Assembly: GCF_031880315.1 (NCBI RefSeq)
Contig: NZ_CP134771.1
Location: forward strand, 1,178,001 to 1,242,000
Source of the DNA: Pseudomonas baltica
Lineage (GTDB): Bacteria; Pseudomonadota; Gammaproteobacteria; Pseudomonadales; Pseudomonadaceae
DNA: 64,000 bases
Direction: 5' to 3'
Shown: piece after piece, positions 1-64,000 of the stretch
How positions within the stretch are numbered: position 1 is the stretch's first letter
Layout: every line of letters begins with the position of its first letter
The notes under the pieces: model-generated
Databases searched by the model: none
Seen by the model: only the letters and a program-made list of their open reading frames with translations
Told to the model about the DNA's origin: nothing
Translations under genes and position numbers: made by a program

Positions 1-14
1 CCGACAGGATTCCC

Positions 15-1250
15 ATGCGACTGTTCCACACCTCCGACTGGCACCTGGGTCAAAGCCTCCACGGCCAGGACCGCGACTTCGAACACGGCTGCTTTCTCGA
101 TTGGCTGCTTGGCCAGCTCAAGCACCGCCAGCCCGACGTACTGCTGATTGCCGGCGATATCTTCGACACCGTCAACCCGCCGGTCAAAGCCCAGGAGCGG
201 CTCTACGACTTCATCGTCGCCGCCCACGAGCAGCAACCGCAGCTGACCATGGTAATGATCGCCGGCAACCACGATTCCGGCTCGCGCATCGAGCTGCCCG
301 CCCCGCTGATGCGCCGCTTGCGCACTCACGCCTTGGGCCGCGTGCTGTGGCTGGACGACGGTCAGCTCGACGCCGAGCGTCTGCTGTTGCCGCTGCCCGA
401 TGCCAGCGGCAAGGTCGCCGCCTGGTGCCTGGCCCTGCCGTTCCTGCGCCCGGCGGAAGTCACCGGCCTGCATTTGGGCGACGACTACCTGAAGGGCATT
501 GCCCATGTGCACGAATCCCTGATCAAAGCCGCCAATGCTCGCCGCGAGCCCGACCAGGCGCTGATTGCCATCAGCCACGCGCACATGGCCGGCGGCAGCG
601 TGTCGCTGGAATCCGAGCGCAGCCTGATCATCGGTAACGCCGAAGCCCTGCCTGCCAGCCTGTTCGACGCTAGCATCGCCTACGTCGCCCTCGGCCACTT
701 GCACAAGCCCCAGCAGGTCAACGGTGAATCGCGGATCCGCTACAGCGGCTCGCCGATCCCATTGTCATTCTCCGAGATCGCCTACAAGCACCAGATCCTG
801 CAGATCGAATGCCAGGACGATCAACTGGTAAGCGTCGAAGCGCTGCCCATTCCCCGCGCGGTGGCCCTGATGCGCGTCGGTCCCTTACCTTTGGCCGAGC
901 TGATTAAGCGTTTGAGCGAGTTACCCGATCTCGACCTGCTCGCCGACCCCGAGCGCCAGCCATGGCTCGAAGCGCGGGTGATCCTCGACGAACCGCAACC
1001 GGACCTGCGCCACCAGATCGAAACCGCCCTGCAGAACAAAGCCGTGCGCCTGGTGCGCATCGCCGCCGAATACGCCGGCCGCGGCCGCCAGGAGGATGAC
1101 GACGGCCCGCTGATCGAGCTCGGCCAGCTGAGCCCGGTAGAACTGTTCAGCCGCGCCTGGCAGGACAGCTACGGCAGCGCCGCCGATGATCAGGCCCTGA
1201 GCGATTTCGCCCTGCTGTTGCAGGACGTGCAACTGGAGAGCGAAGCATGA
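15..1250 (+). CDS. sbcD: SbcD, nuclease subunit of SbcCD
   Basis: 411-residue metallophosphoesterase of the Mre11/SbcD family; with SbcC it forms the SbcCD exo/endonuclease that cuts DNA hairpins and processes blocked ends. The phosphoesterase motifs are visible in order: SDWHLG near residues 7-12, GDIFD at 47-51, GNHD at 84-87, an SHAHM-type motif near 190 and GHLHKPQ near 228. The ATG at 15 follows a CAGGA element. The stop overlaps the sbcC start by 4 bp (ATGA), implying translational coupling. Length is normal for the family. A hairpin nuclease is a fitting neighbour in a genome this rich in long palindromes, but that is only an observation. Confidence 0.95.
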   Translation: MRLFHTSDWHLGQSLHGQDRDFEHGCFLDWLLGQLKHRQPDVLLIAGDIFDTVNPPVKAQERLYDFIVAAHEQQPQLTMVMIAGNHDSGSRIELPAPLMRRLRTHALGRVLWLDDGQLDAERLLLPLPDASGKVAAWCLALPFLRPAEVTGLHLGDDYLKGIAHVHESLIKAANARREPDQALIAISHAHMAGGSVSLESERSLIIGNAEALPASLFDASIAYVALGHLHKPQQVNGESRIRYSGSPIPLSFSEIAYKHQILQIECQDDQLVSVEALPIPRAVALMRVGPLPLAELIKRLSELPDLDLLADPERQPWLEARVILDEPQPDLRHQIETALQNKAVRLVRIAAEYAGRGRQEDDDGPLIELGQLSPVELFSRAWQDSYGSAADDQALSDFALLLQDVQLESEA

Positions 1251-4200
1251 AGATCCTCGCCATCCGCCTGAAAAACCTCGCCTCCCTGGCTGGCCCGATC
1301 GAAGTCGACTTCACCGCCGAACCCTTGGCCAGCACCGGCCTGTTCGCCATCACTGGCCCCACCGGCGCCGGCAAAAGCACTCTGCTCGACGCTCTCTGCC
1401 TGGCGTTGTTCGGGAGCGTGCCGCGCCTGGGCAACCTCAAGCGCGAGACCAAGGTGCCAGACGTCGACAGCGACATCGGCTCCGACGACCCGCGCACCTT
1501 GCTGCGCCGTGGCAGCGGCAGCGGCTTTGCCGAGGTGGATTTCGTCGGCATCGATGGCCGTCGCTACCGCGCCCGCTGGGAAACCAACCGCGCCCGCGAC
1601 AAGGCCAACGGCAAGTTGCAAAACAGCAAACAGAGCCTCTACGACATCGACGCCGAGCAAGTGCTGACCAGCCAGAAGCGCGAGTACGAGCTGCTGATCG
1701 AGGCGCGCCTGGGGCTCAATTTCGAGCAGTTCACCCGCGCCGTGATGCTCGCCCAAAGCGAGTTCAGCGCCTTCCTCAAGGCCGACGACAAGGACCGCAG
1801 CGAGCTGCTCGAAAAGCTCACCAACACCGCCGTCTACAGCCAGCTCGGGCGCCGCGCCTTCGTCAAGGCACGCGAAGCCCAGGACGCGCACCGCCAGCTA
1901 GAATCCGAAGCCGTGGGCGTGCAACCGCTCAGCGAAGACGAGCGCAGCCTGCTCGATCAGCAGTTCAGTGAAGCCCAGCAGCAACTCGAAGCGCAGCGCG
2001 GTCAACTCAAGCAGCTCGACCAGCAACGCCAGTGGCTGGCCGAATTTCTGCGCCTGCACACCCAGGTCAACGAGGCCGTCACCCAACAGCAGCACGCCCA
2101 AGGCCAATGGCAGGCGCTCGCCGGCGAACGGCTCGACCTTGGCCTGCTGGAGCAACTGGGCCCGCAGCGCCATCTGTTCGCCCGCCGCCAGGTGTTGCAG
2201 GCGCAGTTGACGCCCCTGGCCGAACAGCTGCAACAGATGCGCGAACGCCAACGCCGGCTGAGCAGCGAACAAGCCCAACTGCAAAGTGCCGGTGAGCAAG
2301 CGCGCCAGGCCTTGAGTGCGGCCCAGGCGCAACAAAGCGAATCGGCACCGCGCCTGCGCCAGGCGTTCGAGGCCGAGCGCGATCTGGCCCGCATGCAACA
2401 AGAGGCCGACGCCCTGCAAGCCCAGGTCGCGACTCACCACCAACAGACCGAGGCCGGGCAAAAAAGCCTCGACGATCTGCTCGCCCGTCAGCAACTGAGC
2501 GCCGCCACCCTGGAGCGGCTGCAGGGCGAGCTGGAAAAATCCGCCGAACTGGCGCCGCTGGCCGACGCCTGGAGCGCCTGGCGCGATCGGTTGCAGGCCT
2601 ACTTGCTGGTGCACAACCGCCTCGCCCAGGGCAGCACCGAACTGGCCCAATTGCGAGCGCGCGCCCAGCGTACCGGCGAGACCTTGGCGGCCCAGCGCAG
2701 TACCCTCGAGGTGCTGTACCGCGAAGCCGATACCGAGCCGGATGCCGTCGCCGAGCAGGTGCAGATACTCGCCAGCCTGCTGCAAGACAACCGCAAGCAA
2801 CACCGCGCCCTCGAAGAACTGTCGCGCCTGTGGGCCAGCCTGCAGGAACTCGACCGCCGCGCCGCCGCCTTGCAGGAAGATCAAGCCACCGCCCAGCAGC
2901 AACGCGAGCAACTCACCGGCGAAGGCTTGCAGACCCGCGACGCCTTGCAAGTGGCCGAGCAGGCCCTGAGCGTCACCCGCGCCTTGCTCGAGCGCCAGCG
3001 CCTGGCCCGCAGCGCCAGCGTCGAAACCCTGCGCGAGCAATTGCAGAGCGACGAACCCTGCCCGGTGTGTGGCAGTACCGAGCACCCTTGGCATCAACCC
3101 GAGGCCCTGCTGCAGGACATGGCCGTACACGACGAGCAGGAAGGCGCCAGCGCACAACAGGAGGTCGATGCCCTGAAAGAAAAGGTCGTGGAACTGCGCG
3201 AGCGCGTCGGCGGCGTGATCGCCCGCCAGAAGGATTTGCTGCAACAACAGGAACGCCTGCATCAGGAACGCAGCGCGCTGCTGCCGACCCTCGAAGCCCA
3301 CACGTTGGGCAGCGCATTGCTGGATCGCGACGCGCCCCAGCGCGATGCCTGGCTGAACCAGCAACTGAGCCATCTCGACCAGCAGATCCGCCAGGACGAA
3401 GTGCGCCAGAACGCCCTGCTGACCCTGCAACAGGATGCCGCGCGCCTGCAGCAGGAACTGCGCGCCGCCACCCAGGCCAGCGAAACCGCCAGCCAGCAAC
3501 TGGCCGAGCAGCAAAGCCAGCTGAACAACGACCAGCGGCGCCTTGATGAAGACCGTCAGGCATTCGCCGCCGTGTTGCCGCCCAGCTGGATGGAAGGGCT
3601 GGTCGTGGATGCCGCCACCACCTTCATGCAGCTCGATCGGCAAGTGGCCGAGCGCCTGGCCGGCGCGGAGCAACATCGTGACGAACACAACGAGCAGCTC
3701 GAACGCCAGCAACTGATCGACCGCCAACAACTGCATCAGCAAAATGCCGCGCAGCAACTGCAAGCGCTACAAACCCGCCTCGGCGAGCAGACGGCTCAGT
3801 TGCAGACCGTGCGCGAACAGCTGCTGCAACTGCTGGCCGAACACCCCAGCGCCGAACACTGGCAACAGCATCAACAGCAAGCGGTCGAACAAGCCCGCAC
3901 CGCCCAGACCGAAAGCGAACAGCGGGTGCAGGAGATCGACCGGCAGTTGCTGCAACTGGCCACCGAACTCAAGGGCAGCGATGAACGCCTGCAGGCGATG
4001 ACTGAAGAAAGCCAGACCCTGGCCGGCGACATCGAACAGTGGCGCGCGCGCCATGCCGAGCTCGACGACGATGGCGTGGCTCGGCTGTTGAGTGTCGATG
4101 ACGCGCAGTTGCAGGCGCTTCGGCAACGCTTGCAGGCCAGCGACAAAGCCATCGAACAGGCCCAGGTGCTGGTCGCCGAGCGCGAGCAACGGCTGCAGGC

Positions 4201-5029
4201 CCACGCCGCAGCGCATAGCCCTGCCGTGGCAGCGGAAGCTGCCCCAGCCACGACTGGCTCAACAGCTGTGGAGGCGGACGAAGGAGCCATCCTTGACACC
4301 CCTCCAAGCCCCGCCGTGTCCATCCCGACACCTTGCTGGGCAGAGCCCAGTCCCACAGAGATTCAGGCATTCGGCGAACAGCTCGAGCAGGCCCTCGCGC
4401 AGTTGCAATCCGCCGTGCACAGCAGCGAACAGCACAGCGCCGAGCTGCGCGCCCGCCAGGTCGACGATCAACGCCGACGCGACGCCAACCAGGCTCTTGC
4501 GCAGCGCATCGCCCTGGCCTATGCCGAATACCAGCGCTGGGGCCGTATCAGTGCGCTGATCGGTTCAGCCAGCGGCGACACCTTCCGCAAGATCGCCCAG
4601 GCCTACAACCTCGATCTGCTGGTCCACCATGCCAACGTGCAACTGCGCCAACTGGTGCGCCGCTACCGCCTCAAACGCGGCGGGAGCATGCTCGGGCTGT
4701 TGGTGATGGACACCGAGATGGGCGACGAACTGCGCTCGGTGCATTCGTTGTCGGGGGGTGAAACCTTCCTGGTCTCGCTGGCCCTGGCATTGGGACTGGC
4801 GTCGATGGCGTCGAGCACGCTGAAGATCGAATCGCTGTTTATCGACGAGGGCTTCGGCAGCCTCGATCCCGAGTCGCTGCAACTGGCCATGGACGCCCTC
4901 GATGGCTTGCAGGCCCAAGGCCGCAAGGTCGGGGTGATTTCCCACGTGCAGGAAATGCACGAACGCATCCCGGTGCAGATCAGGGTGATACGCCAGGGGA
5001 ATGGCTTGAGTACGGTAGAAGTCGGCTAA
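1247..5029 (+). CDS. sbcC: SbcC, SMC-like ATPase subunit of SbcCD
   Basis: 1260-residue Rad50/SbcC-type ATPase. Walker A GPTGAGKST lies at residues 37-45, a zinc-hook CPVC at 605-608 between long Gln/Leu-rich coiled coils, the ABC signature LSGGE at about 1168-1172, and Walker B LFIDEGFGS near 1200. The ATG overlaps the sbcD stop. Oddity: residues about 985-1040 (DNA about 4200-4365) form an Ala/Pro/Ser/Thr-rich stretch without heptads that interrupts the distal coiled coil and is less Gln-rich than its flanks; it looks like a lineage-specific linker insertion. Function is certain; the effect of the insertion is unknown. Confidence 0.95.
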   Translation: MKILAIRLKNLASLAGPIEVDFTAEPLASTGLFAITGPTGAGKSTLLDALCLALFGSVPRLGNLKRETKVPDVDSDIGSDDPRTLLRRGSGSGFAEVDFVGIDGRRYRARWETNRARDKANGKLQNSKQSLYDIDAEQVLTSQKREYELLIEARLGLNFEQFTRAVMLAQSEFSAFLKADDKDRSELLEKLTNTAVYSQLGRRAFVKAREAQDAHRQLESEAVGVQPLSEDERSLLDQQFSEAQQQLEAQRGQLKQLDQQRQWLAEFLRLHTQVNEAVTQQQHAQGQWQALAGERLDLGLLEQLGPQRHLFARRQVLQAQLTPLAEQLQQMRERQRRLSSEQAQLQSAGEQARQALSAAQAQQSESAPRLRQAFEAERDLARMQQEADALQAQVATHHQQTEAGQKSLDDLLARQQLSAATLERLQGELEKSAELAPLADAWSAWRDRLQAYLLVHNRLAQGSTELAQLRARAQRTGETLAAQRSTLEVLYREADTEPDAVAEQVQILASLLQDNRKQHRALEELSRLWASLQELDRRAAALQEDQATAQQQREQLTGEGLQTRDALQVAEQALSVTRALLERQRLARSASVETLREQLQSDEPCPVCGSTEHPWHQPEALLQDMAVHDEQEGASAQQEVDALKEKVVELRERVGGVIARQKDLLQQQERLHQERSALLPTLEAHTLGSALLDRDAPQRDAWLNQQLSHLDQQIRQDEVRQNALLTLQQDAARLQQELRAATQASETASQQLAEQQSQLNNDQRRLDEDRQAFAAVLPPSWMEGLVVDAATTFMQLDRQVAERLAGAEQHRDEHNEQLERQQLIDRQQLHQQNAAQQLQALQTRLGEQTAQLQTVREQLLQLLAEHPSAEHWQQHQQQAVEQARTAQTESEQRVQEIDRQLLQLATELKGSDERLQAMTEESQTLAGDIEQWRARHAELDDDGVARLLSVDDAQLQALRQRLQASDKAIEQAQVLVAEREQRLQAHAAAHSPAVAAEAAPATTGSTAVEADEGAILDTPPSPAVSIPTPCWAEPSPTEIQAFGEQLEQALAQLQSAVHSSEQHSAELRARQVDDQRRRDANQALAQRIALAYAEYQRWGRISALIGSASGDTFRKIAQAYNLDLLVHHANVQLRQLVRRYRLKRGGSMLGLLVMDTEMGDELRSVHSLSGGETFLVSLALALGLASMASSTLKIESLFIDEGFGSLDPESLQLAMDALDGLQAQGRKVGVISHVQEMHERIPVQIRVIRQGNGLSTVEVG

Positions 5030-5042
5030 TCCCGAAAACGCT

Positions 5043-5098
5043 TTCGCGGGCAAGCCTTGCTCCCACAATGGACTGTGGGAGCAAGGCTTGCCCGCGAA
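5043..5098. repeat. REP-type palindrome, possible bidirectional terminator
   Basis: A perfect 25-bp inverted repeat (arms 5043-5067 and 5074-5098) with a 6-nt loop, built on the Pseudomonas REP core CGCGGGCAAGCCTTGCTCCC. It lies between the converging sbcC and lactonase genes, where it could stop or stabilise both transcripts. The same core recurs near 30.2, 35.2-35.5, 41.8, 42.9-43.2 and 46.2-46.4 kb. Confidence 0.9.
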
Positions 5099-5148
5099 GA
5101 CGTCACTTCAGCCAACGCCATTGCAGGAGCAAGCCCGGGTTTCAAGCC

Positions 5149-6321
5149 TCAACGCAAGAACTTGATATCCGAAGGCGAATCGATCGCGAAGGTCTGCACC
5201 GTCGCGCCCAGCAAACCTGTGGCCGGATCACGCTTGACCACCACGATCTGGTTGCTCTTCTGATTGGCGATCAGCACGTACTGGCCGGACGGATCGATAC
5301 TGAATTCCCGCGGCTCGATACCTTCCACCGAACGGCGCTGCAGCTCTTTCAATTCAGCAGTTTTGCCATCAATGGCAAAGACCAGTATCTCGTTGGTCTT
5401 GCCGCGGTTGGTGACGTACAGCAGCTTGCCATCGGCAGAGAAATGCAGCGCCGCACCGGCCTTGTGCTGGGGATCCTGCCCGGCCGCCAGATCAACCAGC
5501 TGCTTGCGCACCAGATTGCCCTGATTCACATCGAACACCGCCACCTGCCCGGCCATTTCCAGGGTCAGGTAGGCGTGCTTGCCATCGGCGCTGAACAGCA
5601 GGTGCCGCGGCCCACTGCCTGGCGGCAGGTCCACCGAGGCCGGGTTGGCGGCGGTCAGCGGCTGGCTGGTCTTGCTGGCGTTGTAGTGGTAGACAAAGAT
5701 CTTGTCCGCGCCCAGATCCTGCACATATACGAAGCGTCCATCTGGCGACGACACCACCGAATGCACATGGCTGCTGGCCTGGCGCTCGGGGTTGACCTTG
5801 GAGGCAGGGTGCCGCTCTTGCTGCGCCACCTCCGTCAGATCGCCTTTGCGATCGATCGGCAACACCGCCAGGCTGCCGCCCGGATCGGGGTGCACCGCAT
5901 AGTTGGCGACAAACAGATGCTGATCGCCCTTGGCCAGGCTGGAAAACGTCGGCTCATCGCCACGGCTCAGCACCTGACCACTGAATTTCAGATCATGGGT
6001 GCGCGGGTCCAGTGTAAAGGTACTGACCTTGCCCAGATTGTCCTTGGCCCCCGGACCGTTCTCGTTGACCACATAAACGCGGGTCTGTTCATGGTTGAGG
6101 GTGAGCCAGGAAGGATTTTCGCTGTCGACCACTTGCAGCGGCTGGGCGCCGAGCTGGCCGGTGGCCGTGTCGAAGCGATACCGATAGATGCCCTTGCTGG
6201 TCGCTCCGGTATAGGTGCCGATCAGCACATCGTATTGAGCAGGTTGGCTGGCAGCACCAGCAGCAGTGGCTGCCAGGCCCAAGGCACTGGCGAGCAGCAG
6301 AGGCATGAAGATCTTTTTCAT
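5149..6321 (-). CDS. Secreted beta-propeller lactonase-family protein (copy 1)
   Basis: 390-residue member of the YbhE/6-phosphogluconolactonase-like seven-bladed beta-propeller family. The start at 6321 gives a clear Sec signal peptide (MKKIFMPLLLASALG..., cleavage after AGA near residue 22); an upstream in-frame extension lacks this logic. Family landmarks are present: LIGTYTGATSKGIYRY near the mature N-terminus, the HVHSVV segment, SGPRHLLFSADGK, and a C-terminal SIDPSGQYVLIANQKSN. The signal peptide places it in the periplasm, so a pentose-phosphate role is unlikely and the substrate is unknown. It is collinear with the gene at 6778-7938, pointing to a tandem duplication. Confidence 0.85.
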   Translation of the reverse strand: MKKIFMPLLLASALGLAATAAGAASQPAQYDVLIGTYTGATSKGIYRYRFDTATGQLGAQPLQVVDSENPSWLTLNHEQTRVYVVNENGPGAKDNLGKVSTFTLDPRTHDLKFSGQVLSRGDEPTFSSLAKGDQHLFVANYAVHPDPGGSLAVLPIDRKGDLTEVAQQERHPASKVNPERQASSHVHSVVSSPDGRFVYVQDLGADKIFVYHYNASKTSQPLTAANPASVDLPPGSGPRHLLFSADGKHAYLTLEMAGQVAVFDVNQGNLVRKQLVDLAAGQDPQHKAGAALHFSADGKLLYVTNRGKTNEILVFAIDGKTAELKELQRRSVEGIEPREFSIDPSGQYVLIANQKSNQIVVVKRDPATGLLGATVQTFAIDSPSDIKFLR

Positions 6322-6456
6322 TGTTGTATTCCCAAGGCAGTTGTAACCGAAACCCAGTGTAGAGTTAATTTTGTAACAGGGTGCGTCAGTATGACGCATC
6401 ACCGAAACCGGTTACAGCCTTGGAAAGACATAAGACTTTCTCTGCCCGTGAATCAA

Positions 6457-6636
6457 TCAATGCGAAACCTTGTGATCCAGCGCGGCGTAGAAGTTGGCGC
6501 TTTGTTGCAGGTACTTCTGGGTGTATGTTTGGGTGGTGCTGGGTTTGCTGCTGGTTTGGCCGTTGGCATGGGCTGGCAGCGCCACCGATACGGAAACGGC
6601 AGAAGCGGCGATGATCGAGAAAAGATTGAAGTTCAT
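6457..6636 (-). CDS. Small secreted peptide, 59 aa
   Basis: A 59-codon frame between the two lactonase genes. ATG at 6636 has a GAGGGT element about 9 nt upstream and TGA at 6457-6459. It begins MNFNLFSIIAASAVSVSVAL and continues to an AHA cleavage site near residue 24: a textbook Sec signal peptide. The mature part is about 35 residues, Ser/Thr/Gln-rich then YTQKYLQQSANFYAAL, ending HKVSH. No family is recognised. The RBS, signal peptide and clean fit between same-strand neighbours support a real gene; no function can be proposed. Confidence 0.7.
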   Translation of the reverse strand: MNFNLFSIIAASAVSVSVALPAHANGQTSSKPSTTQTYTQKYLQQSANFYAALDHKVSH

Positions 6637-6734
6637 GATGAGTACCCTCGGGGATTCGGTTTGAAGTCATGCCGTTGAGGCCGTGAATTCAAAGTACGCC
6701 CGAGGGCTCATCTACGAAAATTCATTGCAGAAGT

Positions 6735-6763
6735 AGCGATTATCACTGCCATTGATAATCGCT
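6735..6763. terminator. Perfect 11-bp inverted repeat downstream of lactonase 2
   Basis: AGCGATTATCA (6735-6745), 7-nt loop, TGATAATCGCT (6753-6763). It starts 15 bp beyond the lactonase stop on the minus strand, suggesting a transcript end, but the U-tract is poor. It also lies upstream of the small-peptide gene and the arms are AT-rich, so an operator is an alternative. Confidence 0.5.
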
Positions 6764-6777
6764 CTCGGCGCCACGGG

Positions 6778-7938
6778 TTACTGGGTGAGAAACTTCACGT
6801 CGGACGGCGAATCAATGGCAAACGTTTGCACGGTCTTGCCCAGCAGGCCGGTCTTCACATCGCGCTGCACCACCACGATGGCGTTGCTCTTCTGATTGGC
6901 GATCAGCATGAAGTGCCCGCTCGGATCGATGCCGAATTCGCGCGGGTGATCGCCATCGACGCTGCGCCGCTGGATCTCGCGCAAATCACCGGTCTCGGGA
7001 TTCACCGCAAACACCACCAATTCATTGACCGCACCGCGGTTGCTGACGTACAGGAAACGCCCATCGGCAGACAGATGCAGCGCGCCCGCTGCGCCCTTCG
7101 GCCCGCCCTGGCGGTCCAGGTCAGTGATCTTGCCCAGGTCCAGGCCGCCGGAACGGTAGTCGAACTTGGCCACCTGGGCGGTCATTTCCAGCGTCAGGTA
7201 GGCGTACTTGGTCTTTGCGTCGAATACCAGATGGCGTGGCCCGCTACCCGGCGGCAACTCGACCACGCTGGGCGTGGCAGGCCCCAACGGCCATTGCTTG
7301 TTGCCCGCGTCGAGGCGATAGATGAACACCTTGTCCGCACCCAGATCGCTGACATACACATAACGCCCGTTCGGCGCCGAGACCACGCTGTGCACGTGGG
7401 AGCCGGCCTGGCGTTCGGCATCGACATGGCTGGCGGGATGCCGCTCCTGCTGCACCACAGGCAACAGGCTGCCGTCTGGCGCGACCCCCATCGCCACCGC
7501 GCTGCCTCCAGGCTCGGGGTGCACCGCATAGTTGGCCACGAACAGCAAGCTCCCATCCTTGCTCAGGCTGGCATGGGTGGGCTCGTCGCCCTGGGTTTCG
7601 ACTTCATTGAGTTGATCGATGATGTGGGTCTGCGGGTTGATCGAGAAGCTGGTGACCTTGCCGACAGTGTCGGCCTGCCCAGGTCCATTCTCGTTGACCG
7701 CATAGAGGTGTCGCTGGTCGGCCGACAGGGTCAGCCATGAAGGGTTGGCGACCACCACCAACTGCTCGGGTTTGGCGCTGATTTCACCGCGAGTACTGTC
7801 GAAGCGATAGCGGTAGATGCCTTTGCTGGTGCCTTGGGTGTAAGTCCCGACCAGCAGTTCATAACTTTGTGCAGACGCATTGGTTGCCATTATCAGCATG
7901 CTTGAAGCCACCACTAAAGGTCCCAGAATTTGTAGCAT
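6778..7938 (-). CDS. Secreted beta-propeller lactonase-family protein (copy 2)
   Basis: 386-residue paralogue of the 5149-6321 gene. It has its own signal peptide (MLQILGPLVVASSMLIMATN..., cleavage after ASA near 23), the VGTYTQGTSKGIYRY opening, ERHPASHVDAERQ and HVHSVVSAPNGRYVYV blocks, and the C-terminal DPSGHFMLIANQKSN blade. Blade motifs occur in the same order as in copy 1, so the two arose by duplication. Export again argues against a cytosolic sugar-phosphate substrate. Confidence 0.85.
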   Translation of the reverse strand: MLQILGPLVVASSMLIMATNASAQSYELLVGTYTQGTSKGIYRYRFDSTRGEISAKPEQLVVVANPSWLTLSADQRHLYAVNENGPGQADTVGKVTSFSINPQTHIIDQLNEVETQGDEPTHASLSKDGSLLFVANYAVHPEPGGSAVAMGVAPDGSLLPVVQQERHPASHVDAERQAGSHVHSVVSAPNGRYVYVSDLGADKVFIYRLDAGNKQWPLGPATPSVVELPPGSGPRHLVFDAKTKYAYLTLEMTAQVAKFDYRSGGLDLGKITDLDRQGGPKGAAGALHLSADGRFLYVSNRGAVNELVVFAVNPETGDLREIQRRSVDGDHPREFGIDPSGHFMLIANQKSNAIVVVQRDVKTGLLGKTVQTFAIDSPSDVKFLTQ

Positions 7939-8002
7939 GTATGCATTTCCTGATAGTCATCCATGTTGGGTGAGGATCAGGCCGGAACTCCAAGACACTG
8001 CA

Positions 8003-8281
8003 TTATTCTTGCTCGGCGTGTTCTTCATCTTGGCCACCGAAGGCCTGCACGCAGACTAGCTGATGCGCACCCGTGTCGTCACTGATACACCATGCTTGTA
8101 AATCAATATTCATGGCCGCGGCGGCGATTTGTGCTGGCGTGAACGTCCAGCGCTTGAGGTCCCTGCCGTCCATGCATTCAACGCGCAACCCGCTGGCGTC
8201 GAGGGTGAAGTCGAAGGCGTGGAGGTTGTCGATGAGGAGCATGTCGGTGGATTGCAGTGCGGTGATGAGGGTGTCGGTCAT
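8003..8281 (-). CDS. Small conserved Pseudomonas protein (DUF5629-like)
   Basis: 92 residues from the ATG at 8281 (MTDTLITALQSTDML...); the in-frame extension to 8332 is arginine/proline-rich and less convincing. The protein is soluble and acidic, ends in an acidic tail (GGQDEEHAEQE), and has no signal peptide or membrane segment. It resembles the small Pseudomonas family I know as DUF5629, from memory of the domain pattern. There is no strong Shine-Dalgarno, and a run of eight C lies just before the start. Function unknown. Confidence 0.7.
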   Translation of the reverse strand: MTDTLITALQSTDMLLIDNLHAFDFTLDASGLRVECMDGRDLKRWTFTPAQIAAAAMNIDLQAWCISDDTGAHQLVCVQAFGGQDEEHAEQE

Positions 8282-8335
8282 GGGGGGGGCGTCTGGTCTG
8301 TTTGAAAGTGCGCAATTGTAACCCACTGGCACTTG

Positions 8336-10672
8336 CTATCGACGGACGACCCAATACCGCACCAACGCCGGCAACAACCACAACGCCCCCACCATGTTCC
8401 ACAGCAACATGAACACCAGCATCAACCCCATATCCGCTTGAAACTTGATCGCCGAAAACATCCAGGTCGCCACCCCCGTCGCCAGGCATAAACCGGTGAA
8501 CAGCACCGCCCTGCCCGTCGATTTCAGGGTCTGGTAATAGGCTTCCTGCAACGGCAATCCCGCCTCGAGAAAATGCTTCAAGCGGCTGTAGATATAGATC
8601 CCGTAATCCACGCCAATACCCACCCCCAGCGCGACCACGGGCAAGGTCGCGACCTTGATGCCGATGCCCATGAACGCCATCAGCGCGTTGCCGAGAATGG
8701 ACGTCAGCACCAGCGGGACAACGATGCATAGCGTGGCTGCGAGCGAGCGGAACATCGCCAGACACATCAATGCGACGCACAGGTAGACCAGCCCCAACAC
8801 CAGGTTCTCGGACGAGCCGATCACTTCGTTGGTAGCGGCCTCGATCCCGGCGTTGCCGGCGGCCAGCAGGAATTTCAGGTCGGGGTGGTCATGCTGGGAG
8901 GCAAAAATATCGACGCTGTCGACCACTTGCGCGAGGGTCTGCGCTTTATGGTCGTCGAGAAACACCAGCACCGGCGCCAGCGAGCAGTCGCCGTTGTAGA
9001 GGCCGTCGGCGCGGGCCACGGCGCTGTTGAGCACCTGGGGGTTGCGCGACAGGGTCTGCCACTTGAGGCTGCCCTCGTTCATGCCCTTGATCGCCTGTTT
9101 GGCGACGGTCGCCAGCGACAGGGTCGACTGCACGCCGGGCACTTGGCCGAGGGTCCACATCAGGTCGTCGATAGCGGTGAGCGTGGCGTAGCTGGCGCAG
9201 TGTTCCGGCGCGGTCTTGACCATCACCACCAGCACGTCGGAGCGGGTGGCGTAGTGGTCGAGGATGAACTGGTTGTCGCGGTTGTAGCGCGAGTCGGCTC
9301 GCAGTTCCGGCGCACCGGGGTCGAGATCGCCGACTTGCAGGCGCTGGCCGTACCAGAGGCCGCCGATCAGCAACAGCAACGCCACGCACAAAGACCATGG
9401 CGCGACGCGGGGGCTCGCGCACCGAGCCAGCCAGCGCCAGAACGGCTGTTCGCGCCCGACATCCAGGCGACTGCGCTGCACGGCGCGGCGGCTGATGCCG
9501 GTGTAGGAAATCGCCACCGGCAACAGGATCAGGTTGGTGAACACGATCACCGCGACGCCGATCGCGGCGCCAATGGCCAGTTCGCGGATCACGCCGATGT
9601 CGATCACCAGCAGGGTGATGAAGCCTACGGCGTCGGCCAGGATCGCCACCATGCCCGGCACGAACAGCTGGCGAAAGGTGCGCCGCGCGGCTGTGAGTGG
9701 ATCGGCGGCGTCGCTGAAATGCAGGGCGATGCCGTTGATCTTTTGCACGCCGTGGGAAATGCCGATGGCGAAGATCAGAAACGGCACCAGCATCGAATAC
9801 GGGTCGAGGGCAAAGCCGGCCAGGTGCATCAGCCCCAGTTGCCAGCCCACCGCCACCAGCGTGGTCGCCAGGACCGCCAGGGTGCTGCGTAGGCAGCGGG
9901 TGAAGCCGTAGAGCAGCAACAAGGTGATGAACAGTGCGATGGCGAAGAACATCGCGACCACCGACAGGCCATCGATCAGGTCGCCGACCTTCTTGGCGAA
10001 GCCGACGATATGCACCTTGATGCGCGGGTTCTGCGTCTCGAAATGCGCGCGAATGCGGGTTTCAAGCTGGTGCGAGAACGCCTGGTAATCAAGCGAGAGC
10101 AGGCGCCCTGGCTGCTGTGGATCGGGGTAGGATTCGAGCAGCGGCACCTCGACGATACTCGAACGAAAATCGTTGGCTACCAGCCGCCCGACCTGACCGG
10201 ACCGCAGCACGTTGGTGCGCAGTTGGTCGAGACTGGCGGGCGACCCGTCGTAGTCCTGGGGGATCACCTGGCCGCCAGCAAAGCCTTCTTCAGTGACCTC
10301 GTTCCAGCGCACGCTGGGGCTCCACAACGATTTCAGGCCGGTGCGGTCGACGCCGGGCAGGTAGAACAGTTCGTCGTTGAGCTGGCGCAGGGTCTCAAGG
10401 TAGGCGGGATCGAAGATATCGCCCTGCTCCGCAGCCACGGAGATACGCACGCTGTTGCCCAGCTCGCCGAGGTCACTGCGGTGGGCCAGCATGTTCTGAA
10501 TGAACGGATGCTGCTGGGGGATCATTTTTTCGAAGCCGGTGCCGGGACGAATCTGCGCCGCCTGCCAGAACAGCAACACGCTGATCAGCGCGCACAGGGC
10601 GATGACCCAGGGCCGGCGGCTGAAGATCAGGCGCTCCAGCCAGCTGCCATTAACGCCCGCAGCGGCGCTCAC
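8336..10672 (-). CDS. MMPL/RND-superfamily membrane transporter
   Basis: 778 residues from a GTG at 10672 that overlaps the stop of the upstream gene by 4 bp (GTGA); upstream in-frame sequence to 10933 is antisense to that gene and not protein-like. It has the RND layout: one N-terminal helix (WVIALCALISVLLFW), a large periplasmic loop, a five- to six-helix block, then a second loop and helical block ending at a WVVRR tail. Such proteins move lipids, hopanoids or hydrophobic compounds. In other pseudomonads this type sits with YCF48-like, DUF1329 and DUF1302 genes; here only the YCF48-like partner is present. Confidence 0.85.
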   Translation of the reverse strand: MSAAAGVNGSWLERLIFSRRPWVIALCALISVLLFWQAAQIRPGTGFEKMIPQQHPFIQNMLAHRSDLGELGNSVRISVAAEQGDIFDPAYLETLRQLNDELFYLPGVDRTGLKSLWSPSVRWNEVTEEGFAGGQVIPQDYDGSPASLDQLRTNVLRSGQVGRLVANDFRSSIVEVPLLESYPDPQQPGRLLSLDYQAFSHQLETRIRAHFETQNPRIKVHIVGFAKKVGDLIDGLSVVAMFFAIALFITLLLLYGFTRCLRSTLAVLATTLVAVGWQLGLMHLAGFALDPYSMLVPFLIFAIGISHGVQKINGIALHFSDAADPLTAARRTFRQLFVPGMVAILADAVGFITLLVIDIGVIRELAIGAAIGVAVIVFTNLILLPVAISYTGISRRAVQRSRLDVGREQPFWRWLARCASPRVAPWSLCVALLLLIGGLWYGQRLQVGDLDPGAPELRADSRYNRDNQFILDHYATRSDVLVVMVKTAPEHCASYATLTAIDDLMWTLGQVPGVQSTLSLATVAKQAIKGMNEGSLKWQTLSRNPQVLNSAVARADGLYNGDCSLAPVLVFLDDHKAQTLAQVVDSVDIFASQHDHPDLKFLLAAGNAGIEAATNEVIGSSENLVLGLVYLCVALMCLAMFRSLAATLCIVVPLVLTSILGNALMAFMGIGIKVATLPVVALGVGIGVDYGIYIYSRLKHFLEAGLPLQEAYYQTLKSTGRAVLFTGLCLATGVATWMFSAIKFQADMGLMLVFMLLWNMVGALWLLPALVRYWVVRR

Positions 10673-11619
10673 GGTTGCACCGCTTCCACGGCGCCGGTGG
10701 CCGATGCCCGCAAGACGCCGTCCTGCCCGACCAGTATCAGCGCACCGTCGGCCGTGCCGGTGACGCCGGACAGCGCCAGGCGATCCGGGCGCTGCATCAG
10801 GCTGAACGTGCGGCCGTCGTCGGTGCTGCGCAGCACGCTGCCGGCATCGCCCACCAGCACCAGCGAGCCATCCGCCTGCAGGCTGCCGCCGCTCAATGAT
10901 GGCTGGTCGCCAGGTAGCATGACGACCTGCCAATGGTCGCCATTATCGGTAGACCGATAGACGTGACCGCGTAGACCGTAGATCAGCAGTGTGTTGACTT
11001 GGGTCGTCGCCAGTACACCGAACAGCGAGCCTTGATAGTCGAGGGGCAAGCGCTGCCAGACGCGGCCTTGATCGGTGGAGCGGAACAGACTGCCGGCTTC
11101 ACCGACAATGAACAGCGCGCCGCCTTTGGCAGCGGCGATGGCGTTGAGGTGCAGTTGTTCGGGGTTGTCGAGGGTGTCGCTGTGGTCTTGCCAATGGGCA
11201 CCGCCATCCTCGGTACCCAGCAACGCGCCGTAGGCACCGACGGCAAAGCCGTGCTCGCGATCCTGGAACCAGACATCCAGCAGCGGCGCCTGGCGGTTGC
11301 GGTCTTCGAACTGCAAGGTCCAATGGACGCCGCCGTCCTGGGTGGCGAGGATCTGCGCGTCATGTCCGACCGCCCAGCCGTGGTCGGCATCGACGAAGTA
11401 CAGCGCAGTCAGCAATTGCTGGCTGGGGACTGCCGGTGAGGGTTGCCACCGGCGGCCCTGGTCATCGGAATACAGCACGCTGCCGCGGTCGCCGACACTG
11501 ACGAGGCGGTTGCCGGCGTGGGCGACGTCGAGTTGCAGCAAGGGGGCCTGGGACGCGTGGACCCAAGATGGAGCAAGGGCCGCCAGTAGCGACCCGATGC
11601 GCAGGATGGTCTTGATCAC
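10669..11619 (-). CDS. Exported YCF48/BNR-repeat protein
   Basis: 316 residues from a GTG at 11619 with CAGGA upstream; this start gives a signal peptide (VIKTILRIGSLLAALAPSW, cleavage near VHA). The mature part is a beta-propeller of repeated GxVLYSxDxGRxWQ blocks (e.g. GSLFRSTDQGRVWQRL, GHVYRSTDNGDHWQVV, GSVLRSTDDGRTFSLM), the signature shared by YCF48/Hcf136 and sialidase-type BNR repeats. A GTGA overlap couples it to the MMPL transporter, so it is most likely that transporter's periplasmic partner. Despite the family name there is no link to photosystem II here. Confidence 0.8.
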   Translation of the reverse strand: MIKTILRIGSLLAALAPSWVHASQAPLLQLDVAHAGNRLVSVGDRGSVLYSDDQGRRWQPSPAVPSQQLLTALYFVDADHGWAVGHDAQILATQDGGVHWTLQFEDRNRQAPLLDVWFQDREHGFAVGAYGALLGTEDGGAHWQDHSDTLDNPEQLHLNAIAAAKGGALFIVGEAGSLFRSTDQGRVWQRLPLDYQGSLFGVLATTQVNTLLIYGLRGHVYRSTDNGDHWQVVMLPGDQPSLSGGSLQADGSLVLVGDAGSVLRSTDDGRTFSLMQRPDRLALSGVTGTADGALILVGQDGVLRASATGAVEAVQP

Positions 11620-11678
11620 ATGCGGTCCTGGGGAACAGGGAGGTCTATGGATTATTGATGCAGGACCGGCCTCTTCGC

Positions 11679-11759
11679 CGCCGAACGCGCACCCTTGGTC
11701 CCACAGAGTCGACTGGACTGGAGTCATACATCTGTGGGAGCAAGGGTGCGCATTCGGCG
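11679..11759. repeat. REP-like inverted repeat upstream of the YCF48/MMPL operon
   Basis: Arms 11679-11707 and 11731-11759 pair with only about two mismatches and carry the CCCACAGA/TCTGTGGGAGCAAGG core related to, but diverged from, the main REP class. It lies in the gap between pepN and the YCF48 gene. A second palindrome fragment (GGCTTGCCCCCTCACTACA) follows at about 11817-11836. Confidence 0.75.
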
Positions 11760-11840
11760 CCAATAAGGCCGGCGGGTGCTACAAAAAATCACGGTGTGCG
11801 CGATCACTGTGCAGAGGAGGCTTGCCCCCTCACTACAGGG

Positions 11841-14498
11841 TCAAGCCAAACTCTTGCTCACCACTTCATACACATCGCTCGACAACTCGCCGGACGCCAG
11901 AATCCGCTCCAGCTCGCCCTTCATCAGCGCCTGGCGCTTGCTGTCGTACTTCCTCCAGCGCGTCAGCGGCGCCAGTTGCCGCGAAGCGATCTGCGGGTTG
12001 AGGGCGTTCAGGCGAATGACGATATCCGCCAGGAAGCGATAACCCGAACCATCCGCTGCATGGAAGTTGATCAGGTTCTGCCCGGCAAAGGCACCAATCA
12101 CCGCGCGCACCTTGTTGGGGTTCTTGAAGTTGAACGCCGGGTGCTCCATCAGTGCCTGCACTCGTGCCAAACCACCCGGCAAGGTGCTTGCCGCCTGCAC
12201 GCTGAACCACTGATCCATGACCAGCGGATTGTCCTTGAAGTGCTCGGCGAAACTTTCCAGCGCCTTGGCCTTCTCCGCGCTATACGGCGAATTGACCAGC
12301 ACGGCCAGCGCGGTGAGGCGCTCGGTCATGTTATCGGCGGCATCGAACTGCTCCAGCGCGGCGGCCAGCACCTGCGGCTGGGTGGTCAGCATCAGGTACG
12401 ACAGGGCGATGTTCTGCAATGCGCGGCGCGAGAAGTGCTCGGCTTCGGCCACGTACGGGGTGGCCTTGGATACCTCGCGGTTGGCCTGATAACGGCGCCA
12501 CAATTTGTCGTGCAGCTGCTCGGCCAATTGCAGGCGGGCGAACTCGCGAGCGGCATGAATGGCATCGACGTCCGCCACTTCACTGATCTCGGCAAGGTAG
12601 GCCTCACCCGGCAACGAGAGCATTTCGGAGACCATGGCCGCGTCCAGCTCTTCGTTGTCGAGCACAGTGCCCAGGGCCGTAATCAGGCGCGGATCGAGCA
12701 CCAGCGGTGCACCGCTCTGGTACTGGCCGATCAGGTCCTGCAGCACCTGCACCGACAATTGCTGGCCAGCGTCCCAACGGTTGAAGCCGTCGCTGTCGTG
12801 CTGCATGAGGAACATCAACTGGTCGCGGTCGTAGGGGAAGCTGAGCTTGACCGGCGCACTGAAGCCGCGCAGCAGGGACGGCAACGGCTTGGCCTTGATG
12901 CCGACGAAAGTGAAGGTCTGCTCGGCCTCGGTCACCGACAGCACGCGAGTGGTGCCCGCCGCCTGCGCTTCGCCGCTCAGTTGCAGGGCGATTTCGGCGC
13001 CGCTGGCGTCCAGCAGGCCGAGGGCCACGGGAATCACGAACGGCAGTTTTTCGACCTTGTCCGGAGTGGCCGGGCAGCTCTGGCGGAAAGTCAGGCTGTA
13101 GGTCTGCGCGGCGGCGTCATAGTGCTCGCTGACGGCCAGACGCGGCGTGCCGGCCTGGCTGTACCAGCGCTTGAACTGGGTCAGGTCGACGCCGTTGGCA
13201 TCTTCCATGGCCTTGATGAAATCATCGCAGGTCACGGCCTGGCCGTCGTGGCGATCGAAGTACAGGTCACTGCCCTTGCGAAAGCCCTCGGCGCCCAACA
13301 AGGTGTGGATCATCCCGACGACTTCCGAACCCTTCTCGTAGACGGTCAGGGTGTAGAAGTTGGAGATTTCGATAAAGCTGTCCGGGCGCACGGCATGCGC
13401 CATGGGGCCGGCGTCTTCGGCGAACTGGTGGGTGCGCAGATAGGCGACGTCCTGAATGCGCTTGACCGTGGCCGAGTTCATGTCGGCAGAAAAGCCCGAA
13501 TCGCGATAGACCGTGAAGCCCTCCTTGAGCGACAGCTGGAACCAGTCGCGGCAGGTCACGCGGTTGCCCGACCAGTTATGAAAGTATTCGTGGGCGACGA
13601 TGGCCTCGACCCGCTGGTGCGCGGCATCGGTGGCGGTTTCGGCGCGGGCCAGCACGGCGCTGGAGTTGAAGATGTTGAGGCCCTTGTTCTCCATCGCGCC
13701 CATGTTGAAGTCGTTGACCGCGACGATCATGAAGATGTCCAGGTCGTACTCGCGGCCGTAGGCTTGTTCGTCCCAGCGCATCGATTTTTTCAGGCTGGTC
13801 ATAGCGTGCTGGCACTTGTCGATGTTCTCTGGTTCGACATAGATGCGCAGGGTCACGTCGCGCTCGGACTGGGTCTTGAAGGTGTCTTCGACGCACCACA
13901 GGTCACCGGCCACCAGCGCGAACAGGTACGCGGGCTTCATGAACGGGTCTTCCCAGGTCGCCCAGTGGCGGCCGTCGTCGTCCGGGCCGCTGGCGATCGG
14001 GTTGCCGTTGGAGAGCAGCACCGGGTAAGCGTTCTTGTCGGCGCTCAGGGTGGTGGTGAACTTGCTCATCACGTCCGGGCGGTCGAGGTAGTAGGTGATC
14101 TTGCGAAAGCCCTCGGCCTCGCACTGGGTGCAGAACATGCCGCTGGACTTGTACAGGCCTTCGAGCGCGGTGTTGGTCTCGGGGTGGATACGCACGCTGG
14201 TGTCGACCGTGAAGCGCTCGGCCCCAGGCTGCAAAGTCAGGCTGTCTGGGCTCTGGGTGTAGTCGCTGGCGGTCAGCTCGGCGTCGTCGAGCTTGACGCT
14301 CAGCAGCTCGAGCAACTGTCCGTCGAGCACCAACGGTGGCAGGCCTGCGCCGCGTGCCGGGTTGCGACGCATGACCAGCTGCGCATGGACCAGGGTGTGG
14401 TCGTCATGCAGTTCGAAGGTCAGGTGCGTCTCGTCGATCAGGTACTCAGGCGCCTGATAATCCTTGAGGTAGATCATTTTCGGCTGTTCGGTACGCAT
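11841..14498 (-). CDS. pepN: Aminopeptidase N
   Basis: 885-residue M1-family zinc aminopeptidase that removes N-terminal residues from peptides in the cytoplasm. Visible signatures are the exopeptidase motif GAMEN followed by KGLN, the zinc motif HEYFHNW with the downstream ligand in LKEGFTVYRD, and a C-terminal helical domain ending DVYEVVSKSLA. The ATG at 14498 is preferred over 14507 because AAGG sits 9 nt upstream of it and homologues start MRTEQPKM. It is the last gene of the minus-strand run that begins at nadK, 13 bp after the DUF2797 gene. Confidence 0.95.
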   Translation of the reverse strand: MRTEQPKMIYLKDYQAPEYLIDETHLTFELHDDHTLVHAQLVMRRNPARGAGLPPLVLDGQLLELLSVKLDDAELTASDYTQSPDSLTLQPGAERFTVDTSVRIHPETNTALEGLYKSSGMFCTQCEAEGFRKITYYLDRPDVMSKFTTTLSADKNAYPVLLSNGNPIASGPDDDGRHWATWEDPFMKPAYLFALVAGDLWCVEDTFKTQSERDVTLRIYVEPENIDKCQHAMTSLKKSMRWDEQAYGREYDLDIFMIVAVNDFNMGAMENKGLNIFNSSAVLARAETATDAAHQRVEAIVAHEYFHNWSGNRVTCRDWFQLSLKEGFTVYRDSGFSADMNSATVKRIQDVAYLRTHQFAEDAGPMAHAVRPDSFIEISNFYTLTVYEKGSEVVGMIHTLLGAEGFRKGSDLYFDRHDGQAVTCDDFIKAMEDANGVDLTQFKRWYSQAGTPRLAVSEHYDAAAQTYSLTFRQSCPATPDKVEKLPFVIPVALGLLDASGAEIALQLSGEAQAAGTTRVLSVTEAEQTFTFVGIKAKPLPSLLRGFSAPVKLSFPYDRDQLMFLMQHDSDGFNRWDAGQQLSVQVLQDLIGQYQSGAPLVLDPRLITALGTVLDNEELDAAMVSEMLSLPGEAYLAEISEVADVDAIHAAREFARLQLAEQLHDKLWRRYQANREVSKATPYVAEAEHFSRRALQNIALSYLMLTTQPQVLAAALEQFDAADNMTERLTALAVLVNSPYSAEKAKALESFAEHFKDNPLVMDQWFSVQAASTLPGGLARVQALMEHPAFNFKNPNKVRAVIGAFAGQNLINFHAADGSGYRFLADIVIRLNALNPQIASRQLAPLTRWRKYDSKRQALMKGELERILASGELSSDVYEVVSKSLA

Positions 14499-14511
14499 GG
14501 CCTGCATCCTT

Positions 14512-15309
14512 TTACTGGTGCACGGCGAGTTGATACGCCGTGTATTTGCGAATATTGATCACGCCGGTGTCGAAGATCAGGTATTGGCCCTTGATACCCA
14601 TCAGGGTGCCTTCGACGATCGGGGTCTTGTCCAGGTTGAAGCTGACGACTTTGGTCGGATACTCGCTGACCGGGTAGCGGATTTCCAGTGGCTCGACGTC
14701 CAACAGCGGCTGGATCGCCTGCAAGCCGAAACGCGCCTGAAGCATATGAATACCGGCGGCGCAGCTGTCGAACAACTGATCGCGCACGGCGACCAGGTCC
14801 ACGGCCTGGGCTTCGCCCTTGAGCAGCGCACGCCAGTTGGTGCGGTCGGCCACCTGGGAACGGAACAGGTCTTCGACCAGCCCGGATTGCTGACGGGTCG
14901 CCACGCGCATGATCGGCAGCGCCTGGCTGGCGCCCTGGTCGAGCCAGCGAGTCGGCAGCTGGCTGGCGCGGGTGATGCCGACCTTGATGCCCGACGAATT
15001 GGCCAGGTACACCACGTGGTCGGTCATGCAAAATTGCTCGCCCCAGCTCGGCTCGCGGCAGGTGCCTGCGTCGTAATGGCATTTTTCCGGAGCCATGATG
15101 CACACGTCACAGGACGCCAGCTTGGTCATGCACGGGTAGCAATAGCCCTGGCTGAAGCTGGTCTTGGTCTTGCGCCCGCAGTTCACGCAATGGATGGCGC
15201 CCAGGTATTCGAGGCGCACGGTCCTGCCGATCAGCGGGTTGACCGGAATACGCAGCTCGCCGAGGCGAAACTGGTACTGCACGGCGGCGTCCTGCAGCTC
15301 GGTGGCCAT
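14512..15309 (-). CDS. DUF2797 family protein
   Basis: 265 residues from the ATG at 15309 (MATELQDAAVQYQ...); the longer frame to 15414 would overlap the preceding gene by 61 bp. It contains a probable metal-binding Cys set: CVNCGRK near 40, YCYPC near 55, CDVC near 64, then C of EKCH and GTC. This is followed by a nuclease-like GIKVGITRA segment (a GIY-YIG-like pattern, weak) and the conserved DQGASQALPIMRVATRQQSG block. Biological role unknown. It lies between the YeaC-like gene and pepN. Confidence 0.8.
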   Translation of the reverse strand: MATELQDAAVQYQFRLGELRIPVNPLIGRTVRLEYLGAIHCVNCGRKTKTSFSQGYCYPCMTKLASCDVCIMAPEKCHYDAGTCREPSWGEQFCMTDHVVYLANSSGIKVGITRASQLPTRWLDQGASQALPIMRVATRQQSGLVEDLFRSQVADRTNWRALLKGEAQAVDLVAVRDQLFDSCAAGIHMLQARFGLQAIQPLLDVEPLEIRYPVSEYPTKVVSFNLDKTPIVEGTLMGIKGQYLIFDTGVINIRKYTAYQLAVHQ

Positions 15310-15353
15310 CTTGTTGACGACACCGCGCCCCAGCTCTTGCAAAGGTAGATCGG

Positions 15354-15614
15354 TCAATGGATAGCGTCCGACTTGAACAGGATGTTGGCGACCGGCGCCG
15401 ACTTGGAGCTGCATTCCTGCGGGCCCATGTAACCGGTGCGCTGGTCTTCGGGCAGGTTGTTCATTTCCCAGGCGATGACGGCCTGCAACGACAGTTCTTT
15501 CTGCTCTGTGGTGAGCTTGCGGCCGTCAGACCACTTGCCGATTTCGACGGCCAGCTTGAGGCTCTCGTAGATCTCGGGGGTGATGTTTTCGATCATGTGT
15601 GCAAACGAAGTCAT
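15354..15614 (-). CDS. YeaC-like DUF1315 protein
   Basis: 86 residues, starting MTSFAHMIENITPEIYESLK and containing GRKLTTEQKELSLQAVIAWE and EDQRTGYMG, the hallmark of the DUF1315/YeaC family. Its ATG overlaps the rhomboid stop by 4 bp (ATGA), so the two are translationally coupled. No enzymatic motif is visible and no function is established. Confidence 0.85.
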   Translation of the reverse strand: MTSFAHMIENITPEIYESLKLAVEIGKWSDGRKLTTEQKELSLQAVIAWEMNNLPEDQRTGYMGPQECSSKSAPVANILFKSDAIH

Positions 15615-16498
15615 TCAATGCTCCTCAAGGATGTGCCTAGTTTACGGCGTGCAAGCCAACCGCCCAAGAGCCCGCTGCAACAACCGACCAACAACCCGCC
15701 CACGTGGGCACCGTTGGCGATGTCACCGAAGCCCAGCAGGCTGACCAGCCCGGACAGGCACAGCAGCAGCCAGATCAGCATCATCACCAGCACACCGCGC
15801 GGCATGCGATAGGCCGGCGTCGGCGCCAGCCACTGGAACAGCCAGATGTGCCCGAGCAGGCCATACAGCACGCCGGACAGACCACCAAACAGGCTCGGCC
15901 CGCTGAACAGATACTGGATGACATTGGAGACGCCGCTGAACAGCAGGGTCAGGCCCAGCAAGTACCAGCGGCCCTGACGCAGCTCGATACGCCGCCCTAG
16001 CTCCCAGTACCACAACCCGTTCATGGCCAGGTGGAGGATGCCGAAGTGGATCAGCATCGGCGTGAACAGCCGCCACACCTGACCTTGCTGCAGACTCTCG
16101 GCCAACGGCTTGAAGTAGACGTAATCGCCGCGCAAGGCGAAATCCTGGAAGGTCAGCCAGTGCAGCGGCTCCAGGTGATCGCCCAGCAGGCTGATCGCGC
16201 CGACGATCACGCACAACAGCAAGATCGCCGCCGTCATCAGGCTGCCGCGTAGTTGCTGAGCAAGGCCGGGGCGGCTGCTGTGTTCGAGGGTCAGCGGAAT
16301 ATCGACGTCGGCATTGCCATCCGGGAATCGCCCGTACAGCTGGCGAATATCTTCGGCCATGCCTTCGTTGACGGCCCAGAGCACTTGCTGACCACCCTCC
16401 TCACTGACGCGATGGGGCACCTGCAGCTTGCGCAGCAGGCCGACGAAACCGCTCAAGTCGTCTGCCAACGGCACGCGTAATACGGCGACCGGGCTCAT
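15611..16498 (-). CDS. GlpG-type rhomboid intramembrane protease
   Basis: 295 residues from the ATG at 16498, which overlaps the preceding stop (ATGA). A soluble N-terminal domain of about 95 residues precedes six to seven membrane helices. Rhomboid motifs are clear: HFGILHLAMNGLWYWELG in helix 2, the catalytic serine in GGLSGVLYGL and the catalytic histidine in GAHVGGLLVG, so the Ser-His dyad is complete. It cleaves transmembrane substrates within the inner membrane; natural substrates in Pseudomonas are not evident here. Confidence 0.9.
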   Translation of the reverse strand: MSPVAVLRVPLADDLSGFVGLLRKLQVPHRVSEEGGQQVLWAVNEGMAEDIRQLYGRFPDGNADVDIPLTLEHSSRPGLAQQLRGSLMTAAILLLCVIVGAISLLGDHLEPLHWLTFQDFALRGDYVYFKPLAESLQQGQVWRLFTPMLIHFGILHLAMNGLWYWELGRRIELRQGRWYLLGLTLLFSGVSNVIQYLFSGPSLFGGLSGVLYGLLGHIWLFQWLAPTPAYRMPRGVLVMMLIWLLLCLSGLVSLLGFGDIANGAHVGGLLVGCCSGLLGGWLARRKLGTSLRSIE

Positions 16499-17466
16499 GG
16501 CGTGAGCTCCGGGCGCTGCACGTCGACCCACACGAACTTGCGCGGGTCGAGGGTGGTTTCCTGATCCAGCCGGTAGGCCACCAGCTTGCCGTACAGCACG
16601 GCGCTGTAGTCCAGGCACGCCAGGTTGGGGCGGATCGGCGCCGGTTGGCCGCTGCGCCAGTAATGGCCGACGAATAACAGCGGCTCATCGACGCCATAGC
16701 GCAGCAGCGCGCTCTTGTCGCTGGAGCTCAGCGGGGTGAGAGCCACCTGTTCAGGCAGGGCGTCGGGTTGGAACACGATGTCTCCATAGGTTTGTGGATC
16801 GTCTTCCCAGAACTTGGTACGGAAGAACGAGCGCGTCAGGCCGTCGCCGCCGGTCAGGGTCAAGCCGCCGGGCAAGCGCATGTCGGTGCCACGCAGCAGG
16901 CGGTCGAACGCGTTGGCGGCGAAGCTGTCGCGAATCGACGAAGCCTGGATCAAGGATTGATCGATGCAACCGTCGGGGTAGTCCTTGCGCAGTTGCTCGA
17001 TCACCCCACCATCCCAGCAGGCATGCACCGCACGGAAGCGACCGACATCGAGGAACAGCGGCATCGTGTAGAACCAGCCGAGAAAATCCTGCCAGTCACC
17101 GGGGTAGTCCTCGAGCTGGCGCAGGGTTTCGCCGATCAGGCGCAGATGCCGCGGGGTGTGTTCGCGCACGAAGGTCTTGCCACTGTGCGGATCGGCCGGG
17201 GTCACCCAGCCAAGCGCATTGAACTCATGGTTGCCCATGATGCAATGCGCCTGCCCGGCCTCGACCATGCCATGAACGATGTGCAAGGCCTCGCGGATAC
17301 GCGGGCCGCGGTCGATGATGTCGCCCAGGAACAGCGCCTGGCGCGACGGATGCCGCCAGACGCCCTGGGTCAGGCGATAACCGAGGGTATCGAGCAGATG
17401 CTCGAGGGTGTGGGCGCAGCCATGCACGTCGCCGATCAAATCGTAACTTCGCGCGGGATCAAGCAT
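16495..17466 (-). CDS. PPP-family metallophosphatase
   Basis: 323 residues from the ATG at 17466, sharing one base with the nadK stop. The PPP phosphoesterase signature is complete: GDVHGC near residue 14, GDIIDRGP near 56 and GNHEF near 89, with the later histidine in FVGHYWRSG. This marks a calcineurin-like, dinuclear-metal phosphatase related to ApaH and bacterial Ser/Thr protein phosphatases; the length and tail fit neither exactly, so the substrate (protein phosphate or Ap4A-type nucleotide) is open. Coupling to nadK is suggestive of nucleotide metabolism, but only by context. Confidence 0.85.
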   Translation of the reverse strand: MLDPARSYDLIGDVHGCAHTLEHLLDTLGYRLTQGVWRHPSRQALFLGDIIDRGPRIREALHIVHGMVEAGQAHCIMGNHEFNALGWVTPADPHSGKTFVREHTPRHLRLIGETLRQLEDYPGDWQDFLGWFYTMPLFLDVGRFRAVHACWDGGVIEQLRKDYPDGCIDQSLIQASSIRDSFAANAFDRLLRGTDMRLPGGLTLTGGDGLTRSFFRTKFWEDDPQTYGDIVFQPDALPEQVALTPLSSSDKSALLRYGVDEPLLFVGHYWRSGQPAPIRPNLACLDYSAVLYGKLVAYRLDQETTLDPRKFVWVDVQRPELTP

Positions 17467-18356
17467 CAATCGCCTCCACCACCGAGCCGACTGCCCCACC
17501 CCAGCTTGGTACGGCAGACTTCATAGTAGTTATGGTCCAGTGGATGGATCAGGCGCAGTTTCTGCGATTTCTTGCTGACGGTGATGGTGTCACCGGGGGC
17601 GCAGGTAAAGTGGTTCTGGCCGTCGCAGGACACCTGGGGATAAATGGTCATGTCCTTGGACACGACGATTTTCAGCTCGCTGTTGCCGTCGACCACGATG
17701 GGCCGGCCGGACAAGGTATGCGGGTACATCGGCACGATGACGATGGCATCGAGCTTGGGGTGCATGATCGGTCCGCCGGCCGACAGCGCGTAGGCCGTGG
17801 AGCCGGTCGGCGTAGCGACGATCAGGCCATCGGCCTTCTGGCTGCAGACGAACTGGCCATCGATGTAGATCTCGAACTCGATCATGCGCGTCGACTTGCC
17901 AGGGTGCAGCACCACGTCGTTGAGGGCGTCGCCCTGCCCCGTGGACTCACCATGACGGCGTACTTCGGCTTGCAGCAGGAAGCGGTTTTCCACCAGATAG
18001 TGGCCGTCCAGCACCTCGGCGACCTTGATCTCGAGTTCGTCGGGGCGGATATCGGTCAAAAAGCCCAGGCTGCCGCGATTGATGCCCAGCACTGGGGTGT
18101 TGTGCTTGGCCAGTGCCCGCGCGGCGCCCAGCAGGCTGCCGTCACCGCCGACCACGATGACCAGGTCACAGACCTCGCCGAGCATCTTGCGCGTGGACGT
18201 TTGCAGGCCGTGGCCGGGCAGCGCCTCGGCGATGGTGTCTTCGAGGATCACGTGCAGTTGGCGTTCCAGCAGGAACCTTTTCAGCCGGCGAACAGTGTCG
18301 ATCACCTGCGAGCTGCCGAGGCGACCGATAATGCCGATATTACGAAACTGCTCCAT
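17466..18356 (-). CDS. nadK: NAD kinase
   Basis: 296-residue ATP-NAD kinase that makes NADP from NAD. The start at 18356 (MEQFRNIGIIGRLGS) is the family start; the frame upstream to 18467 is not conserved-looking. The catalytic GGDGS motif lies near residue 71, NRGSLGFLTD near 100, the LNDVVLHPGK segment near 150 and ATPTGSTAYALSAGGP near 186. First gene of the overlapping minus-strand run nadK - phosphatase - rhomboid - yeaC-like - DUF2797 - pepN, and divergent from the DUF1853 gene. Confidence 0.95.
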   Translation of the reverse strand: MEQFRNIGIIGRLGSSQVIDTVRRLKRFLLERQLHVILEDTIAEALPGHGLQTSTRKMLGEVCDLVIVVGGDGSLLGAARALAKHNTPVLGINRGSLGFLTDIRPDELEIKVAEVLDGHYLVENRFLLQAEVRRHGESTGQGDALNDVVLHPGKSTRMIEFEIYIDGQFVCSQKADGLIVATPTGSTAYALSAGGPIMHPKLDAIVIVPMYPHTLSGRPIVVDGNSELKIVVSKDMTIYPQVSCDGQNHFTCAPGDTITVSKKSQKLRLIHPLDHNYYEVCRTKLGWGSRLGGGGD

Positions 18357-18513
18357 GGGGCTCCCGCAGGCACGAACGGCATGCCACTTCAAATCGATAA
18401 CGCGCGCCGGCACGACACCGAGCGCAGTCCACTGTAGGTGGGGCCGATTATGGCGCAAAGCAATCACAGGACAAAATCCTTTCAGCCAGCGCGCAAACCG
18501 CTATGCTCGCAGC

Positions 18514-19446
18514 ATGAACCCGTTCCCCTCCTTGACAGCCCTGCCCCAGCACCTGCGCCAGCCTCAGGTGCGCGACCTTGCCTGGGCGCTTTTCGCCCCG
18601 CCGCTGCTCAGTGTAGCGCCTTGGCGCCAACGTCATCCGCTGACGGCCAGCGAGTGGACCGCCGCTCGATTGCAGCACTGGCTGGAAGATCTTGACCGCG
18701 ATCCGGCGCCATTGTTGCAGTGGCTGACTTATGGCAATACGCGGCGGCTGGGGGTCTATTACGAGCGCCTGTGGCAATTTGTCCTGACCCACGCACCGGG
18801 GGTGGAACTGCTGGCGGCCAATCTGCCCATTCGTGACGGCGGGCATACTCTGGGCGAGCTCGACATGGTACTGCGCGACCGAGACGGCGTGCATCATCTG
18901 GAACTGGCGGTGAAGCTGTATCTGGGGCCGACCGCAGGCGATGGCCGCCAGGCGCTGGAATGGCTGGGGCCAGGGTGCCAGGATCGTCTGGGCTTGAAGC
19001 TCGGCCATCTGAGTCAGCATCAGTTGCCCATGTCGGCACGGCCACAGAGTGTGGCGGCCTTGGCAGCGCTGGGGATTGGCGAGTGCGAGTCGCATCTGTG
19101 GCTGGCGGGGTATCTGTTTTATCCCTGGGGGGCGCAATGCGCCGCGCCGTTGGGGGCCGATCCCGAGCATCTGCGCGGCCACTGGCTGCACCGGCGGGGC
19201 TGGGATGCCTTTGTGGCCAGCCGCCCCGCCGGACACTGGCAGCCGCTGGCGCGAGAAGCCTGGCTGGGGCCGGCGCGTTGCGGGGTGGAGGAATGCTGGA
19301 ACAGGGCACGCTTCGATGAGTGGCGCCTTGGCCTGGAACCGCTGGCCAGAGCGCAGTTGGTGGTGCGGATGGTCGAGGGTGACGACGGCGATTATCTTGA
19401 AGCTGAACGGCTGTTTCTGGTGGCCGATGCCTGGCCGATGCTCTGA
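18514..19446 (+). CDS. DUF1853 family protein
   Basis: 310 residues from ATG 18514 (MNPFPSLTALPQHLRQPQVR). It matches the DUF1853 pattern: RRLGVYYERLWQFVL near 75, then a restriction-endonuclease-like core GELDMVLRD...HHLELAVKLYL near 115-135, with D and ExK spacing as in PD-(D/E)xK folds. That fold reading is my inference. Divergently transcribed from nadK with a 157-bp gap. No signal peptide or membrane segment; function unknown. Confidence 0.8.
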   Translation: MNPFPSLTALPQHLRQPQVRDLAWALFAPPLLSVAPWRQRHPLTASEWTAARLQHWLEDLDRDPAPLLQWLTYGNTRRLGVYYERLWQFVLTHAPGVELLAANLPIRDGGHTLGELDMVLRDRDGVHHLELAVKLYLGPTAGDGRQALEWLGPGCQDRLGLKLGHLSQHQLPMSARPQSVAALAALGIGECESHLWLAGYLFYPWGAQCAAPLGADPEHLRGHWLHRRGWDAFVASRPAGHWQPLAREAWLGPARCGVEECWNRARFDEWRLGLEPLARAQLVVRMVEGDDGDYLEAERLFLVADAWPML

Positions 19447-19490
19447 GGCCATGCAATGAAATGACACACCCAAATGCTGTTCGGCGGATA

Positions 19491-19510
19491 TTTATTGTAC
19501 ATACAATAAA
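19491..19510 (+). promoter_or_regulatory. brnTA operator-like palindrome
   Basis: TTTATTGTA and TACAATAAA form a perfect 9-bp inverted repeat with a 2-bp spacer, ending 3 nt before the brnT start codon. The right arm includes TACAAT, a fair -10 hexamer. BrnA of this family is a DNA-binding autorepressor, so this is its likely operator (inference). No Shine-Dalgarno fits between it and the ATG. Confidence 0.75.
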
Positions 19511-19513
19511 TCC

Positions 19514-19786
19514 ATGCAAATATCCTTCGACGATGCAAAACGCGACAAGACGCTCGCCGAGCGTGGCCTTGACTTCGCCAATGCTTCGGCCGTTTTTGCC
19601 GGCGTGCATTTCACCAGCGAAGACCGTCGCCAGGACTACGGCGAAATCCATTTCATCACTGCCGGCCTGCTTTATGAGCGCATGGTGGTTATGGTCTGGA
19701 CCCTGCGCGGCGCAGATCGCCGCATCATTTCCATGAGGAAAGCCAATGAGCGTGAACAAGCCCTCTACCGGCACCGCCTGGGTTGA
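19514..19786 (+). CDS. brnT: BrnT-type toxin
   Basis: 90-residue RelE-fold ribonuclease toxin of a type II toxin-antitoxin pair. The family start MQISFDDAKRDKTLAERGLDF and the core EDYGEIHFITAG-like segment (here RQDYGEIHFITAGLLYERM) followed by RGADRRIISMRKANEREQ are clear. It precedes and overlaps brnA by 41 bp, the usual toxin-first order of this family. The start codon lacks a ribosome-binding site and abuts a palindrome, so the message may be leaderless. Confidence 0.9.
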   Translation: MQISFDDAKRDKTLAERGLDFANASAVFAGVHFTSEDRRQDYGEIHFITAGLLYERMVVMVWTLRGADRRIISMRKANEREQALYRHRLG

Positions 19787-20021
19787 TCCCGACGATGCAC
19801 CGGAGCTGACCGCCGATTTTTTCGAGGCAGCCGACCAATATCAGGGCGAGCGCCTGGTGAAACGCGGTCGCCCCAAGGCGGATAGCGTGCGCGAGCGCAT
19901 CACCATCCGCCTCGCCCCTGAAGTTCTGCAACCCTTCCGCGCTTCGGGCCCTGGCTGGCAGACCCGCGTCAACGCAGCGCTGGCCGATTGGTTGAAGACG
20001 CATACGCCTGCCGAACTGTAG
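19746..20021 (+). CDS. brnA: BrnA-type antitoxin
   Basis: 91-residue antitoxin. The N-terminal half (WVDPDDAPELTADFFEAAD) is the toxin-binding BrnA segment; the C-terminal RITIRLAPEVLQPFRASGPGWQ is a ribbon-helix-helix-type DNA-binding domain ending in NAALADWL. AGGAA is upstream of ATG 19746, inside brnT, so it is translated efficiently from the shared message. It should neutralise BrnT and repress the operon through the palindrome at 19491-19510. Confidence 0.9.
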   Translation: MSVNKPSTGTAWVDPDDAPELTADFFEAADQYQGERLVKRGRPKADSVRERITIRLAPEVLQPFRASGPGWQTRVNAALADWLKTHTPAEL

Positions 20022-20042
20022 CGGCCGAAGGATTGGCTACAG
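20016..20042. terminator. Hairpin between brnA and the PLP-enzyme gene
   Basis: CTGTAGC (20016-20022) and GCTACAG (20036-20042) form a perfect 7-bp stem overlapping both convergent stop codons. Plausible shared transcript end; no strong T-run. Confidence 0.5.
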
Positions 20043-20927
20043 ACTGAATCCCCGACGCCCCTGCAGGCCGCCGGTGTGCACGTAGATCAGACGCGTGCCG
20101 GCGGCGAACCACCCTTCCCGCACGGCCTCCCGTAATGCCCACAACGCCTTGGCCGTATACAGCGGTTCCAACAGCATGCCCATCTGCTGCTCGCAATCGG
20201 CCATAAAGGCCAATAGCGCGTCATCCACCTTGCCGAACCCACCGCGGCTGGCATCGAACAGTTCGTAGCCGTTTGGCCCAGCCAGTGCCGCGACCTGCTC
20301 CGGCACGCCATGGTCCATCGGTACCGCCAATGCGCCATACACCGGGTGCGCGCCGGCTTCGGCCCGCACCAGTCCGGCCAGGGTAGTGCCGGTACCACAC
20401 GCCAGCCACCAGCCGTGGTAATCCGGCCACAGGGGTTGGTCTCTGACATGGCTGATCAGCGTCTCGCAACCTTGCGCGCCCAGCGGGCCACCGCCGCCCT
20501 CGGGCACCGGCAGCAGTTGCGGATAATGGGCCTGCCAAGGCGACCAGAAATCCGGCCGTTGGCGCGCTCGATAACCACTGTAGCCCAACCAGTGCAGTTG
20601 CATGCCAAAGGCCTGCAGATCGCTCACCGTTGGCGTCTCGTGTGGCTCGCCACGCAACAGCCCGACAGTGCTGAAACCAAAGCGCTGCCCCGCCGCCGCA
20701 AGGGCATGCAGATGATTGGAATGGGCGCCGCCGAGGCTGATCAAGCCACGTGCGCCGATCCTTTTCGCCTGCTGCCAATAGCCCGCAAGCTTGTAACTCT
20801 TGTTGCCACTGATCAGCGGGTCGACCTGATCCAGGCGCAGCACAGCCAGTTCCACCCCGGCCGCCCGCGCCCAGTCGAGGCTGACCCGTTGCAGCGGGGC
20901 GCGGGGCAGATCGGCGAAATCAGCCAT
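20037..20927 (-). CDS. ACC deaminase/D-cysteine desulfhydrase-family PLP enzyme
   Basis: 296 residues of the fold-type II PLP family that includes 1-aminocyclopropane-1-carboxylate deaminase and D-cysteine desulfhydrase. The PLP lysine lies in SGNKSYKLAGYW near residues 38-48, SLGGAHSNHLHALAAAG supplies the phosphate-contacting Ser/Asn segment, and ACGTGTTLAGL is the glycine loop. The ATG at 20927 is chosen; a GTG nine bases upstream is possible. Family members differ in substrate by a few active-site residues, so deaminase versus desulfhydrase cannot be settled by eye; in pseudomonads of this type D-cysteine desulfhydrase is the commoner activity. Confidence 0.8.
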   Translation of the reverse strand: MADFADLPRAPLQRVSLDWARAAGVELAVLRLDQVDPLISGNKSYKLAGYWQQAKRIGARGLISLGGAHSNHLHALAAAGQRFGFSTVGLLRGEPHETPTVSDLQAFGMQLHWLGYSGYRARQRPDFWSPWQAHYPQLLPVPEGGGGPLGAQGCETLISHVRDQPLWPDYHGWWLACGTGTTLAGLVRAEAGAHPVYGALAVPMDHGVPEQVAALAGPNGYELFDASRGGFGKVDDALLAFMADCEQQMGMLLEPLYTAKALWALREAVREGWFAAGTRLIYVHTGGLQGRRGFSL

Positions 20928-20948
20928 GCTTGACACCCATCGCTGACC

Positions 20949-23414
20949 TCACGATGCGGCCCTCGCACGACGTACTCGCCAAGCCACGATCCCTGCACCG
21001 AGGACCAGCAATACACCTACCGGCACATACAGGTGCTGATGCACCCAGTGCCGCGTAGCGCGCCATGCCTGGACATAGGTGAAATGCCCGGCGGCGATGA
21101 AATCCGGCTCGACGCAATGGCGGCCGAAGTCCTCGGCGAACGGCACTGCCGCGCCCTCCCGGACGTAACGCTGGTACACCGCGTTGGCCCGCGGCTGATC
21201 GTTTTGCACGAAACTCGCTGCCCGACACAGCACCGCTGCGAACGCCTGGGAACGCGCCGGCAGGTTGTCGGCGGCCTTTTCCGCCAGCGCCACCGCGACG
21301 TAACGATAGTGGAAAGTCTGCGCTGGCTTGGCCTCGCTGGCCGCATAGCGGTCGCGCTCGTCAGCAGTAACCAGCGGCCCTGGCAGATCAGCTGCGGCGC
21401 GTTGCTGCGGGGTATCACGGGGCACGGGAGTGCTGTCGTCGCGGGTGCCTTGCCACGATTGGCGGCCCGTCCCATAGGTATAAGCGCCGCCGAACTCGGC
21501 GAAGTCCGGCCCCTGCTGGAAGCCCATGATCTCCATGCCATGCTGGCGCGCCAAGTTGGCAGCGGTGAACCAGGCCTCGGCCCGGTCGGTGGCGAACCAG
21601 TCCGATTCGCCATCGTGCCGCGCGTCGCCGTAGGCCTTGGCCCAGCCACTCGGGGTCATCGCGATGAGGGTCGAGGTGTTGGTTTCGTAGTCATAGCCGA
21701 TCTCGGTATTGCGCGGATCGCCGTCATCCGGGAAATACCCCAGCGCCTGGTCGATCTGCCCCTGACGCACCATGCGCCGCGCCAGCAATGAACGCAGTTG
21801 GTCAGCCTGGGTGAAAGTCAGACCCTGCTGTTGCCCACGCCAGGTGCTGAATTGCTCGGCGCTGAAACTGGAAAAATCTGCGGGCTTGGGTGGTATCGGG
21901 GATGCCGGCACGTGCTCGTCGACATAGGCTTTGAGCTCTTCAAGGGTCAGCACGCGCTCGGCGACGTAGTACAGGTCCTCGGCGTACCCTGATTTATAGA
22001 ACTGATCGAGCGCTTGCAGGTAGTCGCCACGGGACAGTGACAGCACCGCTTGCTCAGCCTTGAGTCGCCCTGCCTCGCCCGGCTCGATGCTGCTGTCTAG
22101 CGTCGGGAACCCCTGAGCAGCCTCGGCGTAGGCTTGCACTGCCGCCTCGCTGTCGCCGCGGCGCAACGCCAGCTTGGCGCGTACCCAACTGGCCAAAACG
22201 CCAGGCTGTTTGTCGACGAGCGCCTGCGCCAGGCGGTAGTCACCCAGGCGATAGGCCAACGCGGCCAGGCGGTCGGCCCCGGCCACCTGTTGCACGCCGT
22301 TCTGGCTGATCGCTGCGACCAGCCGCTGCAGCACCGGATTGGCACTGACTCCCTTGTAGCCCTGGGCGGCATCGGCGTAGCCCAACTGCCCGGTGTTGTC
22401 GGCATTGGCGAAATAGTCGGTGGCGCTGTTGGGGTCGTCGTTGACGATATCGCCCATCAACGCGAGGCTGTAGGCGACCAGCAACTGCTGGCTGAGCGGG
22501 TCGTCAACCATCGCCGCGGCCGGGCTGCCATCGCGCAATAGCCATTCGGCGATCATGCGCAGCGACTGCACGGCGCTGTCGGACCCGCGGGCTGCTTGCT
22601 CGGCATAGAGCGCCAGCGCCTGCTTCAAGTCCGCAGGGGCGATGGCGCTGGCACAGGCGGTGGAGTTCATGAAATCAGTGTAATCACAGCGCTGCTCGGC
22701 TGTACTCAGGTACAAACGCGCCTGTTCGCCATAGCTGCCGACCGCCATACCCCATGGGTCTGGCGCGCCGGCCAATGCCAGGCTGCGTACCTGAGCGAAA
22801 GCGGCCAATGCAAGGGCCCGTTCCGCCGAGGCATCGGCAGCGCCGGGCGCACTGCGTGCGGCATGCAGGCGTGCCAGCGCATAGGCCGCCCACACCGCAC
22901 GGGGTGCAGCTTGCTCGGCAGGGAGCGCCAACACGGCCTGGAAACGATCGATGGCCAGCGCTTGCAGCGCCTCGGGGGTGCGCCCGCAGTCCTCGCCGGA
23001 CGCCCCGCAGACGTGCGCGGCCAGGAGGTCCACGGCGCCCGTGGTATACAGCCGCAGCGCCGGCGGCAGCTGGCGTCCGAGGGCATACGCCTGCTCATCG
23101 CTGGGTGCCTGACGCATGGCCTGCAACGCCTGCCACTGCGCAGCCGGCAAGGAAGCTTGATCCGGCTGATCGGGGTTGACCGCTGGCGCGTCATCCCAGG
23201 TATTGCTCGGGCTCTCGATAGCCTTGAGCGTATCGCCAGCCTTTACCAAATGCGCCGCTTCATAGGCGAAGGAGTTGCTGGGCGTGGCCGCCAAGGTCGC
23301 GGCGCGGTTATCCAGGACCTGCAACGGAAAAAACGGCCCGCAGGCCATGACGGCGACCGTGCCGGTCGACAGGGTGGCTGCGATTACTACCGCGAGCTTT
23401 TTACGATTCCACAT
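20949..23414 (-). CDS. Exported protein of unknown function with C-terminal membrane anchor
   Basis: 821 residues from ATG 23414, with GGAA elements upstream; the upstream extension lies inside the DUF3142 gene. An N-terminal export signal (MWNRKKLAVVIAATLSTGTV) ends at VMAC, so it may be a lipoprotein, although the -2 Met is unusual for a lipobox. The middle is Ala-rich and helical with short TPR-like repeats (QALALYAEQAARGS, LAALAYRLGDYRLAQALVD, LRRGDSEAAVQAYAEAA). A single helix VGVLLVLGAGIVAW plus an Arg tail closes it. The start overlaps the DUF3142 stop by 14 bp, so the two are co-expressed. No family recognised. Confidence 0.75.
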   Translation of the reverse strand: MWNRKKLAVVIAATLSTGTVAVMACGPFFPLQVLDNRAATLAATPSNSFAYEAAHLVKAGDTLKAIESPSNTWDDAPAVNPDQPDQASLPAAQWQALQAMRQAPSDEQAYALGRQLPPALRLYTTGAVDLLAAHVCGASGEDCGRTPEALQALAIDRFQAVLALPAEQAAPRAVWAAYALARLHAARSAPGAADASAERALALAAFAQVRSLALAGAPDPWGMAVGSYGEQARLYLSTAEQRCDYTDFMNSTACASAIAPADLKQALALYAEQAARGSDSAVQSLRMIAEWLLRDGSPAAAMVDDPLSQQLLVAYSLALMGDIVNDDPNSATDYFANADNTGQLGYADAAQGYKGVSANPVLQRLVAAISQNGVQQVAGADRLAALAYRLGDYRLAQALVDKQPGVLASWVRAKLALRRGDSEAAVQAYAEAAQGFPTLDSSIEPGEAGRLKAEQAVLSLSRGDYLQALDQFYKSGYAEDLYYVAERVLTLEELKAYVDEHVPASPIPPKPADFSSFSAEQFSTWRGQQQGLTFTQADQLRSLLARRMVRQGQIDQALGYFPDDGDPRNTEIGYDYETNTSTLIAMTPSGWAKAYGDARHDGESDWFATDRAEAWFTAANLARQHGMEIMGFQQGPDFAEFGGAYTYGTGRQSWQGTRDDSTPVPRDTPQQRAAADLPGPLVTADERDRYAASEAKPAQTFHYRYVAVALAEKAADNLPARSQAFAAVLCRAASFVQNDQPRANAVYQRYVREGAAVPFAEDFGRHCVEPDFIAAGHFTYVQAWRATRHWVHQHLYVPVGVLLVLGAGIVAWRVRRARAAS

Positions 23415-24609
23415 GCAGCGATTCCTTTCCTTGTTCACAACGCAGCCATCCGACAGTACGCTGCCGCCCAGGCTTGAGAAGGCCCGGCTGACGCGCCTGG
23501 AAGCGCAATCCTGATGCATTGCGTTCCATGAAATAACCATTGATGCCATCCGCCGCCACGCATTGGCCGGTGATGCGCAGGGTGGACGGTGGCGGGCCAT
23601 CGCCGACACCGCTATTGCTCAACACCAGATCAAACAGCTGCGGGTCTGCGGTGCCGCGCAGTTGCACACTGATCTGCGCCCTGATCGGCGCTTGGGTCAA
23701 TACGGCGCGCCAGGTGAGCGGGCTCCAGGCGCGAGCGTCCTGCTCGGTAGGCAAGCGGAACCAGACGATGCCCGCCAGCCCGGCGGGAGGATTCTGAGTC
23801 AATTGACGAGCAAAGTCCTGCAGCGTTTGCGGATCAGCCATCAGTTCATGGGCCTCCATGCCGGCCACCAGCATCGCCTGCTCGCTCTCGATGCTCACCA
23901 CCCGCCCGTTCTGGTCCCAGGCCACGCGACTCCCGTAGGCCGGCAAGGCCACGCGCCACGGTTTGTGCATGCGCGCTGCGAACTGGTCCAGCCAGGTTCG
24001 GGCGATCTGCGGATCGAACAGGCCGACACGCGGGTTTTGCACGGCGTGGACCTGCAGCACGGCTTCATCGACGTGTGCCAGCACGCCGTCCAGTGCCGCG
24101 CTGTTCAGCCAGGTCGGCAACGCGGTGATCGAGAGACGTGCTTGGGGGTGCAGGCGCTCACGCAAAGTGCCCAGCCAATGGGCATAGGCCGGCAACCGGG
24201 CGGTGGCGCAGTCGTGGTCGATCTCGATACCGGCCACCTGGACGCCGCTGCGCTGCCAAGTGTCGAGGATGTCGGCGATTCGGGCGGACAGCGCCAGTTC
24301 ATCCATAGTCGCCAACTGCCCATCGATGCGGAACACCGCGATGACCGGGCGGCCGCTTTCAGCGAGCGCGGACCACTCTGGTGTCGTAGTCAGCCACTGG
24401 CCATGGGCGTCGGCCTGGGCGGCAAGCACGCGCCACTGGCTGACGATGTCCGCGTTGGACTGCACCGCGGACACCAGCGCGGGTGTCCACTGGCGCTGCC
24501 AGATATAGGCATCGTTGGGCAATGGGGTGGCTGGTTGCGTGCAACCGGTTAAAGAAGCGGCCAGCAGCATGAGCGCCAGTGCCAGACCGAGTAACGTCCT
24601 GTGCATCAT
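23401..24609 (-). CDS. DUF3142-family lipoprotein
   Basis: 402 residues. The signal ends in a lipobox LTGC near residues 20-23, so the protein is a lipoprotein. The mature part matches DUF3142: AYIWQRQWTPAL at the start, a (beta/alpha)-barrel-like middle with GIEIDHDCATARLPAY and SITALPTWL, and VALPAYGSRVAWD. The acid-rich GIEIDHD strand resembles the catalytic strand of glycosidase-type barrels (inference). It overlaps the downstream exported 821-residue protein, and the two probably act together at the envelope. Tandem ATG codons at 24609 and 24606; the first is used. Confidence 0.8.
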   Translation of the reverse strand: MMHRTLLGLALALMLLAASLTGCTQPATPLPNDAYIWQRQWTPALVSAVQSNADIVSQWRVLAAQADAHGQWLTTTPEWSALAESGRPVIAVFRIDGQLATMDELALSARIADILDTWQRSGVQVAGIEIDHDCATARLPAYAHWLGTLRERLHPQARLSITALPTWLNSAALDGVLAHVDEAVLQVHAVQNPRVGLFDPQIARTWLDQFAARMHKPWRVALPAYGSRVAWDQNGRVVSIESEQAMLVAGMEAHELMADPQTLQDFARQLTQNPPAGLAGIVWFRLPTEQDARAWSPLTWRAVLTQAPIRAQISVQLRGTADPQLFDLVLSNSGVGDGPPPSTLRITGQCVAADGINGYFMERNASGLRFQARQPGLLKPGRQRTVGWLRCEQGKESLHVES

Positions 24610-24741
24610 TTTTGATAGCGCTGCCTTCCTGGTTGCCGGGGCGGGAATTCTACCTGAGGGCCGCCCGTGTTACCGCTTCAGCGATGGGGCTGTTGAAGGA
24701 AAAGCAGGCGGTGAACCAACTGTGTGGTGAGAGGGCTTGTG

Positions 24742-24782
24742 GCAACCCTTGATCAATCGCTCGCATCGCGTCCGGCTCCGCC
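24742..24782. repeat. Left direct repeat: remnant of the fadH 3' end
   Basis: This 41-bp stretch matches the last codons of fadH at 27634-27674 in the same orientation, with an identical core ACCCTTGATCAATCGC (24745-24760 and 27637-27652) and about seven mismatches overall. On the minus strand it still reads AMRAIDQG, as in the fadH C-terminus. The two copies bracket the bacteriocin genes. Confidence 0.8.
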
Positions 24783-24797
24783 ACCCGGTTATGCAGC

Positions 24798-24834
24798 AAA
24801 GCCTAGTGTGCTTGGTAAGGACACCAGGCTTTTT
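24798..24834. terminator. Hairpin terminator of the bacteriocin operon
   Basis: AAAGCCT-a-GTGT pairs with ACAC-c-AGGCTTT around an 11-nt loop, followed by TT on the plus strand and preceded by AAA. It starts 13 bp beyond the immunity stop on the minus strand and could act in both directions. Confidence 0.7.
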
Positions 24835-24846
24835 GCTAGGACCTGA

Positions 24847-25101
24847 CTATTCAGCCTTGAACCCGGGCTTCCCGTTAGCTTCTCTCCACTGCTTTACTTC
24901 TCGCACTACCCCTTCGGGACTACCGTCACGTCCGGGAGCAAGTTGATAAATAACATCATAACGTTCGGGATGCTCGGACAGCCGATCAAACTCAGCGCAT
25001 AGCTCAGTGTCCTCGGCTTCTGTAGTAGTCCCCTTGAAAAACAGCCTGACAAACTCGAGGAATTCGGTTTCTGTATAATCAGAGATAGTTTTCTTTTCCA
25101 T
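24847..25101 (-). CDS. Colicin-type DNase immunity protein
   Basis: 84 residues of the Im2/Im9 colicin/pyocin immunity family, which binds and blocks the cognate nuclease domain. The start at 25101 (MEKKTISDYTETEFLEFVR) is the family start; the longer frame to 25182 lies in the bacteriocin gene. The conserved helix III segment reads SEHPERYDVIYQLAPG and the C-terminus is VREVKQWREANGKPGFK. A GGGAGG ribosome site lies in the end of the bacteriocin gene, and the gap between the two is 1 bp. Helix II, the specificity helix, is EDTELCAEFDRLSEHP and should define which nuclease it blocks. Confidence 0.93.
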   Translation of the reverse strand: MEKKTISDYTETEFLEFVRLFFKGTTTEAEDTELCAEFDRLSEHPERYDVIYQLAPGRDGSPEGVVREVKQWREANGKPGFKAE

Positions 25102-25102
25102 A

Positions 25103-26806
25103 TCAGCCTCCCACCTTATGAATTGAAATATGCTGCTTTGGGGTAAGAACATGAAGATTATCGACATTATAGACCTCTCCACCCTTCGCTATATATACAA
25201 TATGATGCAGCTCGTAAACCTGCCGCTTTCCTACTTCCTGAGCACTTGAAGCCCTGGGGGCCTTACCCTCTCGCATATTGATAAGATTAACAGGGCTAAA
25301 CTGGGCCCCAAGCACGGCATCCGCTGCTACTGCCTTCCAGAATGATCTTCTGAACGCATCAAAATTGCTGAAGTCACGTCCCGCCAACTGGGCCGCAACT
25401 TGCTCTGGGACAGGCGCGGGATCCGTGCCTAGTCGGTCTAACCACACTCCCGAAACCGGCTTCCCTAATCCACTCGCGACCCCTGGCATGTCCCTTGCAC
25501 TTTTAAACACCAGATACAGCGGCGGCAACCCGGAATCAGCCGGGAAGACGAAGATGTAGTCGTCGAACCCCGAGTCCGCTACCTCGGGAAACACATCGAC
25601 GCGCGCTTCAACCGAGGTGACTGCGGCGCCTTCGTAGACCGGGACAGGCGGAGCCTCGACTGGCAGCGTCGTCGAGGCATCAGTCGGGGCGACGACCGGC
25701 GTCCAGGTCAACGTTCTTGATGGCGTATCTGCCGTGGTGACAGTGTAAAGGTTCTGGTCGGCATTGAAGGTAGCGGCAACCACGCGCACCTTGTTCGGGA
25801 CAATCATCCCGTCCGCTTGGATGACGATGATTTCCGACCTGTCGTCATCTACCGTTTTAGTGCCCAGACGAATCGGCATGTCGACAGTGCCACCCGCGGC
25901 GGCGATGGCGTGCAGATCGTTAGAAGGCGCAGGCCCTAGATCCGAAAGCGGCAACGTGACGGCGAATCGCTCGGGCAACTCGCCGTTACCCAACTTGGGT
26001 GCGTAAAGCAGCGTACCGATACCGATGAAGAAGCCTGATACCGTCCCAGCCAGGGCTGCAACGGCGCTGCGAATAGCCGTTTGCAGTGCAACGCCAACGC
26101 CATCGGCAAGCGCAGCCCTGCTACCTGCAATCACTATCTGTGCCTGGGATAAGGCGCCTGTAGAAATGTGGAATGTGTTGGCAGCGATTAATTTCAGGCG
26201 GTGCGCTTCGTCTTTCAATCGCTGTGCTTCCAGCTCCGCCCTATGAGCGGCATCACGCGCTTGAACCTCCACTAATTTGGCTCGTAGCTGGGTAGCTCTC
26301 CCGTTGAGTGCTACGAGCCCCTCCGCCGCAAACTTTCTTTTGTAGGCGGCCTCATGAGTAGCCGTTATTTGGGTACGCAGGTATCCCAGATCGGCACCAC
26401 CCCGGAGTTGAACCGCTATTTTTGATACTTGCTGATCGGTAGTGAGCGCAAGGGGATCCACGCCATAGAACCGATCTGCCACAGGAGATAACGCTTCAAT
26501 ATCCGCTGTTTTTCTCGCGATAACTTGATCCAGGAAGGTTAGTTCTTGTACAAGACCCACTTCGGTTTCATCATCCAGCGATGGACCTCCACGAACCTCC
26601 GCCACTTCCGTCTCTACAGCGGAAATGACCAACGCCAAACTCATTTCAAACTCTTTATTCCACTGAATAATCTCAGTCCATATATAGCTCCCAAACCGGA
26701 TAGCTTCATTAACAGGAGGCGGCCTAGCACTAACACTGAAATTATTCGTCGGCGCTTGTGCCGTTACATGAATAGCGGGCAATTCAACTTGAGTAGGCTT
26801 CACCAT
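25103..26806 (-). CDS. S-type pyocin-like bacteriocin with HNH DNase domain
   Basis: 567 residues from ATG 26806 (MVKPTQVELPAIHVTAQAP) behind GAGGAAAAACT. The N-terminus carries ELPAIHVTAQAP, resembling a TonB box. A coiled-coil receptor/translocation region (about 70-240) follows, with a Gly/Ala-rich hydrophobic stretch near 255, then the Pyocin_S domain (MPIRLGTKTVDDDRSEI to VPVYEGAAVT, about 305-415). The DNase domain (about 440-567) begins GKPVSGVWLD and holds FSNFDAFRRSFWKAV and the HNH/H-N-H motif ELHH...VYNVDNLHVLTPKQHISIH, like colicin E9 and pyocin S1/S2. The nuclease core is intact. The gene is richer in A+T than its neighbours, supporting acquisition. Confidence 0.93.
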   Translation of the reverse strand: MVKPTQVELPAIHVTAQAPTNNFSVSARPPPVNEAIRFGSYIWTEIIQWNKEFEMSLALVISAVETEVAEVRGGPSLDDETEVGLVQELTFLDQVIARKTADIEALSPVADRFYGVDPLALTTDQQVSKIAVQLRGGADLGYLRTQITATHEAAYKRKFAAEGLVALNGRATQLRAKLVEVQARDAAHRAELEAQRLKDEAHRLKLIAANTFHISTGALSQAQIVIAGSRAALADGVGVALQTAIRSAVAALAGTVSGFFIGIGTLLYAPKLGNGELPERFAVTLPLSDLGPAPSNDLHAIAAAGGTVDMPIRLGTKTVDDDRSEIIVIQADGMIVPNKVRVVAATFNADQNLYTVTTADTPSRTLTWTPVVAPTDASTTLPVEAPPVPVYEGAAVTSVEARVDVFPEVADSGFDDYIFVFPADSGLPPLYLVFKSARDMPGVASGLGKPVSGVWLDRLGTDPAPVPEQVAAQLAGRDFSNFDAFRRSFWKAVAADAVLGAQFSPVNLINMREGKAPRASSAQEVGKRQVYELHHIVYIAKGGEVYNVDNLHVLTPKQHISIHKVGG

Positions 26807-27201
26807 AGTTTTTCCTCGTTCAGAACGACACGCTGCCATTTCGACGCACGTGCAATTAATATTTAAAAGTTCCGCCTTGGCAGGATAAATACGGAGGCGA
26901 CTCTTCTCTTTGGAACGGGGAAATCATGTACCGTGATGAAGCCAAAGCCGATAGGGAAATATTTCCTACTAGGACCATTCCCGCACAAAAGATAACCATT
27001 GGTTAAAACTGAAAAATTAGTTTCTAAATATCTCTAAACCACACAAAAAAAGGCCTTAAAGCGCCACCATTAGTAAGAATTCTATTATTGGACCTTCAGT
27101 TTGGCCCTCCACCTAAACTGCGTCGAGTTATTTAAAATATCTAGCAATCTCAGCGACCAAGGGCAATGGCTGGCTTTCCGCCTCTAGCACGCCCCCACAA
27201 A
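26807..27201. other. Low-GC non-coding region upstream of the bacteriocin
   Basis: No convincing gene in either strand. The stretch is markedly AT-rich compared with the chromosome. It contains two palindromes that could be regulatory: GGAAATATTTCC at 26955-26966 and TAACCA-T-TGGTTA at 26993-27005. I could not find a convincing LexA box (CTGT-N8-ACAG) or PrtN P-box, so control of the bacteriocin is unresolved. Confidence 0.6.
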
Positions 27202-27457
27202 TCAGTCAGATTTCCTTCTGGAACGCCGGCGCTGCAAGCTGTTTTCGTAACGCCGGATATCTTCGAGGCTCTCCAGCCTAGGCAAGAACAGCCCTTCCAG
27301 ATCTTTACCTCGGCCGAGAACCATGGCCACACGAACTATGCTCTCGAAGCCGACGTTGCGTCCTGCCTCTAGATTGGACACCGTATTGGTCGCGACGCCC
27401 GCAAAGACGCACGACGATCTCGCCCGGCTTGCTGAACCCCAAGTCCAGCGTATTCAT
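27202..27457 (-). pseudogene. Decayed XRE/HipB-like transcriptional regulator
   Basis: Two frames together spell a helix-turn-helix regulator. From ATG 27457: MNTLDLGFSKPGEIVV. From about 27410 in another frame: FAGVATNTVSNLEAGRNVGF, ESIVRVAMVLGRGKDLEGLF, then LESLEDIRRY and an Arg-rich end before TGA at 27202-27204. The first part is the usual N-terminus and the second the recognition helix onwards; roughly 25 codons covering HTH helices 1-2 are missing at the junction and the frame shifts. No intact copy or HipA partner is nearby. Confidence 0.75.
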
Positions 27458-27613
27458 GTTCACCTTCGGCCCCTGCACGGTCGCAACTCGTGAGGTCGAC
27501 GATGACGCCCACCGAAACATAAATCCCATATCTTTGGTGATAAGTAATGAATACGAATTTTGACCAAAATTTTATGGATTTAAATGTAGCGCCAGATGAG
27601 CCTGTTGCCGGCC

Positions 27614-29674
<2,061 letters not shown>

Positions 29675-29809
29675 TCACGGGATGCGGGCGCCTCGTGGCT
29701 GGGGCCCGTCATTGCAATGAGCATGGACAGTAAAGAGCTGAACGTCACGTCACAATGGCTGAAAGTGACAGGATAATGATTTCAATGTGCAAGGCTGTAT
29801 CCAGCACCC

Positions 29810-30157
29810 TCAATGACTGATCATCCAAGGCCTGCCCGCAGGCTTGGCCTTCAGTGCATGGGGATTGGCCTTGCTCGGCGCCAGCGGCTTGTTCGGTCCG
29901 CAACAGCTGCAACCGGGGGAATGGCGGCGGCTGTCGCGAAACTGGTCGAGGGTCTTGGGTTCGTGGGCGGCACGCTCGTTGATTTCGATACCCTTGCGGG
30001 TGTTGCCGGCCAAGGTCGACAGGCCGGGGGCAGTGAGGATCACCCGTGGGCTGTCGAGCGTGCAGACCGGGCACGCGCATGGCTCGTTGCACGCATCCAT
30101 CTTGCGCAAGGCGGTGAAGTCCCCGCAGGTGGGGCAGTCATATTCATATATCGGCAT
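29810..30157 (-). CDS. FmdB-type zinc-ribbon protein
   Basis: 115 residues starting MPIYEYDCPTCGDFTALRK, the FmdB/putative-regulatory-protein zinc ribbon (two CxxC: CPTC and CPVC). A second small Cys cluster CSCCGPNKP lies near residue 84. FmdB proteins sit beside formamidase genes in many bacteria, as here, and are proposed to regulate them; the biochemical role is not established. It is 133 bp downstream of fmdA across a REP hairpin. Confidence 0.85.
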   Translation of the reverse strand: MPIYEYDCPTCGDFTALRKMDACNEPCACPVCTLDSPRVILTAPGLSTLAGNTRKGIEINERAAHEPKTLDQFRDSRRHSPGCSCCGPNKPLAPSKANPHALKAKPAGRPWMISH

Positions 30158-30187
30158 TTACGGATCCTGATGTGATGGCTGTGCTGC

Positions 30188-30255
30188 CCCCTTCGCGGGC
30201 AAGCCTCGCTCCCACTGAGGTACACCTGTGGGAGCGAGGCTTGCCCGCGAAGGGG
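30188..30255. repeat. REP palindrome between fmdA and fmdB-like gene
   Basis: Perfect 28-bp arms (30188-30215 and 30228-30255) with a 12-nt loop. Lies within the presumed operon and may separate or protect the fmdA transcript. Confidence 0.9.
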
Positions 30256-30290
30256 CCCGAAAGGTCGGCGTCCGTGCCAACTGAAAAACC

Positions 30291-31520
30291 TCACTTATCC
30301 TGCGCAATCGGCAAATCCACAGTCCCATCGATAAACTTCGTCGGCCCATTCGCATTCGGATTGATATCGAATTTGAAGATGTCCGTGGGCAACCACAAAG
30401 TCGCGCAGGCATTGGGAATATCGACGATCCCGCTGATATGCCCCTGCACCGGCGCCGAGCCTAACAACGCATACCCCTGCGCCGGTGAATAACCGAACTT
30501 GGTCAGGTAGTTGATGGCATTCAGGCAAGCCTGACGATAAGCGACGTTCACATCCAGATAATGCTGCTGGCCCTGCTCGTCCACCGAGATGCCTTCGAAG
30601 ATCAGGAAGTTGTTGTAGTTGGGCACGATCGGGCTGGGCTTGAACACCGGGTTCTTGATTCCGTACTTGGCCATGCCGCCCTTGATCAGCTCGACCTTCA
30701 TGTGGACCCAGCCGGCCATCTCGATGGCGCCGCAAAAGGTGATTTCACCGTCGCCCTGGCTGAAGTGCAAGTCGCCCACCGATAGCCCGGCGCCATTGAC
30801 GTACACCGGGAAGAACACCTTCGAGCCGCGGGACAGATCCTTGATATCGCAGTTGCCGCCATGCTCGCGCGGCGGCACCGTGCGCGCGCCTTCCAGGGCC
30901 GCCTTGTCGCGGGCCTCGCCCTTGAGCTTGCCCATGTGCGCGGTCGGCGCCATCGGCGGGTTGGCCAGCGGCGGCACGCGGGTCGGGTTGGTGTCGATCA
31001 GCTCCTGTTCGCGGCGGTTCCATTCAGCGAGCATCACCGGGTCCGGCAGGCAGCCGATCAGCCCAGGGTGGATCAAACCGGCGAACTCTACGCCCGGAAT
31101 GTGCCGCGAGCTGGTGTACACGCCCTTGAAATCCCAGATGGCCTTCTGCGCCAGCGGAAAGTGGTCGGTCAGGAAACCACCGCCGTTCTGCCGCGAGAAA
31201 AACCCGTTGAAGCCCCATTGCGATTCGGCCTTGGGGCCGAGGTCGAGCAGGTCGACCACCAGCAGATCGCCCGGCTCGGCACCGTGCACACCTACAGGAC
31301 CGGACAGGTAATGCACAGTGGACAGGTCGACATCGCGCACGTCGCTGGCGTCGTCGTTGTTCTTGATCGCCCCGGCGGTCCAGTCGTAAGTTTCGAGGAT
31401 AAAGTCATCCCCCGGATTGACCCAGCAGGCCATGGGAATGTCCGGGTGCCAGCGGTTGTGCACCTGTTCGTTCTCGGTGACGGGCTGGTCGAGGTCGACT
31501 TTGATCAATGTTTCAGTCAT
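30291..31520 (-). CDS. fmdA: Formamidase
   Basis: 409-residue FmdA/AmdA amidase that hydrolyses formamide (and related short amides) to formate and ammonia. Diagnostic blocks are ETYDWTAGAIKNNDDASDVR, HYLSGPVGVHGAEPGDLLVV, GFFSRQNGGGFLTDHFP, HGGNCDIKDLSRGSKVFFPV and GDLHFSQGDGEITFCGAIEM, the last two carrying conserved metal- and catalysis-associated residues of the acetamidase/formamidase fold. Length is standard. It follows urtE with a 33-bp gap, so amide uptake and hydrolysis are co-transcribed. Confidence 0.93.
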   Translation of the reverse strand: MTETLIKVDLDQPVTENEQVHNRWHPDIPMACWVNPGDDFILETYDWTAGAIKNNDDASDVRDVDLSTVHYLSGPVGVHGAEPGDLLVVDLLDLGPKAESQWGFNGFFSRQNGGGFLTDHFPLAQKAIWDFKGVYTSSRHIPGVEFAGLIHPGLIGCLPDPVMLAEWNRREQELIDTNPTRVPPLANPPMAPTAHMGKLKGEARDKAALEGARTVPPREHGGNCDIKDLSRGSKVFFPVYVNGAGLSVGDLHFSQGDGEITFCGAIEMAGWVHMKVELIKGGMAKYGIKNPVFKPSPIVPNYNNFLIFEGISVDEQGQQHYLDVNVAYRQACLNAINYLTKFGYSPAQGYALLGSAPVQGHISGIVDIPNACATLWLPTDIFKFDINPNANGPTKFIDGTVDLPIAQDK

Positions 31521-31553
31521 GGCATGGCTCCTGAGTGATAAAAAGCGGACCTG

Positions 31554-32243
31554 TCACACCGACAGGTAACGGCTGATGGTGGCTTCGTCGACGTTGGCGC
31601 GGGTTTCCTCGACCACGAAGCGGCCTTTCTCGATGACCAGAAAGCGGTCGGCGATGTCCAGGGTGAACGACAGCACCTGCTCGGAGACCACGATGGTCAG
31701 GTCGCGCAGGGTACGAATGTCCTTCAGGGTGCGGGCGATGTCCTTGATGATCGACGGCTGGATGCCCTCGGTGGGCTCATCGAGCAGCAACACCTTGGGA
31801 TTGGTGGCCAGCGCACGAGCGATCGCCAATTGCTGTTGCTGGCCGCCGGAGAGGTTGCCGCCCTTGCGTCCGCGCATGTCGTAGAGCACCGGGAACAGGT
31901 CGTAAAGATCCTGCGGGACCACGCCACGCGCCGACGCCGGCAGGCCGGTCTGGATGTTCTCCAGCACGCTCATGGCCGGGAAGATCATTCGCCCCTGAGG
32001 CACATAAGCCATGCCACTGGCGACGCGGGCATGGGTTTCAAGGCCCGACACCTCGACACCATCGACCTGCACCTGGCCGCGCCATTGCGGCAGCACGCCC
32101 ATCAGGCTCTTGAACAGCGTGGTCTTGCCCATGCCGTTGCGGCCCATGATGGCGACGATTTCCTGCTTGCCGACGTTGAGGTCGAGGTCGTGCAGAATCT
32201 GGCTCTGGGCGTAGCCGCAGGACAGTTGCTTGACGTTGAACAT
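31554..32243 (-). CDS. urtE: Urea/amide ABC transporter ATP-binding protein UrtE
   Basis: 229-residue branched-chain-type ABC ATPase (LivF/UrtE class). Walker A GRNGMGKTT near 34-42, signature NLSGGQQQQLAIARAL near 134, Walker B VLLLDEPTEGIQPS. One of two ATPases of the importer (with UrtD), energising uptake across the inner membrane. Fifteen bases separate it from urtD. Confidence 0.92.
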   Translation of the reverse strand: MFNVKQLSCGYAQSQILHDLDLNVGKQEIVAIMGRNGMGKTTLFKSLMGVLPQWRGQVQVDGVEVSGLETHARVASGMAYVPQGRMIFPAMSVLENIQTGLPASARGVVPQDLYDLFPVLYDMRGRKGGNLSGGQQQQLAIARALATNPKVLLLDEPTEGIQPSIIKDIARTLKDIRTLRDLTIVVSEQVLSFTLDIADRFLVIEKGRFVVEETRANVDEATISRYLSV

Positions 32244-32258
32244 GAGCTGCCCCCTGAC

Positions 32259-33017
32259 TTAATGACCTAAATACACTTCGATGACCTTCGGGTTGTTCTG
32301 CACCGACTCCATGCTGCCCTCGGCCAGCACCTTGCCCTGATGCAGCACGGTGACCTTGTGGGCGATGCTCTTGACGAACTCCATGTCGTGCTCGATCACC
32401 AGCACCGAGCGGCCCTGGCTGATGCGGTTGAGCAGCTCGGCGGTCTGCACCCGCTCGCTCACGCTCATGCCCGCCACCGGCTCGTCGAGCATCAACAGGT
32501 CCGGGTCCTGCATCAGCAGCATGCCGATCTCCAGCCACTGCTTCTGGCCGTGGGACAGCAAGCCGGCCTGCTGTTGCAGCAACTCGCTGAGAAAGATCTC
32601 GCCCGCCACCTGCTCGACCCGCGCCACCACCTCGCTGGTGCGCTTGAAGAACAGCGCGCCAAGGACCTTGCGCCCGGCCGGATACGACATCTCGAGGTTC
32701 TCGAACACCGAGAGGTTTTCGTAGATCGAAGGGTTCTGAAACTTGCGCCCGACCCCAGCGCGGACGATGTCGTACTCGTGCATCCTGGTCAGCTCGCGAC
32801 CATCGAACTGGATGCTGCCGCTGGTGGCGCGAGTCTTGCCGCAGATCAGATCGAGTACCGTGGTCTTGCCGGCGCCATTGGGGCCGATCACCACCCTTAC
32901 TTCGTTGCGATCGATATAGAGGTTGAGGTCGTCGACCGCCTTGAAGCCGTCGAACGACACGGTCAGGCCTTCGATGGCCAGCACCGGTTTGTTGCTTTCG
33001 AAACCGACTGCCTTCAT
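32259..33017 (-). CDS. urtD: Urea/amide ABC transporter ATP-binding protein UrtD
   Basis: 252 residues from ATG 33017, which overlaps the urtC stop by 4 bp (ATGA); the frame upstream to 33200 is antisense-type sequence over urtC. Walker A GPNGAGKTT near 45, signature LLSHGQKQWLEIGMLL with the HGQ variant typical of LivG/UrtD, Walker B LLMLDEPVAGM. Partner of UrtE. Confidence 0.92.
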   Translation of the reverse strand: MKAVGFESNKPVLAIEGLTVSFDGFKAVDDLNLYIDRNEVRVVIGPNGAGKTTVLDLICGKTRATSGSIQFDGRELTRMHEYDIVRAGVGRKFQNPSIYENLSVFENLEMSYPAGRKVLGALFFKRTSEVVARVEQVAGEIFLSELLQQQAGLLSHGQKQWLEIGMLLMQDPDLLMLDEPVAGMSVSERVQTAELLNRISQGRSVLVIEHDMEFVKSIAHKVTVLHQGKVLAEGSMESVQNNPKVIEVYLGH

Positions 33018-34171
33018 GGCTGCACCTCCAGGGTTTTCTCGGCGTTCGGGGCCTTGGCCGCAGCGGCCGGCGCGAGCACCTGAGGTGTCTTGGCGTGGCG
33101 CCCGCGCCATTTGCGCAACTGGCTGTCCCAGACCCCGGCCAGGCCGTTGGGGAAGTACATGACCACGACGATGAACAAGCCGCCCATCAGGTACAGCCAC
33201 AGCTCGGGAAAGGATTCTGAGAAGTAGCTCTTGCCGTAGTTGACCAGCAACGCGCCGTACACCGCGCCGAGCAGCGACATGCGCCCACCCACGGCGGCAA
33301 AGATGACCATCTCGATGGACGGCACGATGCCCACGAACGACGGCGACATGAAGCCCACCTGCAAGGCGAACATGGCGCCGCCAATGGCCGAGAACGCTGC
33401 GGCCACGCAGTACACGAAGACCTTGAAGCTGGCCACGTCATAGCCCGAAAAGCGCACGCGCTCTTCCTTGTCGCGCATGGCCATCAACAACCGGCCCAGC
33501 TTGGAGGCGAGGATGAACTTGCCCAGCACGATGCAGCCCAGCAACAGCGCGGCGTTGATGAAGTACAGCGTCAGCTTGGCGGCGTCGCTGGTGATGTCCC
33601 AGCCCAGCAGGGTCTTCAGATCGGTGATGCCATTGACCCCACCGGTCAGGCCCTGTTGGCCGACGATCAGCACCGTGAGGATCAACGCAATCGCCTGGGT
33701 GACGATCGAGAAGTACACGTCACCGACCCGGCGCTTGAACATCGCCAGGCCGATCACCAGCGCCAGCAGCACCGGCACCACGATCACCGCCACCACCGTG
33801 AAGGTGAAGCTGTGAAACGGCACCCACAGCGCCGGCAGTTCGGTGATCTGGTTCCAGTCCATGAAGTCCGGAATGCCCGGCGTGGACTGAATTTTGGTCG
33901 CCTCGGGCGTCGACGCCTCCAGCTTGAGGAACATTGCCATGCAGTAACCGCCCAGGCCGAAAAACACGCCCTGGCCGAGGCTGAGAATGCCGCCATAGCC
34001 CCAGCACAGCACCAGGCCCACGGCGACGAAAGCGTAGGTCAGGTATTTGCCGACCATGTTCAGCCGAAAGGCATCCAGGCACAGCGGAAACACCAGCAGA
34101 ATCAGCACCGCCAGGATCAGCAGGCCGAGGGTGCCCTGGCGGCCACCGAGCAATTTGTCGAGCGCATTCAT
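33014..34171 (-). CDS. urtC: Urea/amide ABC transporter permease UrtC
   Basis: 385-residue LivM/UrtC-type permease with about ten hydrophobic helices; the family segment GYGGILSLGQGVFFGLGGYCMAMFL lies near residue 60 and a long periplasmic loop follows. ATG 34171 is preferred because GAGG sits 6 nt upstream; a GTG at 34183 overlaps the urtB stop (GTGA) and is an alternative. Forms the membrane channel with UrtB. Confidence 0.9.
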   Translation of the reverse strand: MNALDKLLGGRQGTLGLLILAVLILLVFPLCLDAFRLNMVGKYLTYAFVAVGLVLCWGYGGILSLGQGVFFGLGGYCMAMFLKLEASTPEATKIQSTPGIPDFMDWNQITELPALWVPFHSFTFTVVAVIVVPVLLALVIGLAMFKRRVGDVYFSIVTQAIALILTVLIVGQQGLTGGVNGITDLKTLLGWDITSDAAKLTLYFINAALLLGCIVLGKFILASKLGRLLMAMRDKEERVRFSGYDVASFKVFVYCVAAAFSAIGGAMFALQVGFMSPSFVGIVPSIEMVIFAAVGGRMSLLGAVYGALLVNYGKSYFSESFPELWLYLMGGLFIVVVMYFPNGLAGVWDSQLRKWRGRHAKTPQVLAPAAAAKAPNAEKTLEVQP

Positions 34172-34179
34172 GCAGGGCC

Positions 34180-35097
34180 TCACTTACGCAACTTGCTGGC
34201 GAACAACCCTTGCGGGCGCACCATCAGAATCAACACCACGGCCGACAGGGTCAGCACCTTGGCCATGGAACCGGTCATGAAAAACTCCGAGATCGACTGC
34301 GTCTGGGCAATGGCGAAGGCCGAGGCGATGGTGCCGAACAGGCTCGCCGCGCCGCCGAAAACCACGGTCAGGAAGGTGTCGACGATGTACAGCGAACCCG
34401 CCGTCGGCCCGGTCGAGCCGATGGTGGTGAACGCCGCACCCGCGACCCCGGCCACCCCGCAGCCGAGGGCGAAAGTCATGCGATCGACCTTCCTGGTGTT
34501 GATCCCCACGGCACGGCTCATCACCCGGTTCTGCATGGTGGCGCGCACCTGCAAGCCCCAGCGCGAGCGATACAGCAGCAGGAAAATCAACGCCGTCATC
34601 AGCACCGTCAAGACCATGGTGAACACGCCGTTGCGGGGGATATCGATGGCGTCGCTGAGGCTGAACGAGCCCATCAGCCACTCAGGTGGCTCGGCGCTGA
34701 CTTCGCGGGCGCCGAACACCGAGCGGAACGTCTGCTGCATCATCAACGACAGGCCCCAGGTGGCCAGCAGCGTGTCCAGCGGCCGGTGGTACAGGCGGCT
34801 GATCATGATCCACTCCACCAGCCAGCCCACCGCACCGGCCACGATGAACGACAGCGCGATGGCAAAGAAAAAGTAGTACGGCTGCATCGCCGGGAAATAC
34901 GTGGTGGTCAGGTACGACATCACGTAGGTGGTGTACGCACCGATGGTGAGGAACTCACCGTGGGCCATGTTGATCACGCCCATCTGGCCGAAAATGATCG
35001 CCAGCCCCAACGCCATCAACAGCAATACGCAAAACACCGACAGGCCGTTGAAGCCCTGCATGGCGGCGATGGCGCCGAATTGCGATAGCCATTCCAT
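34180..35097 (-). CDS. urtB: Urea/amide ABC transporter permease UrtB (short form)
   Basis: 305-residue LivH-type permease; IIFGQMGVINMAHGEFLTIGAY near residue 34 is the family signature. Most UrtB proteins carry an N-terminal exported domain and exceed 500 residues; this one starts directly with the channel, like the FmdE permease of short-chain amide/urea porters. With fmdA downstream this favours formamide or another small amide as a substrate. The gene lies about 410 bp from urtA, separated by a REP array. Confidence 0.9.
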   Translation of the reverse strand: MEWLSQFGAIAAMQGFNGLSVFCVLLLMALGLAIIFGQMGVINMAHGEFLTIGAYTTYVMSYLTTTYFPAMQPYYFFFAIALSFIVAGAVGWLVEWIMISRLYHRPLDTLLATWGLSLMMQQTFRSVFGAREVSAEPPEWLMGSFSLSDAIDIPRNGVFTMVLTVLMTALIFLLLYRSRWGLQVRATMQNRVMSRAVGINTRKVDRMTFALGCGVAGVAGAAFTTIGSTGPTAGSLYIVDTFLTVVFGGAASLFGTIASAFAIAQTQSISEFFMTGSMAKVLTLSAVVLILMVRPQGLFASKLRK

Positions 35098-35160
35098 ATC
35101 TGTGTCTCCGGTGGATCAGTAGCGGCGCTGGCGGGCCTTATGAAGATCTCTTTGTAGGTG

Positions 35161-35475
35161 CATGGCTTGCCAGCGAAGGCGTCAGTCAGACCGACTTCGC
35201 GGGCAAGCCTTGCTCCCACAGGTGTACGGCGATGGACCTACTGACTCTGTAGGAGCATGGCTTGCCAGCGAAGAGGCCAGTGCTGGCGACTTCGCGGGCA
35301 AGCCTTGCTCCCACAGGTGTACGGCAATGGACCTGCTGACTCTGTGGGAGCATGGCTTGCCAGCGAAGAGGCCAGTGCTGGCGACTTCGCGGGCAAGCCT
35401 TGCTCCCACAGGTGTACGGCGATGGACCTGCTGACTCTGTGGGAGCATGGCTTGCCAGCGAAGAGGCCAGTGCTG
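35161..35475. repeat. 95-bp tandem REP/BIME array between urtA and urtB
   Basis: A 95-bp unit repeats in tandem at 35161, 35256 and 35351, with a partial copy from 35446. Copies 2 and 3 are nearly identical; copy 1 is more diverged. Each unit holds opposing REP palindromes (CATGGCTTGCCAGCG and CGCGGGCAAGCCTTGC) around a spacer GGTGTACGGCGATGG. The array fills most of the 409-bp urtA-urtB gap and contains no gene. REP stem-loops at this place would shield the urtA message from 3' exonucleases. Confidence 0.93.
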
Positions 35476-35506
35476 GCCGCCGAAAATCAGCGGCCAGACT
35501 CAGGCC

Positions 35507-36754
35507 CTACTGATAGCCCTTGGGAAACGGATTCGGCTCGATCAGCTCCGACTCGTGCACGACCTTGAACTGCCCGTCGGCCTGGACTTCGCCGATGCGC
35601 GCCTTGCTCCACAGGTGATGGTTGTCGTGGATCTTCACGTAGCCTTCAGGGGCGTTGGTCATCTCGATGCCAGGGGACGCGGCCACTACCTTGTCGACGT
35701 CGAAGCTACCGGCCTTTTCCACCGCCGCTTTCCACAGCCAGGGGCCCAGATAGGCGGCCTGGGTCACGTCGCCGATCACCGAATTGGGCCCGTACTTGGC
35801 CTTGAACGCCGCCACGAAGGCCTTGTTGGCGGGGTTGTCGAGGGACTGGAAGTACTTCATCGAGGCATAGAAGCCGACCATGTTCTCGCCGCCGATGCCG
35901 AGCAGTTCGTCCTCGGTCACCGACAGCGTCAGCAGGGTCTGTTTGTCCGCCGTTACGCCCGCGGCCTTGAGCTGCTTGTAGAAGGCCACGTTGGAGCCAC
36001 CGACCACGGCGGCGAACACCACGTCAGGTTTTTTCAGCTTGACCTTGTTGATCAACGAGCCGAACTGAGTGTTGCCCAGCGGGTAGTAGTCTTCGCCCAC
36101 CACGGTGCCGTGCAGCACGTTTTCGATGTGCTTGCGGGCAATCTTCATCGAGGTGCGCGGCCAGATGTAGTCCGAGCCAATCAGGTAGAAGGTCTTGGCG
36201 CCCTTCTCCTTGGCGATCCAGTCGAGGCTGGCGAGGATCTGCTGAGTGGCTTCCTGGCCGGTGTAGATGACGTTCTTCGACTGCTCGAGGCCTTCATAAA
36301 AGGTCGGGTAATAGAGCAGGCCGTTCTCTTTTTCGAACACCGGCAGCACCGCCTTGCGCGAGGCCGAGGTCCAGCAGCCGAACACCGTGGCGACCTTGTC
36401 GTTGACCAGCAGCTTGCGCGCTTTTTCGGCGAAGGTCGGCCAGTCCGAAGCGCCGTCTTCCTGGATCACCTTGATCTGCCGACCGAGGATGCCGCCCGAG
36501 GCGTTGATCTGCTCGATGGCCAGGCGCTCGGCCTGAATCGACCCGGTTTCGGAGATCGCCATGGTGCCGGTGGCCGAGTGCAGTTGGCCGACGGTGACGG
36601 TGGTGTCGGTGACCGCCAGCCCCGTGGTGTTGACGTCAGCCGCTTGGGCGAACTGGCCGAATACCGCGGCCGCGATCAGCGACAGGGTCGCTGCGCCTTT
36701 GACCAGGCCCGGCGGCAGAAACCGGCGGGTGCCCCTCGTTTTCATCAAGTCCAT
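35507..36754 (-). CDS. urtA: Urea/amide ABC transporter substrate-binding protein
   Basis: 415-residue periplasmic binding protein of the UrtA/FmdD type. Start at 36754 has AGGAG 7 nt upstream; the longer frame to 36862 lacks one. An Arg-rich N-terminus and hydrophobic core (GAATLSLIAAAVFGQFAQA) form the signal peptide. Diagnostic family blocks are TVTVGQLHSATGTMAISETG, IQEDGASDWPTFAEKARKLL, VFGCWTSASRKAVLPVFE and YYPTFYEGLEQSKN. First gene of the operon urtABCDE-fmdA-(fmdB-like), divergent from the sensor kinase. Confidence 0.92.
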   Translation of the reverse strand: MDLMKTRGTRRFLPPGLVKGAATLSLIAAAVFGQFAQAADVNTTGLAVTDTTVTVGQLHSATGTMAISETGSIQAERLAIEQINASGGILGRQIKVIQEDGASDWPTFAEKARKLLVNDKVATVFGCWTSASRKAVLPVFEKENGLLYYPTFYEGLEQSKNVIYTGQEATQQILASLDWIAKEKGAKTFYLIGSDYIWPRTSMKIARKHIENVLHGTVVGEDYYPLGNTQFGSLINKVKLKKPDVVFAAVVGGSNVAFYKQLKAAGVTADKQTLLTLSVTEDELLGIGGENMVGFYASMKYFQSLDNPANKAFVAAFKAKYGPNSVIGDVTQAAYLGPWLWKAAVEKAGSFDVDKVVAASPGIEMTNAPEGYVKIHDNHHLWSKARIGEVQADGQFKVVHESELIEPNPFPKGYQ

Positions 36755-36834
36755 CTTGCTGCTCCTGTGTGGAAGGGCGTCTGCGTTGTGGCAGCAAGAA
36801 TGCGGTGGCGGAACTTTTCCCGGTATACGCACCA

Positions 36835-36868
36835 TGACGTAGCGCCGTACGTCATTTGACATAGCGCC
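36835..36868. promoter_or_regulatory. Putative response-regulator operator between urtA and kinase
   Basis: Two direct repeats, TGACGTAGCGCC (36835-36846) and TGACATAGCGCC (36857-36868), start 22 bp apart, about two helical turns. An inverted repeat TGACGTA-N6-TACGTCA (36835-36854) overlaps them. The site lies between the divergent urtA and kinase genes, an apt place for the LuxR-type regulator encoded beside the kinase (inference). Confidence 0.6.
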
Positions 36869-36958
36869 AAGCGCCGGGATTTACGGCATTCTCGCGCTCG
36901 CATCAGGCACGCGCCCTGCATGCTGATTGCTCGCACCCCGCGCCTCTGGAGCTCAGCC

Positions 36959-39900
36959 TTGTCCATCCCCGGTACCCAACGCATCGCCAAGATCCGTCGT
37001 GACTACAACCGCTGGGTCGCTGACGAGAGCATGGAGGACTACGCCCTGCGCTACGCGCCCTCCTCGTTCCGGCGCTGGAGTGAGGGGCGCATCGTCAACA
37101 CCGCCTTGAGCTCGGTGTCGTTTCTGGTACTGGAGGCGGTGGGCGGCACCCTGGTAATGGACTATGGCTTCACCAACACCCTGTGGGCGGTGCTGGCGGT
37201 GGCGCTGATCATCCTGTTGACCGGCCTGCCGATCAGCTATTACGCAGCCCGCTACGGCGTCGACATGGACCTGCTGACCCGCGGCGCCGGCTTCGGCTAC
37301 ATCGGCTCGACCATCACCTCGCTGATCTACGCCAGCTTCACCTTCCTGTTCTTCGCGCTGGAGGCGGCGATCATGGCGCTGGCCCTGGAGCTGTACTTCC
37401 ACATCCCGCTGGCCTGGGGCTACGTGTTGTGTTCGGTGATCATCATTCCATTGGCCGCCTATGGCTTCACCCTCATCAGCCGGCTACAGATGTGGTCGCA
37501 GCCGTTGTGGCTGGCGTTGCTGATCGTGCCGTACGTATTCGTCATCTACAAAAGCCCGGGCACGCTCAGCGACTTCACCTCATTCGCCGGGCGCCATGGC
37601 GAGGCAGGCACCTTCGACCTGCTGCTGTTCGGTGCGGCGTTGAGCGTGGTGCTCTCCCTGGTGACGCAGATCGGCGAGCAGGTCGACTACATTCGCTTTT
37701 TGCCGCAGCGCACCGCGCAGAACAACCTGCGCTGGTGGACCGCGCTGCTGCTGGCAGGGCCCGGCTGGATCGTGCCCGGAGCACTGAAGCTGATGGCCGG
37801 AGCCTTTCTGGCGTTTTTGGCGATTCAGCATGAAGTGCCGGTGGCCCGCGCCGTCGAGCCTACGCAGATGTACCTGGTGGCCTACAGCTACGTGTTCAAC
37901 TCGCCGGAATGGGCGCTGGCAGCCATGGCGCTGCTGGTGGTCATCTCTCAGGTCAAGATCAACCTCACCAACGCTTACGCGGGCTCGCTGGCCTGGTCGA
38001 ACTTCTTCGCGCGCATGACCCACAGCCATCCGGGGCGCGTGGTGTGGCTGGTGTTCAACGTGGTCATCGCGTTGCTGCTGATGGAGATGGGCATCTTCGA
38101 CGCCATCGGCGAGGTGCTCGGCCTCTACGCTAACATCGCCATTGCCTGGATCGGCGCACTGGTGGCGGATCTGGTGATCAACAAGCCGCTGGGGCTGTCG
38201 CCGCCGCACATCGAGTTCAAGCGCGCGCACCTGTACGACGTCAATCCGGTGGGGGTCGGGGCCATGGGCGTGGCCTCCCTGGTGTCGATGCTCGCGCATT
38301 TCGGCTGGTTCGGCGCCTTGGCCCAGGCCGCTCCGCCGTTACTGGCGTTGATCACCGCCTTGATCGTGGCGCCGCTGATCGCGTGGGCAACCAAAGGACG
38401 CTACTACCTGGCACGGGAAAGCGACCCCGGCCTGCTGTATCCCCTGGGCACTACGGCGACGGTGACCTGCGGCGTGTGCAGCAACCCCTTCGAGCGCCCG
38501 GACATGGCCTGGTGCCCGGCGTATGCGTCGCCGATCTGCTCGCTGTGCTGTTCGCTGGAAGTGCGTTGCGGCGACCAGTGCAAACCGCGTTCGCGGCTGT
38601 TGATGCAAGTCGAGGATGGCCTGGCGCGGCTGTTGCCCAAGTCCTTCTCGCGCAACCTGCACACCCGCCTGGCCCACTACATGGGCATCCTCGCCGTGCT
38701 CATCGCGCTGCTCTCCGGCGCCTTGGCACTGGTGTACACCCAGGTCACCCACAACCTCGCCGAGCACTCCTGGCAAACCCAGCAAACCCTGACCCTGGCC
38801 TTCATCAAGGCGTTTCTGGCGCTGTGCGTCTTCGCCGCAGTGCTGGCCTGGTGGGTGGTGCTGACCCGCGAAAGCCGTCACGTGGCCCAGGAAGAATCCG
38901 AGCGCCAGACCGCCCTCCTGATGCAGGAAATCGAAGCCCACGAGCAGACCGACCTGGCCCTGCAGCGCGCCAAGGAAGCGTCCGAAGCCGCCAACGCCGC
39001 CAAGAGCCGCTACGTCACCGGCCTGTCCCATGAACTGCGCACGCCGCTCAACAGCATTCTCGGCTACACGCAGATTCTGCAGCGCGACGCCAGCACCCCG
39101 CCGCGCCAGCAGGAAGCCCTGGCGACTATCCTGCGCAACAGCTCGCACCTGCTGTCGCTGATCGACGGCCTGCTCGACGTGGCCAAGATCGAAGCCGGCA
39201 AGCTACGCCTGGAGCCGTCCGAAATCGCCTTCATGGATTTCATCCGCGACCTGGAGCGCCTGTTCGCGCCCGCCGCCCATGACAAGGGCCTGGGTTTCGG
39301 TCTGCAGATCATCGGCGAGCTGCCGCTTGTGGTGCGTGGCGACGAGAAACGCGTACGGCAGATCCTCATCAACCTGCTGGGCAACGCGGTGAATTTCACC
39401 GACAGCGGCGAAGTCTGCCTGCGAGTCAGCTATCGCCGCCAGACCGCTACTTTCGAGATCATCGACAGTGGCATCGGCATCGCCGAAGACCAGCTGGAGC
39501 GGATCTTCCAGCCATTCGAGCGCGGCGAGATCGACCGCCACGACAACGGCGTCGGCCTCGGTCTGACCATCACGCGGATGCTCACGGCCCTGATGGGCGG
39601 CGAGATTTCGGTCAGCAGCGTGCCGGGTGCCGGTACGCGTTTCCAGGTGCGGCTGTTTCTATCAGAAGTGCGGGTGCCCAAGGCGATCATCCATGCCGAC
39701 CACGATCTCATCGGCTATGCCGGGCCACCACGACTGGTGCTGGTGGTGGACGACCATGTCGAGCATCGCCAGGTCATCAGCGGCATGCTCACACCGTTAG
39801 GCTTCAACGTCGTCCAGGCCGCCAACGGGCAGGAAGCGATCCGCCAGGTGTCGTTGCTCAAGCCGGACCTGATCCTCATGGACCTGTCCATGCCGCAGAT

Positions 39901-40357
39901 GGACGGTTGGGAAACCAGCCGCCTGATCCGCCGCAACGTGCAATGCCTGGCGCCCATAGTGGTGGTGTCGGCCCACGCCAATGCGCTCGCCGACGAACGT
40001 GCCGATCATGACCTGGGGCCTATCGATTACTTGGCCAAACCGGTGCTCCTGCAGCACCTGCTCGACCGCATCGAACACCACCTGCAACTGACCTGGCTGC
40101 GGGCTGCACCGGCACTGGCGGCCCCCGTGGCGCCGCACCGGGCGCTGGCCAGGGCGGAGCTGGCGCTGCTGCGCGAGTTGTGCGCCGATGGCGACATGAT
40201 CGAGCTGCAAGAGCAGCTCGCGAGTATCGAACAACGCTGGCCCGACAGCGCCACCGCAATCGCGCGGTTGCGCACCCTGGCCCGGGGCTTTCGCCTGGAT
40301 GAACTGAATCGGGTACTCACAGAGAGCATCAATGAACATTCCCGCGAGCGCCTCTAA
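36959..40357 (+). CDS. NCS1-transporter-fused hybrid histidine kinase
   Basis: About 1132 residues. Residues 1-500 form a 12-helix NCS1 (cytosine/purine/allantoin permease-type) domain starting IPGTQRIAKIRRDYNRWV. Next is a Cys-rich segment (CGVCSNPF, AWCPAYASPICSLCC, CGDQC; nine Cys in about 40 residues, possibly metal-binding), two more helices, a coiled coil, the HisKA H-box SHELRTPLNS (His near 691), HATPase boxes GNAVNFTDSG and NGVGLGLT, and a receiver domain (VVDDH, ILMDLSMPQMDGW). The TTG at 36959 has GGAG 7 nt upstream and sits at the family start; an ATG at 36920 without an RBS would add 13 residues. A transporter turned sensor, presumably for a small nitrogen compound. Confidence 0.88.
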   Translation: MSIPGTQRIAKIRRDYNRWVADESMEDYALRYAPSSFRRWSEGRIVNTALSSVSFLVLEAVGGTLVMDYGFTNTLWAVLAVALIILLTGLPISYYAARYGVDMDLLTRGAGFGYIGSTITSLIYASFTFLFFALEAAIMALALELYFHIPLAWGYVLCSVIIIPLAAYGFTLISRLQMWSQPLWLALLIVPYVFVIYKSPGTLSDFTSFAGRHGEAGTFDLLLFGAALSVVLSLVTQIGEQVDYIRFLPQRTAQNNLRWWTALLLAGPGWIVPGALKLMAGAFLAFLAIQHEVPVARAVEPTQMYLVAYSYVFNSPEWALAAMALLVVISQVKINLTNAYAGSLAWSNFFARMTHSHPGRVVWLVFNVVIALLLMEMGIFDAIGEVLGLYANIAIAWIGALVADLVINKPLGLSPPHIEFKRAHLYDVNPVGVGAMGVASLVSMLAHFGWFGALAQAAPPLLALITALIVAPLIAWATKGRYYLARESDPGLLYPLGTTATVTCGVCSNPFERPDMAWCPAYASPICSLCCSLEVRCGDQCKPRSRLLMQVEDGLARLLPKSFSRNLHTRLAHYMGILAVLIALLSGALALVYTQVTHNLAEHSWQTQQTLTLAFIKAFLALCVFAAVLAWWVVLTRESRHVAQEESERQTALLMQEIEAHEQTDLALQRAKEASEAANAAKSRYVTGLSHELRTPLNSILGYTQILQRDASTPPRQQEALATILRNSSHLLSLIDGLLDVAKIEAGKLRLEPSEIAFMDFIRDLERLFAPAAHDKGLGFGLQIIGELPLVVRGDEKRVRQILINLLGNAVNFTDSGEVCLRVSYRRQTATFEIIDSGIGIAEDQLERIFQPFERGEIDRHDNGVGLGLTITRMLTALMGGEISVSSVPGAGTRFQVRLFLSEVRVPKAIIHADHDLIGYAGPPRLVLVVDDHVEHRQVISGMLTPLGFNVVQAANGQEAIRQVSLLKPDLILMDLSMPQMDGWETSRLIRRNVQCLAPIVVVSAHANALADERADHDLGPIDYLAKPVLLQHLLDRIEHHLQLTWLRAAPALAAPVAPHRALARAELALLRELCADGDMIELQEQLASIEQRWPDSATAIARLRTLARGFRLDELNRVLTESINEHSRERL

Positions 40358-40991
40358 GGGCACCATCCTGATCGTCGACGATGCGCCGGATAACCTGGCG
40401 CTGCTCTCCGACGCGCTGGATGATGCCGGCTACCGGGTGCTGGTGGCGCTGGACGGCACCAGCGCCCTGAGCCGCATCCAGCGCCGCCGCCCGGACCTGA
40501 TCCTGCTGGACGCGCTGATGCCGGGGCTGGACGGTTTCGACACCTGCCGGCAGATCAAGGCCGATGCCATGAGCGCGGACATCCCGGTGCTGTTCATGAC
40601 CGCACTGACCGAGAGCGAGCACGTGGTCAAAGGCTTCGAAGCCGGCGCGATCGACTACGTGACCAAGCCCATCGAGTGTAACGAGGTGCTTGCACGGATC
40701 GCCTCGCACCTGCGCACCGCGCGCATCCTGCAGTCGGCGACCACGCGCAAGGCAAGCTTCGAGGATGCTTCGGCGCAGCGCTGCCTGGCGACCCGCTTCG
40801 CCCTGACCGAGCGGGAAATCGAAGTGCTGCACTGGGTCACCTGCGGCAAGACCAACAAGGACATCGGCGACATCCTCGGCCTCAGCCCGCGCACGGTGAA
40901 CAAGCACCTGGAACACATCTACATCAAGCTCGGCGTCGAGACCCGCACGGCCGCGACCTCGGTGGCGCTGTCGGCCCTCAACGGCCAATGA
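40332..40991 (+). CDS. LuxR/NarL-type response regulator
   Basis: 219 residues: receiver domain with IVDDAPDN near 15, phospho-Asp in LILLDALMPGLDG near 60 and K of VTKPIE near 112; a LuxR-type HTH follows (LTEREIEVLHWVTCGKTNKD...LGLSPRTVNKHLEHIYIKLG, about 155-205). The ATG lies 26 bp inside the kinase gene, so the pair is co-translated and is a cognate two-component system. It sits between the urt-fmd and nit operons and is the best candidate regulator of either. Confidence 0.92.
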   Translation: MNIPASASKGTILIVDDAPDNLALLSDALDDAGYRVLVALDGTSALSRIQRRRPDLILLDALMPGLDGFDTCRQIKADAMSADIPVLFMTALTESEHVVKGFEAGAIDYVTKPIECNEVLARIASHLRTARILQSATTRKASFEDASAQRCLATRFALTEREIEVLHWVTCGKTNKDIGDILGLSPRTVNKHLEHIYIKLGVETRTAATSVALSALNGQ

Positions 40992-41027
40992 GCCTCTACC
41001 GGCAGCACCACGAACTTTCGTGGTTTT

Positions 41028-41065
41028 CCCTACGCAACTTCGTATTAACACGAAGTTGCGTAGGG
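41028..41065. repeat. Perfect 16-bp inverted repeat after the response regulator
   Basis: CCCTACGCAACTTCGT and ACGAAGTTGCGTAGGG around a 6-nt AT-rich loop (41044-41049), 37 bp beyond the regulator stop. It is not of the REP class. It can act as terminator of the two-component operon (little U-tract) or as an upstream operator for the nit operon. Confidence 0.75.
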
Positions 41066-41153
41066 ATCCGGGCGGTGCAGAACCCCGTATAAAAACCGGA
41101 TCAGCTGCGTTTATGCCTTACGCATCAGCCAGTTAGATAATAGCTTCGCGCCC

Positions 41154-41168
41154 TGGCACGTCCTTCGC
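41154..41168 (+). promoter_or_regulatory. Probable sigma-54 promoter of the nit operon
   Basis: TGGCACGTCCTTCGC matches the -24/-12 consensus TGGCAC-N5-TTGC with one mismatch; the invariant GG and GC are correctly spaced by 10 bp. It lies about 70 bp upstream of nitB. A sigma-54 promoter suits a nitrogen-starvation operon and needs an enhancer-binding activator, none of which is encoded in this window. Confidence 0.65.
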
Positions 41169-41239
41169 ACTGCACCGCTGTAACCCGATCAGCCGCTCTC
41201 GGCCATCGATAACAGCGACGCAACAACGGAGATGACGAC

Positions 41240-41722
41240 ATGCCAAACGTGGACATTGCTCACTATCAAGACGGCGACTTCCTGGTCAACTACGAAGAAA
41301 AGGTCTTCGAGGACGTCAAGGCCGAACCGGGTGAAAAAGCGCTGTTGACGTTCCACACCATTGCCTTCGAAGGTTCCATCGGCCTGGTCAACCTGTTGCA
41401 GGCCAAACGCTTGCTGCGCAAGGGCTTCGAAACCAAGATCCTGTTGTATGGCCCAGGCGTGCAACTGGGCGTGCAACGCGGCTTCCCGACCCTGGGCGCC
41501 GAGGCCTTTCCGGGGCACCTGGCGGTCAACAACCAGATCAAGGCGTTCATGGCCGAAGGCGGTGAGGTATACGCCTGTCGCTTCGCCTTGCAGGCCCTGT
41601 ACGGGCAGACCGAAAAAGCCCTGATCGAAGGTATTCGCCCGATCAATCCGCTGGACGTCATGGACCTGCGCCTGCTGATGCGCCGTGAAGGCGCGATGAT
41701 CATTGATACCTGGACGGCGTAG
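41240..41722 (+). CDS. nitB: NitB, MSMEG_0572/Sll0783-family nitrogen-starvation protein
   Basis: 160 residues beginning [20 protein letters not shown], the MSMEG_0572/Sll0783 family. The middle reads [24 protein letters not shown], resembling a DsrE-like fold, and the end is [12 protein letters not shown]. First gene of the Nit1C operon; a GGAG element precedes the ATG. Its biochemical role is unknown, though the family is induced by nitrogen starvation in cyanobacteria and is a fixed member of Nit1C clusters. Confidence 0.88.
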
Positions 41723-41735
41723 CTCGACTTGCCGG

Positions 41736-41820
41736 CCCCTTCGCGGGCAAGCCTTGCTCCCACAGGTGTACCGCTCTGCATCTGCTTGCACTGTGGGAGC
41801 AAGGCTTGCCCGCGAAGGGG
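41736..41820. repeat. REP palindrome pair between nitB and nitC
   Basis: Perfect 30-bp arms (41736-41765 and 41791-41820) around a 25-nt spacer. It splits the first two genes of the nit operon. Confidence 0.92.
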
Positions 41821-41875
41821 GCCTCACAGCCGCCATAGATCACAGCACCCGCCACCCATCCAGAGGCCCGTCACC

Positions 41876-42829
41876 ATGCCCATCATCCGCGCCGCCGCCG
41901 TCCAGTTCAGCCCCGTGCTGTACTCCCGCGAGGCCACTGTCGCCAAGCTCTGCGCCACCGTGCTCGAACTGGGCCGCGAAGGCGTGCAGTTCGCGGTATT
42001 CCCCGAAACCGTGGTGCCCTACTACCCCTATTTCTCCTTCGTGCAGCCGCCCTTCGCCATGGGCAAGCAACACCTCAAGCTGCTCGAACAATCCGTCACC
42101 GTGCCCTCGGACGTCACCCGCCAAATCGGCGAGGCGTGCCGCGAAGCCGGGATCGTCGCCTGCATCGGCGTCAACGAGCGCGACGGCGGCACCCTCTATA
42201 ACGCGCAACTGCTGTTCGACGCCGACGGCAGCCTGATCCAGCACCGGCGCAAGATCACCCCCACCTATCACGAACGCATGGTCTGGGGCCAAGGCGACGG
42301 CTCCGGGCTGCGCGCCACCGACAGCGCGGTCGGGCGCATCGGCGCGCTGGCCTGCTGGGAACACTACAACCCGCTGGCCCGCTACGCGCTGATGGCCGAC
42401 GGCGAGCAGATCCACGCGGCGATGTTCCCCGGCTCCCTGGTGGGGCAGATTTTCGCCGAGCAGATGGAGGTCACCATTCGCCACCACGCCCTGGAAAGCG
42501 GTTGCTTTGTGGTCAACGCCACCGCCTGGCTGGATGCCGAGCAGCAGGCGCAAATCATGACCGACACCGGCTGCGCACTGGAGCCGATCAGCGGCGGCTG
42601 CTTCACCGCCATCGTCTCCCCGGAAGGCAAGGTGCTCGGCCAGCGCACAGAGGGCGAAGGCGCGGTGATCGCCGACCTGGACTTCGCCTTGATCGACAAA
42701 CGCAAACGCATGATGGATTCGGTGGGGCACTACAGCCGGCCGGAATTGCTGAGCCTGCTGATCGATCGGCGGGCGACGGCGCATGTGCATGAGCAGCAAC
42801 AGACTTGCGGGGAGCACAGCCATGAATGA
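41876..42829 (+). CDS. nitC: NitC, Nit1-type nitrilase
   Basis: 317-residue carbon-nitrogen hydrolase of the Nit1 group. The catalytic triad is visible: Glu in [10 protein letters not shown] near 46, Lys in [11 protein letters not shown] near 128 and Cys in [16 protein letters not shown] near 162. ATG 41876 has AGAGG upstream and starts [13 protein letters not shown]. In Pseudomonas fluorescens NCIMB 11764 the Nit1C nitrilase is needed for growth on cyanide as nitrogen source; that is the best functional guide, but the true substrate may be an organic nitrile made by the cluster. The stop overlaps nitD by 8 bp. Confidence 0.9.
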
Positions 42830-44294
42830 CTCGACGATTTTGCGCAAGCTGCAAGGGCCTCTTCGCGGGCAAGCCTTGCTCCCACAGGTGTGCGGCTCGG
42901 ATTCGGACAGTGCCGTTCACCCTTTGGGACCACAGCTTGCTGGCAAGCTGCAAGGGCCTCTTCGCGGGCAAGCGTTGCTCCCACAAGTGTACGGCTCGGC
43001 TTCGGACAGTGCCGTTCACCCTGTGGGACCACAGCTTGCTGGCAAGCTGCAAGGGCCTCTTCGCGGGCAAGCCTTGCTCCCACAAGTGTACGGCTCGGCT
43101 TCGGACAGTGCCGTTCACCCTGTGGGAGCACAGCTTGCTGGCGAAGACGTCGGCAAGCACGCCCCGGATCCCAAGCGTACGCCTGTGGGAGCAAGGCTTG
43201 CCCGCGAAGGCAGCACCGCCAGTCCCGACCTGCTCGCCGAACTGCAGTGCCACGGTGTGCGCTGGCAAGGCGCCGACGGCCTGGCGCGCAAGGGCGGCGC
43301 CGGGCCCTCGGATCACAAGGCCCTGAGCCTGGGCGAGCACACCGCCATGGTGCCGATGCTCAACCGCGCCTCGCTCGACTCGCCCTACTCCGCCGTGCCC
43401 GACAGCAGCGGCGCCCAGGCGCTGATCTTTCGCGAGGGCCTGCAAGTTGGCCAGGTGCAGCTGCCCGGCGTGCCGAAGTTCTACGGCCTGAACACCGAGG
43501 ACGGCATCCCCTACTGGAAGATCGCCACCCTGCACAGCAAGGACGTCCTCGCCACCACCGTCCTGCAACACTGCATCCGCATGAACGAAGCCGCCACCTC
43601 GTGCCAGTTCTGCGCCATCGGCCAGTCGCTGGCGAGCGGCAAGACCATCGCTCGCAAGCGCCCCGCACAACTCGCCCAAGTGGCCAAGGCCGCCGTCGAG
43701 CTGGACGGCGTCAAGCACATGGTGATGACTACCGGCACGCCGCAGACCAGCGATCGCGGCGCCGCCATCCTCTGTGAATCGGCAGCCGCCGTGACCGCCG
43801 TGGTCGACCTGCCGATCCAGGCGCAGTGCGAGCCGCCCGACGACGACGCGTGGTTCCAGCGCCTCAAGGACAGCGGCGTGGTATCTCTGGGCATGCACCT
43901 GGAAGCCGTCACCGACGCGGTGCGCCAACGCATCATGCCGGGCAAGGCCGAAGTGCCGCTGGAGCGTTACTTCAGCGCCTTCGACGCCGCCGTGCAGGTG
44001 TTCGGCCGCGGCCAGGTGAGCACCTACATCCTCGCCGGCCTGGGCGACAGCGAAGACGCCATCGCGCAGATGAGCGAACGCCTGGCCAGCGTCGGGGTGT
44101 ATCCCTTCGTGGTGCCCTTCGTGCCCATCGACGGCACCCCCCTGGCACGCCACCCCAAGCCCGACAGCGCCTTCATGCAACGCCTCTACCCGCGCATCGG
44201 CGCCAGCCTGCGCAAGCACGGCCTGCACTCGGACAACATCAACGCCGGCTGCGCCAAATGCGGCGCCTGCTCGGCCCTCAAACACCACGAGTAA
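42822..44294 (+). CDS. nitD: NitD, MSMEG_0568-family radical SAM protein with in-frame REP array
   Basis: 490 residues from ATG 42822, behind GGGGAG and overlapping the nitC stop. Residues 1-9 are MNDSTILRK; about 10-130 are encoded by three 33-residue tandem repeats ([17 protein letters not shown]...) plus a REP half-unit; the normal MSMEG_0568 protein begins near [15 protein letters not shown]. The radical SAM core has C-x9-C-x2-C ([15 protein letters not shown]) and [15 protein letters not shown]; a second Cys group GCAKCGACS lies at the C-terminus. The frame is open across the whole array. Without it the protein would be about 370 residues, the usual size. Reaction unknown. Confidence 0.85.
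42849..43212. repeat. 99-bp tandem REP/BIME array inside nitD
   Basis: Three 99-bp units begin at 42849, 42948 and 43047, followed by a REP half-unit to about 43212. Units differ at only a few positions. Each carries CGCGGGCAAGCCTTGCTCCC and an opposing CCACAGCTTGCTGGC palindrome. The unit is 33 codons, so copy-number change keeps the nitD frame. Confidence 0.95.
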
Positions 44295-44308
44295 AGGGAG
44301 CGCAATCC

Positions 44309-44869
44309 ATGGCCGAACACGCCTTCGCGCTGGTCGACGGGACCTTCAGCGAATTCCTCGCCGGCGACCTGTTGGTCAAGCCCGCCGATCAACCCTGGGA
44401 ACGCCAGCACTACTTCAGCCTGCGCCGCGCGGTGTTCAGCGACGAGCAACAATTGCTCGCCCAGGACAAGGACGAAAAGGACTTCCAGGCCATCCCCATC
44501 GTCGCCGTGGCGCACCACTGCGGCATGCCCGAGCAGGTCATCGGCGCGGTGCGCATCTACCAGAGCGAACCCGGCGTCTGGTACGGCGGACGCCTGTGCG
44601 TCGAGCGCCAGTACCGCCGGCACGCGATGATCGGCAAAGCGCTGGTCAACGAAGCCGTGTCGCGGGCCATCGACCTGGGCTGCCAGACATTCCTGGCCAC
44701 CGTGCAGCAGGCCAACGAGGGCTATTTCCACAGCCTGCACTGGCACACGCTGAAGACGCTCGACCTGCTCGGCCACCCCCACTGCCTGATGCAGGCGCGG
44801 TTGGAGCGCTACCCGTTCATGGCCCGGCAAACCTCACTGCTGCGCAAAAAGGCCGCTGCTCATGACTAG
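44309..44869 (+). CDS. nitE: NitE, GNAT-family acetyltransferase (MSMEG_0567 N-terminal type)
   Basis: 186 residues from ATG 44309, with GGGAG upstream and 14 bp after nitD. N-terminus MAEHAFALVDGTFSEFLAG; GNAT acetyl-CoA site YGGRLCVERQYRRHAMIGKALVNEAV near 103-128. In some bacteria this domain is fused to the AIR-synthase-like domain as one MSMEG_0567 protein; here the two are separate, overlapping genes. Acceptor substrate unknown. Confidence 0.85.
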   Translation: MAEHAFALVDGTFSEFLAGDLLVKPADQPWERQHYFSLRRAVFSDEQQLLAQDKDEKDFQAIPIVAVAHHCGMPEQVIGAVRIYQSEPGVWYGGRLCVERQYRRHAMIGKALVNEAVSRAIDLGCQTFLATVQQANEGYFHSLHWHTLKTLDLLGHPHCLMQARLERYPFMARQTSLLRKKAAAHD

Positions 44870-45893
44870 TCCGCAAGCGGCCTTGACAGCCCTGCTCGAC
44901 CGCCTGCGCAACACCCCGGCGATGCAGTCGAAACTGGCGATCCAGCAACCGGCCAGCGCCCTGGCGCCGCATGGCCAGAGCTGCGACGACCTGTATGCCC
45001 TGCCCGGCGACGACACCGCGGCGATTCGTTGCGGCGATCAGTACCAGTTGCTGGCGATCGAAGGCATGATCCCGGCGTTCGTCGAGCAGGCGCCCTGGTT
45101 CGCCGGCTGGTCGGCGGTGATGGCCAACGTCAGCGACATCACTGCCATGGGCGGCCGCGCGACCGCGGTGGTCAACGCCTATTGGCACCACGACGTGACC
45201 GCCGCCGAGCAGGTGCTGGGTGGTATCCGCGCCGCCTGCGAGGCCTATGGTCTGATCCTCGCGGGCGGCCACACCAGCCAGGCTGCGGGCAACCCGGCGG
45301 CGCTGGCCGTGGCGGTCAGCGGCTGGGCGCGCAATCTGCTCTCGACCCTGCACGTGGCGCCAGGACAGATCATCGCCATGGCGGTCGACCTCGATGGTCG
45401 CTGGCACGGCGACGCGCCGTACTGGAAGGCCTTCGAGAACGTCGCCCCACAGCGCTTGCGTGACAAGCTCGAAGTCATCCCGCGGCTGGCCGAAGCCGGG
45501 CTGCTGCACGCCGCCAAGGACATCAGCAACGCCGGCATCCTCGGCACCCTGCTGATGCTGCTCGAACCCAAGGGCTGCGGTGCGCTGATCGATCTGGCGG
45601 CCCTGCCGCAACCGGCCGATACGCCGCTGGAACGCTGGCTGCAGGTGTTCCCCAGCTACGGCTTTGTGCTGACCCTCGACCCAGAGGACCTGGCCACGGT
45701 GGCCGCCGCGTTCGCCTTCGAGGGCCTGCACTGCGCGCGCATCGGCGAGGTCGATGACAGCGCGCGGTTGCAGGTCCGCCAGGGCCCGGCACAGGCGGAC
45801 TTCTGGGACCTGTCGCGCCAGCCGTTCACGGGGTTCCACTACCCGCAATTCAGCCATGAGGCGCGCCCCGCCTTGATCCACAAGGAGCACTGA
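44862..45893 (+). CDS. nitF: NitF, AIR synthase-like protein (Sll0787 family)
   Basis: 343 residues of the PurM/SelD/ThiL ATP-dependent fold. Landmarks are GDDTAAIRCGDQYQLLAIEGM near 46, NVSDITAMGGRATAVVN near 88, GGHTSQAAGNPAALAV near 133 and KDISNAGILGTLLMLLE near 212. Such enzymes phosphorylate amide, thiamine or selenide-type oxygens to activate them, so NitF may activate an amide or carboxylate of the pathway intermediate (inference). The ATG overlaps the nitE stop by 8 bp. Confidence 0.87.
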   Translation: MTSPQAALTALLDRLRNTPAMQSKLAIQQPASALAPHGQSCDDLYALPGDDTAAIRCGDQYQLLAIEGMIPAFVEQAPWFAGWSAVMANVSDITAMGGRATAVVNAYWHHDVTAAEQVLGGIRAACEAYGLILAGGHTSQAAGNPAALAVAVSGWARNLLSTLHVAPGQIIAMAVDLDGRWHGDAPYWKAFENVAPQRLRDKLEVIPRLAEAGLLHAAKDISNAGILGTLLMLLEPKGCGALIDLAALPQPADTPLERWLQVFPSYGFVLTLDPEDLATVAAAFAFEGLHCARIGEVDDSARLQVRQGPAQADFWDLSRQPFTGFHYPQFSHEARPALIHKEH

Positions 45894-45894
45894 C

Positions 45895-46221
45895 ATGCCC
45901 GCCGTCAACGTTCGTCTGCGCTGGCCCGATGGCCAGGAAAGCAACGTCTATTCACCCTCCACCACCATTTTCGAGCACCTCGAGGCGGGGCAGTCCTATC
46001 GCCTGGCGGAGTTCCTGCGCCGCGCTGAAACCGGCCTCAATGCGGCCTCGGAACGGGTCAAGCAGGTCAAGGGGTTCTATTGCAGTTCGGCCATGGACAG
46101 CCTTGGCGGCATCCGCATGACCGCCCGCAAATTCAACGATCCGCAGGCGCAGGTCGAGGTGCTGGAGATCCGTGAGCAGGGCAGCGGCAAGGTTCACTAC
46201 TCAGGCTTCGGCGAGATCTGA
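45895..46221 (+). CDS. nitG: NitG, MSMEG_0570-family nitrogen-starvation protein
   Basis: 108 residues, starting MPAVNVRLRWPDGQESNVYS and containing YRLAEFLRRAETGLNAASERV and FYCSSAMDSLGGI, the MSMEG_0570 family. The ATG is 1 bp after the nitF stop. No enzymatic motif is visible; function unknown. The stop-codon region (from 46220) is duplicated 65 bp downstream. Confidence 0.87.
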   Translation: MPAVNVRLRWPDGQESNVYSPSTTIFEHLEAGQSYRLAEFLRRAETGLNAASERVKQVKGFYCSSAMDSLGGIRMTARKFNDPQAQVEVLEIREQGSGKVHYSGFGEI

Positions 46222-46371
46222 ATTTTGTACTGAGTTCACTGGCCTCTTCGCGGGCAAGCCTTGCTCCCACAAGTGCACGGATATGAATTTTGTACTGAAT
46301 TCACTGGCCTCTTCGCGCAGATCCATCGCCGTACACCTGTGGGAGCAAAGCTTGCTCGCGAAGAGGCCATC
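46220..46371. repeat. 65-bp duplication with REP halves between nitG and nitH
   Basis: The 33-bp stretch 46220-46252, starting GAATTTTGTACTGA, recurs at 46285-46317 with one difference, a 65-bp period. Both copies lead into a CCTCTTCGCG REP half, and an opposing REP half follows at about 46341-46371. The first copy includes the end of nitG, so the duplication arose after the REP was already there. Confidence 0.88.
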
Positions 46372-46420
46372 AGCATCGCTGCATCATTCTGCCCCGAACA
46401 CCCTTACAGGAGCACCCACC

Positions 46421-47653
46421 ATGACCCACTACAGCGCCATCATCGTCGGCGGCGGCCAGGCCGGTCTGTCCGCCAGCTACTACCTGCAGCAACAGGACAT
46501 CGACCACCTGGTGCTCGAAAAGCACAGCCTCACCCACACCTGGCGCAATCAACGCTGGGACGCCTTTTGCCTGGTCACACCGAACTGGCAGTGCGCCTTG
46601 CCCGGCTATCCCTATGCCGGCGACGATCCCCACGGCTTCATGAAAAAAGACCAGATCATCGCCTACCTGGATGGCTTCATCGCCGCAGTCAATGCCCCGG
46701 TGCGCGAAGGCTGCGCGGTCCGGCGCCTGGTCACGCGGCCCGAAGGCGGCTACGCATTGAGCACCTCCCTGGGCGAATTCACTGCCGATCAGGTGATCAT
46801 CGCCAGCGGCGGCTATCACACGCCGATCATCCCGCGCCTGGCCGAACGCCTGCCCGCCGAAATCACCCAACTGCACTCCGAACAATACCGCAGCCCGCAA
46901 GCGCTGCCCCCCGGTCACGTGCTGGTGGTGGGCTCGGGGCAGTCCGGTGCGCAGATCGCCGAAGACCTGCACCTGGCCGGGCGCAAGGTGTTCCTGGCCG
47001 TGGGCGATGCACCCCGCTGCGCGCGCTTTCACCGCGGCCGTGACGTGGTCGATTGGCTGGCCGACATGGGTTACTACGATATCGGCGTCGACACCCACCC
47101 GCTGCGCGAAGGCGTGCGCGACAACACCAATCACTATGTGACCGGCCGCGATGGCGGGCGCGATATCGACTTGCGGCGCTTCGCCAAAGAAGGCATGCAA
47201 CTGTTCGGGCGCCTCGACAGCCTGCAGGGCACCACGCTGCAATTTGCGGCCGATCTGGCCGGCAAGCTCGACGCCGCAGATGCCGTCTATACCCGCATCA
47301 ACGCCAGCATCGACAAGTACATCGCCGAGCAGGGCATCGAGGCACCGCCCGGCACCCCCTACACGCCGCTGTGGGTACCTGAACACGAAACCACCGAGCT
47401 GGACCTGGCCGGCAGCGGCATCACCAGCATTATCTGGTGCATCGGTTTCCAGCCGGATTTCAGCTGGGTCGATGTGCCGGTGTTCAACGGCCGCAGCTAC
47501 CCGGGGCACCGCCGTGGCGTGACGGCGCAGCAGGGTCTGTATTTTCTTGGCCTGCCCTGGCTGCATACCTGGGGCTCCGGGCGTTTTTCCGGTATCGCCC
47601 GGGATGCGCAGTATGTGGTGGAGCAACTGGCGGCGGTGCGCACCACACCGTGA
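46421..47653 (+). CDS. nitH: NitH, MSMEG_0569-family flavin-dependent oxidoreductase
   Basis: 410-residue FAD/NAD(P)H monooxygenase-like protein. FAD site GGGQAGLSASYYL near 10-22, LEKHSLTHTWRNQRWD near 33-48, NADPH site VLVVGSGQSGAQIAEDL near 168, and the C-terminal GLPWLHTWGSGRFSGIARDA. ATG 46421 has AGGAG 9 nt upstream; the frame to 46172 runs through the REP region and is not used. Last gene of the Nit1C set; it may oxidise an amine or imine of the product (inference). Confidence 0.9.
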   Translation: MTHYSAIIVGGGQAGLSASYYLQQQDIDHLVLEKHSLTHTWRNQRWDAFCLVTPNWQCALPGYPYAGDDPHGFMKKDQIIAYLDGFIAAVNAPVREGCAVRRLVTRPEGGYALSTSLGEFTADQVIIASGGYHTPIIPRLAERLPAEITQLHSEQYRSPQALPPGHVLVVGSGQSGAQIAEDLHLAGRKVFLAVGDAPRCARFHRGRDVVDWLADMGYYDIGVDTHPLREGVRDNTNHYVTGRDGGRDIDLRRFAKEGMQLFGRLDSLQGTTLQFAADLAGKLDAADAVYTRINASIDKYIAEQGIEAPPGTPYTPLWVPEHETTELDLAGSGITSIIWCIGFQPDFSWVDVPVFNGRSYPGHRRGVTAQQGLYFLGLPWLHTWGSGRFSGIARDAQYVVEQLAAVRTTP

Positions 47654-47760
47654 AGATGAAGCTCGGATGAAAGGAAGATCGAGGCGTTAAACCGCCACAG
47701 GCGAGGTTCGTCTGTCTCTAGGCAATCGCTGCCCTATTCGATCATTTCTGGAGATCCCCT

Positions 47761-48213
47761 ATGTTTCGCCCTGCCGTCGCAATTGCCGCATTGACCCTGT
47801 CCAGCCTTGCCTGGGCGGGCGAGCCCTGCTCGGTCAACATTCATGGTACCGATCAGATGACCTACGACCTCACCACCATCAAGGTGCCGACCCGTTGCAA
47901 GACGTTCACGGTGACGCTGCAGCATCCGGGCGACATGCCCAAGAACGTCATGGGGCATAACTGGGTGCTGACCAAGGAGGCGGACATGCAAGCGGTGACC
48001 GAGGCCGGCGCCAAGGCTGGTGAGGCGGATGACTATATAGAGAAGGACGACCCACACGTGCTGGCCCATACCAGGCTGATTGGCGGTGGCGAGGAAGATG
48101 CGGTGACGCTGGATGTGGCGGCATTGAAGAAGGCGGGTGGACCTTACGTGTTCTTCTGCTCGTATCCGTTTCATTCGACCATGATGAAAGGGACATTGAT
48201 GCTGGGTGGTTGA
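47761..48213 (+). CDS. azu: Azurin
   Basis: 150-residue periplasmic blue-copper electron carrier. Signal peptide MFRPAVAIAALTLSSLAWAG, then the mature ECSV-like start PCSVNIHGTDQM. Copper ligands are all present: His in NVMGHNWVL near 66, Cys in FFCSYPFHSTMMKG near 132, His and Met downstream. Phe replaces the usual Gly before the ligand His (PFHS rather than PGHS). It transfers electrons between cytochromes and terminal reductases or responds to redox stress; unlinked in function to its neighbours as far as can be seen. Confidence 0.93.
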   Translation: MFRPAVAIAALTLSSLAWAGEPCSVNIHGTDQMTYDLTTIKVPTRCKTFTVTLQHPGDMPKNVMGHNWVLTKEADMQAVTEAGAKAGEADDYIEKDDPHVLAHTRLIGGGEEDAVTLDVAALKKAGGPYVFFCSYPFHSTMMKGTLMLGG

Positions 48214-48231
48214 ATCCTCAACCCCTCTCCT

Positions 48232-48261
48232 TGTAGCAAGGGGGTTTGCCCCCTCGCTACA
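48232..48261. terminator. REP-like hairpin between azurin and pvdQ
   Basis: TGTAGCaAGGGGG, TTTG loop, CCCCCTcGCTACA: a strong hairpin, 10 bp before the pvdQ stop and 18 bp after the azurin stop. It belongs to a second palindrome class, also found inside the last gene of the window. Confidence 0.8.
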
Positions 48262-48270
48262 CGGGAATAT

Positions 48271-50571
48271 CTACTTCAACTGCACCACCTCACTCCCTCC
48301 ATCCGCCTTGATCTGCGCCGGTGTAAACGGCAACGACCGCCACGCCTGTGCCGAGAACAGCTGCGTCTGGTCCTTGAAGTGCTTCGACGCCGGATCGCTG
48401 GACTGGGAAAACGCCAGCAGCCCTTGGGCCACCGGGCCGGCCTGATCGAAGCTGACCAGCTGGATATAGCTGCTGCCGCCATCGACGTCGAAACGGTACC
48501 CATCCGGCTCGGTGGTAATGGCGTTGTAGATCCCCAGCTTGCCGTCGCCACCCGGGATGGCAATGCGCTGCTCGCCACGGCGCACGGTCTGCAACTCACC
48601 CCATCGGGTCTCGGCCGGTACGCCCATGGCCGAGACCTGCGCCTGGGCATCGGTCATGCTCTGCGCCAGCTGCCTGGCGACATCGGCGCGCTCCCAGGCG
48701 ATACCGCGCGGGGTGTGAATCGGGTCGCTGGCCGTGAACGGTTGGCGCCAGGGTTCCCGGCCTTTCTGCAGGGCCGCCATGGTCAGCTGGAAATACACCA
48801 GGCCCAGGCCACTGTCGACCTGCGCGCGGCGGTCCCAACGGCTCAACGCCGTGCAGGCGGGCCGCAGCGTCACTCCGTGCTGGGCCTTGCAGAACGCCAG
48901 AATGTCATCCAGCGCCAGATCGGCCATGTGCACTTGATTGCCCTTCACCAGCCCAGCCAGAAACGCTCCCGACAGCGGCCCGTTGCCGTGCTGCTGCAAC
49001 TGGGTCAGGGCAAAGCGTGCCCGCAGGCCCAGGGGCCGATCGCTGCGGCTGATCAGCGGCGAGAAGCCCACCAGCGGCGCGCCAGGCTGGGTCATCCAGG
49101 CGCTGTCATTGGAGTTCTGCAGCACATCGGTGCGCAGCAGCTGCGGCAAATGTCGGGCCGCGACGATGCCCTTTTGGCTGGCGCCCGGATCATCCTGCCA
49201 ATTGCATTCGCTGCGGCTGCCATCGAGCCCCGGCAGGCCGGCCTTCACCAGTTCGGGATCGGCGCACTGGGCCAGCTGCGCAGTAGGCACGTTGGGGATC
49301 ACCGAGGCATTCATGTACAGCGCATCGCCCTGATCGTCGACCGCCAGGGTGTTGACCCACGGTATGCCCTGGATCGAGGCGACCACCTGCTGCAGTTCCT
49401 TGACGCTGTGGGCGCGGTTCATCGCATCCCATTGCGTGAGGATCCGGTCGTTACCAAGGTTGACGTCCTGCAGCGCGTAGGCGCGCTGCCGATCCCATGG
49501 CAGCAGGCCGGGGATGGTCACCAACGGGCCGAAGCGCGACGTGTACAGATCGTGACTGACCGTCACCACCTTGCCATCGGCCTCGCGCACCTGCACCTGG
49601 ATGCTGCGTTTTGTCAGCGCCTCGCGTTGGCCATCGACGCTGTAGCTGAGTGCGTCCTGAGGGTCCAGCTTGAGGCGATGCAAGGTGAAGTGGCTGGACT
49701 GATCGACCGTGTGGGTCCAGGCCATGTGCTGATTGAAACCGATGTTCACCAGCGGCAAGCCCGGCAGCGCGGCGCCCATTACATCCAGCCGGCCCGGCAG
49801 GGTCAGGTGCATCTGGTAAAAGCGCAGGCCGCCCGTCCAGGGAAAATGCGGATTGCCCAGCAGCAGGCCCTTGCCGTTGTCGCTGCGCGCGCCGCCCACG
49901 GCGATGGCGTTGCTGCCGTGGGTGGCGGCAAAGGCGTTGAGCTCAGCCAGATTGCGCGCGGCCAAGCGGCTATCTGCCGAACGCGGCAAAAATGCCGACG
50001 GCTGGGCGGCTGGTGGCGTCGCGCCGACCAGCGCGGTGGCAAAGCGGCCTGCCCCGCCCTCGACCAACAGGCGTCGCGCCAGGCGTACCACGTCTTCGGT
50101 CTGTAGCGGGCGCAGCCAGCCGGCGTTGCGACATAGCGCCGGCTGCTGGGCGACTGGCGTCTGCGCCAGGTAGCGATTGAAACCGGCGACATAGCCACTG
50201 ATGCGCTGTTGCATGGCCGCCGGCTGCGCGCGCCAGAAGGCCCGCACCTGTTCGTCGCTGTTGAGCCAGTGGAAAAAGATATCCGAGGTCAGGTTATCGA
50301 GCCCGGTGGATGAGCGGCCGGCGCGGCCAATCACGCGTGACCGCTGACCACTGACGGTCAGTACCTCATCCGCCAGCAGGCACAGGTTGTCCCGCGCGTA
50401 GGCATAGCCGATGCCGTAGCCCAGGCCTTGCTCATCATCGGCCTCGACATGGGGTACGCCCAGGGCAGACCAGCTGATGCGCGCAGTGCTCGGCGCATCG
50501 GCCGCAACGGCGGACACCGCCAGCAGCCAGCCGCCCAGGCAAGCCACGACACTATGGGAAATCGGGTACAC
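48271..50571 (-). CDS. pvdQ: PvdQ, acylase of the pyoverdine pathway
   Basis: 766-residue Ntn-hydrolase. GTG 50571 has AAGGAG 5 nt upstream; signal peptide MYPISHSVVACLGGWLLAVS cleaved near VAA. The alpha chain (about 25-215) ends before ATHGSNAIAVGG, where Ser of GSN is the autoprocessing and catalytic residue of the beta chain; FNQHMAWTHTVD and the C-terminal Asn/Arg motifs fit penicillin-acylase enzymes. PvdQ removes the myristoyl chain from the pyoverdine precursor in the periplasm and also cleaves long-chain acyl-homoserine lactones. An IS-box promoter lies at 50612-50635, tying it to PvdS. Confidence 0.92.
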   Translation of the reverse strand: MYPISHSVVACLGGWLLAVSAVAADAPSTARISWSALGVPHVEADDEQGLGYGIGYAYARDNLCLLADEVLTVSGQRSRVIGRAGRSSTGLDNLTSDIFFHWLNSDEQVRAFWRAQPAAMQQRISGYVAGFNRYLAQTPVAQQPALCRNAGWLRPLQTEDVVRLARRLLVEGGAGRFATALVGATPPAAQPSAFLPRSADSRLAARNLAELNAFAATHGSNAIAVGGARSDNGKGLLLGNPHFPWTGGLRFYQMHLTLPGRLDVMGAALPGLPLVNIGFNQHMAWTHTVDQSSHFTLHRLKLDPQDALSYSVDGQREALTKRSIQVQVREADGKVVTVSHDLYTSRFGPLVTIPGLLPWDRQRAYALQDVNLGNDRILTQWDAMNRAHSVKELQQVVASIQGIPWVNTLAVDDQGDALYMNASVIPNVPTAQLAQCADPELVKAGLPGLDGSRSECNWQDDPGASQKGIVAARHLPQLLRTDVLQNSNDSAWMTQPGAPLVGFSPLISRSDRPLGLRARFALTQLQQHGNGPLSGAFLAGLVKGNQVHMADLALDDILAFCKAQHGVTLRPACTALSRWDRRAQVDSGLGLVYFQLTMAALQKGREPWRQPFTASDPIHTPRGIAWERADVARQLAQSMTDAQAQVSAMGVPAETRWGELQTVRRGEQRIAIPGGDGKLGIYNAITTEPDGYRFDVDGGSSYIQLVSFDQAGPVAQGLLAFSQSSDPASKHFKDQTQLFSAQAWRSLPFTPAQIKADGGSEVVQLK

Positions 50572-50611
50572 AGCGGCTCCTTGGAGTGAATCGACAGTCG
50601 TTGCAGAACAG

Positions 50612-50635
50612 ACGCATGGCCGACCCAGGAATTTA
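50612..50635 (-). promoter_or_regulatory. PvdS (IS-box) promoter of pvdQ
   Basis: On the minus strand TAAAT (50635-50631), 16 bp, CGT (50614-50612): the exact spacing of PvdS-dependent promoters. The predicted start lies about 35 bp ahead of the pvdQ GTG. Confidence 0.88.
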
Positions 50636-50797
50636 GTGCTGAGGATTACCCGCGCAGCCGCGCTGCCACGAAAGATTAAAAAATATTTAAATCGGTGCCA
50701 TATGACCCGCGTCTTTACTGGGCTGCGGTCATGATTTGTGACAAATATCGCACCCTTTTAGAGCAAAAAACCTCGTAGATAGAATCAATTCTCATTT

Positions 50798-50816
50798 GAC
50801 AATGATAATCATCAAA
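50798..50816 (+). promoter_or_regulatory. Fur box upstream of the pvdS-type sigma gene
   Basis: GACAATGATAATCATCAAA closely matches the 19-bp Fur consensus GATAATGATAATCATTATC. It lies 64 bp before the sigma gene start, so iron-loaded Fur should repress it. The rest of the 50572-50880 gap holds the pvdQ IS box and no gene. Confidence 0.88.
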
Positions 50817-50880
50817 CTTATTGTCCACGCCGTCAAAAGGAAACAACCCCTCTGTCAACCTCGCCCGCTTAGGTATCCCC

Positions 50881-51423
50881 ATGCAGGAATCAGGCACCAC
50901 AGACCTCCACCTCAATGGATTTCCGTCCCTTCTCCAGACGCTGATCACCCACCGCGCCGGCTTGATCAAGGCAGCCGCCAGAATCACAGGTTGTTACAGT
51001 CGTGCCGAAGATGTCGTCCAGGATGCCTACCTGCGGGTCTCGGGCATGCAGGTCGATACACTGCCCTTCAATGCACGGCTCAACTACATGTTCCGCATCG
51101 TGCGCAATCTGGCGATCGACCACTATCGCAAGCAGTCGATGGAGCAGAAGTACTTCGTCAGCGATGACAACGATTTGAACGCGGCGCCGCAACTGGCCAA
51201 TCCGGAATCGATCAACGTCGATCGCCAGACCCTGGGCAGCGTCAACGATGCGCTGCTGCAACTGCCGGAGCGCACGCGCTATGCCTTCATCATGTATCGC
51301 GTGCACGGCAAGCAGCAGAAGGACATCGCGGCGGAGTTGGGGGTATCGCCGACCCTGGTGAACTTCATGATTCGCGACGCGCTGGTGCACTGCAAGAATT
51401 CGCTGGGCGCTCAGTTGCATTGA
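50881..51423 (+). CDS. pvdS: PvdS-type iron-starvation ECF sigma factor
   Basis: 180 residues from ATG 50881. Region 2 reads ARITGCYSRAEDVVQDAYLR and FRIVRNLAIDHYRKQSMEQKY; region 4 reads RTRYAFIMYRVHGKQQKDIAAELGVSPTLVNFMIRDALVHCK, closely following PvdS/PfrI rather than FecI. A Fur box sits upstream and four TAAAT-N16-CGT promoters of its class occur nearby. It directs transcription of pyoverdine biosynthesis and maturation genes under iron limitation. In P. putida the orthologue is called pfrI. Confidence 0.9.
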   Translation: MQESGTTDLHLNGFPSLLQTLITHRAGLIKAAARITGCYSRAEDVVQDAYLRVSGMQVDTLPFNARLNYMFRIVRNLAIDHYRKQSMEQKYFVSDDNDLNAAPQLANPESINVDRQTLGSVNDALLQLPERTRYAFIMYRVHGKQQKDIAAELGVSPTLVNFMIRDALVHCKNSLGAQLH

Positions 51424-51651
51424 GCTGACACTCTTTGCAGGGGCGTGGCCTTTTCGGCGCCAGACGCGCCCCGCCCCCCTGACTACAAACCTTCTCCACT
51501 ACGCTCTATGCTGATGGCACCTAGACATCGGCCCGCATTGATGCGCTACACTAGGCCCCGTGATCAATTCTTATCCGCATCGAACGATCTTCACAGCAGC
51601 GCCCAAGGCTGCTGCATGACATGCCCAGCTCAGCCCGACCGGTAGCCCGTG

Positions 51652-52632
51652 ATGTCCAGCCCCAGCGCCCCTGATTCATCCAGCTCGCGCCTCAGTGATG
51701 AAGCGGCGCATTGGTGCATGCGCTTGCATGAAGACGACTTTACCCAAGAAGAACGCGCGCAGCTCGACGCCTGGCTCGAGCGCGATCCGGCCCATCAGCG
51801 CGAGTTCGACGCGATGATGGAAATCTGGGCCCTCAGCGCCTACCTGCCCACACCCGCGCCCCCCGCACCAGTTGCCAAACGTCGCTCCCGGCGCCCGCTG
51901 CTGGCCGCGGCGCTGCTGGTACTGGGTTTGCCGCTCGCAGGGTTTATCGGCTGGCAGCAAAGCTGGATCCCCAGCAGCTACCAGCGCTATCAAAGCGATG
52001 CAAGCGTGCGCAGCGTCACCCTGCCCGACGGTTCCAAGGTGCAGCTCAACCTCGCCACGCGCCTGTCGTTCGCCAACTTCAAGGACCACCGCAGCGTGAC
52101 CTTGAGCCAGGGCGAGGCGTATTTCGAGGTCAGCCACGACGCCCGCCACCCGTTCATTGTCAACGCCGGGCGCGGCCAGATCCGCGTGACCGGCACGCAC
52201 TTCAACGTCTGGACCTATCAGGATCAAGTGGTGGTGACCCTCACCGAAGGCTCGGTCAAGGTCATCAACGACCGCAGCCGCCCCGACCAGGTCGCCTACC
52301 TGACGCCGGGAATGCAAGCCCGCTACGACGCGCAAAGCAGCCTGGCGCAAGTCAGCCTCGCCTCCCCGACCACCGCCCTGGCCTGGCGCGACGGCAAGCT
52401 GATCCTCGACGACCTGAGCCTGAGCGACGCTCTGCCAATGATCAATGCCTACCTAAAGTCGCCGATCCGCGTGGCGGATCGCAACACGGCGCAGCTGCGC
52501 ATCGGCGGCATCTACAACACCGGCGAGATCGCCGGGCTGGTGCAGAATCTGCCCAAGGTGTTGCCAGTGCTGTTGAGTCGCAACGATGACGGCGACACCG
52601 TGATCCGCAGCAAACCGCGCTACGCGCCCTGA
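51652..52632 (+). CDS. fpvR: FecR/FpvR-like anti-sigma regulator
   Basis: 326-residue inner-membrane regulator. A cytoplasmic sigma-binding domain DEAAHWCMRLHEDDFTQEERAQLDAWLERDP (residues about 16-48) is typical of FecR N-termini; one helix (LLAAALLVLGLPLAGFIGW, about 84-102) is followed by the periplasmic FecR domain VTLPDGSKVQLNLATRLSF...GEAYFEVSHDARHPFIV. It relays the ferripyoverdine signal from the outer-membrane receptor and restrains PvdS and/or the adjacent FpvI-type factor. Its 3' end overlaps the convergent sigma gene by 13 bp. ATG 51652 or a GTG one codon earlier. Confidence 0.8.
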   Translation: MSSPSAPDSSSSRLSDEAAHWCMRLHEDDFTQEERAQLDAWLERDPAHQREFDAMMEIWALSAYLPTPAPPAPVAKRRSRRPLLAAALLVLGLPLAGFIGWQQSWIPSSYQRYQSDASVRSVTLPDGSKVQLNLATRLSFANFKDHRSVTLSQGEAYFEVSHDARHPFIVNAGRGQIRVTGTHFNVWTYQDQVVVTLTEGSVKVINDRSRPDQVAYLTPGMQARYDAQSSLAQVSLASPTTALAWRDGKLILDDLSLSDALPMINAYLKSPIRVADRNTAQLRIGGIYNTGEIAGLVQNLPKVLPVLLSRNDDGDTVIRSKPRYAP

Positions 52633-53144
52633 TCGTCGGCCAGTGCCTCGGCCTGCCACTTGTGCATGCGCACGCGGCAGTGCTTCATGGCATTGACGAT
52701 ATGCTTTTCGACCATGTGCCTGGAGACGTTGAGCCGCGCGGATATTTCCGGGTGCGACAGGCCTTCGAGCTTGCGCAGCAGGAAGCACTGGCGACAGGGC
52801 TCGCTGAGTTCGGCCAGGGCCCGCTGCAGCAGATCGAGATTCTCGTCATGCACCGAGCGGGTGTAGCTAGGTGCCTGAAAGAAGCGCTCGTCACGATCGA
52901 GGATATCCAGTGACTCACTGCGGCGCACACGGTTGCGCCGGTGACCGTCGACGATCAGGTTGATGGCAGTGCGATAGAGGAACGCCCGCGGATGAGTGAC
53001 TTGCGCGTCTTCGCGCAGTTCCAGGACCCGCACATAGGCGTCGTGGGCGACATCCTCGGCGGCGTGACGACTGCCCATGCGGGCGCTCAGATAGCCCACC
53101 AGCTCGCGGTAATAGTGTTCGAACAGCAGGCCTGGGGCAGACAT
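52620..53144 (-). CDS. fpvI: FpvI/FecI-like ECF sigma factor
   Basis: 174 residues from ATG 53144, with GGAAGG 8 nt upstream. Sigma region 2: LFEHYYRELVGYLSARMGSRHAAEDVAHDAYVR and PRAFLYRTAINLIVDGHRR; region 4: LSEPCRQCFLLRKLEGLSHPEISARLNVSRHMVEKHIVNAM, the pattern of FecI-type factors that drive TonB-dependent siderophore receptor genes. Paired with the FecR-like protein it is best read as FpvI; the receptor gene (fpvA) is not in this window. A Fur-box-like site lies upstream at 53221-53240. Confidence 0.82.
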   Translation of the reverse strand: MSAPGLLFEHYYRELVGYLSARMGSRHAAEDVAHDAYVRVLELREDAQVTHPRAFLYRTAINLIVDGHRRNRVRRSESLDILDRDERFFQAPSYTRSVHDENLDLLQRALAELSEPCRQCFLLRKLEGLSHPEISARLNVSRHMVEKHIVNAMKHCRVRMHKWQAEALADDQGA

Positions 53145-53220
53145 CGACAAAGCCTTCCTTGCAAGTGAGATCCTGGGAGAAACGCCATGCAGGCTAAATG
53201 ATAGCTTGCAAGGAATCTAA

Positions 53221-53240
53221 ATTATAATAATTCTCATCAA
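53221..53240. promoter_or_regulatory. Fur-box-like site between fpvI and pvdR
   Basis: Read on the minus strand it is TTGATGAGAATTATTATAAT, similar to Pseudomonas Fur sites (AATGAGAATNATTATTATT). It lies 77 bp upstream of fpvI and 139 bp from pvdR; iron repression of fpvI is the simpler reading because pvdR has its own IS box. Confidence 0.65.
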
Positions 53241-53289
53241 GTTTAAAGCTGCCGTTACATCTTTGCCGGAATCGACCCCCTCGTGCGTC

Positions 53290-53313
53290 TAAATTTCCCA
53301 GCACTGCTCTCGT
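53290..53313 (+). promoter_or_regulatory. PvdS (IS-box) promoter of pvdRT-opmQ
   Basis: TAAAT (53290-53294), 16 bp, CGT (53311-53313). It lies 66 bp before the pvdR ATG and inside the longer upstream frame, which therefore cannot be the start of pvdR. Confidence 0.88.
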
Positions 53314-53378
53314 CTACTCGACAGCCTCGCGCGCTGCTCCGAGTAGACGGCGTTACCCTCCACCGGCCGGAACCCTGC

Positions 53379-54572
53379 ATGACTTCCCCTCGCCTGACTC
53401 GCCGTGTCGTCACCGTCTTACTGTGCCTGATCCCCGTGGCCGCGCTGGCGGCCTGGCGGCTGCTGCCCGAAGAGGCCGCGCAACGGCCTTTCGTCAGCGT
53501 CACCCGCGGTAATATCGAATCCAGCGTCACTGCCCTGGGCACCCTGCAGCCGCGCCAATATGTGGATGTGGGCGCCCAAGCCTCGGGGCAGATCCGCAAC
53601 CTGCATGTCGAGGTCGGCGACACGGTCAAGCAAGGCCAGTTGCTGGTCGAGATCGACCCTTCCACTCAGCAAGCCACCCTGGATGCCGGCCGCTACGCCA
53701 TCGACACCCTCAAGGCCCAGGTCAAGCAGCAACGCGCCGAGCACCTGCTGGCCGAACAACAACTGCGCCGTCAGCAACGCATGGTCAGCGATGGCGCGAC
53801 CCGCGACGAAGACGTGCAGACCGCTCAGGCCAAGGTGCTGACCACTCAGGCGCAGATCGACATGTTCCAGGCGCAGATTCTCCAGGCCCAGGCCAACCTG
53901 CGCAGCGCGGAGGCCGAACTCGGCTACACGCGCATCTATGCGCCCATGAGCGGCACCGTGGTCGCTGTCGATGCGCGTGAAGGCCAGACCCTCAACGCCC
54001 AGCAGCGCACGCCGCTGATACTGCGCATCGCCAGGCTGTCGCCGATGACCGTGTGGGCTGAGGTGTCGGAGGCCGATATCGGCCAGGTCAAGGCCGGCAT
54101 GCAGGCCTACTTCACCACCTTGAGTGGCGGCGGGCGGCGCTGGACCAGCACCGTGCGGCAGATCCTGCCTATCCCGCCCAAACCCCTCGACCAGTTGAGC
54201 CAGGGCGGTGGCAGCCCGGTCGCCGCCGCGGGCAACTCCAGCAGCGGGGGGAGCAGCGGCGGCGGCCGCGTGGTGCTCTACACTGTGCTGCTGGACGTGG
54301 ACAACACCGACAACGCGCTGATGGCGGACATGACCGCTCAGGTATTTTTCGTCAACGCCAGCGCGCAAAACGTGCTGACCGCCCCCATCGCCGCCTTCGA
54401 AGGGCCGGGCAATAGCGAGGGCAAGCAACAGGTGCAAGTGCTCGCCGCCAACGGCCAGGTCGAGCGCCGCCAGGTGCACACCGGCATAAGCGACCGCCTG
54501 CGCATCCAGATCCTCGACGGCTTGGCCGAGGGTGACAAATTGCTGGTCAACCCTGCCGGCAGCGGTGGCTGA
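53379..54572 (+). CDS. pvdR: PvdR, periplasmic adaptor of the pyoverdine exporter
   Basis: 397-residue MacA-type membrane-fusion protein. N-terminal anchor VVTVLLCLIPVAALAAW, then the lipoyl half VDVGAQASGQIRNLHVEVGDTVKQGQLL, a coiled-coil hairpin rich in Gln (about 100-165), the second lipoyl half IYAPMSGTVVAVDAREGQTL, a beta-barrel and a C-terminal membrane-proximal domain. A Gly/Ser-rich loop GNSSSGGSSGGGR near 285 is unusually flexible. It links PvdT to OpmQ to export or recycle pyoverdine from the periplasm. ATG 53379 fits the promoter and the signal anchor. Confidence 0.92.
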   Translation: MTSPRLTRRVVTVLLCLIPVAALAAWRLLPEEAAQRPFVSVTRGNIESSVTALGTLQPRQYVDVGAQASGQIRNLHVEVGDTVKQGQLLVEIDPSTQQATLDAGRYAIDTLKAQVKQQRAEHLLAEQQLRRQQRMVSDGATRDEDVQTAQAKVLTTQAQIDMFQAQILQAQANLRSAEAELGYTRIYAPMSGTVVAVDAREGQTLNAQQRTPLILRIARLSPMTVWAEVSEADIGQVKAGMQAYFTTLSGGGRRWTSTVRQILPIPPKPLDQLSQGGGSPVAAAGNSSSGGSSGGGRVVLYTVLLDVDNTDNALMADMTAQVFFVNASAQNVLTAPIAAFEGPGNSEGKQQVQVLAANGQVERRQVHTGISDRLRIQILDGLAEGDKLLVNPAGSGG

Positions 54573-56541
54573 ATGAACACGCCCCTGATCGAACTGCGCG
54601 GCATCCGCAAATCCTATGGCGGCGGCGACAGCCCGCAGGTCGATGTGCTGCGCGGCATCGACCTGGCCATCCATGCCGGCGAATTCATCGCCGTCGTCGG
54701 CACCTCGGGCTCGGGCAAATCGACGCTGATGAACATTCTCGGCTGCCTCGACCGGCCCAGCGCCGGAGAGTACCGTTTTGCCGGCGAAGACGTCGCCGGC
54801 TTCAATAACGACGAACTGGCCTGGCTGCGCCGCGAGGCGTTCGGCTTCGTGTTTCAGGGCTACCACCTGATTCCCTCGGCCTCGGCCCAGGAAAACGTCG
54901 AGATGCCCGCCATCTACGCCGGTACCCCCCGCCGGCCCGCGCGCCGCACGCGCCACCGCGCTGCTGCAACGCCTGGGCCTGGGCGAGCGCACCGGCAACC
55001 GTCCGCGGCAGTTGTCCGGCGGCCAGCAACAACGCGTGTCGATCGCCCGCGCCTTGATGAACGGCGGTCACATCATCCTCGCCGACGAGCCCACCGGCGC
55101 CCTCGACAGCCACAGCGGCGCCGAAGTGATGAACCTGCTCGACGAGCTCGCAGGCCTTGGCCACGTGGTGATATTGATTACCCACGACCGCGACGTCGCC
55201 GCCCGCGCCCAGCGCATCATCGAGGTCCGCGATGGCCAGGTGATCAGCGACAGTGGCGCCAGCCACACTGACCAGCCGCCGCCGGCCGGCGCACTGCAGG
55301 CCACCGATCTGCGCCAACGCCTGAGCGGCGCCAACAGCGACCACGGCGACTGGCTCGGTGAAACCCGTGACGCCCTGCATGCCGCCTGGCGAGTGATGTG
55401 GAGCAACCGCATGCGCACCGCGCTGACGCTGCTGGGGATCATCATCGGCGTGGCGTCGGTCGTGGTGATGCTGGCAGTCGGCGAAGGCAGCAAGCGCCAG
55501 GTAATGGCGCAGATGGGTGCGTTCGGCTCCAACATCATCTACATGAACGGCGCACCGCCGACGCCCCGCGCCCCGCCCGGCAATATCCGCCTCAGCGACA
55601 TCTCTGCGCTGGCCGAACTGCCCCAGGTGAAGAACATCATGCCGGCCATGATCGTGTCAGCGCAGGTGCGCTACGGCAACCGTGACATGAATTCGACCAT
55701 CGGCGGTTACAACCCGCAGTTCCCGACCTTGCTGAACTGGCCGGTGACCGAAGGCAATTTCTTCACCAACGCCGACATGGCCACCGCTGCCGCCGTGGCG
55801 GTGATCGGTTCAGAGGTGCGCAAGAAGCTGTTCATCGATGGCCAGGACCCGATCGGCCAATACATCCTGATCGAGAACGTGCCGTTCCAGGTTATCGGCG
55901 TGCTGGCCAGCAAAGGCTCCAGCGGCGCCAACCAGCGCAACGATCTGCGCATCGCCATCCCCTACTCGGCCGCGAGCATCCGCCTGGCCGGCACCGAATA
56001 CCCCGAGTACGTGATCATCGGCGCCGCCGACAGCACCCTGGTCAATGAAGCCGAGCAGGCGATCCGCAACCTCATGCTGCGCCTGCACAACGGCGTGCAC
56101 GACTTCGAGATCGACAACAGCGCGGCGATGATCCAGGCCGAGGCGCGCACTCGCAACGGCCTGTCGCTGATGCTTGGCGCCATCGCGGCGATCTCGTTGC
56201 TGGTGGGGGGGATCGGGGTGATGAACGTGATGCTCATGACCGTGCGCGAGCGCACCCGCGAGATCGGCATTCGTATCGCCACCGGGGCGCGCCAGCGCGA
56301 CATCCTGCGCCAGTTCCTGACCGAAGCCGTGGTGCTGTCGCTGGTCGGCGGGGTCATCGGCGTTGGCCTGGCGCTGCTGATCGGCGGGGCCCTGACGCTG
56401 GGCAATATCGCGGTCGTGTTTTCCGCGATGGCCATCCTCGGCGCCTTTGCCTGCTCGGTCGCCACCGGGGTGATCTTCGGCTTCATGCCCGCCCGCAAAG
56501 CCGCCCGCCTCGATCCTGTCGCCGCCCTGACCAGTGAATGA
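54573..56541 (+). pseudogene. pvdT: PvdT, MacB-type ABC exporter, frameshifted
   Basis: MacB-like ATPase/permease broken by a +1 shift. From ATG 54573 the frame has Walker [21 protein letters not shown] and the Q-loop GFVFQGYHL, then after [11 protein letters not shown] it leaves the family reading at a C6 tract (54925-54930) and ends at 55271. The correct reading resumes one base on ([20 protein letters not shown], then [19 protein letters not shown], Walker [13 protein letters not shown]-loop ITHDRD), followed by four helices and a MacB periplasmic domain to 56541. With five C instead of six the protein would be 655 residues. Sequencing error, true mutation or slippage cannot be separated by eye. 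Confidence 0.9.
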
Positions 56542-58064
56542 CCATGACTAAAGCTCCGTTGCTTCCTCTTCTAGTGTTGGTCGGCGCGTGCAGCCAGACG
56601 CCGACGCGGCTCGACAGCGACATTGCCACACCGCCGAGCTGGCAGAGCCCGGCGCGCGAGTGCGCCAGGGCGGCTGACAGCACGCCTGCGAACGCGCGCC
56701 AGCCCTGCGCCCGCAGCACCAGCGCCGCCAGCCCGCAGGCATCAGGCCGCCCCGAAACACAGCCCGGCCAGTCGGCAGACAACCGGCAATGGTGGACGCG
56801 TTTCGGCAGCCCGCAGCTGGTGCAGTTGATCGATCAGGCACGCTTGGGCAGCTACGACCTCAAGGCCGCCATGGCGCGGGTGCATCAGGCCCGCGCCGCA
56901 GTGCGTATCGCCGGCGGTACCTTGCTGCCCACGGTCGAGGGCGGTGCCGATGCCTACCGTCAGCGGCTGCTCAGGGGCCAGGGTTACAGCGAGCAGGACG
57001 CCTCGAGCAGCACGCGCACTTATCAGTATTTCGACACGACCCTGAGCGCCAGCTATGAGGTTGACTTCTGGGGCGGCAACGCTGCCGCTCGTGACAGCGC
57101 GCGGTTTGCTCTGCAGGCGAGCGCGTTCGATCGCGACACTCTGGAGCTGAGTCTGCTGGGCAGCGTCGCCGATACGTATGTCACCGCCCTCGCCGCCCGC
57201 GAGCAGGCACGCATCGCCGCGCTCAACCTGCACAACGCCGATGACCTGCTCAAGCTGGTGCGCAGTCGTTATCAGGCCGGTTCCGCGACTGCGCTGGAGC
57301 TGGCGCAGCAGCAGAGTCTGGTCGCCAATCAACAGCGCCAGTTGCCGCTGTATCAGCAACAGGCTGGCGATGCGTTGATCACCTTGGCGACCTTGCTCGG
57401 CTTGCCAGTCCAGCAGTTGCAGTTGAGCGAGCAAGGGTTCGAGCAACTGCAAGGCCCGAGTATCGACGCCGGCGTGCCCAGCCAGTTGCTGCGCCGCCGC
57501 CCGGACATCGCCAGCGCCGAGGCACGGTTGGCCGCTGCGCAGGCGGATGTCGCCGTCGCCCGCGCCGCGCTGTTCCCTAAACTGACCCTTACGGCGAGCC
57601 TTGCCACCGGCGACCGCCAGGCCATGGATCTGCTGCGCAATCCCGCGCTCAACCTCGGTGCAGGGCTGACGGCGCCGATCTTCAACAACGGCCGATTGCG
57701 CGCAGGGCGGGACCAGGCCGTCGCGCGTCAGGATGAACTGCTCGAAGCCTATCGCGGCGTGTTGATCACCAGCTTTGGTGAAGTCGAAAAGGCGCTGAAC
57801 AGCATCGATGGTCTGGATCGCCAGACACGTTGGCAGGCAGAGGAACTTGACCAGGCACAGCGCGCCCTCGACTTGGCCCAGAGCCGTTATCGAGCAGGCG
57901 CCGAAGACCTGCTCACCGTGCTGGATGCACAACGCAGTCTGTATGGTGCGCAGGCTGAGCGAGTGCAGTTGCGTCAGCAGCGGTTGCAGGCCAGCGTGGC
58001 GCTGTACAAGGCGCTGGGGGGAGGCTGGGATGATCAGTCGGTGGCAACGACCAGGGCGGATTAG
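56538..58064 (+). CDS. opmQ: OpmQ, outer-membrane channel of PvdRT-OpmQ
   Basis: 508-residue TolC/OprM-family lipoprotein. Signal ends at a lipobox LVGAC near residue 18. The two OEP repeats are clear ([30 protein letters not shown] near 97 and [20 protein letters not shown], then the second-half [21 protein letters not shown] near 455). Residues about 35-80 form a Ser/Ala/Arg-rich insertion with two extra Cys not typical of the family. Start overlaps the pvdT stop (ATGA), so it is translated with it; polarity from the pvdT frameshift is possible. Confidence 0.9.
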
Positions 58065-58206
58065 GCTACGGGGAGCGGCTCGGGTTTGCGGTTTGGGTAA
58101 GGATCAGAGACATGATCGGGGGGCGGAAAAGCTCAACGGCTCAACAGCAGTAAAGCGCGACAGCTTGAAAGCGGGTTTGCGGCGACGCGGATTTTTGTGT
58201 ATGGCC

Positions 58207-58420
58207 CTGCTTGCTCTGGGTCTGTGTGGCGAGCCCTTTCGTTTGGCCCCTCGCTGAGGCTCGGGGTACCCGCACTCCGACGCACTGAAGCTGGGTCCGC
58301 CGCACAAGCGCCATCCATGGCGCAGCACGGCTCCCCCGACATCCTGTCCGGGGCCCCAGCTTCAGCACGCCGGAGTGCGGCCTGCTCGAGGGGCTCGCCA
58401 CACAGCCCCGGAGCAAGCAG
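58207..58420. repeat. 214-bp imperfect palindrome (element 1)
   Basis: Outer arms 58207-58236 and 58391-58420 pair over 30 bp with two mismatches; inner blocks (GCACTCCG/CGGAGTGC and CTGAAGCTGGG/CCCAGCTTCAG) also pair, giving a nearly continuous hairpin. It carries a core CGCCATCCATGGCG next to CTCCCCCGACATCCTGTC that recurs inverted in the 58561-58788 element. The whole 58065-58888 gap holds no credible gene; both elements fill it. Confidence 0.88.
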
Positions 58421-58461
58421 GACCAAACGAGATCTGAAGAGCAAAAGCGTTCAAGCTTTTT

Positions 58462-58532
58462 GAGCTGTTGGCTTCAAAGATCGTGCAGGCGCTGCCTGCT
58501 GGAAAATAGAAAAGCCTCAGAGCCAACAGCTC
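58462..58532. repeat. 12-bp inverted repeat between the two large palindromes
   Basis: GAGCTGTTGGCT (58462-58473) and AGCCAACAGCTC (58521-58532) pair perfectly around 47 bp containing CAGGCGCTGCCTG. The stretch separates elements 1 and 2. Confidence 0.75.
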
Positions 58533-58560
58533 TCCATTTCAACATTCACCGCAATTCTCG

Positions 58561-58788
58561 ACGTTCTGCTTTCGAATCGGCCTTGGGGGTGCCGCCCGTT
58601 TCCAGCAGGCCGTGCGCAGGTGCCTGAAAACAGGGGCCCCCGACAGGATGTCGGGGGAGCCGCACTGCGCCATGGATGGCGCGTGTGCGGCGTACCCTGT
58701 TCTCAGCACCTGCGCACGGGCACCCCGAGCCTTGGCGAGGGGCCAAATGGTGGGCGGCACCCCCAAGGCCGATTCGAAAGCAGAACGT
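58561..58788. repeat. 228-bp palindrome with perfect 37-bp ends (element 2)
   Basis: Terminal arms 58561-58597 and 58752-58788 are perfect complements over 37 bp. Inner segments CGTGCGCAGGTGC and GCACCTGCGCACG also pair, and the middle contains GCCCCCGACAGGATGTCGGGGG and CGCCATGGATGGCG. It is related to element 1 only through the central core, present in the opposite orientation. No open frame of note; behaves like a non-autonomous element or a structured RNA. Confidence 0.9.
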
Positions 58789-58888
58789 GCACCAATCGAA
58801 AAAACACCTAGGCCTCCGATCTTGATTTGAGCACGAGCACGAGCACGAGCACGAACCCGAACCGCAACCGCAGCTCACTACCCTGGCC

Positions 58889-60508
58889 TCATAGATGATC
58901 CTTGCTCGGCCCTGCTGCCAGATAACGACCGTACCAGGGCCGACGCGGCACCCGTCCAGACAACCGCTCTGCCTCTTCATCAGCGCTGAAAATCATCTGC
59001 AATGCCAGCTTCATGGTCTCGACATCCAACTGATCGCTACCGCCACCATTACCCATCCCCCAGGCCCCACACCCCTCCCTGGAAGGCCCCAGCCACGGCT
59101 CGGCCACCCGCACCCATGGCCCCGGAGCAAACCACGGAATCCCGTTCACGGTCTTGTGCCGCACCTCGCCGGGATGCGCCTGCTGATGGGCCAGAAACCA
59201 GTCATCCAGACGATCATCGATCCAGCCGTGAAACGCCCAGAACACCGGGTTCACATGGGACGAAAACGGGTCGCCGAGAAAATCGTTATCCGCGCCAAAC
59301 CAGCGCTCGGCGAAATCATCGGGCCGCCGCGCATACACCATCGGATACCCCGAATCCGGATCACGCCCCAGCGCCGCCCAGCGCATGTGCAGCCAGTCAT
59401 GAATCCCCAGCTCGATACGCGATCCCAGCTCGCCCAGGCACAAGGTACTGAGGTATTGCGGGTCGTGCAGTTGCGCCTCCCATAGCTGAAAGTTCGCGTA
59501 CAGCCCATCGGCGCTTTTGATGTAGTACAGCCACTGATTGAAATGCTCATCGTCTTCGGCCACCCAACTGGGCGGCACGCTATAGCCGTTGCGATTACTC
59601 AGATAATCGACAAAGGCCGGAACCCCCTGACCAATGGCCGGACGCGGCGGCGGGATGCTCGTCCATGAACGCAAATCCTGCACCTGCCGCACGCCATGCA
59701 GCATGTGCCGGTGCATGAACAAAAAGTCCTCACCCGAGCCATTGCGATGCCGATCATGGCCACGCGCATTGCGCTCTTTGCCCGGCACCCCGACCTGCCA
59801 GCCCAAAGCGCGAATGGACTGGCGTCTTGAGGCGTCGATACGGTGCCAGCGATCGCGGCTGGCATGCCACAGCTGGTGAAAATAACGGCGCTCGGGGGAG
59901 ATCAGATCCTCATGCAACGCAGGCACATACGCCAAGCGCTCACGGGCCTGAACGAAGTGGCGGCGTACCACCACAAACCGCGCGCGCGGTCCGGAATAGC
60001 CTGCCTGGGTACCGGCGACACGCACTTCACCACTGATGGTCGCGCCACCGCCGCCCTCGCTCCACACGCCCCAGATCTCGTCCAGCACGGCTTCGCAATC
60101 GTAGGCCTGGCCCGATGGCGCGATCAGCTTCCAGCGCACGCTGGGCAGCTGTTCGGCCTCAAGCCGCCCATACACCTGCAAGCCATCATCGCCATAAGGC
60201 GCACGCCCCAGATAACCGCACACGGCGCGGGCGTTCTGGCCAACATCGAGGATCAGCTCCAGCGGCTGCGCCAGCTCCGGCAACTGCTGCGTATCGCCCA
60301 GCAGCTGCCAGTCCCAGATGCCCACCAGGCGCTCGCCCAGCAAGGCATTGGGCACATCGGCCACCGGTACGCCAGGCTCGTCGGAGCTCAGCTCGGCCTC
60401 CTGTGCCTGCTGATATTCCTGCCATTGCTGGCGGGCCGCAAAGCCTGCCGGCAGCACTGCACCAGCGGCCACCAGGCCGGCCAGCATCCTTCGACGCGAC
60501 ACCTTCAT
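58889..60508 (-). CDS. pvdP: PvdP, tyrosinase-like ferribactin maturation enzyme
   Basis: 539 residues with a Tat signal MKVSRRRMLAGLVAAGAVLP (twin Arg). A beta-barrel N-terminal domain (about 45-180) is followed by a copper tyrosinase-like domain: HQLWHASRDRWHR near 215, FLFMHRHMLHGVRQ near 266 and NPVFWAFHGWIDDRLDDW near 428 carry the His ligands of CuA and CuB. PvdP oxidises the D-Tyr-derived ring of ferribactin to form the chromophore in the periplasm. Its IS box is at 60543-60566, divergent from pvdM. Confidence 0.92.
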   Translation of the reverse strand: MKVSRRRMLAGLVAAGAVLPAGFAARQQWQEYQQAQEAELSSDEPGVPVADVPNALLGERLVGIWDWQLLGDTQQLPELAQPLELILDVGQNARAVCGYLGRAPYGDDGLQVYGRLEAEQLPSVRWKLIAPSGQAYDCEAVLDEIWGVWSEGGGGATISGEVRVAGTQAGYSGPRARFVVVRRHFVQARERLAYVPALHEDLISPERRYFHQLWHASRDRWHRIDASRRQSIRALGWQVGVPGKERNARGHDRHRNGSGEDFLFMHRHMLHGVRQVQDLRSWTSIPPPRPAIGQGVPAFVDYLSNRNGYSVPPSWVAEDDEHFNQWLYYIKSADGLYANFQLWEAQLHDPQYLSTLCLGELGSRIELGIHDWLHMRWAALGRDPDSGYPMVYARRPDDFAERWFGADNDFLGDPFSSHVNPVFWAFHGWIDDRLDDWFLAHQQAHPGEVRHKTVNGIPWFAPGPWVRVAEPWLGPSREGCGAWGMGNGGGSDQLDVETMKLALQMIFSADEEAERLSGRVPRRPWYGRYLAAGPSKDHL

Positions 60509-60542
60509 CCACTGTACTCATGACGTGACTACTGCAGCGAAA

Positions 60543-60566
60543 ACGAATGGTTGCCGGGGCGATTTA
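60543..60566 (-). promoter_or_regulatory. PvdS (IS-box) promoter of pvdP
   Basis: Minus-strand TAAAT (60566-60562), 16 bp, CGT (60545-60543). Back-to-back with the pvdM box, 9 bp apart. Confidence 0.88.
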
Positions 60567-60575
60567 GCGCGGCGG

Positions 60576-60599
60576 TAAATTCTCTGTGAGTCGGCTCGT
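60576..60599 (+). promoter_or_regulatory. PvdS (IS-box) promoter of pvdMO and the aminotransferase gene
   Basis: TAAAT (60576-60580), 16 bp, CGT (60597-60599), about 65 bp before the pvdM ATG; it overlaps the longer upstream frame and so supports the start at 60664. Confidence 0.88.
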
Positions 60600-60663
60600 T
60601 TCACCCAGACAGTTCCGACGGCGCCGCTGTAGAGCGCGGTCGCACAAACGGGTCGAGACAGTC

Positions 60664-62046
60664 ATGACGAAACACCCTCAGCAATCGCGTAAATGGCCCT
60701 ATGCCGTGGCATTGATCATCCTGCTGGCGCTGGTCGGCGGCGCAGGTGCCTGGTGGTACTGGGTGTACCGCGAAGCGCATCCCTATAGCCGCGAGATAGA
60801 ACAGCGTGCAAACGCCTTGCAAGCGCGCATCCTCAGCCTCGACGGCCACCTCGACGTCCCGCTGAGCTACGGCAGCGACGGCGAGGAAGCCAACCGCGAC
60901 GGCCCGACCCAGTTCGATCTGGTCAAGGCCGGCAAAAGCCGCCTGCGCGGCGCCTCGATCGCCCTCTGGTCGTGGCCCGAATTCTGGAGCGGCCCCAACT
61001 GGCCGCACCGCCCCACCGGCGGTTTCCAGGCGGCCATGGCCAACGAGCTGGAGGTGCGCTACCGCATCATCACCAGCATCGCCAAGGACTTCCCCGACCA
61101 GGCCGGCATCGCCTACACCCCCGCCGACTTCCGCCGCCTGGCTGCCGAGGGCAAGTTCGCCATCGTCCTGAGCATGCTCAACGCCGCCCCGCTGGGCGAC
61201 GACATCGACCAGCTCGACCTCTGGGCGGCTCGCGGTGTGCGGGTATTCGGCCCGGGGTACGTGGGCAACAACAGCTGGACCGACTCGGCGCGGCCGCTGC
61301 CCTTCCTCGGCGATTCGGTCGATCCGCTGGGCGGCCTCTCCGACCTTGGCCGGCGCGCCGTAACCCGGCTCAATGACCTGGGCGTGGTCATCGACGTCGC
61401 GCAGATGTCCAGTCAGGCCCTGACCCAGGTCACGCACCTGAGCCGCGCCCCGGTGCTGGTCTCGCACACCGGCGTGCAAGGCTTGATGGACATCCGCCGC
61501 AACCTCAGCGACGCGGATCTGGCCAACATCAAGGCCACCGACGGCCTGGTCAACATCGTCGCCTACTCCAAATACCTCAAGCCGTTCTCCCGCGCGACCA
61601 TCGCCAAAATGAACGAGCTGCGCGCCCGCTATCACCTGCCCGACGTGCAGAACCAGACACAGATGGGCACCACCACCGACCCGGTATTCTCGATCTGGTC
61701 AGAGAAGAAGTTCGGCGAATACCTCACGCCCTTCTACGACATCCTGCGCCAGGAGCCCGAAGCGACCCTGAGCGACTACGTCGACTCCATCGACTACACG
61801 GTAAAGAAAATCGGCATCGACCACGTCGGCATCAGCTCCGACTTCAACGATGGCGGCGGCGTGATCGGCTGGCAGAACAGCAGCGAGAACCGCAACGTCA
61901 CCGCCGAGCTGATCCAGCGCGGCTACTCCGACGAAGACATCGCCAAGCTCTGGGGCGCCAACTTCCTGCGCGTGTGGGAGGCCACCCAACAGGCCGCCAG
62001 GCCCGCCGAGGCAACACCCGCCAACCCTGTCGTCCAACACCCTTAA
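60664..62046 (+). CDS. pvdM: PvdM, periplasmic dipeptidase-family protein
   Basis: 460 residues from ATG 60664. An N-terminal anchor (WPYAVALIILLALVGGAGAWWYW) places it at the periplasmic face. It matches the renal dipeptidase family (M19): the metal motif LDGHLDVPLSY near 60, then VIDVAQMSSQALTQVT, VLVSHTGVQG and HVGISSDFNDGGG. Needed for pyoverdine chromophore maturation; peptidase activity in the pathway is not established. First of the pvdM-pvdO-aminotransferase operon. Confidence 0.9.
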   Translation: MTKHPQQSRKWPYAVALIILLALVGGAGAWWYWVYREAHPYSREIEQRANALQARILSLDGHLDVPLSYGSDGEEANRDGPTQFDLVKAGKSRLRGASIALWSWPEFWSGPNWPHRPTGGFQAAMANELEVRYRIITSIAKDFPDQAGIAYTPADFRRLAAEGKFAIVLSMLNAAPLGDDIDQLDLWAARGVRVFGPGYVGNNSWTDSARPLPFLGDSVDPLGGLSDLGRRAVTRLNDLGVVIDVAQMSSQALTQVTHLSRAPVLVSHTGVQGLMDIRRNLSDADLANIKATDGLVNIVAYSKYLKPFSRATIAKMNELRARYHLPDVQNQTQMGTTTDPVFSIWSEKKFGEYLTPFYDILRQEPEATLSDYVDSIDYTVKKIGIDHVGISSDFNDGGGVIGWQNSSENRNVTAELIQRGYSDEDIAKLWGANFLRVWEATQQAARPAEATPANPVVQHP

Positions 62047-62054
62047 GGACCCTC

Positions 62055-62930
62055 ATGAAACGCCTGAACGCATTCATCGCCCTCGCTTGCCTGTCGCTGT
62101 CGGTCGGCGCCTATGCCGCCGACCCGACCGAACCCGGCAAGGTCTTCCAAGACTGCAATGACTGCCCGGAAATGGTCGTGCTGCCCGCCGGCGGCTACAC
62201 CATGGGCGTGCCCAACGATGAAGTCGGTCGCCAGTCCGACGAAGGCCCGCTGCACCAGGTGACCTTTGCCGAACCCTTCGCCATCAGCCGCTTTCACGTC
62301 ACCGCCGAGCAGTGGCAGGTCTACACCAAGGACACCGGCGTGGTGATCCCCGATGGCGACGATCGCCCCGGCCGACGCTGCACCAACGGCAAGCCCAGCT
62401 ATCCCCAGGGCCCACGCCAACCGGCGGTGTGCATGGACTGGGAAGAAGCCCGCGGCTACATCGCCTGGCTGGCGAAAAAGACCGGCAAGCCCTACCGCAT
62501 GCTCAGCGAGTCGGAACGTGAATACGGCGCCCGCGCAGGCTCCACCGGGCCCTTCCCCTTCCCGTTCGACAAGGCCGGCGGCTACCAGATCACCGAGCAC
62601 GCCAACGGCTACGGGCCCAAGGACGGCTACACCTACACCGCCCCGGTGGGCAGCTTCGCGCCCAACGCCTTTGGCGTCTACGACATGCACGGCAACGTCT
62701 ATGAATGGCTCGCGGACTGCTGGCACACCGACTACGTCGGCGCCCCCACCGACGGCAGCGCCTGGATCACCGGCGGCACCTGCGAGCACCGGCAGATCCG
62801 CGGCAACGACTGGATCGAACCGCCGATTTTCTCCCGCTCCGGCAACCGCAACGAGCGCGAGCCCGACGTACGCGGTGACTGGTTGAGCTTTCGCGTAGCC
62901 CGCAACCTCAACGGTGCCGACAAGGACTGA
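62055..62930 (+). CDS. pvdO: PvdO, SUMF1-like ferribactin oxidation protein
   Basis: 291 residues from ATG 62055 with a signal peptide MKRLNAFIALACLSLSVGAY cleaved near AYA. The mature protein is a formylglycine-generating-enzyme (SUMF1/FGE-sulfatase) fold: MVVLPAGGYTMGVPNDE, HVTAEQWQVYTKDTG, YRMLSESEREYGARAG, FGVYDMHGNVYEWLADCW. PvdO finishes the oxidation of dihydropyoverdine to pyoverdine in the periplasm. Eight bases after pvdM. Confidence 0.9.
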   Translation: MKRLNAFIALACLSLSVGAYAADPTEPGKVFQDCNDCPEMVVLPAGGYTMGVPNDEVGRQSDEGPLHQVTFAEPFAISRFHVTAEQWQVYTKDTGVVIPDGDDRPGRRCTNGKPSYPQGPRQPAVCMDWEEARGYIAWLAKKTGKPYRMLSESEREYGARAGSTGPFPFPFDKAGGYQITEHANGYGPKDGYTYTAPVGSFAPNAFGVYDMHGNVYEWLADCWHTDYVGAPTDGSAWITGGTCEHRQIRGNDWIEPPIFSRSGNRNEREPDVRGDWLSFRVARNLNGADKD

Positions 62931-62951
62931 ACACGAACAAGGAGCCCCGCC

Positions 62952-64000
62952 ATGACCGATCTCAGCCGCCGCCATTTCGTCACCGCCGCGACCCTGGCCA
63001 GCCTCGCCCCTCAGCTCGCTGTAGCGAGGGGGCTCGCCACCGAAAATTCCACGGCCGCAGATAATGCAGCGCCTGGCGCGCCGTCGTCGGGTGCAAGCCC
63101 CCTCGCTATACGGGATCCGATCTTCAACGACGATATCGTCCGCCTCGATTACAACGAAAGCCCCTACGGCCCCTGCGCGCCCGCCGTCAAGGCCATGGAG
63201 CTGGGCGCGCGACAGAGCGGGCGCTACTACTACGAACAACAGGTGCGCCTGATCGAACTGTTCGCCGAACAGAACCACGTGCCCGCAGACCATGTGGCAG
63301 TGTTCTGCGGCTCGCGTTCGCCATTGCAGTACGCCATGGCGCTGTATGCCGGTGCGCGCAGCGTGGTGACCGCCGCGCCGACCTACGACTCGGTTGCCAA
63401 TGGTGCCGCCGAAGTCGGCGCCAGGGTCCACGAAGTGCCCTTGGACGAACGCCATGCCCATGACGTGCGCGGCATGCTCGCAGCGGACGATCAGGCCGGG
63501 GCGATCTACCTGTGCAACCCCAACAACCCTACCGGCACCCTCACGCCCTATGAAGACATCAAGCACCTGGTGGTGAACAAACCAGCGGGCTGCCTGGCGA
63601 TCATCGATGAGGCATACATCCACTTTTCCGATGCCCAGCCCTGCTTGGGTCTGGTGCTCAAACACCCGGACGTGCTGGTGCTGCGCACCTTCTCCAAGCT
63701 CTACGGCATGGCCGGGGCGCGGTTGGGATTGGCCATCGCGTCGCCTGAAGTACTGGACAAGCTGCAGACCCTCAACGGCCACAACTTCATCTCGGTGAGC
63801 GCCTCGCTGGGCGGCATCGCCAGCCTGCAGCAACCGCAACTGGTGGCCGAGCGCAAGCAGACCAACCAGCGCGTGCTGCAGGACACCGTCAGCAAACTGC
63901 AAGCAGCGGGCTATCGCTGCACCGAGGCGCAGGCGAACTGTTTAATGGTGGCGCTCAAGCGCCCTGCCGCGCCGGTGATCGAGGCGCTGGCCAAGCGCGG
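62952..64000 (+). CDS. ptaA: Tat-exported class I/II aminotransferase, PtaA-like (partial)
   Basis: First 349 codons; the gene runs past the right edge. ATG 62952 starts MTDLSRRHFVTAATLASLAP, a Tat signal. The PLP fold is HisC-like class I/II: DYNESPYGP near 61, CGSRSPLQYAM, YLCNPNNPTGTL, IIDEAYIHF and the PLP lysine in LRTFSKLYGMAGARLGLAIAS. Class and position fit PtaA, the periplasmic transaminase that converts the pyoverdine glutamate side chain to alpha-ketoglutarate in P. fluorescens; PvdN is a class V enzyme and fits less well. Residues about 24-52 are encoded by a REP-like palindrome. Confidence 0.75.
   Translation, partial: MTDLSRRHFVTAATLASLAPQLAVARGLATENSTAADNAAPGAPSSGASPLAIRDPIFNDDIVRLDYNESPYGPCAPAVKAMELGARQSGRYYYEQQVRLIELFAEQNHVPADHVAVFCGSRSPLQYAMALYAGARSVVTAAPTYDSVANGAAEVGARVHEVPLDERHAHDVRGMLAADDQAGAIYLCNPNNPTGTLTPYEDIKHLVVNKPAGCLAIIDEAYIHFSDAQPCLGLVLKHPDVLVLRTFSKLYGMAGARLGLAIASPEVLDKLQTLNGHNFISVSASLGGIASLQQPQLVAERKQTNQRVLQDTVSKLQAAGYRCTEAQANCLMVALKRPAAPVIEALAKR
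63023..63107. repeat. REP-like palindrome in the coding start of the aminotransferase
   Basis: AGCGAGGGGGCT (63023-63034) and AGCCCCCTCGCT (63096-63107) are perfect complements around 61 bp, of the same class as the hairpin at 48232-48261. The unit lies in frame between the Tat signal and the enzyme domain. Confidence 0.82.

Follow-up and report, generated by a model that had tools for sequence, protein, structure and literature searches.

Genes and REP units at the nitD locus

The DNA analysed here (the window) comprises 64,000 nucleotides of Pseudomonas baltica and lies in a 6.63 Mb genome assembled as one contig (G000:C1:1178001-1242000); positions refer to the window unless a contig or locus is named. 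The two closest relatives found were used for comparison, Pseudomonas sp. MWU16-30317 (L032) and a MAG contig, CAJCIO010000044.1 (L033). The window holds a Nit1C operon that includes nitD. NCBIfam matches gave the order nitBCDEFGH, i.e. the series of an MSMEG_0572 family protein, a Nit6803-family nitrilase, an MSMEG_0568 radical SAM protein and an MSMEG_0567 GNAT protein, followed by an sll0787 AIR synthase-like protein, an MSMEG_0570 protein and an MSMEG_0569 flavin oxidoreductase. The same order has been described for cyanide-assimilating Pseudomonas (PMC11049912). NitD of the window resembles the NitD of that cluster (TIGR04043) in gene order and family matches, but differs in an N-terminal insert that is confined to this clade among the relatives examined. 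The features of the locus are as follows.

41723 to 41875, no strand assigned: nitB-nitC spacer with one REP pair in the window (relatives' spacers compared)
41876 to 42829, plus strand: nitC, Nit6803-family nitrilase, overlapping nitD downstream (frame, NCBIfam match)
42809 to 42824, plus strand: Shine-Dalgarno sequence GGGGAG and ATG of nitD, overlapping the nitC 3′ end (position and spacing unchanged in L032 and L033)
42822 to 44294, plus strand: nitD, 490 amino acids as predicted, MSMEG_0568-family radical SAM protein with a REP-derived insert at residues 10-130
42849 to 42947, plus strand: REP unit 1, 33 codons (TRF, repeat search, relatives' units)
42948 to 43046, plus strand: REP unit 2, 33 codons (same evidence)
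43047 to 43145, plus strand: REP unit 3, 33 codons (same evidence)
43146 to 43211, plus strand: 22-codon tail with an inverted REP at its end, the half-unit of the preliminary description (no amino-acid change across three genomes)
43212 to 44294, plus strand: native part of NitD including the conserved radical SAM core (TIGR04043, alignment, AlphaFold2)
46222 to 46420, no strand assigned: nitG-nitH spacer with a REP pair, an expanded array in L033 (relatives' spacers compared)

The open frame of nitD begins at 42762 and ends with the stop codon at 44294. The ATG at 42822, from which 490 amino acids would be read, follows GGGGAG at a spacing of 7 nt and overlaps the end of nitC, whose stop is the TGA at 42827-42829. 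The preliminary description had likewise named a start upstream of the array, coupled to nitC, as the only one with a ribosome site, and had placed the first Met after the array near 43348; the next in-frame ATG lies at 43347, where initiation would cut into the TIGR04043 match. This match (562.9 bits, curated cutoff 303.7) covered residues 140-489 and model positions 2-353 of 354, a score that identifies NitD as an MSMEG_0568 family radical SAM protein. Residues C251, C261 and C264, which we take to be the Fe-S cluster site, were invariant across 48 aligned proteins. In an AlphaFold2 model based on the alignment of 48 sequences, pLDDT was under 50 throughout residues 1-132 except at two positions, and it exceeded 85 in 31 of the 35 ten-residue blocks from residue 141 on. 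Upstream of the operon, positions 36920-40357 encode a protein of 1145 amino acids whose NCBIfam hybrid histidine kinase matches lie mostly from about residue 660; by eye, its N-terminal part resembles a membrane transporter fused to the hybrid histidine kinase. Two TwoAYGGAY RNA motifs (RF01731, gathering score 43) were also present in the window on opposite strands, at 58600-58725 (plus strand, 60.7 bits) and 58264-58386 (minus strand, 44.1 bits).

Analysis with TRF revealed a repeat at 42844-43142 with a period of 99, 3.0 copies, 96% match and a score of 556, and direct repeats 95-100% identical to each other began at 42844, 42943 and 43042. The in-frame REP array within nitD that had been proposed is therefore real, and so are its three 99-bp units. 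The additional half-unit, however, proved to be one REP of opposite orientation in the arm 43157-43209, so that the array ends near 43211 and not at 43260. Placed from codon 9 to the native NitD, the three units and the 22-codon tail would add 121 residues by frame, in line with the roughly 120 REP-derived residues expected before.

Each 99-bp unit pairs one REP with a second, inverted REP that is more divergent, and its inverted arms are 85% complementary. A REP pattern allowing three mismatches found only the forward sites inside the units, the second REP being too divergent. With at most two mismatches, the REP core occurred at 501 sites of the genome, compared with none for a reversed control pattern. 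From its look, the nitD REP presumably belongs to the class named REPa or GTAG-1. When the genome was searched with the 99-bp unit (40 of 369 first-look candidates scored), matches outside nitD of at least 90% identity covered no more than about 45 bases, equivalent to one REP, and the longest matches were near 78% identity, in both cases among the matches listed. One match to PF01797 (Y1_Tnp; 38.6 bits, cutoff 23) was obtained in locus L233, with REPs on both sides, and this RAYT-type gene is likely to be the mobiliser of these REPs.

A closely related unit was found in the operon itself. The nitB-nitC spacers of L032 (1183-1418) and L033 (1407-1709) contained tandem arrays of it in inverted orientation, and the L032 spacer array, about 1 kb upstream, matched the nitD array at about 92% over 237 bp. 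Because of this close relationship, the nitD array is probably linked to the spacer array by a local copying event. Unit spacings in the nitB-nitC spacers were 98 and 99 in one relative and 90, 90 and 90 in the other (four of five multiples of three). According to our own gene calls, the nitB-nitC spacers of the three genomes measured 153, 378 and 451 (differences 225, 298 and 73) and the nitG-nitH spacers 199, 199 and 524 (differences 0 and 325), with the array of the latter at L033 6036-6471; some length changes in the spacers (298, 73 and 325) are thus not multiples of three. Other intergenic REP runs were a second tandem array in the window at 35153-35477 (95-bp unit, 3.4 copies, not a multiple of three) and long runs at G000:C1:5040108-5040944 (spacing of 102 bp, eight times) and G000:C1:4594617-4594837 (spacing of 40 bp, five times).

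Copy number and selection in related genomes

The array consisted of three units in the window, five in L032 and two in L033, i.e. close genomes differed by whole units and the frame was kept, as in a variable-number tandem repeat. The predicted N-terminal insert accordingly measures 121, 187 or 88 residues. Length variation among strains had been anticipated in the preliminary description, as had the preservation of the frame by a 33-codon unit at any copy number. An assembly with the array out of frame, which would have spoken against the proposal, did not appear among the three genomes, which share the same start and Shine-Dalgarno position; the ATG position, the Shine-Dalgarno spacing and the nitC overlap were identical in all of them. 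Spacing from unit to unit was 99 in seven of seven cases, and no indel was found across the ten in-gene units.

Close NitD proteins (E below 1e-190) were present in 27 of 398 sampled genomes of the genus, our own included. The nearest, with 99% identity, was that of G336, whose nitD contig is the L033 contig; its open frame comprises 477 residues compared with 510 in the window, a difference of exactly 33. The NitD core of L032 was 100% identical to that of the window after rounding, with one amino-acid change by codon counts. A scan of named relatives covered the best 80 of 446 confirmed NitD loci, one of which (L080) ends before the start. Among the other 79, whose 5′ ends are readable, only L032 and L033 had a REP inside the NitD match or in the 700 nt preceding it, and the array was absent from the remaining 77. 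In the 398 genus genomes, unit DNA reached E ≤ 1e-22 in two, G336 and the genome of the window itself (two first-look candidates scored per genome). P. gingeri and others at 90-94% identity had short, variable NitD N-termini. NitD of insert-free relatives begins close to the corresponding position, as in L008 (89% identity), where the start resembles the MNDSTIL of the window joined to its post-insert start. Alignment of related NitD proteins, suggested earlier as a check, thus limited the insertion to one small clade among the relatives examined.

Nucleotide changes were counted by the method of Nei and Gojobori with our own script, for nitD only. In the NitD core, the window differed from L032 by 12 synonymous and 1 nonsynonymous changes (pN/pS 0.026) and from L033 by 32.5 and 3.5 (pN/pS 0.035), and L032 differed from L033 by 38.5 and 4.5 (pN/pS 0.038). 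Strong purifying selection on the core is therefore evident among the three genomes. Since the insertion is common to all three, it is most simply older than their split, and NitD would then, again most simply, have been under purifying selection ever since the insertion. Pooled comparisons of the units gave pN/pS values of 0.53-1.25, i.e. no strong purifying selection on the unit peptides. The 22-codon tail showed no nonsynonymous change, which carries little weight with 0-1 synonymous changes.

These results also bear on the idea that nitD is a pseudogene or the array an assembly artefact. The smc gene of our own assembly carries a frameshift, so this assembly is not free of errors or decay, and the copy numbers of L032 and L033 could be misassembled, the former being a draft with a SPAdes-style contig name and the latter a MAG. 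The low pN/pS of the core nevertheless argues against a pseudogene, and against an artefact stand the gap-free alignment of the window to L032 over 4448 bp and the presence of the array at the same place in three separate assemblies. We regard decay or misassembly as very improbable.

Probable translation through the array

The most probable reading of the locus, to which we assign a probability of about 0.8, is an in-frame insertion of a REP pair in the ancestor of the clade, followed by copy changes in whole units and translation of the array as an N-terminal extension. A REP pair (REPIN/BIME) akin to those of the nitB-nitC spacer would have entered nitD in frame after nine codons, before the members of a small Pseudomonas clade diverged, and would then have expanded or contracted by whole 99-bp units. 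Ribosomes would start at 42822 and translate through the array, giving a disordered N-terminal stretch 88, 121 or 187 residues long, with the radical SAM core left undisturbed; the frame, but not the peptide, would be held by selection. The array may persist because the N-terminus of NitD is naturally variable and the unit, with a length divisible by three, is almost stop-free whatever the frame. Two further genes of the same genomes, smc and sctQ, show the same behaviour. The main proposal of the preliminary description, namely a functional gene containing a REP array that is in frame and varies in length, is supported to this extent by the sequences.

Alternatively, the array might be an untranslated leader with the start further downstream, e.g. 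at GTG 43185 or GTG 43257. Hairpins would then act on the mRNA only, and the open frame would be a by-product of stop-poor REP sequence. Consistent with this, the tandem unit was open in five of six frames, and 21 of 69 gene-REP pairs (genes called inside a REP cluster or no more than 200 nt away from one) had a frame that stayed open across the cluster. An open frame is for these two reasons weak evidence of translation, and the argument that it proves coding was rejected. The codon-usage gene caller also preferred GTG 43185, which lies in the last REP, and the matching start in L032 and L033, in each case a start that lacks a Shine-Dalgarno sequence. In addition, Di Nocera et al. (2013; PMC3733652), in their part on REPs at the 5′ ends of ORFs of P. 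putida, Citrobacter koseri and Stenotrophomonas maltophilia, warn that most of these REPs may not be coding.

Initiation signals point the other way. No Shine-Dalgarno start was found downstream of the array in the window, L032 or L033, whereas all three retain the upstream ATG with its Shine-Dalgarno sequence. Of the 69 gene-REP pairs, only 2, nitD and sctQ, had a Shine-Dalgarno start before the REPs and lacked one after them; in nitH, for instance, a GTG with GGAG lies upstream of the REPs, but an ATG with AGGAG lies downstream. A start at 43257 or 43347 would moreover trim the TIGR04043 match. The ten in-gene units free of indels differ from the nitB-nitC spacer with its spacings of 98, 99 and 90, and the REP inserts of smc and sctQ in the same genomes lie in the middle of the genes. 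An untranslated leader therefore appears unlikely, and the sequences favour translation from 42822 through the array. Genuine N-termini that consist of repeats may be cut short by gene callers, including the one used here.

A unit length divisible by three was rejected as proof of selection. Six of 15 intergenic REP runs of the same orientation also had spacings that are multiples of three (165, 93, 42, 120, 102 and 75; the others were 95, 52, 65, 98, mixed 158/52/53, 40, 40, 92 and 83), and the value of 99 is for this reason not in itself a sign of selection. The in-gene runs had spacings of 99 and 93, plus a 12-codon repeat in smc; the contrast between in-gene and intergenic runs is in the expected direction, with numbers too small to count.

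The absence of the array from protein databases was likewise set aside as an argument against translation. A search with the array retrieved 14 proteins; none had the array, and coverage of the query region was 16-20% for each. The clade seems to be missing from the database, where no protein above 94% identity was found among the best 120 of 7762 (8000 candidates scored), so that its silence on the array tells nothing.

The array could also be kept for a function, either as a coding minisatellite that tunes the length of NitD or through hairpins that set the amounts of NitD-NitH relative to NitC. REPs close behind a stop codon are said to stall ribosomes; no paper on point about stalling of translation by REPs was found among the matches listed. 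A function would fit the copy-number difference between close genomes, the position of the array just behind the nitC stop, the variable REP arrays in the nitB-nitC and nitG-nitH spacers and the folding of the units as RNA, at -41.1 to -48.3 kcal/mol (z -1.55 to -2.99). However, only one or two of the three units clearly exceeded shuffled sequences, with 4, 17 and 0 of 200 shuffles folding as well as units 1, 2 and 3, respectively, and the initiation region was not unusually structured (z 1.08 to 1.59 across the three carriers). The drift of the unit peptides, the predicted disorder of the segment and its absence in the other relatives examined also speak against a function, which we consider rather improbable, slightly more so than an untranslated leader.

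REP inserts in other genes and in known systems

REPs are named for their position outside genes, and their rarity in genes is read as selection purging in-gene copies. A sample of 286 REP sites (at most three mismatches) at 133 loci was compiled from 79 fetched stretches, the window and the loci of the unit search; it was drawn from the first-listed places and thus covers fewer places than the 501 sites with at most two mismatches. By gene calls, 277 of the 286 sites were intergenic, 8 lay inside a called gene (5 loci) and 1 partially so. The nitD units were counted as intergenic here because the caller starts nitD at 43185. The idea that nitD is the sole gene with a REP insert was rejected, as inserts were found in smc and sctQ. 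The view of the in-gene array as unusual thus held in part: the array does not stand alone, and REPs in genes are known from the literature, but its Shine-Dalgarno pattern was rare among the gene-REP pairs.

The smc insert (TIGR02168, 636 bits) occupies residues 174-224 of an 805-aa piece, within the Pfam SMC_hinge match at 125-256. In the two relatives of the clade, smc is a single uninterrupted frame that, with the insert, is 1220 and 1226 codons long, compared with 1163-1191 in ten others, and the insert was missing in nine of nine aligned insert-free relatives (the tenth, L232, was wrongly cropped and excluded). G000 and L221 each have two copies of a 12-residue repeat and L222 has one, a length difference of 12 amino acids. 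In G000 itself, smc is split by a frameshift outside the insert (L220:2160-4577 and L220:4525-5766), which is perhaps a sequencing error. The sctQ gene (TIGR02551, 107.7 bits, cutoff 100.8; L146:2389-3753; G000:C1:6069775-6069989) contains two 93-bp units in frame, which separate its N- and C-terminal parts. This insert was present in all three clade genomes and was 17 codons shorter in MWU16-30317 (L234; L235 was also compared). It was absent from two P. gingeri sequences that, at only 42% identity, are a weak control. Since the inserts of smc and sctQ lie in mid-gene, a later start codon does not explain them, and they make the nitD case more plausible. Weaker in-gene cases were a GIY-YIG ORF (L115:2616-2978, G000:C1:2347042; Pfam, 45.8 bits) with a REP-derived C-terminal tail and a 60-codon ORF with a REP.

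With their high-copy, mostly extragenic palindromic core, the nitD REPs conform to the REP/REPIN elements of Pseudomonas as portrayed in PMC3116915 and PMC3390384, sharing with them hundreds of copies, inverted hairpin pairs, a mostly intergenic location, tandem arrays and a Y1_Tnp gene flanked by REPs, the RAYT being thought to be the mobiliser. Bertels and Rainey (2011; PMC3116915), in the parts that concern REPINs and tandem arrays, treat both as extragenic. The nitD pairs differ in lying within a gene, in frame and in tandem, with a copy number that differs among close genomes. REPs inside ORFs of known proteins in several species were described by Di Nocera et al. (2013; PMC3733652), who proposed insertion in flexible linkers or loops. 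In these intragenic GTAG/CGTC REPs, dimers or groups comprise 20-30 amino acids and larger clusters 43-82, compared with 88, 121 and 187 in nitD, which in addition has exact tandem units with copy-number differences; the main-text parts of that paper on intragenic REPs do not mention nitD, smc or sctQ.

The classic case of palindromes within genes is Rickettsia, where palindromic elements (RPEs) have entered many protein genes without loss of frame (PMC10969869; PMC3733652), and N-terminally decorated proteins of R. conorii are said to be expressed in vivo (PMC3733652). In-frame insertion was found here in nitD, smc and sctQ, with selection recorded for nitD. The likeness is one of behaviour only, as host and element are different, and copy-number differences of tandem units are not described in the parts of these two papers that deal with RPEs. 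Intragenic tandem repeats of Escherichia coli tolA (PMC3477136) also vary in frame in unit number between strains, but the nitD units derive from a mobile extragenic element. In the literature covered, outside which most subscription journals lie, neither in-frame REP copy-number differences between close genomes nor REP inserts in nitD, smc or sctQ of Pseudomonas were found among the matches listed. REPs inside genes as such have already been published (Di Nocera et al. 2013; Rickettsia RPEs); as far as the searches show, the tandem in-frame copy-number differences, the length of the insert and the occurrence in three genes of one clade are new.

We lean towards the wider view that REPs of this clade serve as translated protein-coding minisatellites in several conserved genes (nitD, the smc hinge and sctQ), changing by whole codons. 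If this is true, selfish palindromic DNA would steadily make new disordered protein segments that vary in length, with proteins of chromosome segregation and metabolism among those affected. A clade with three such genes would be a direct test bed for whether REPs are neutral passengers, raw material for disordered segments or regulators of operon stoichiometry.
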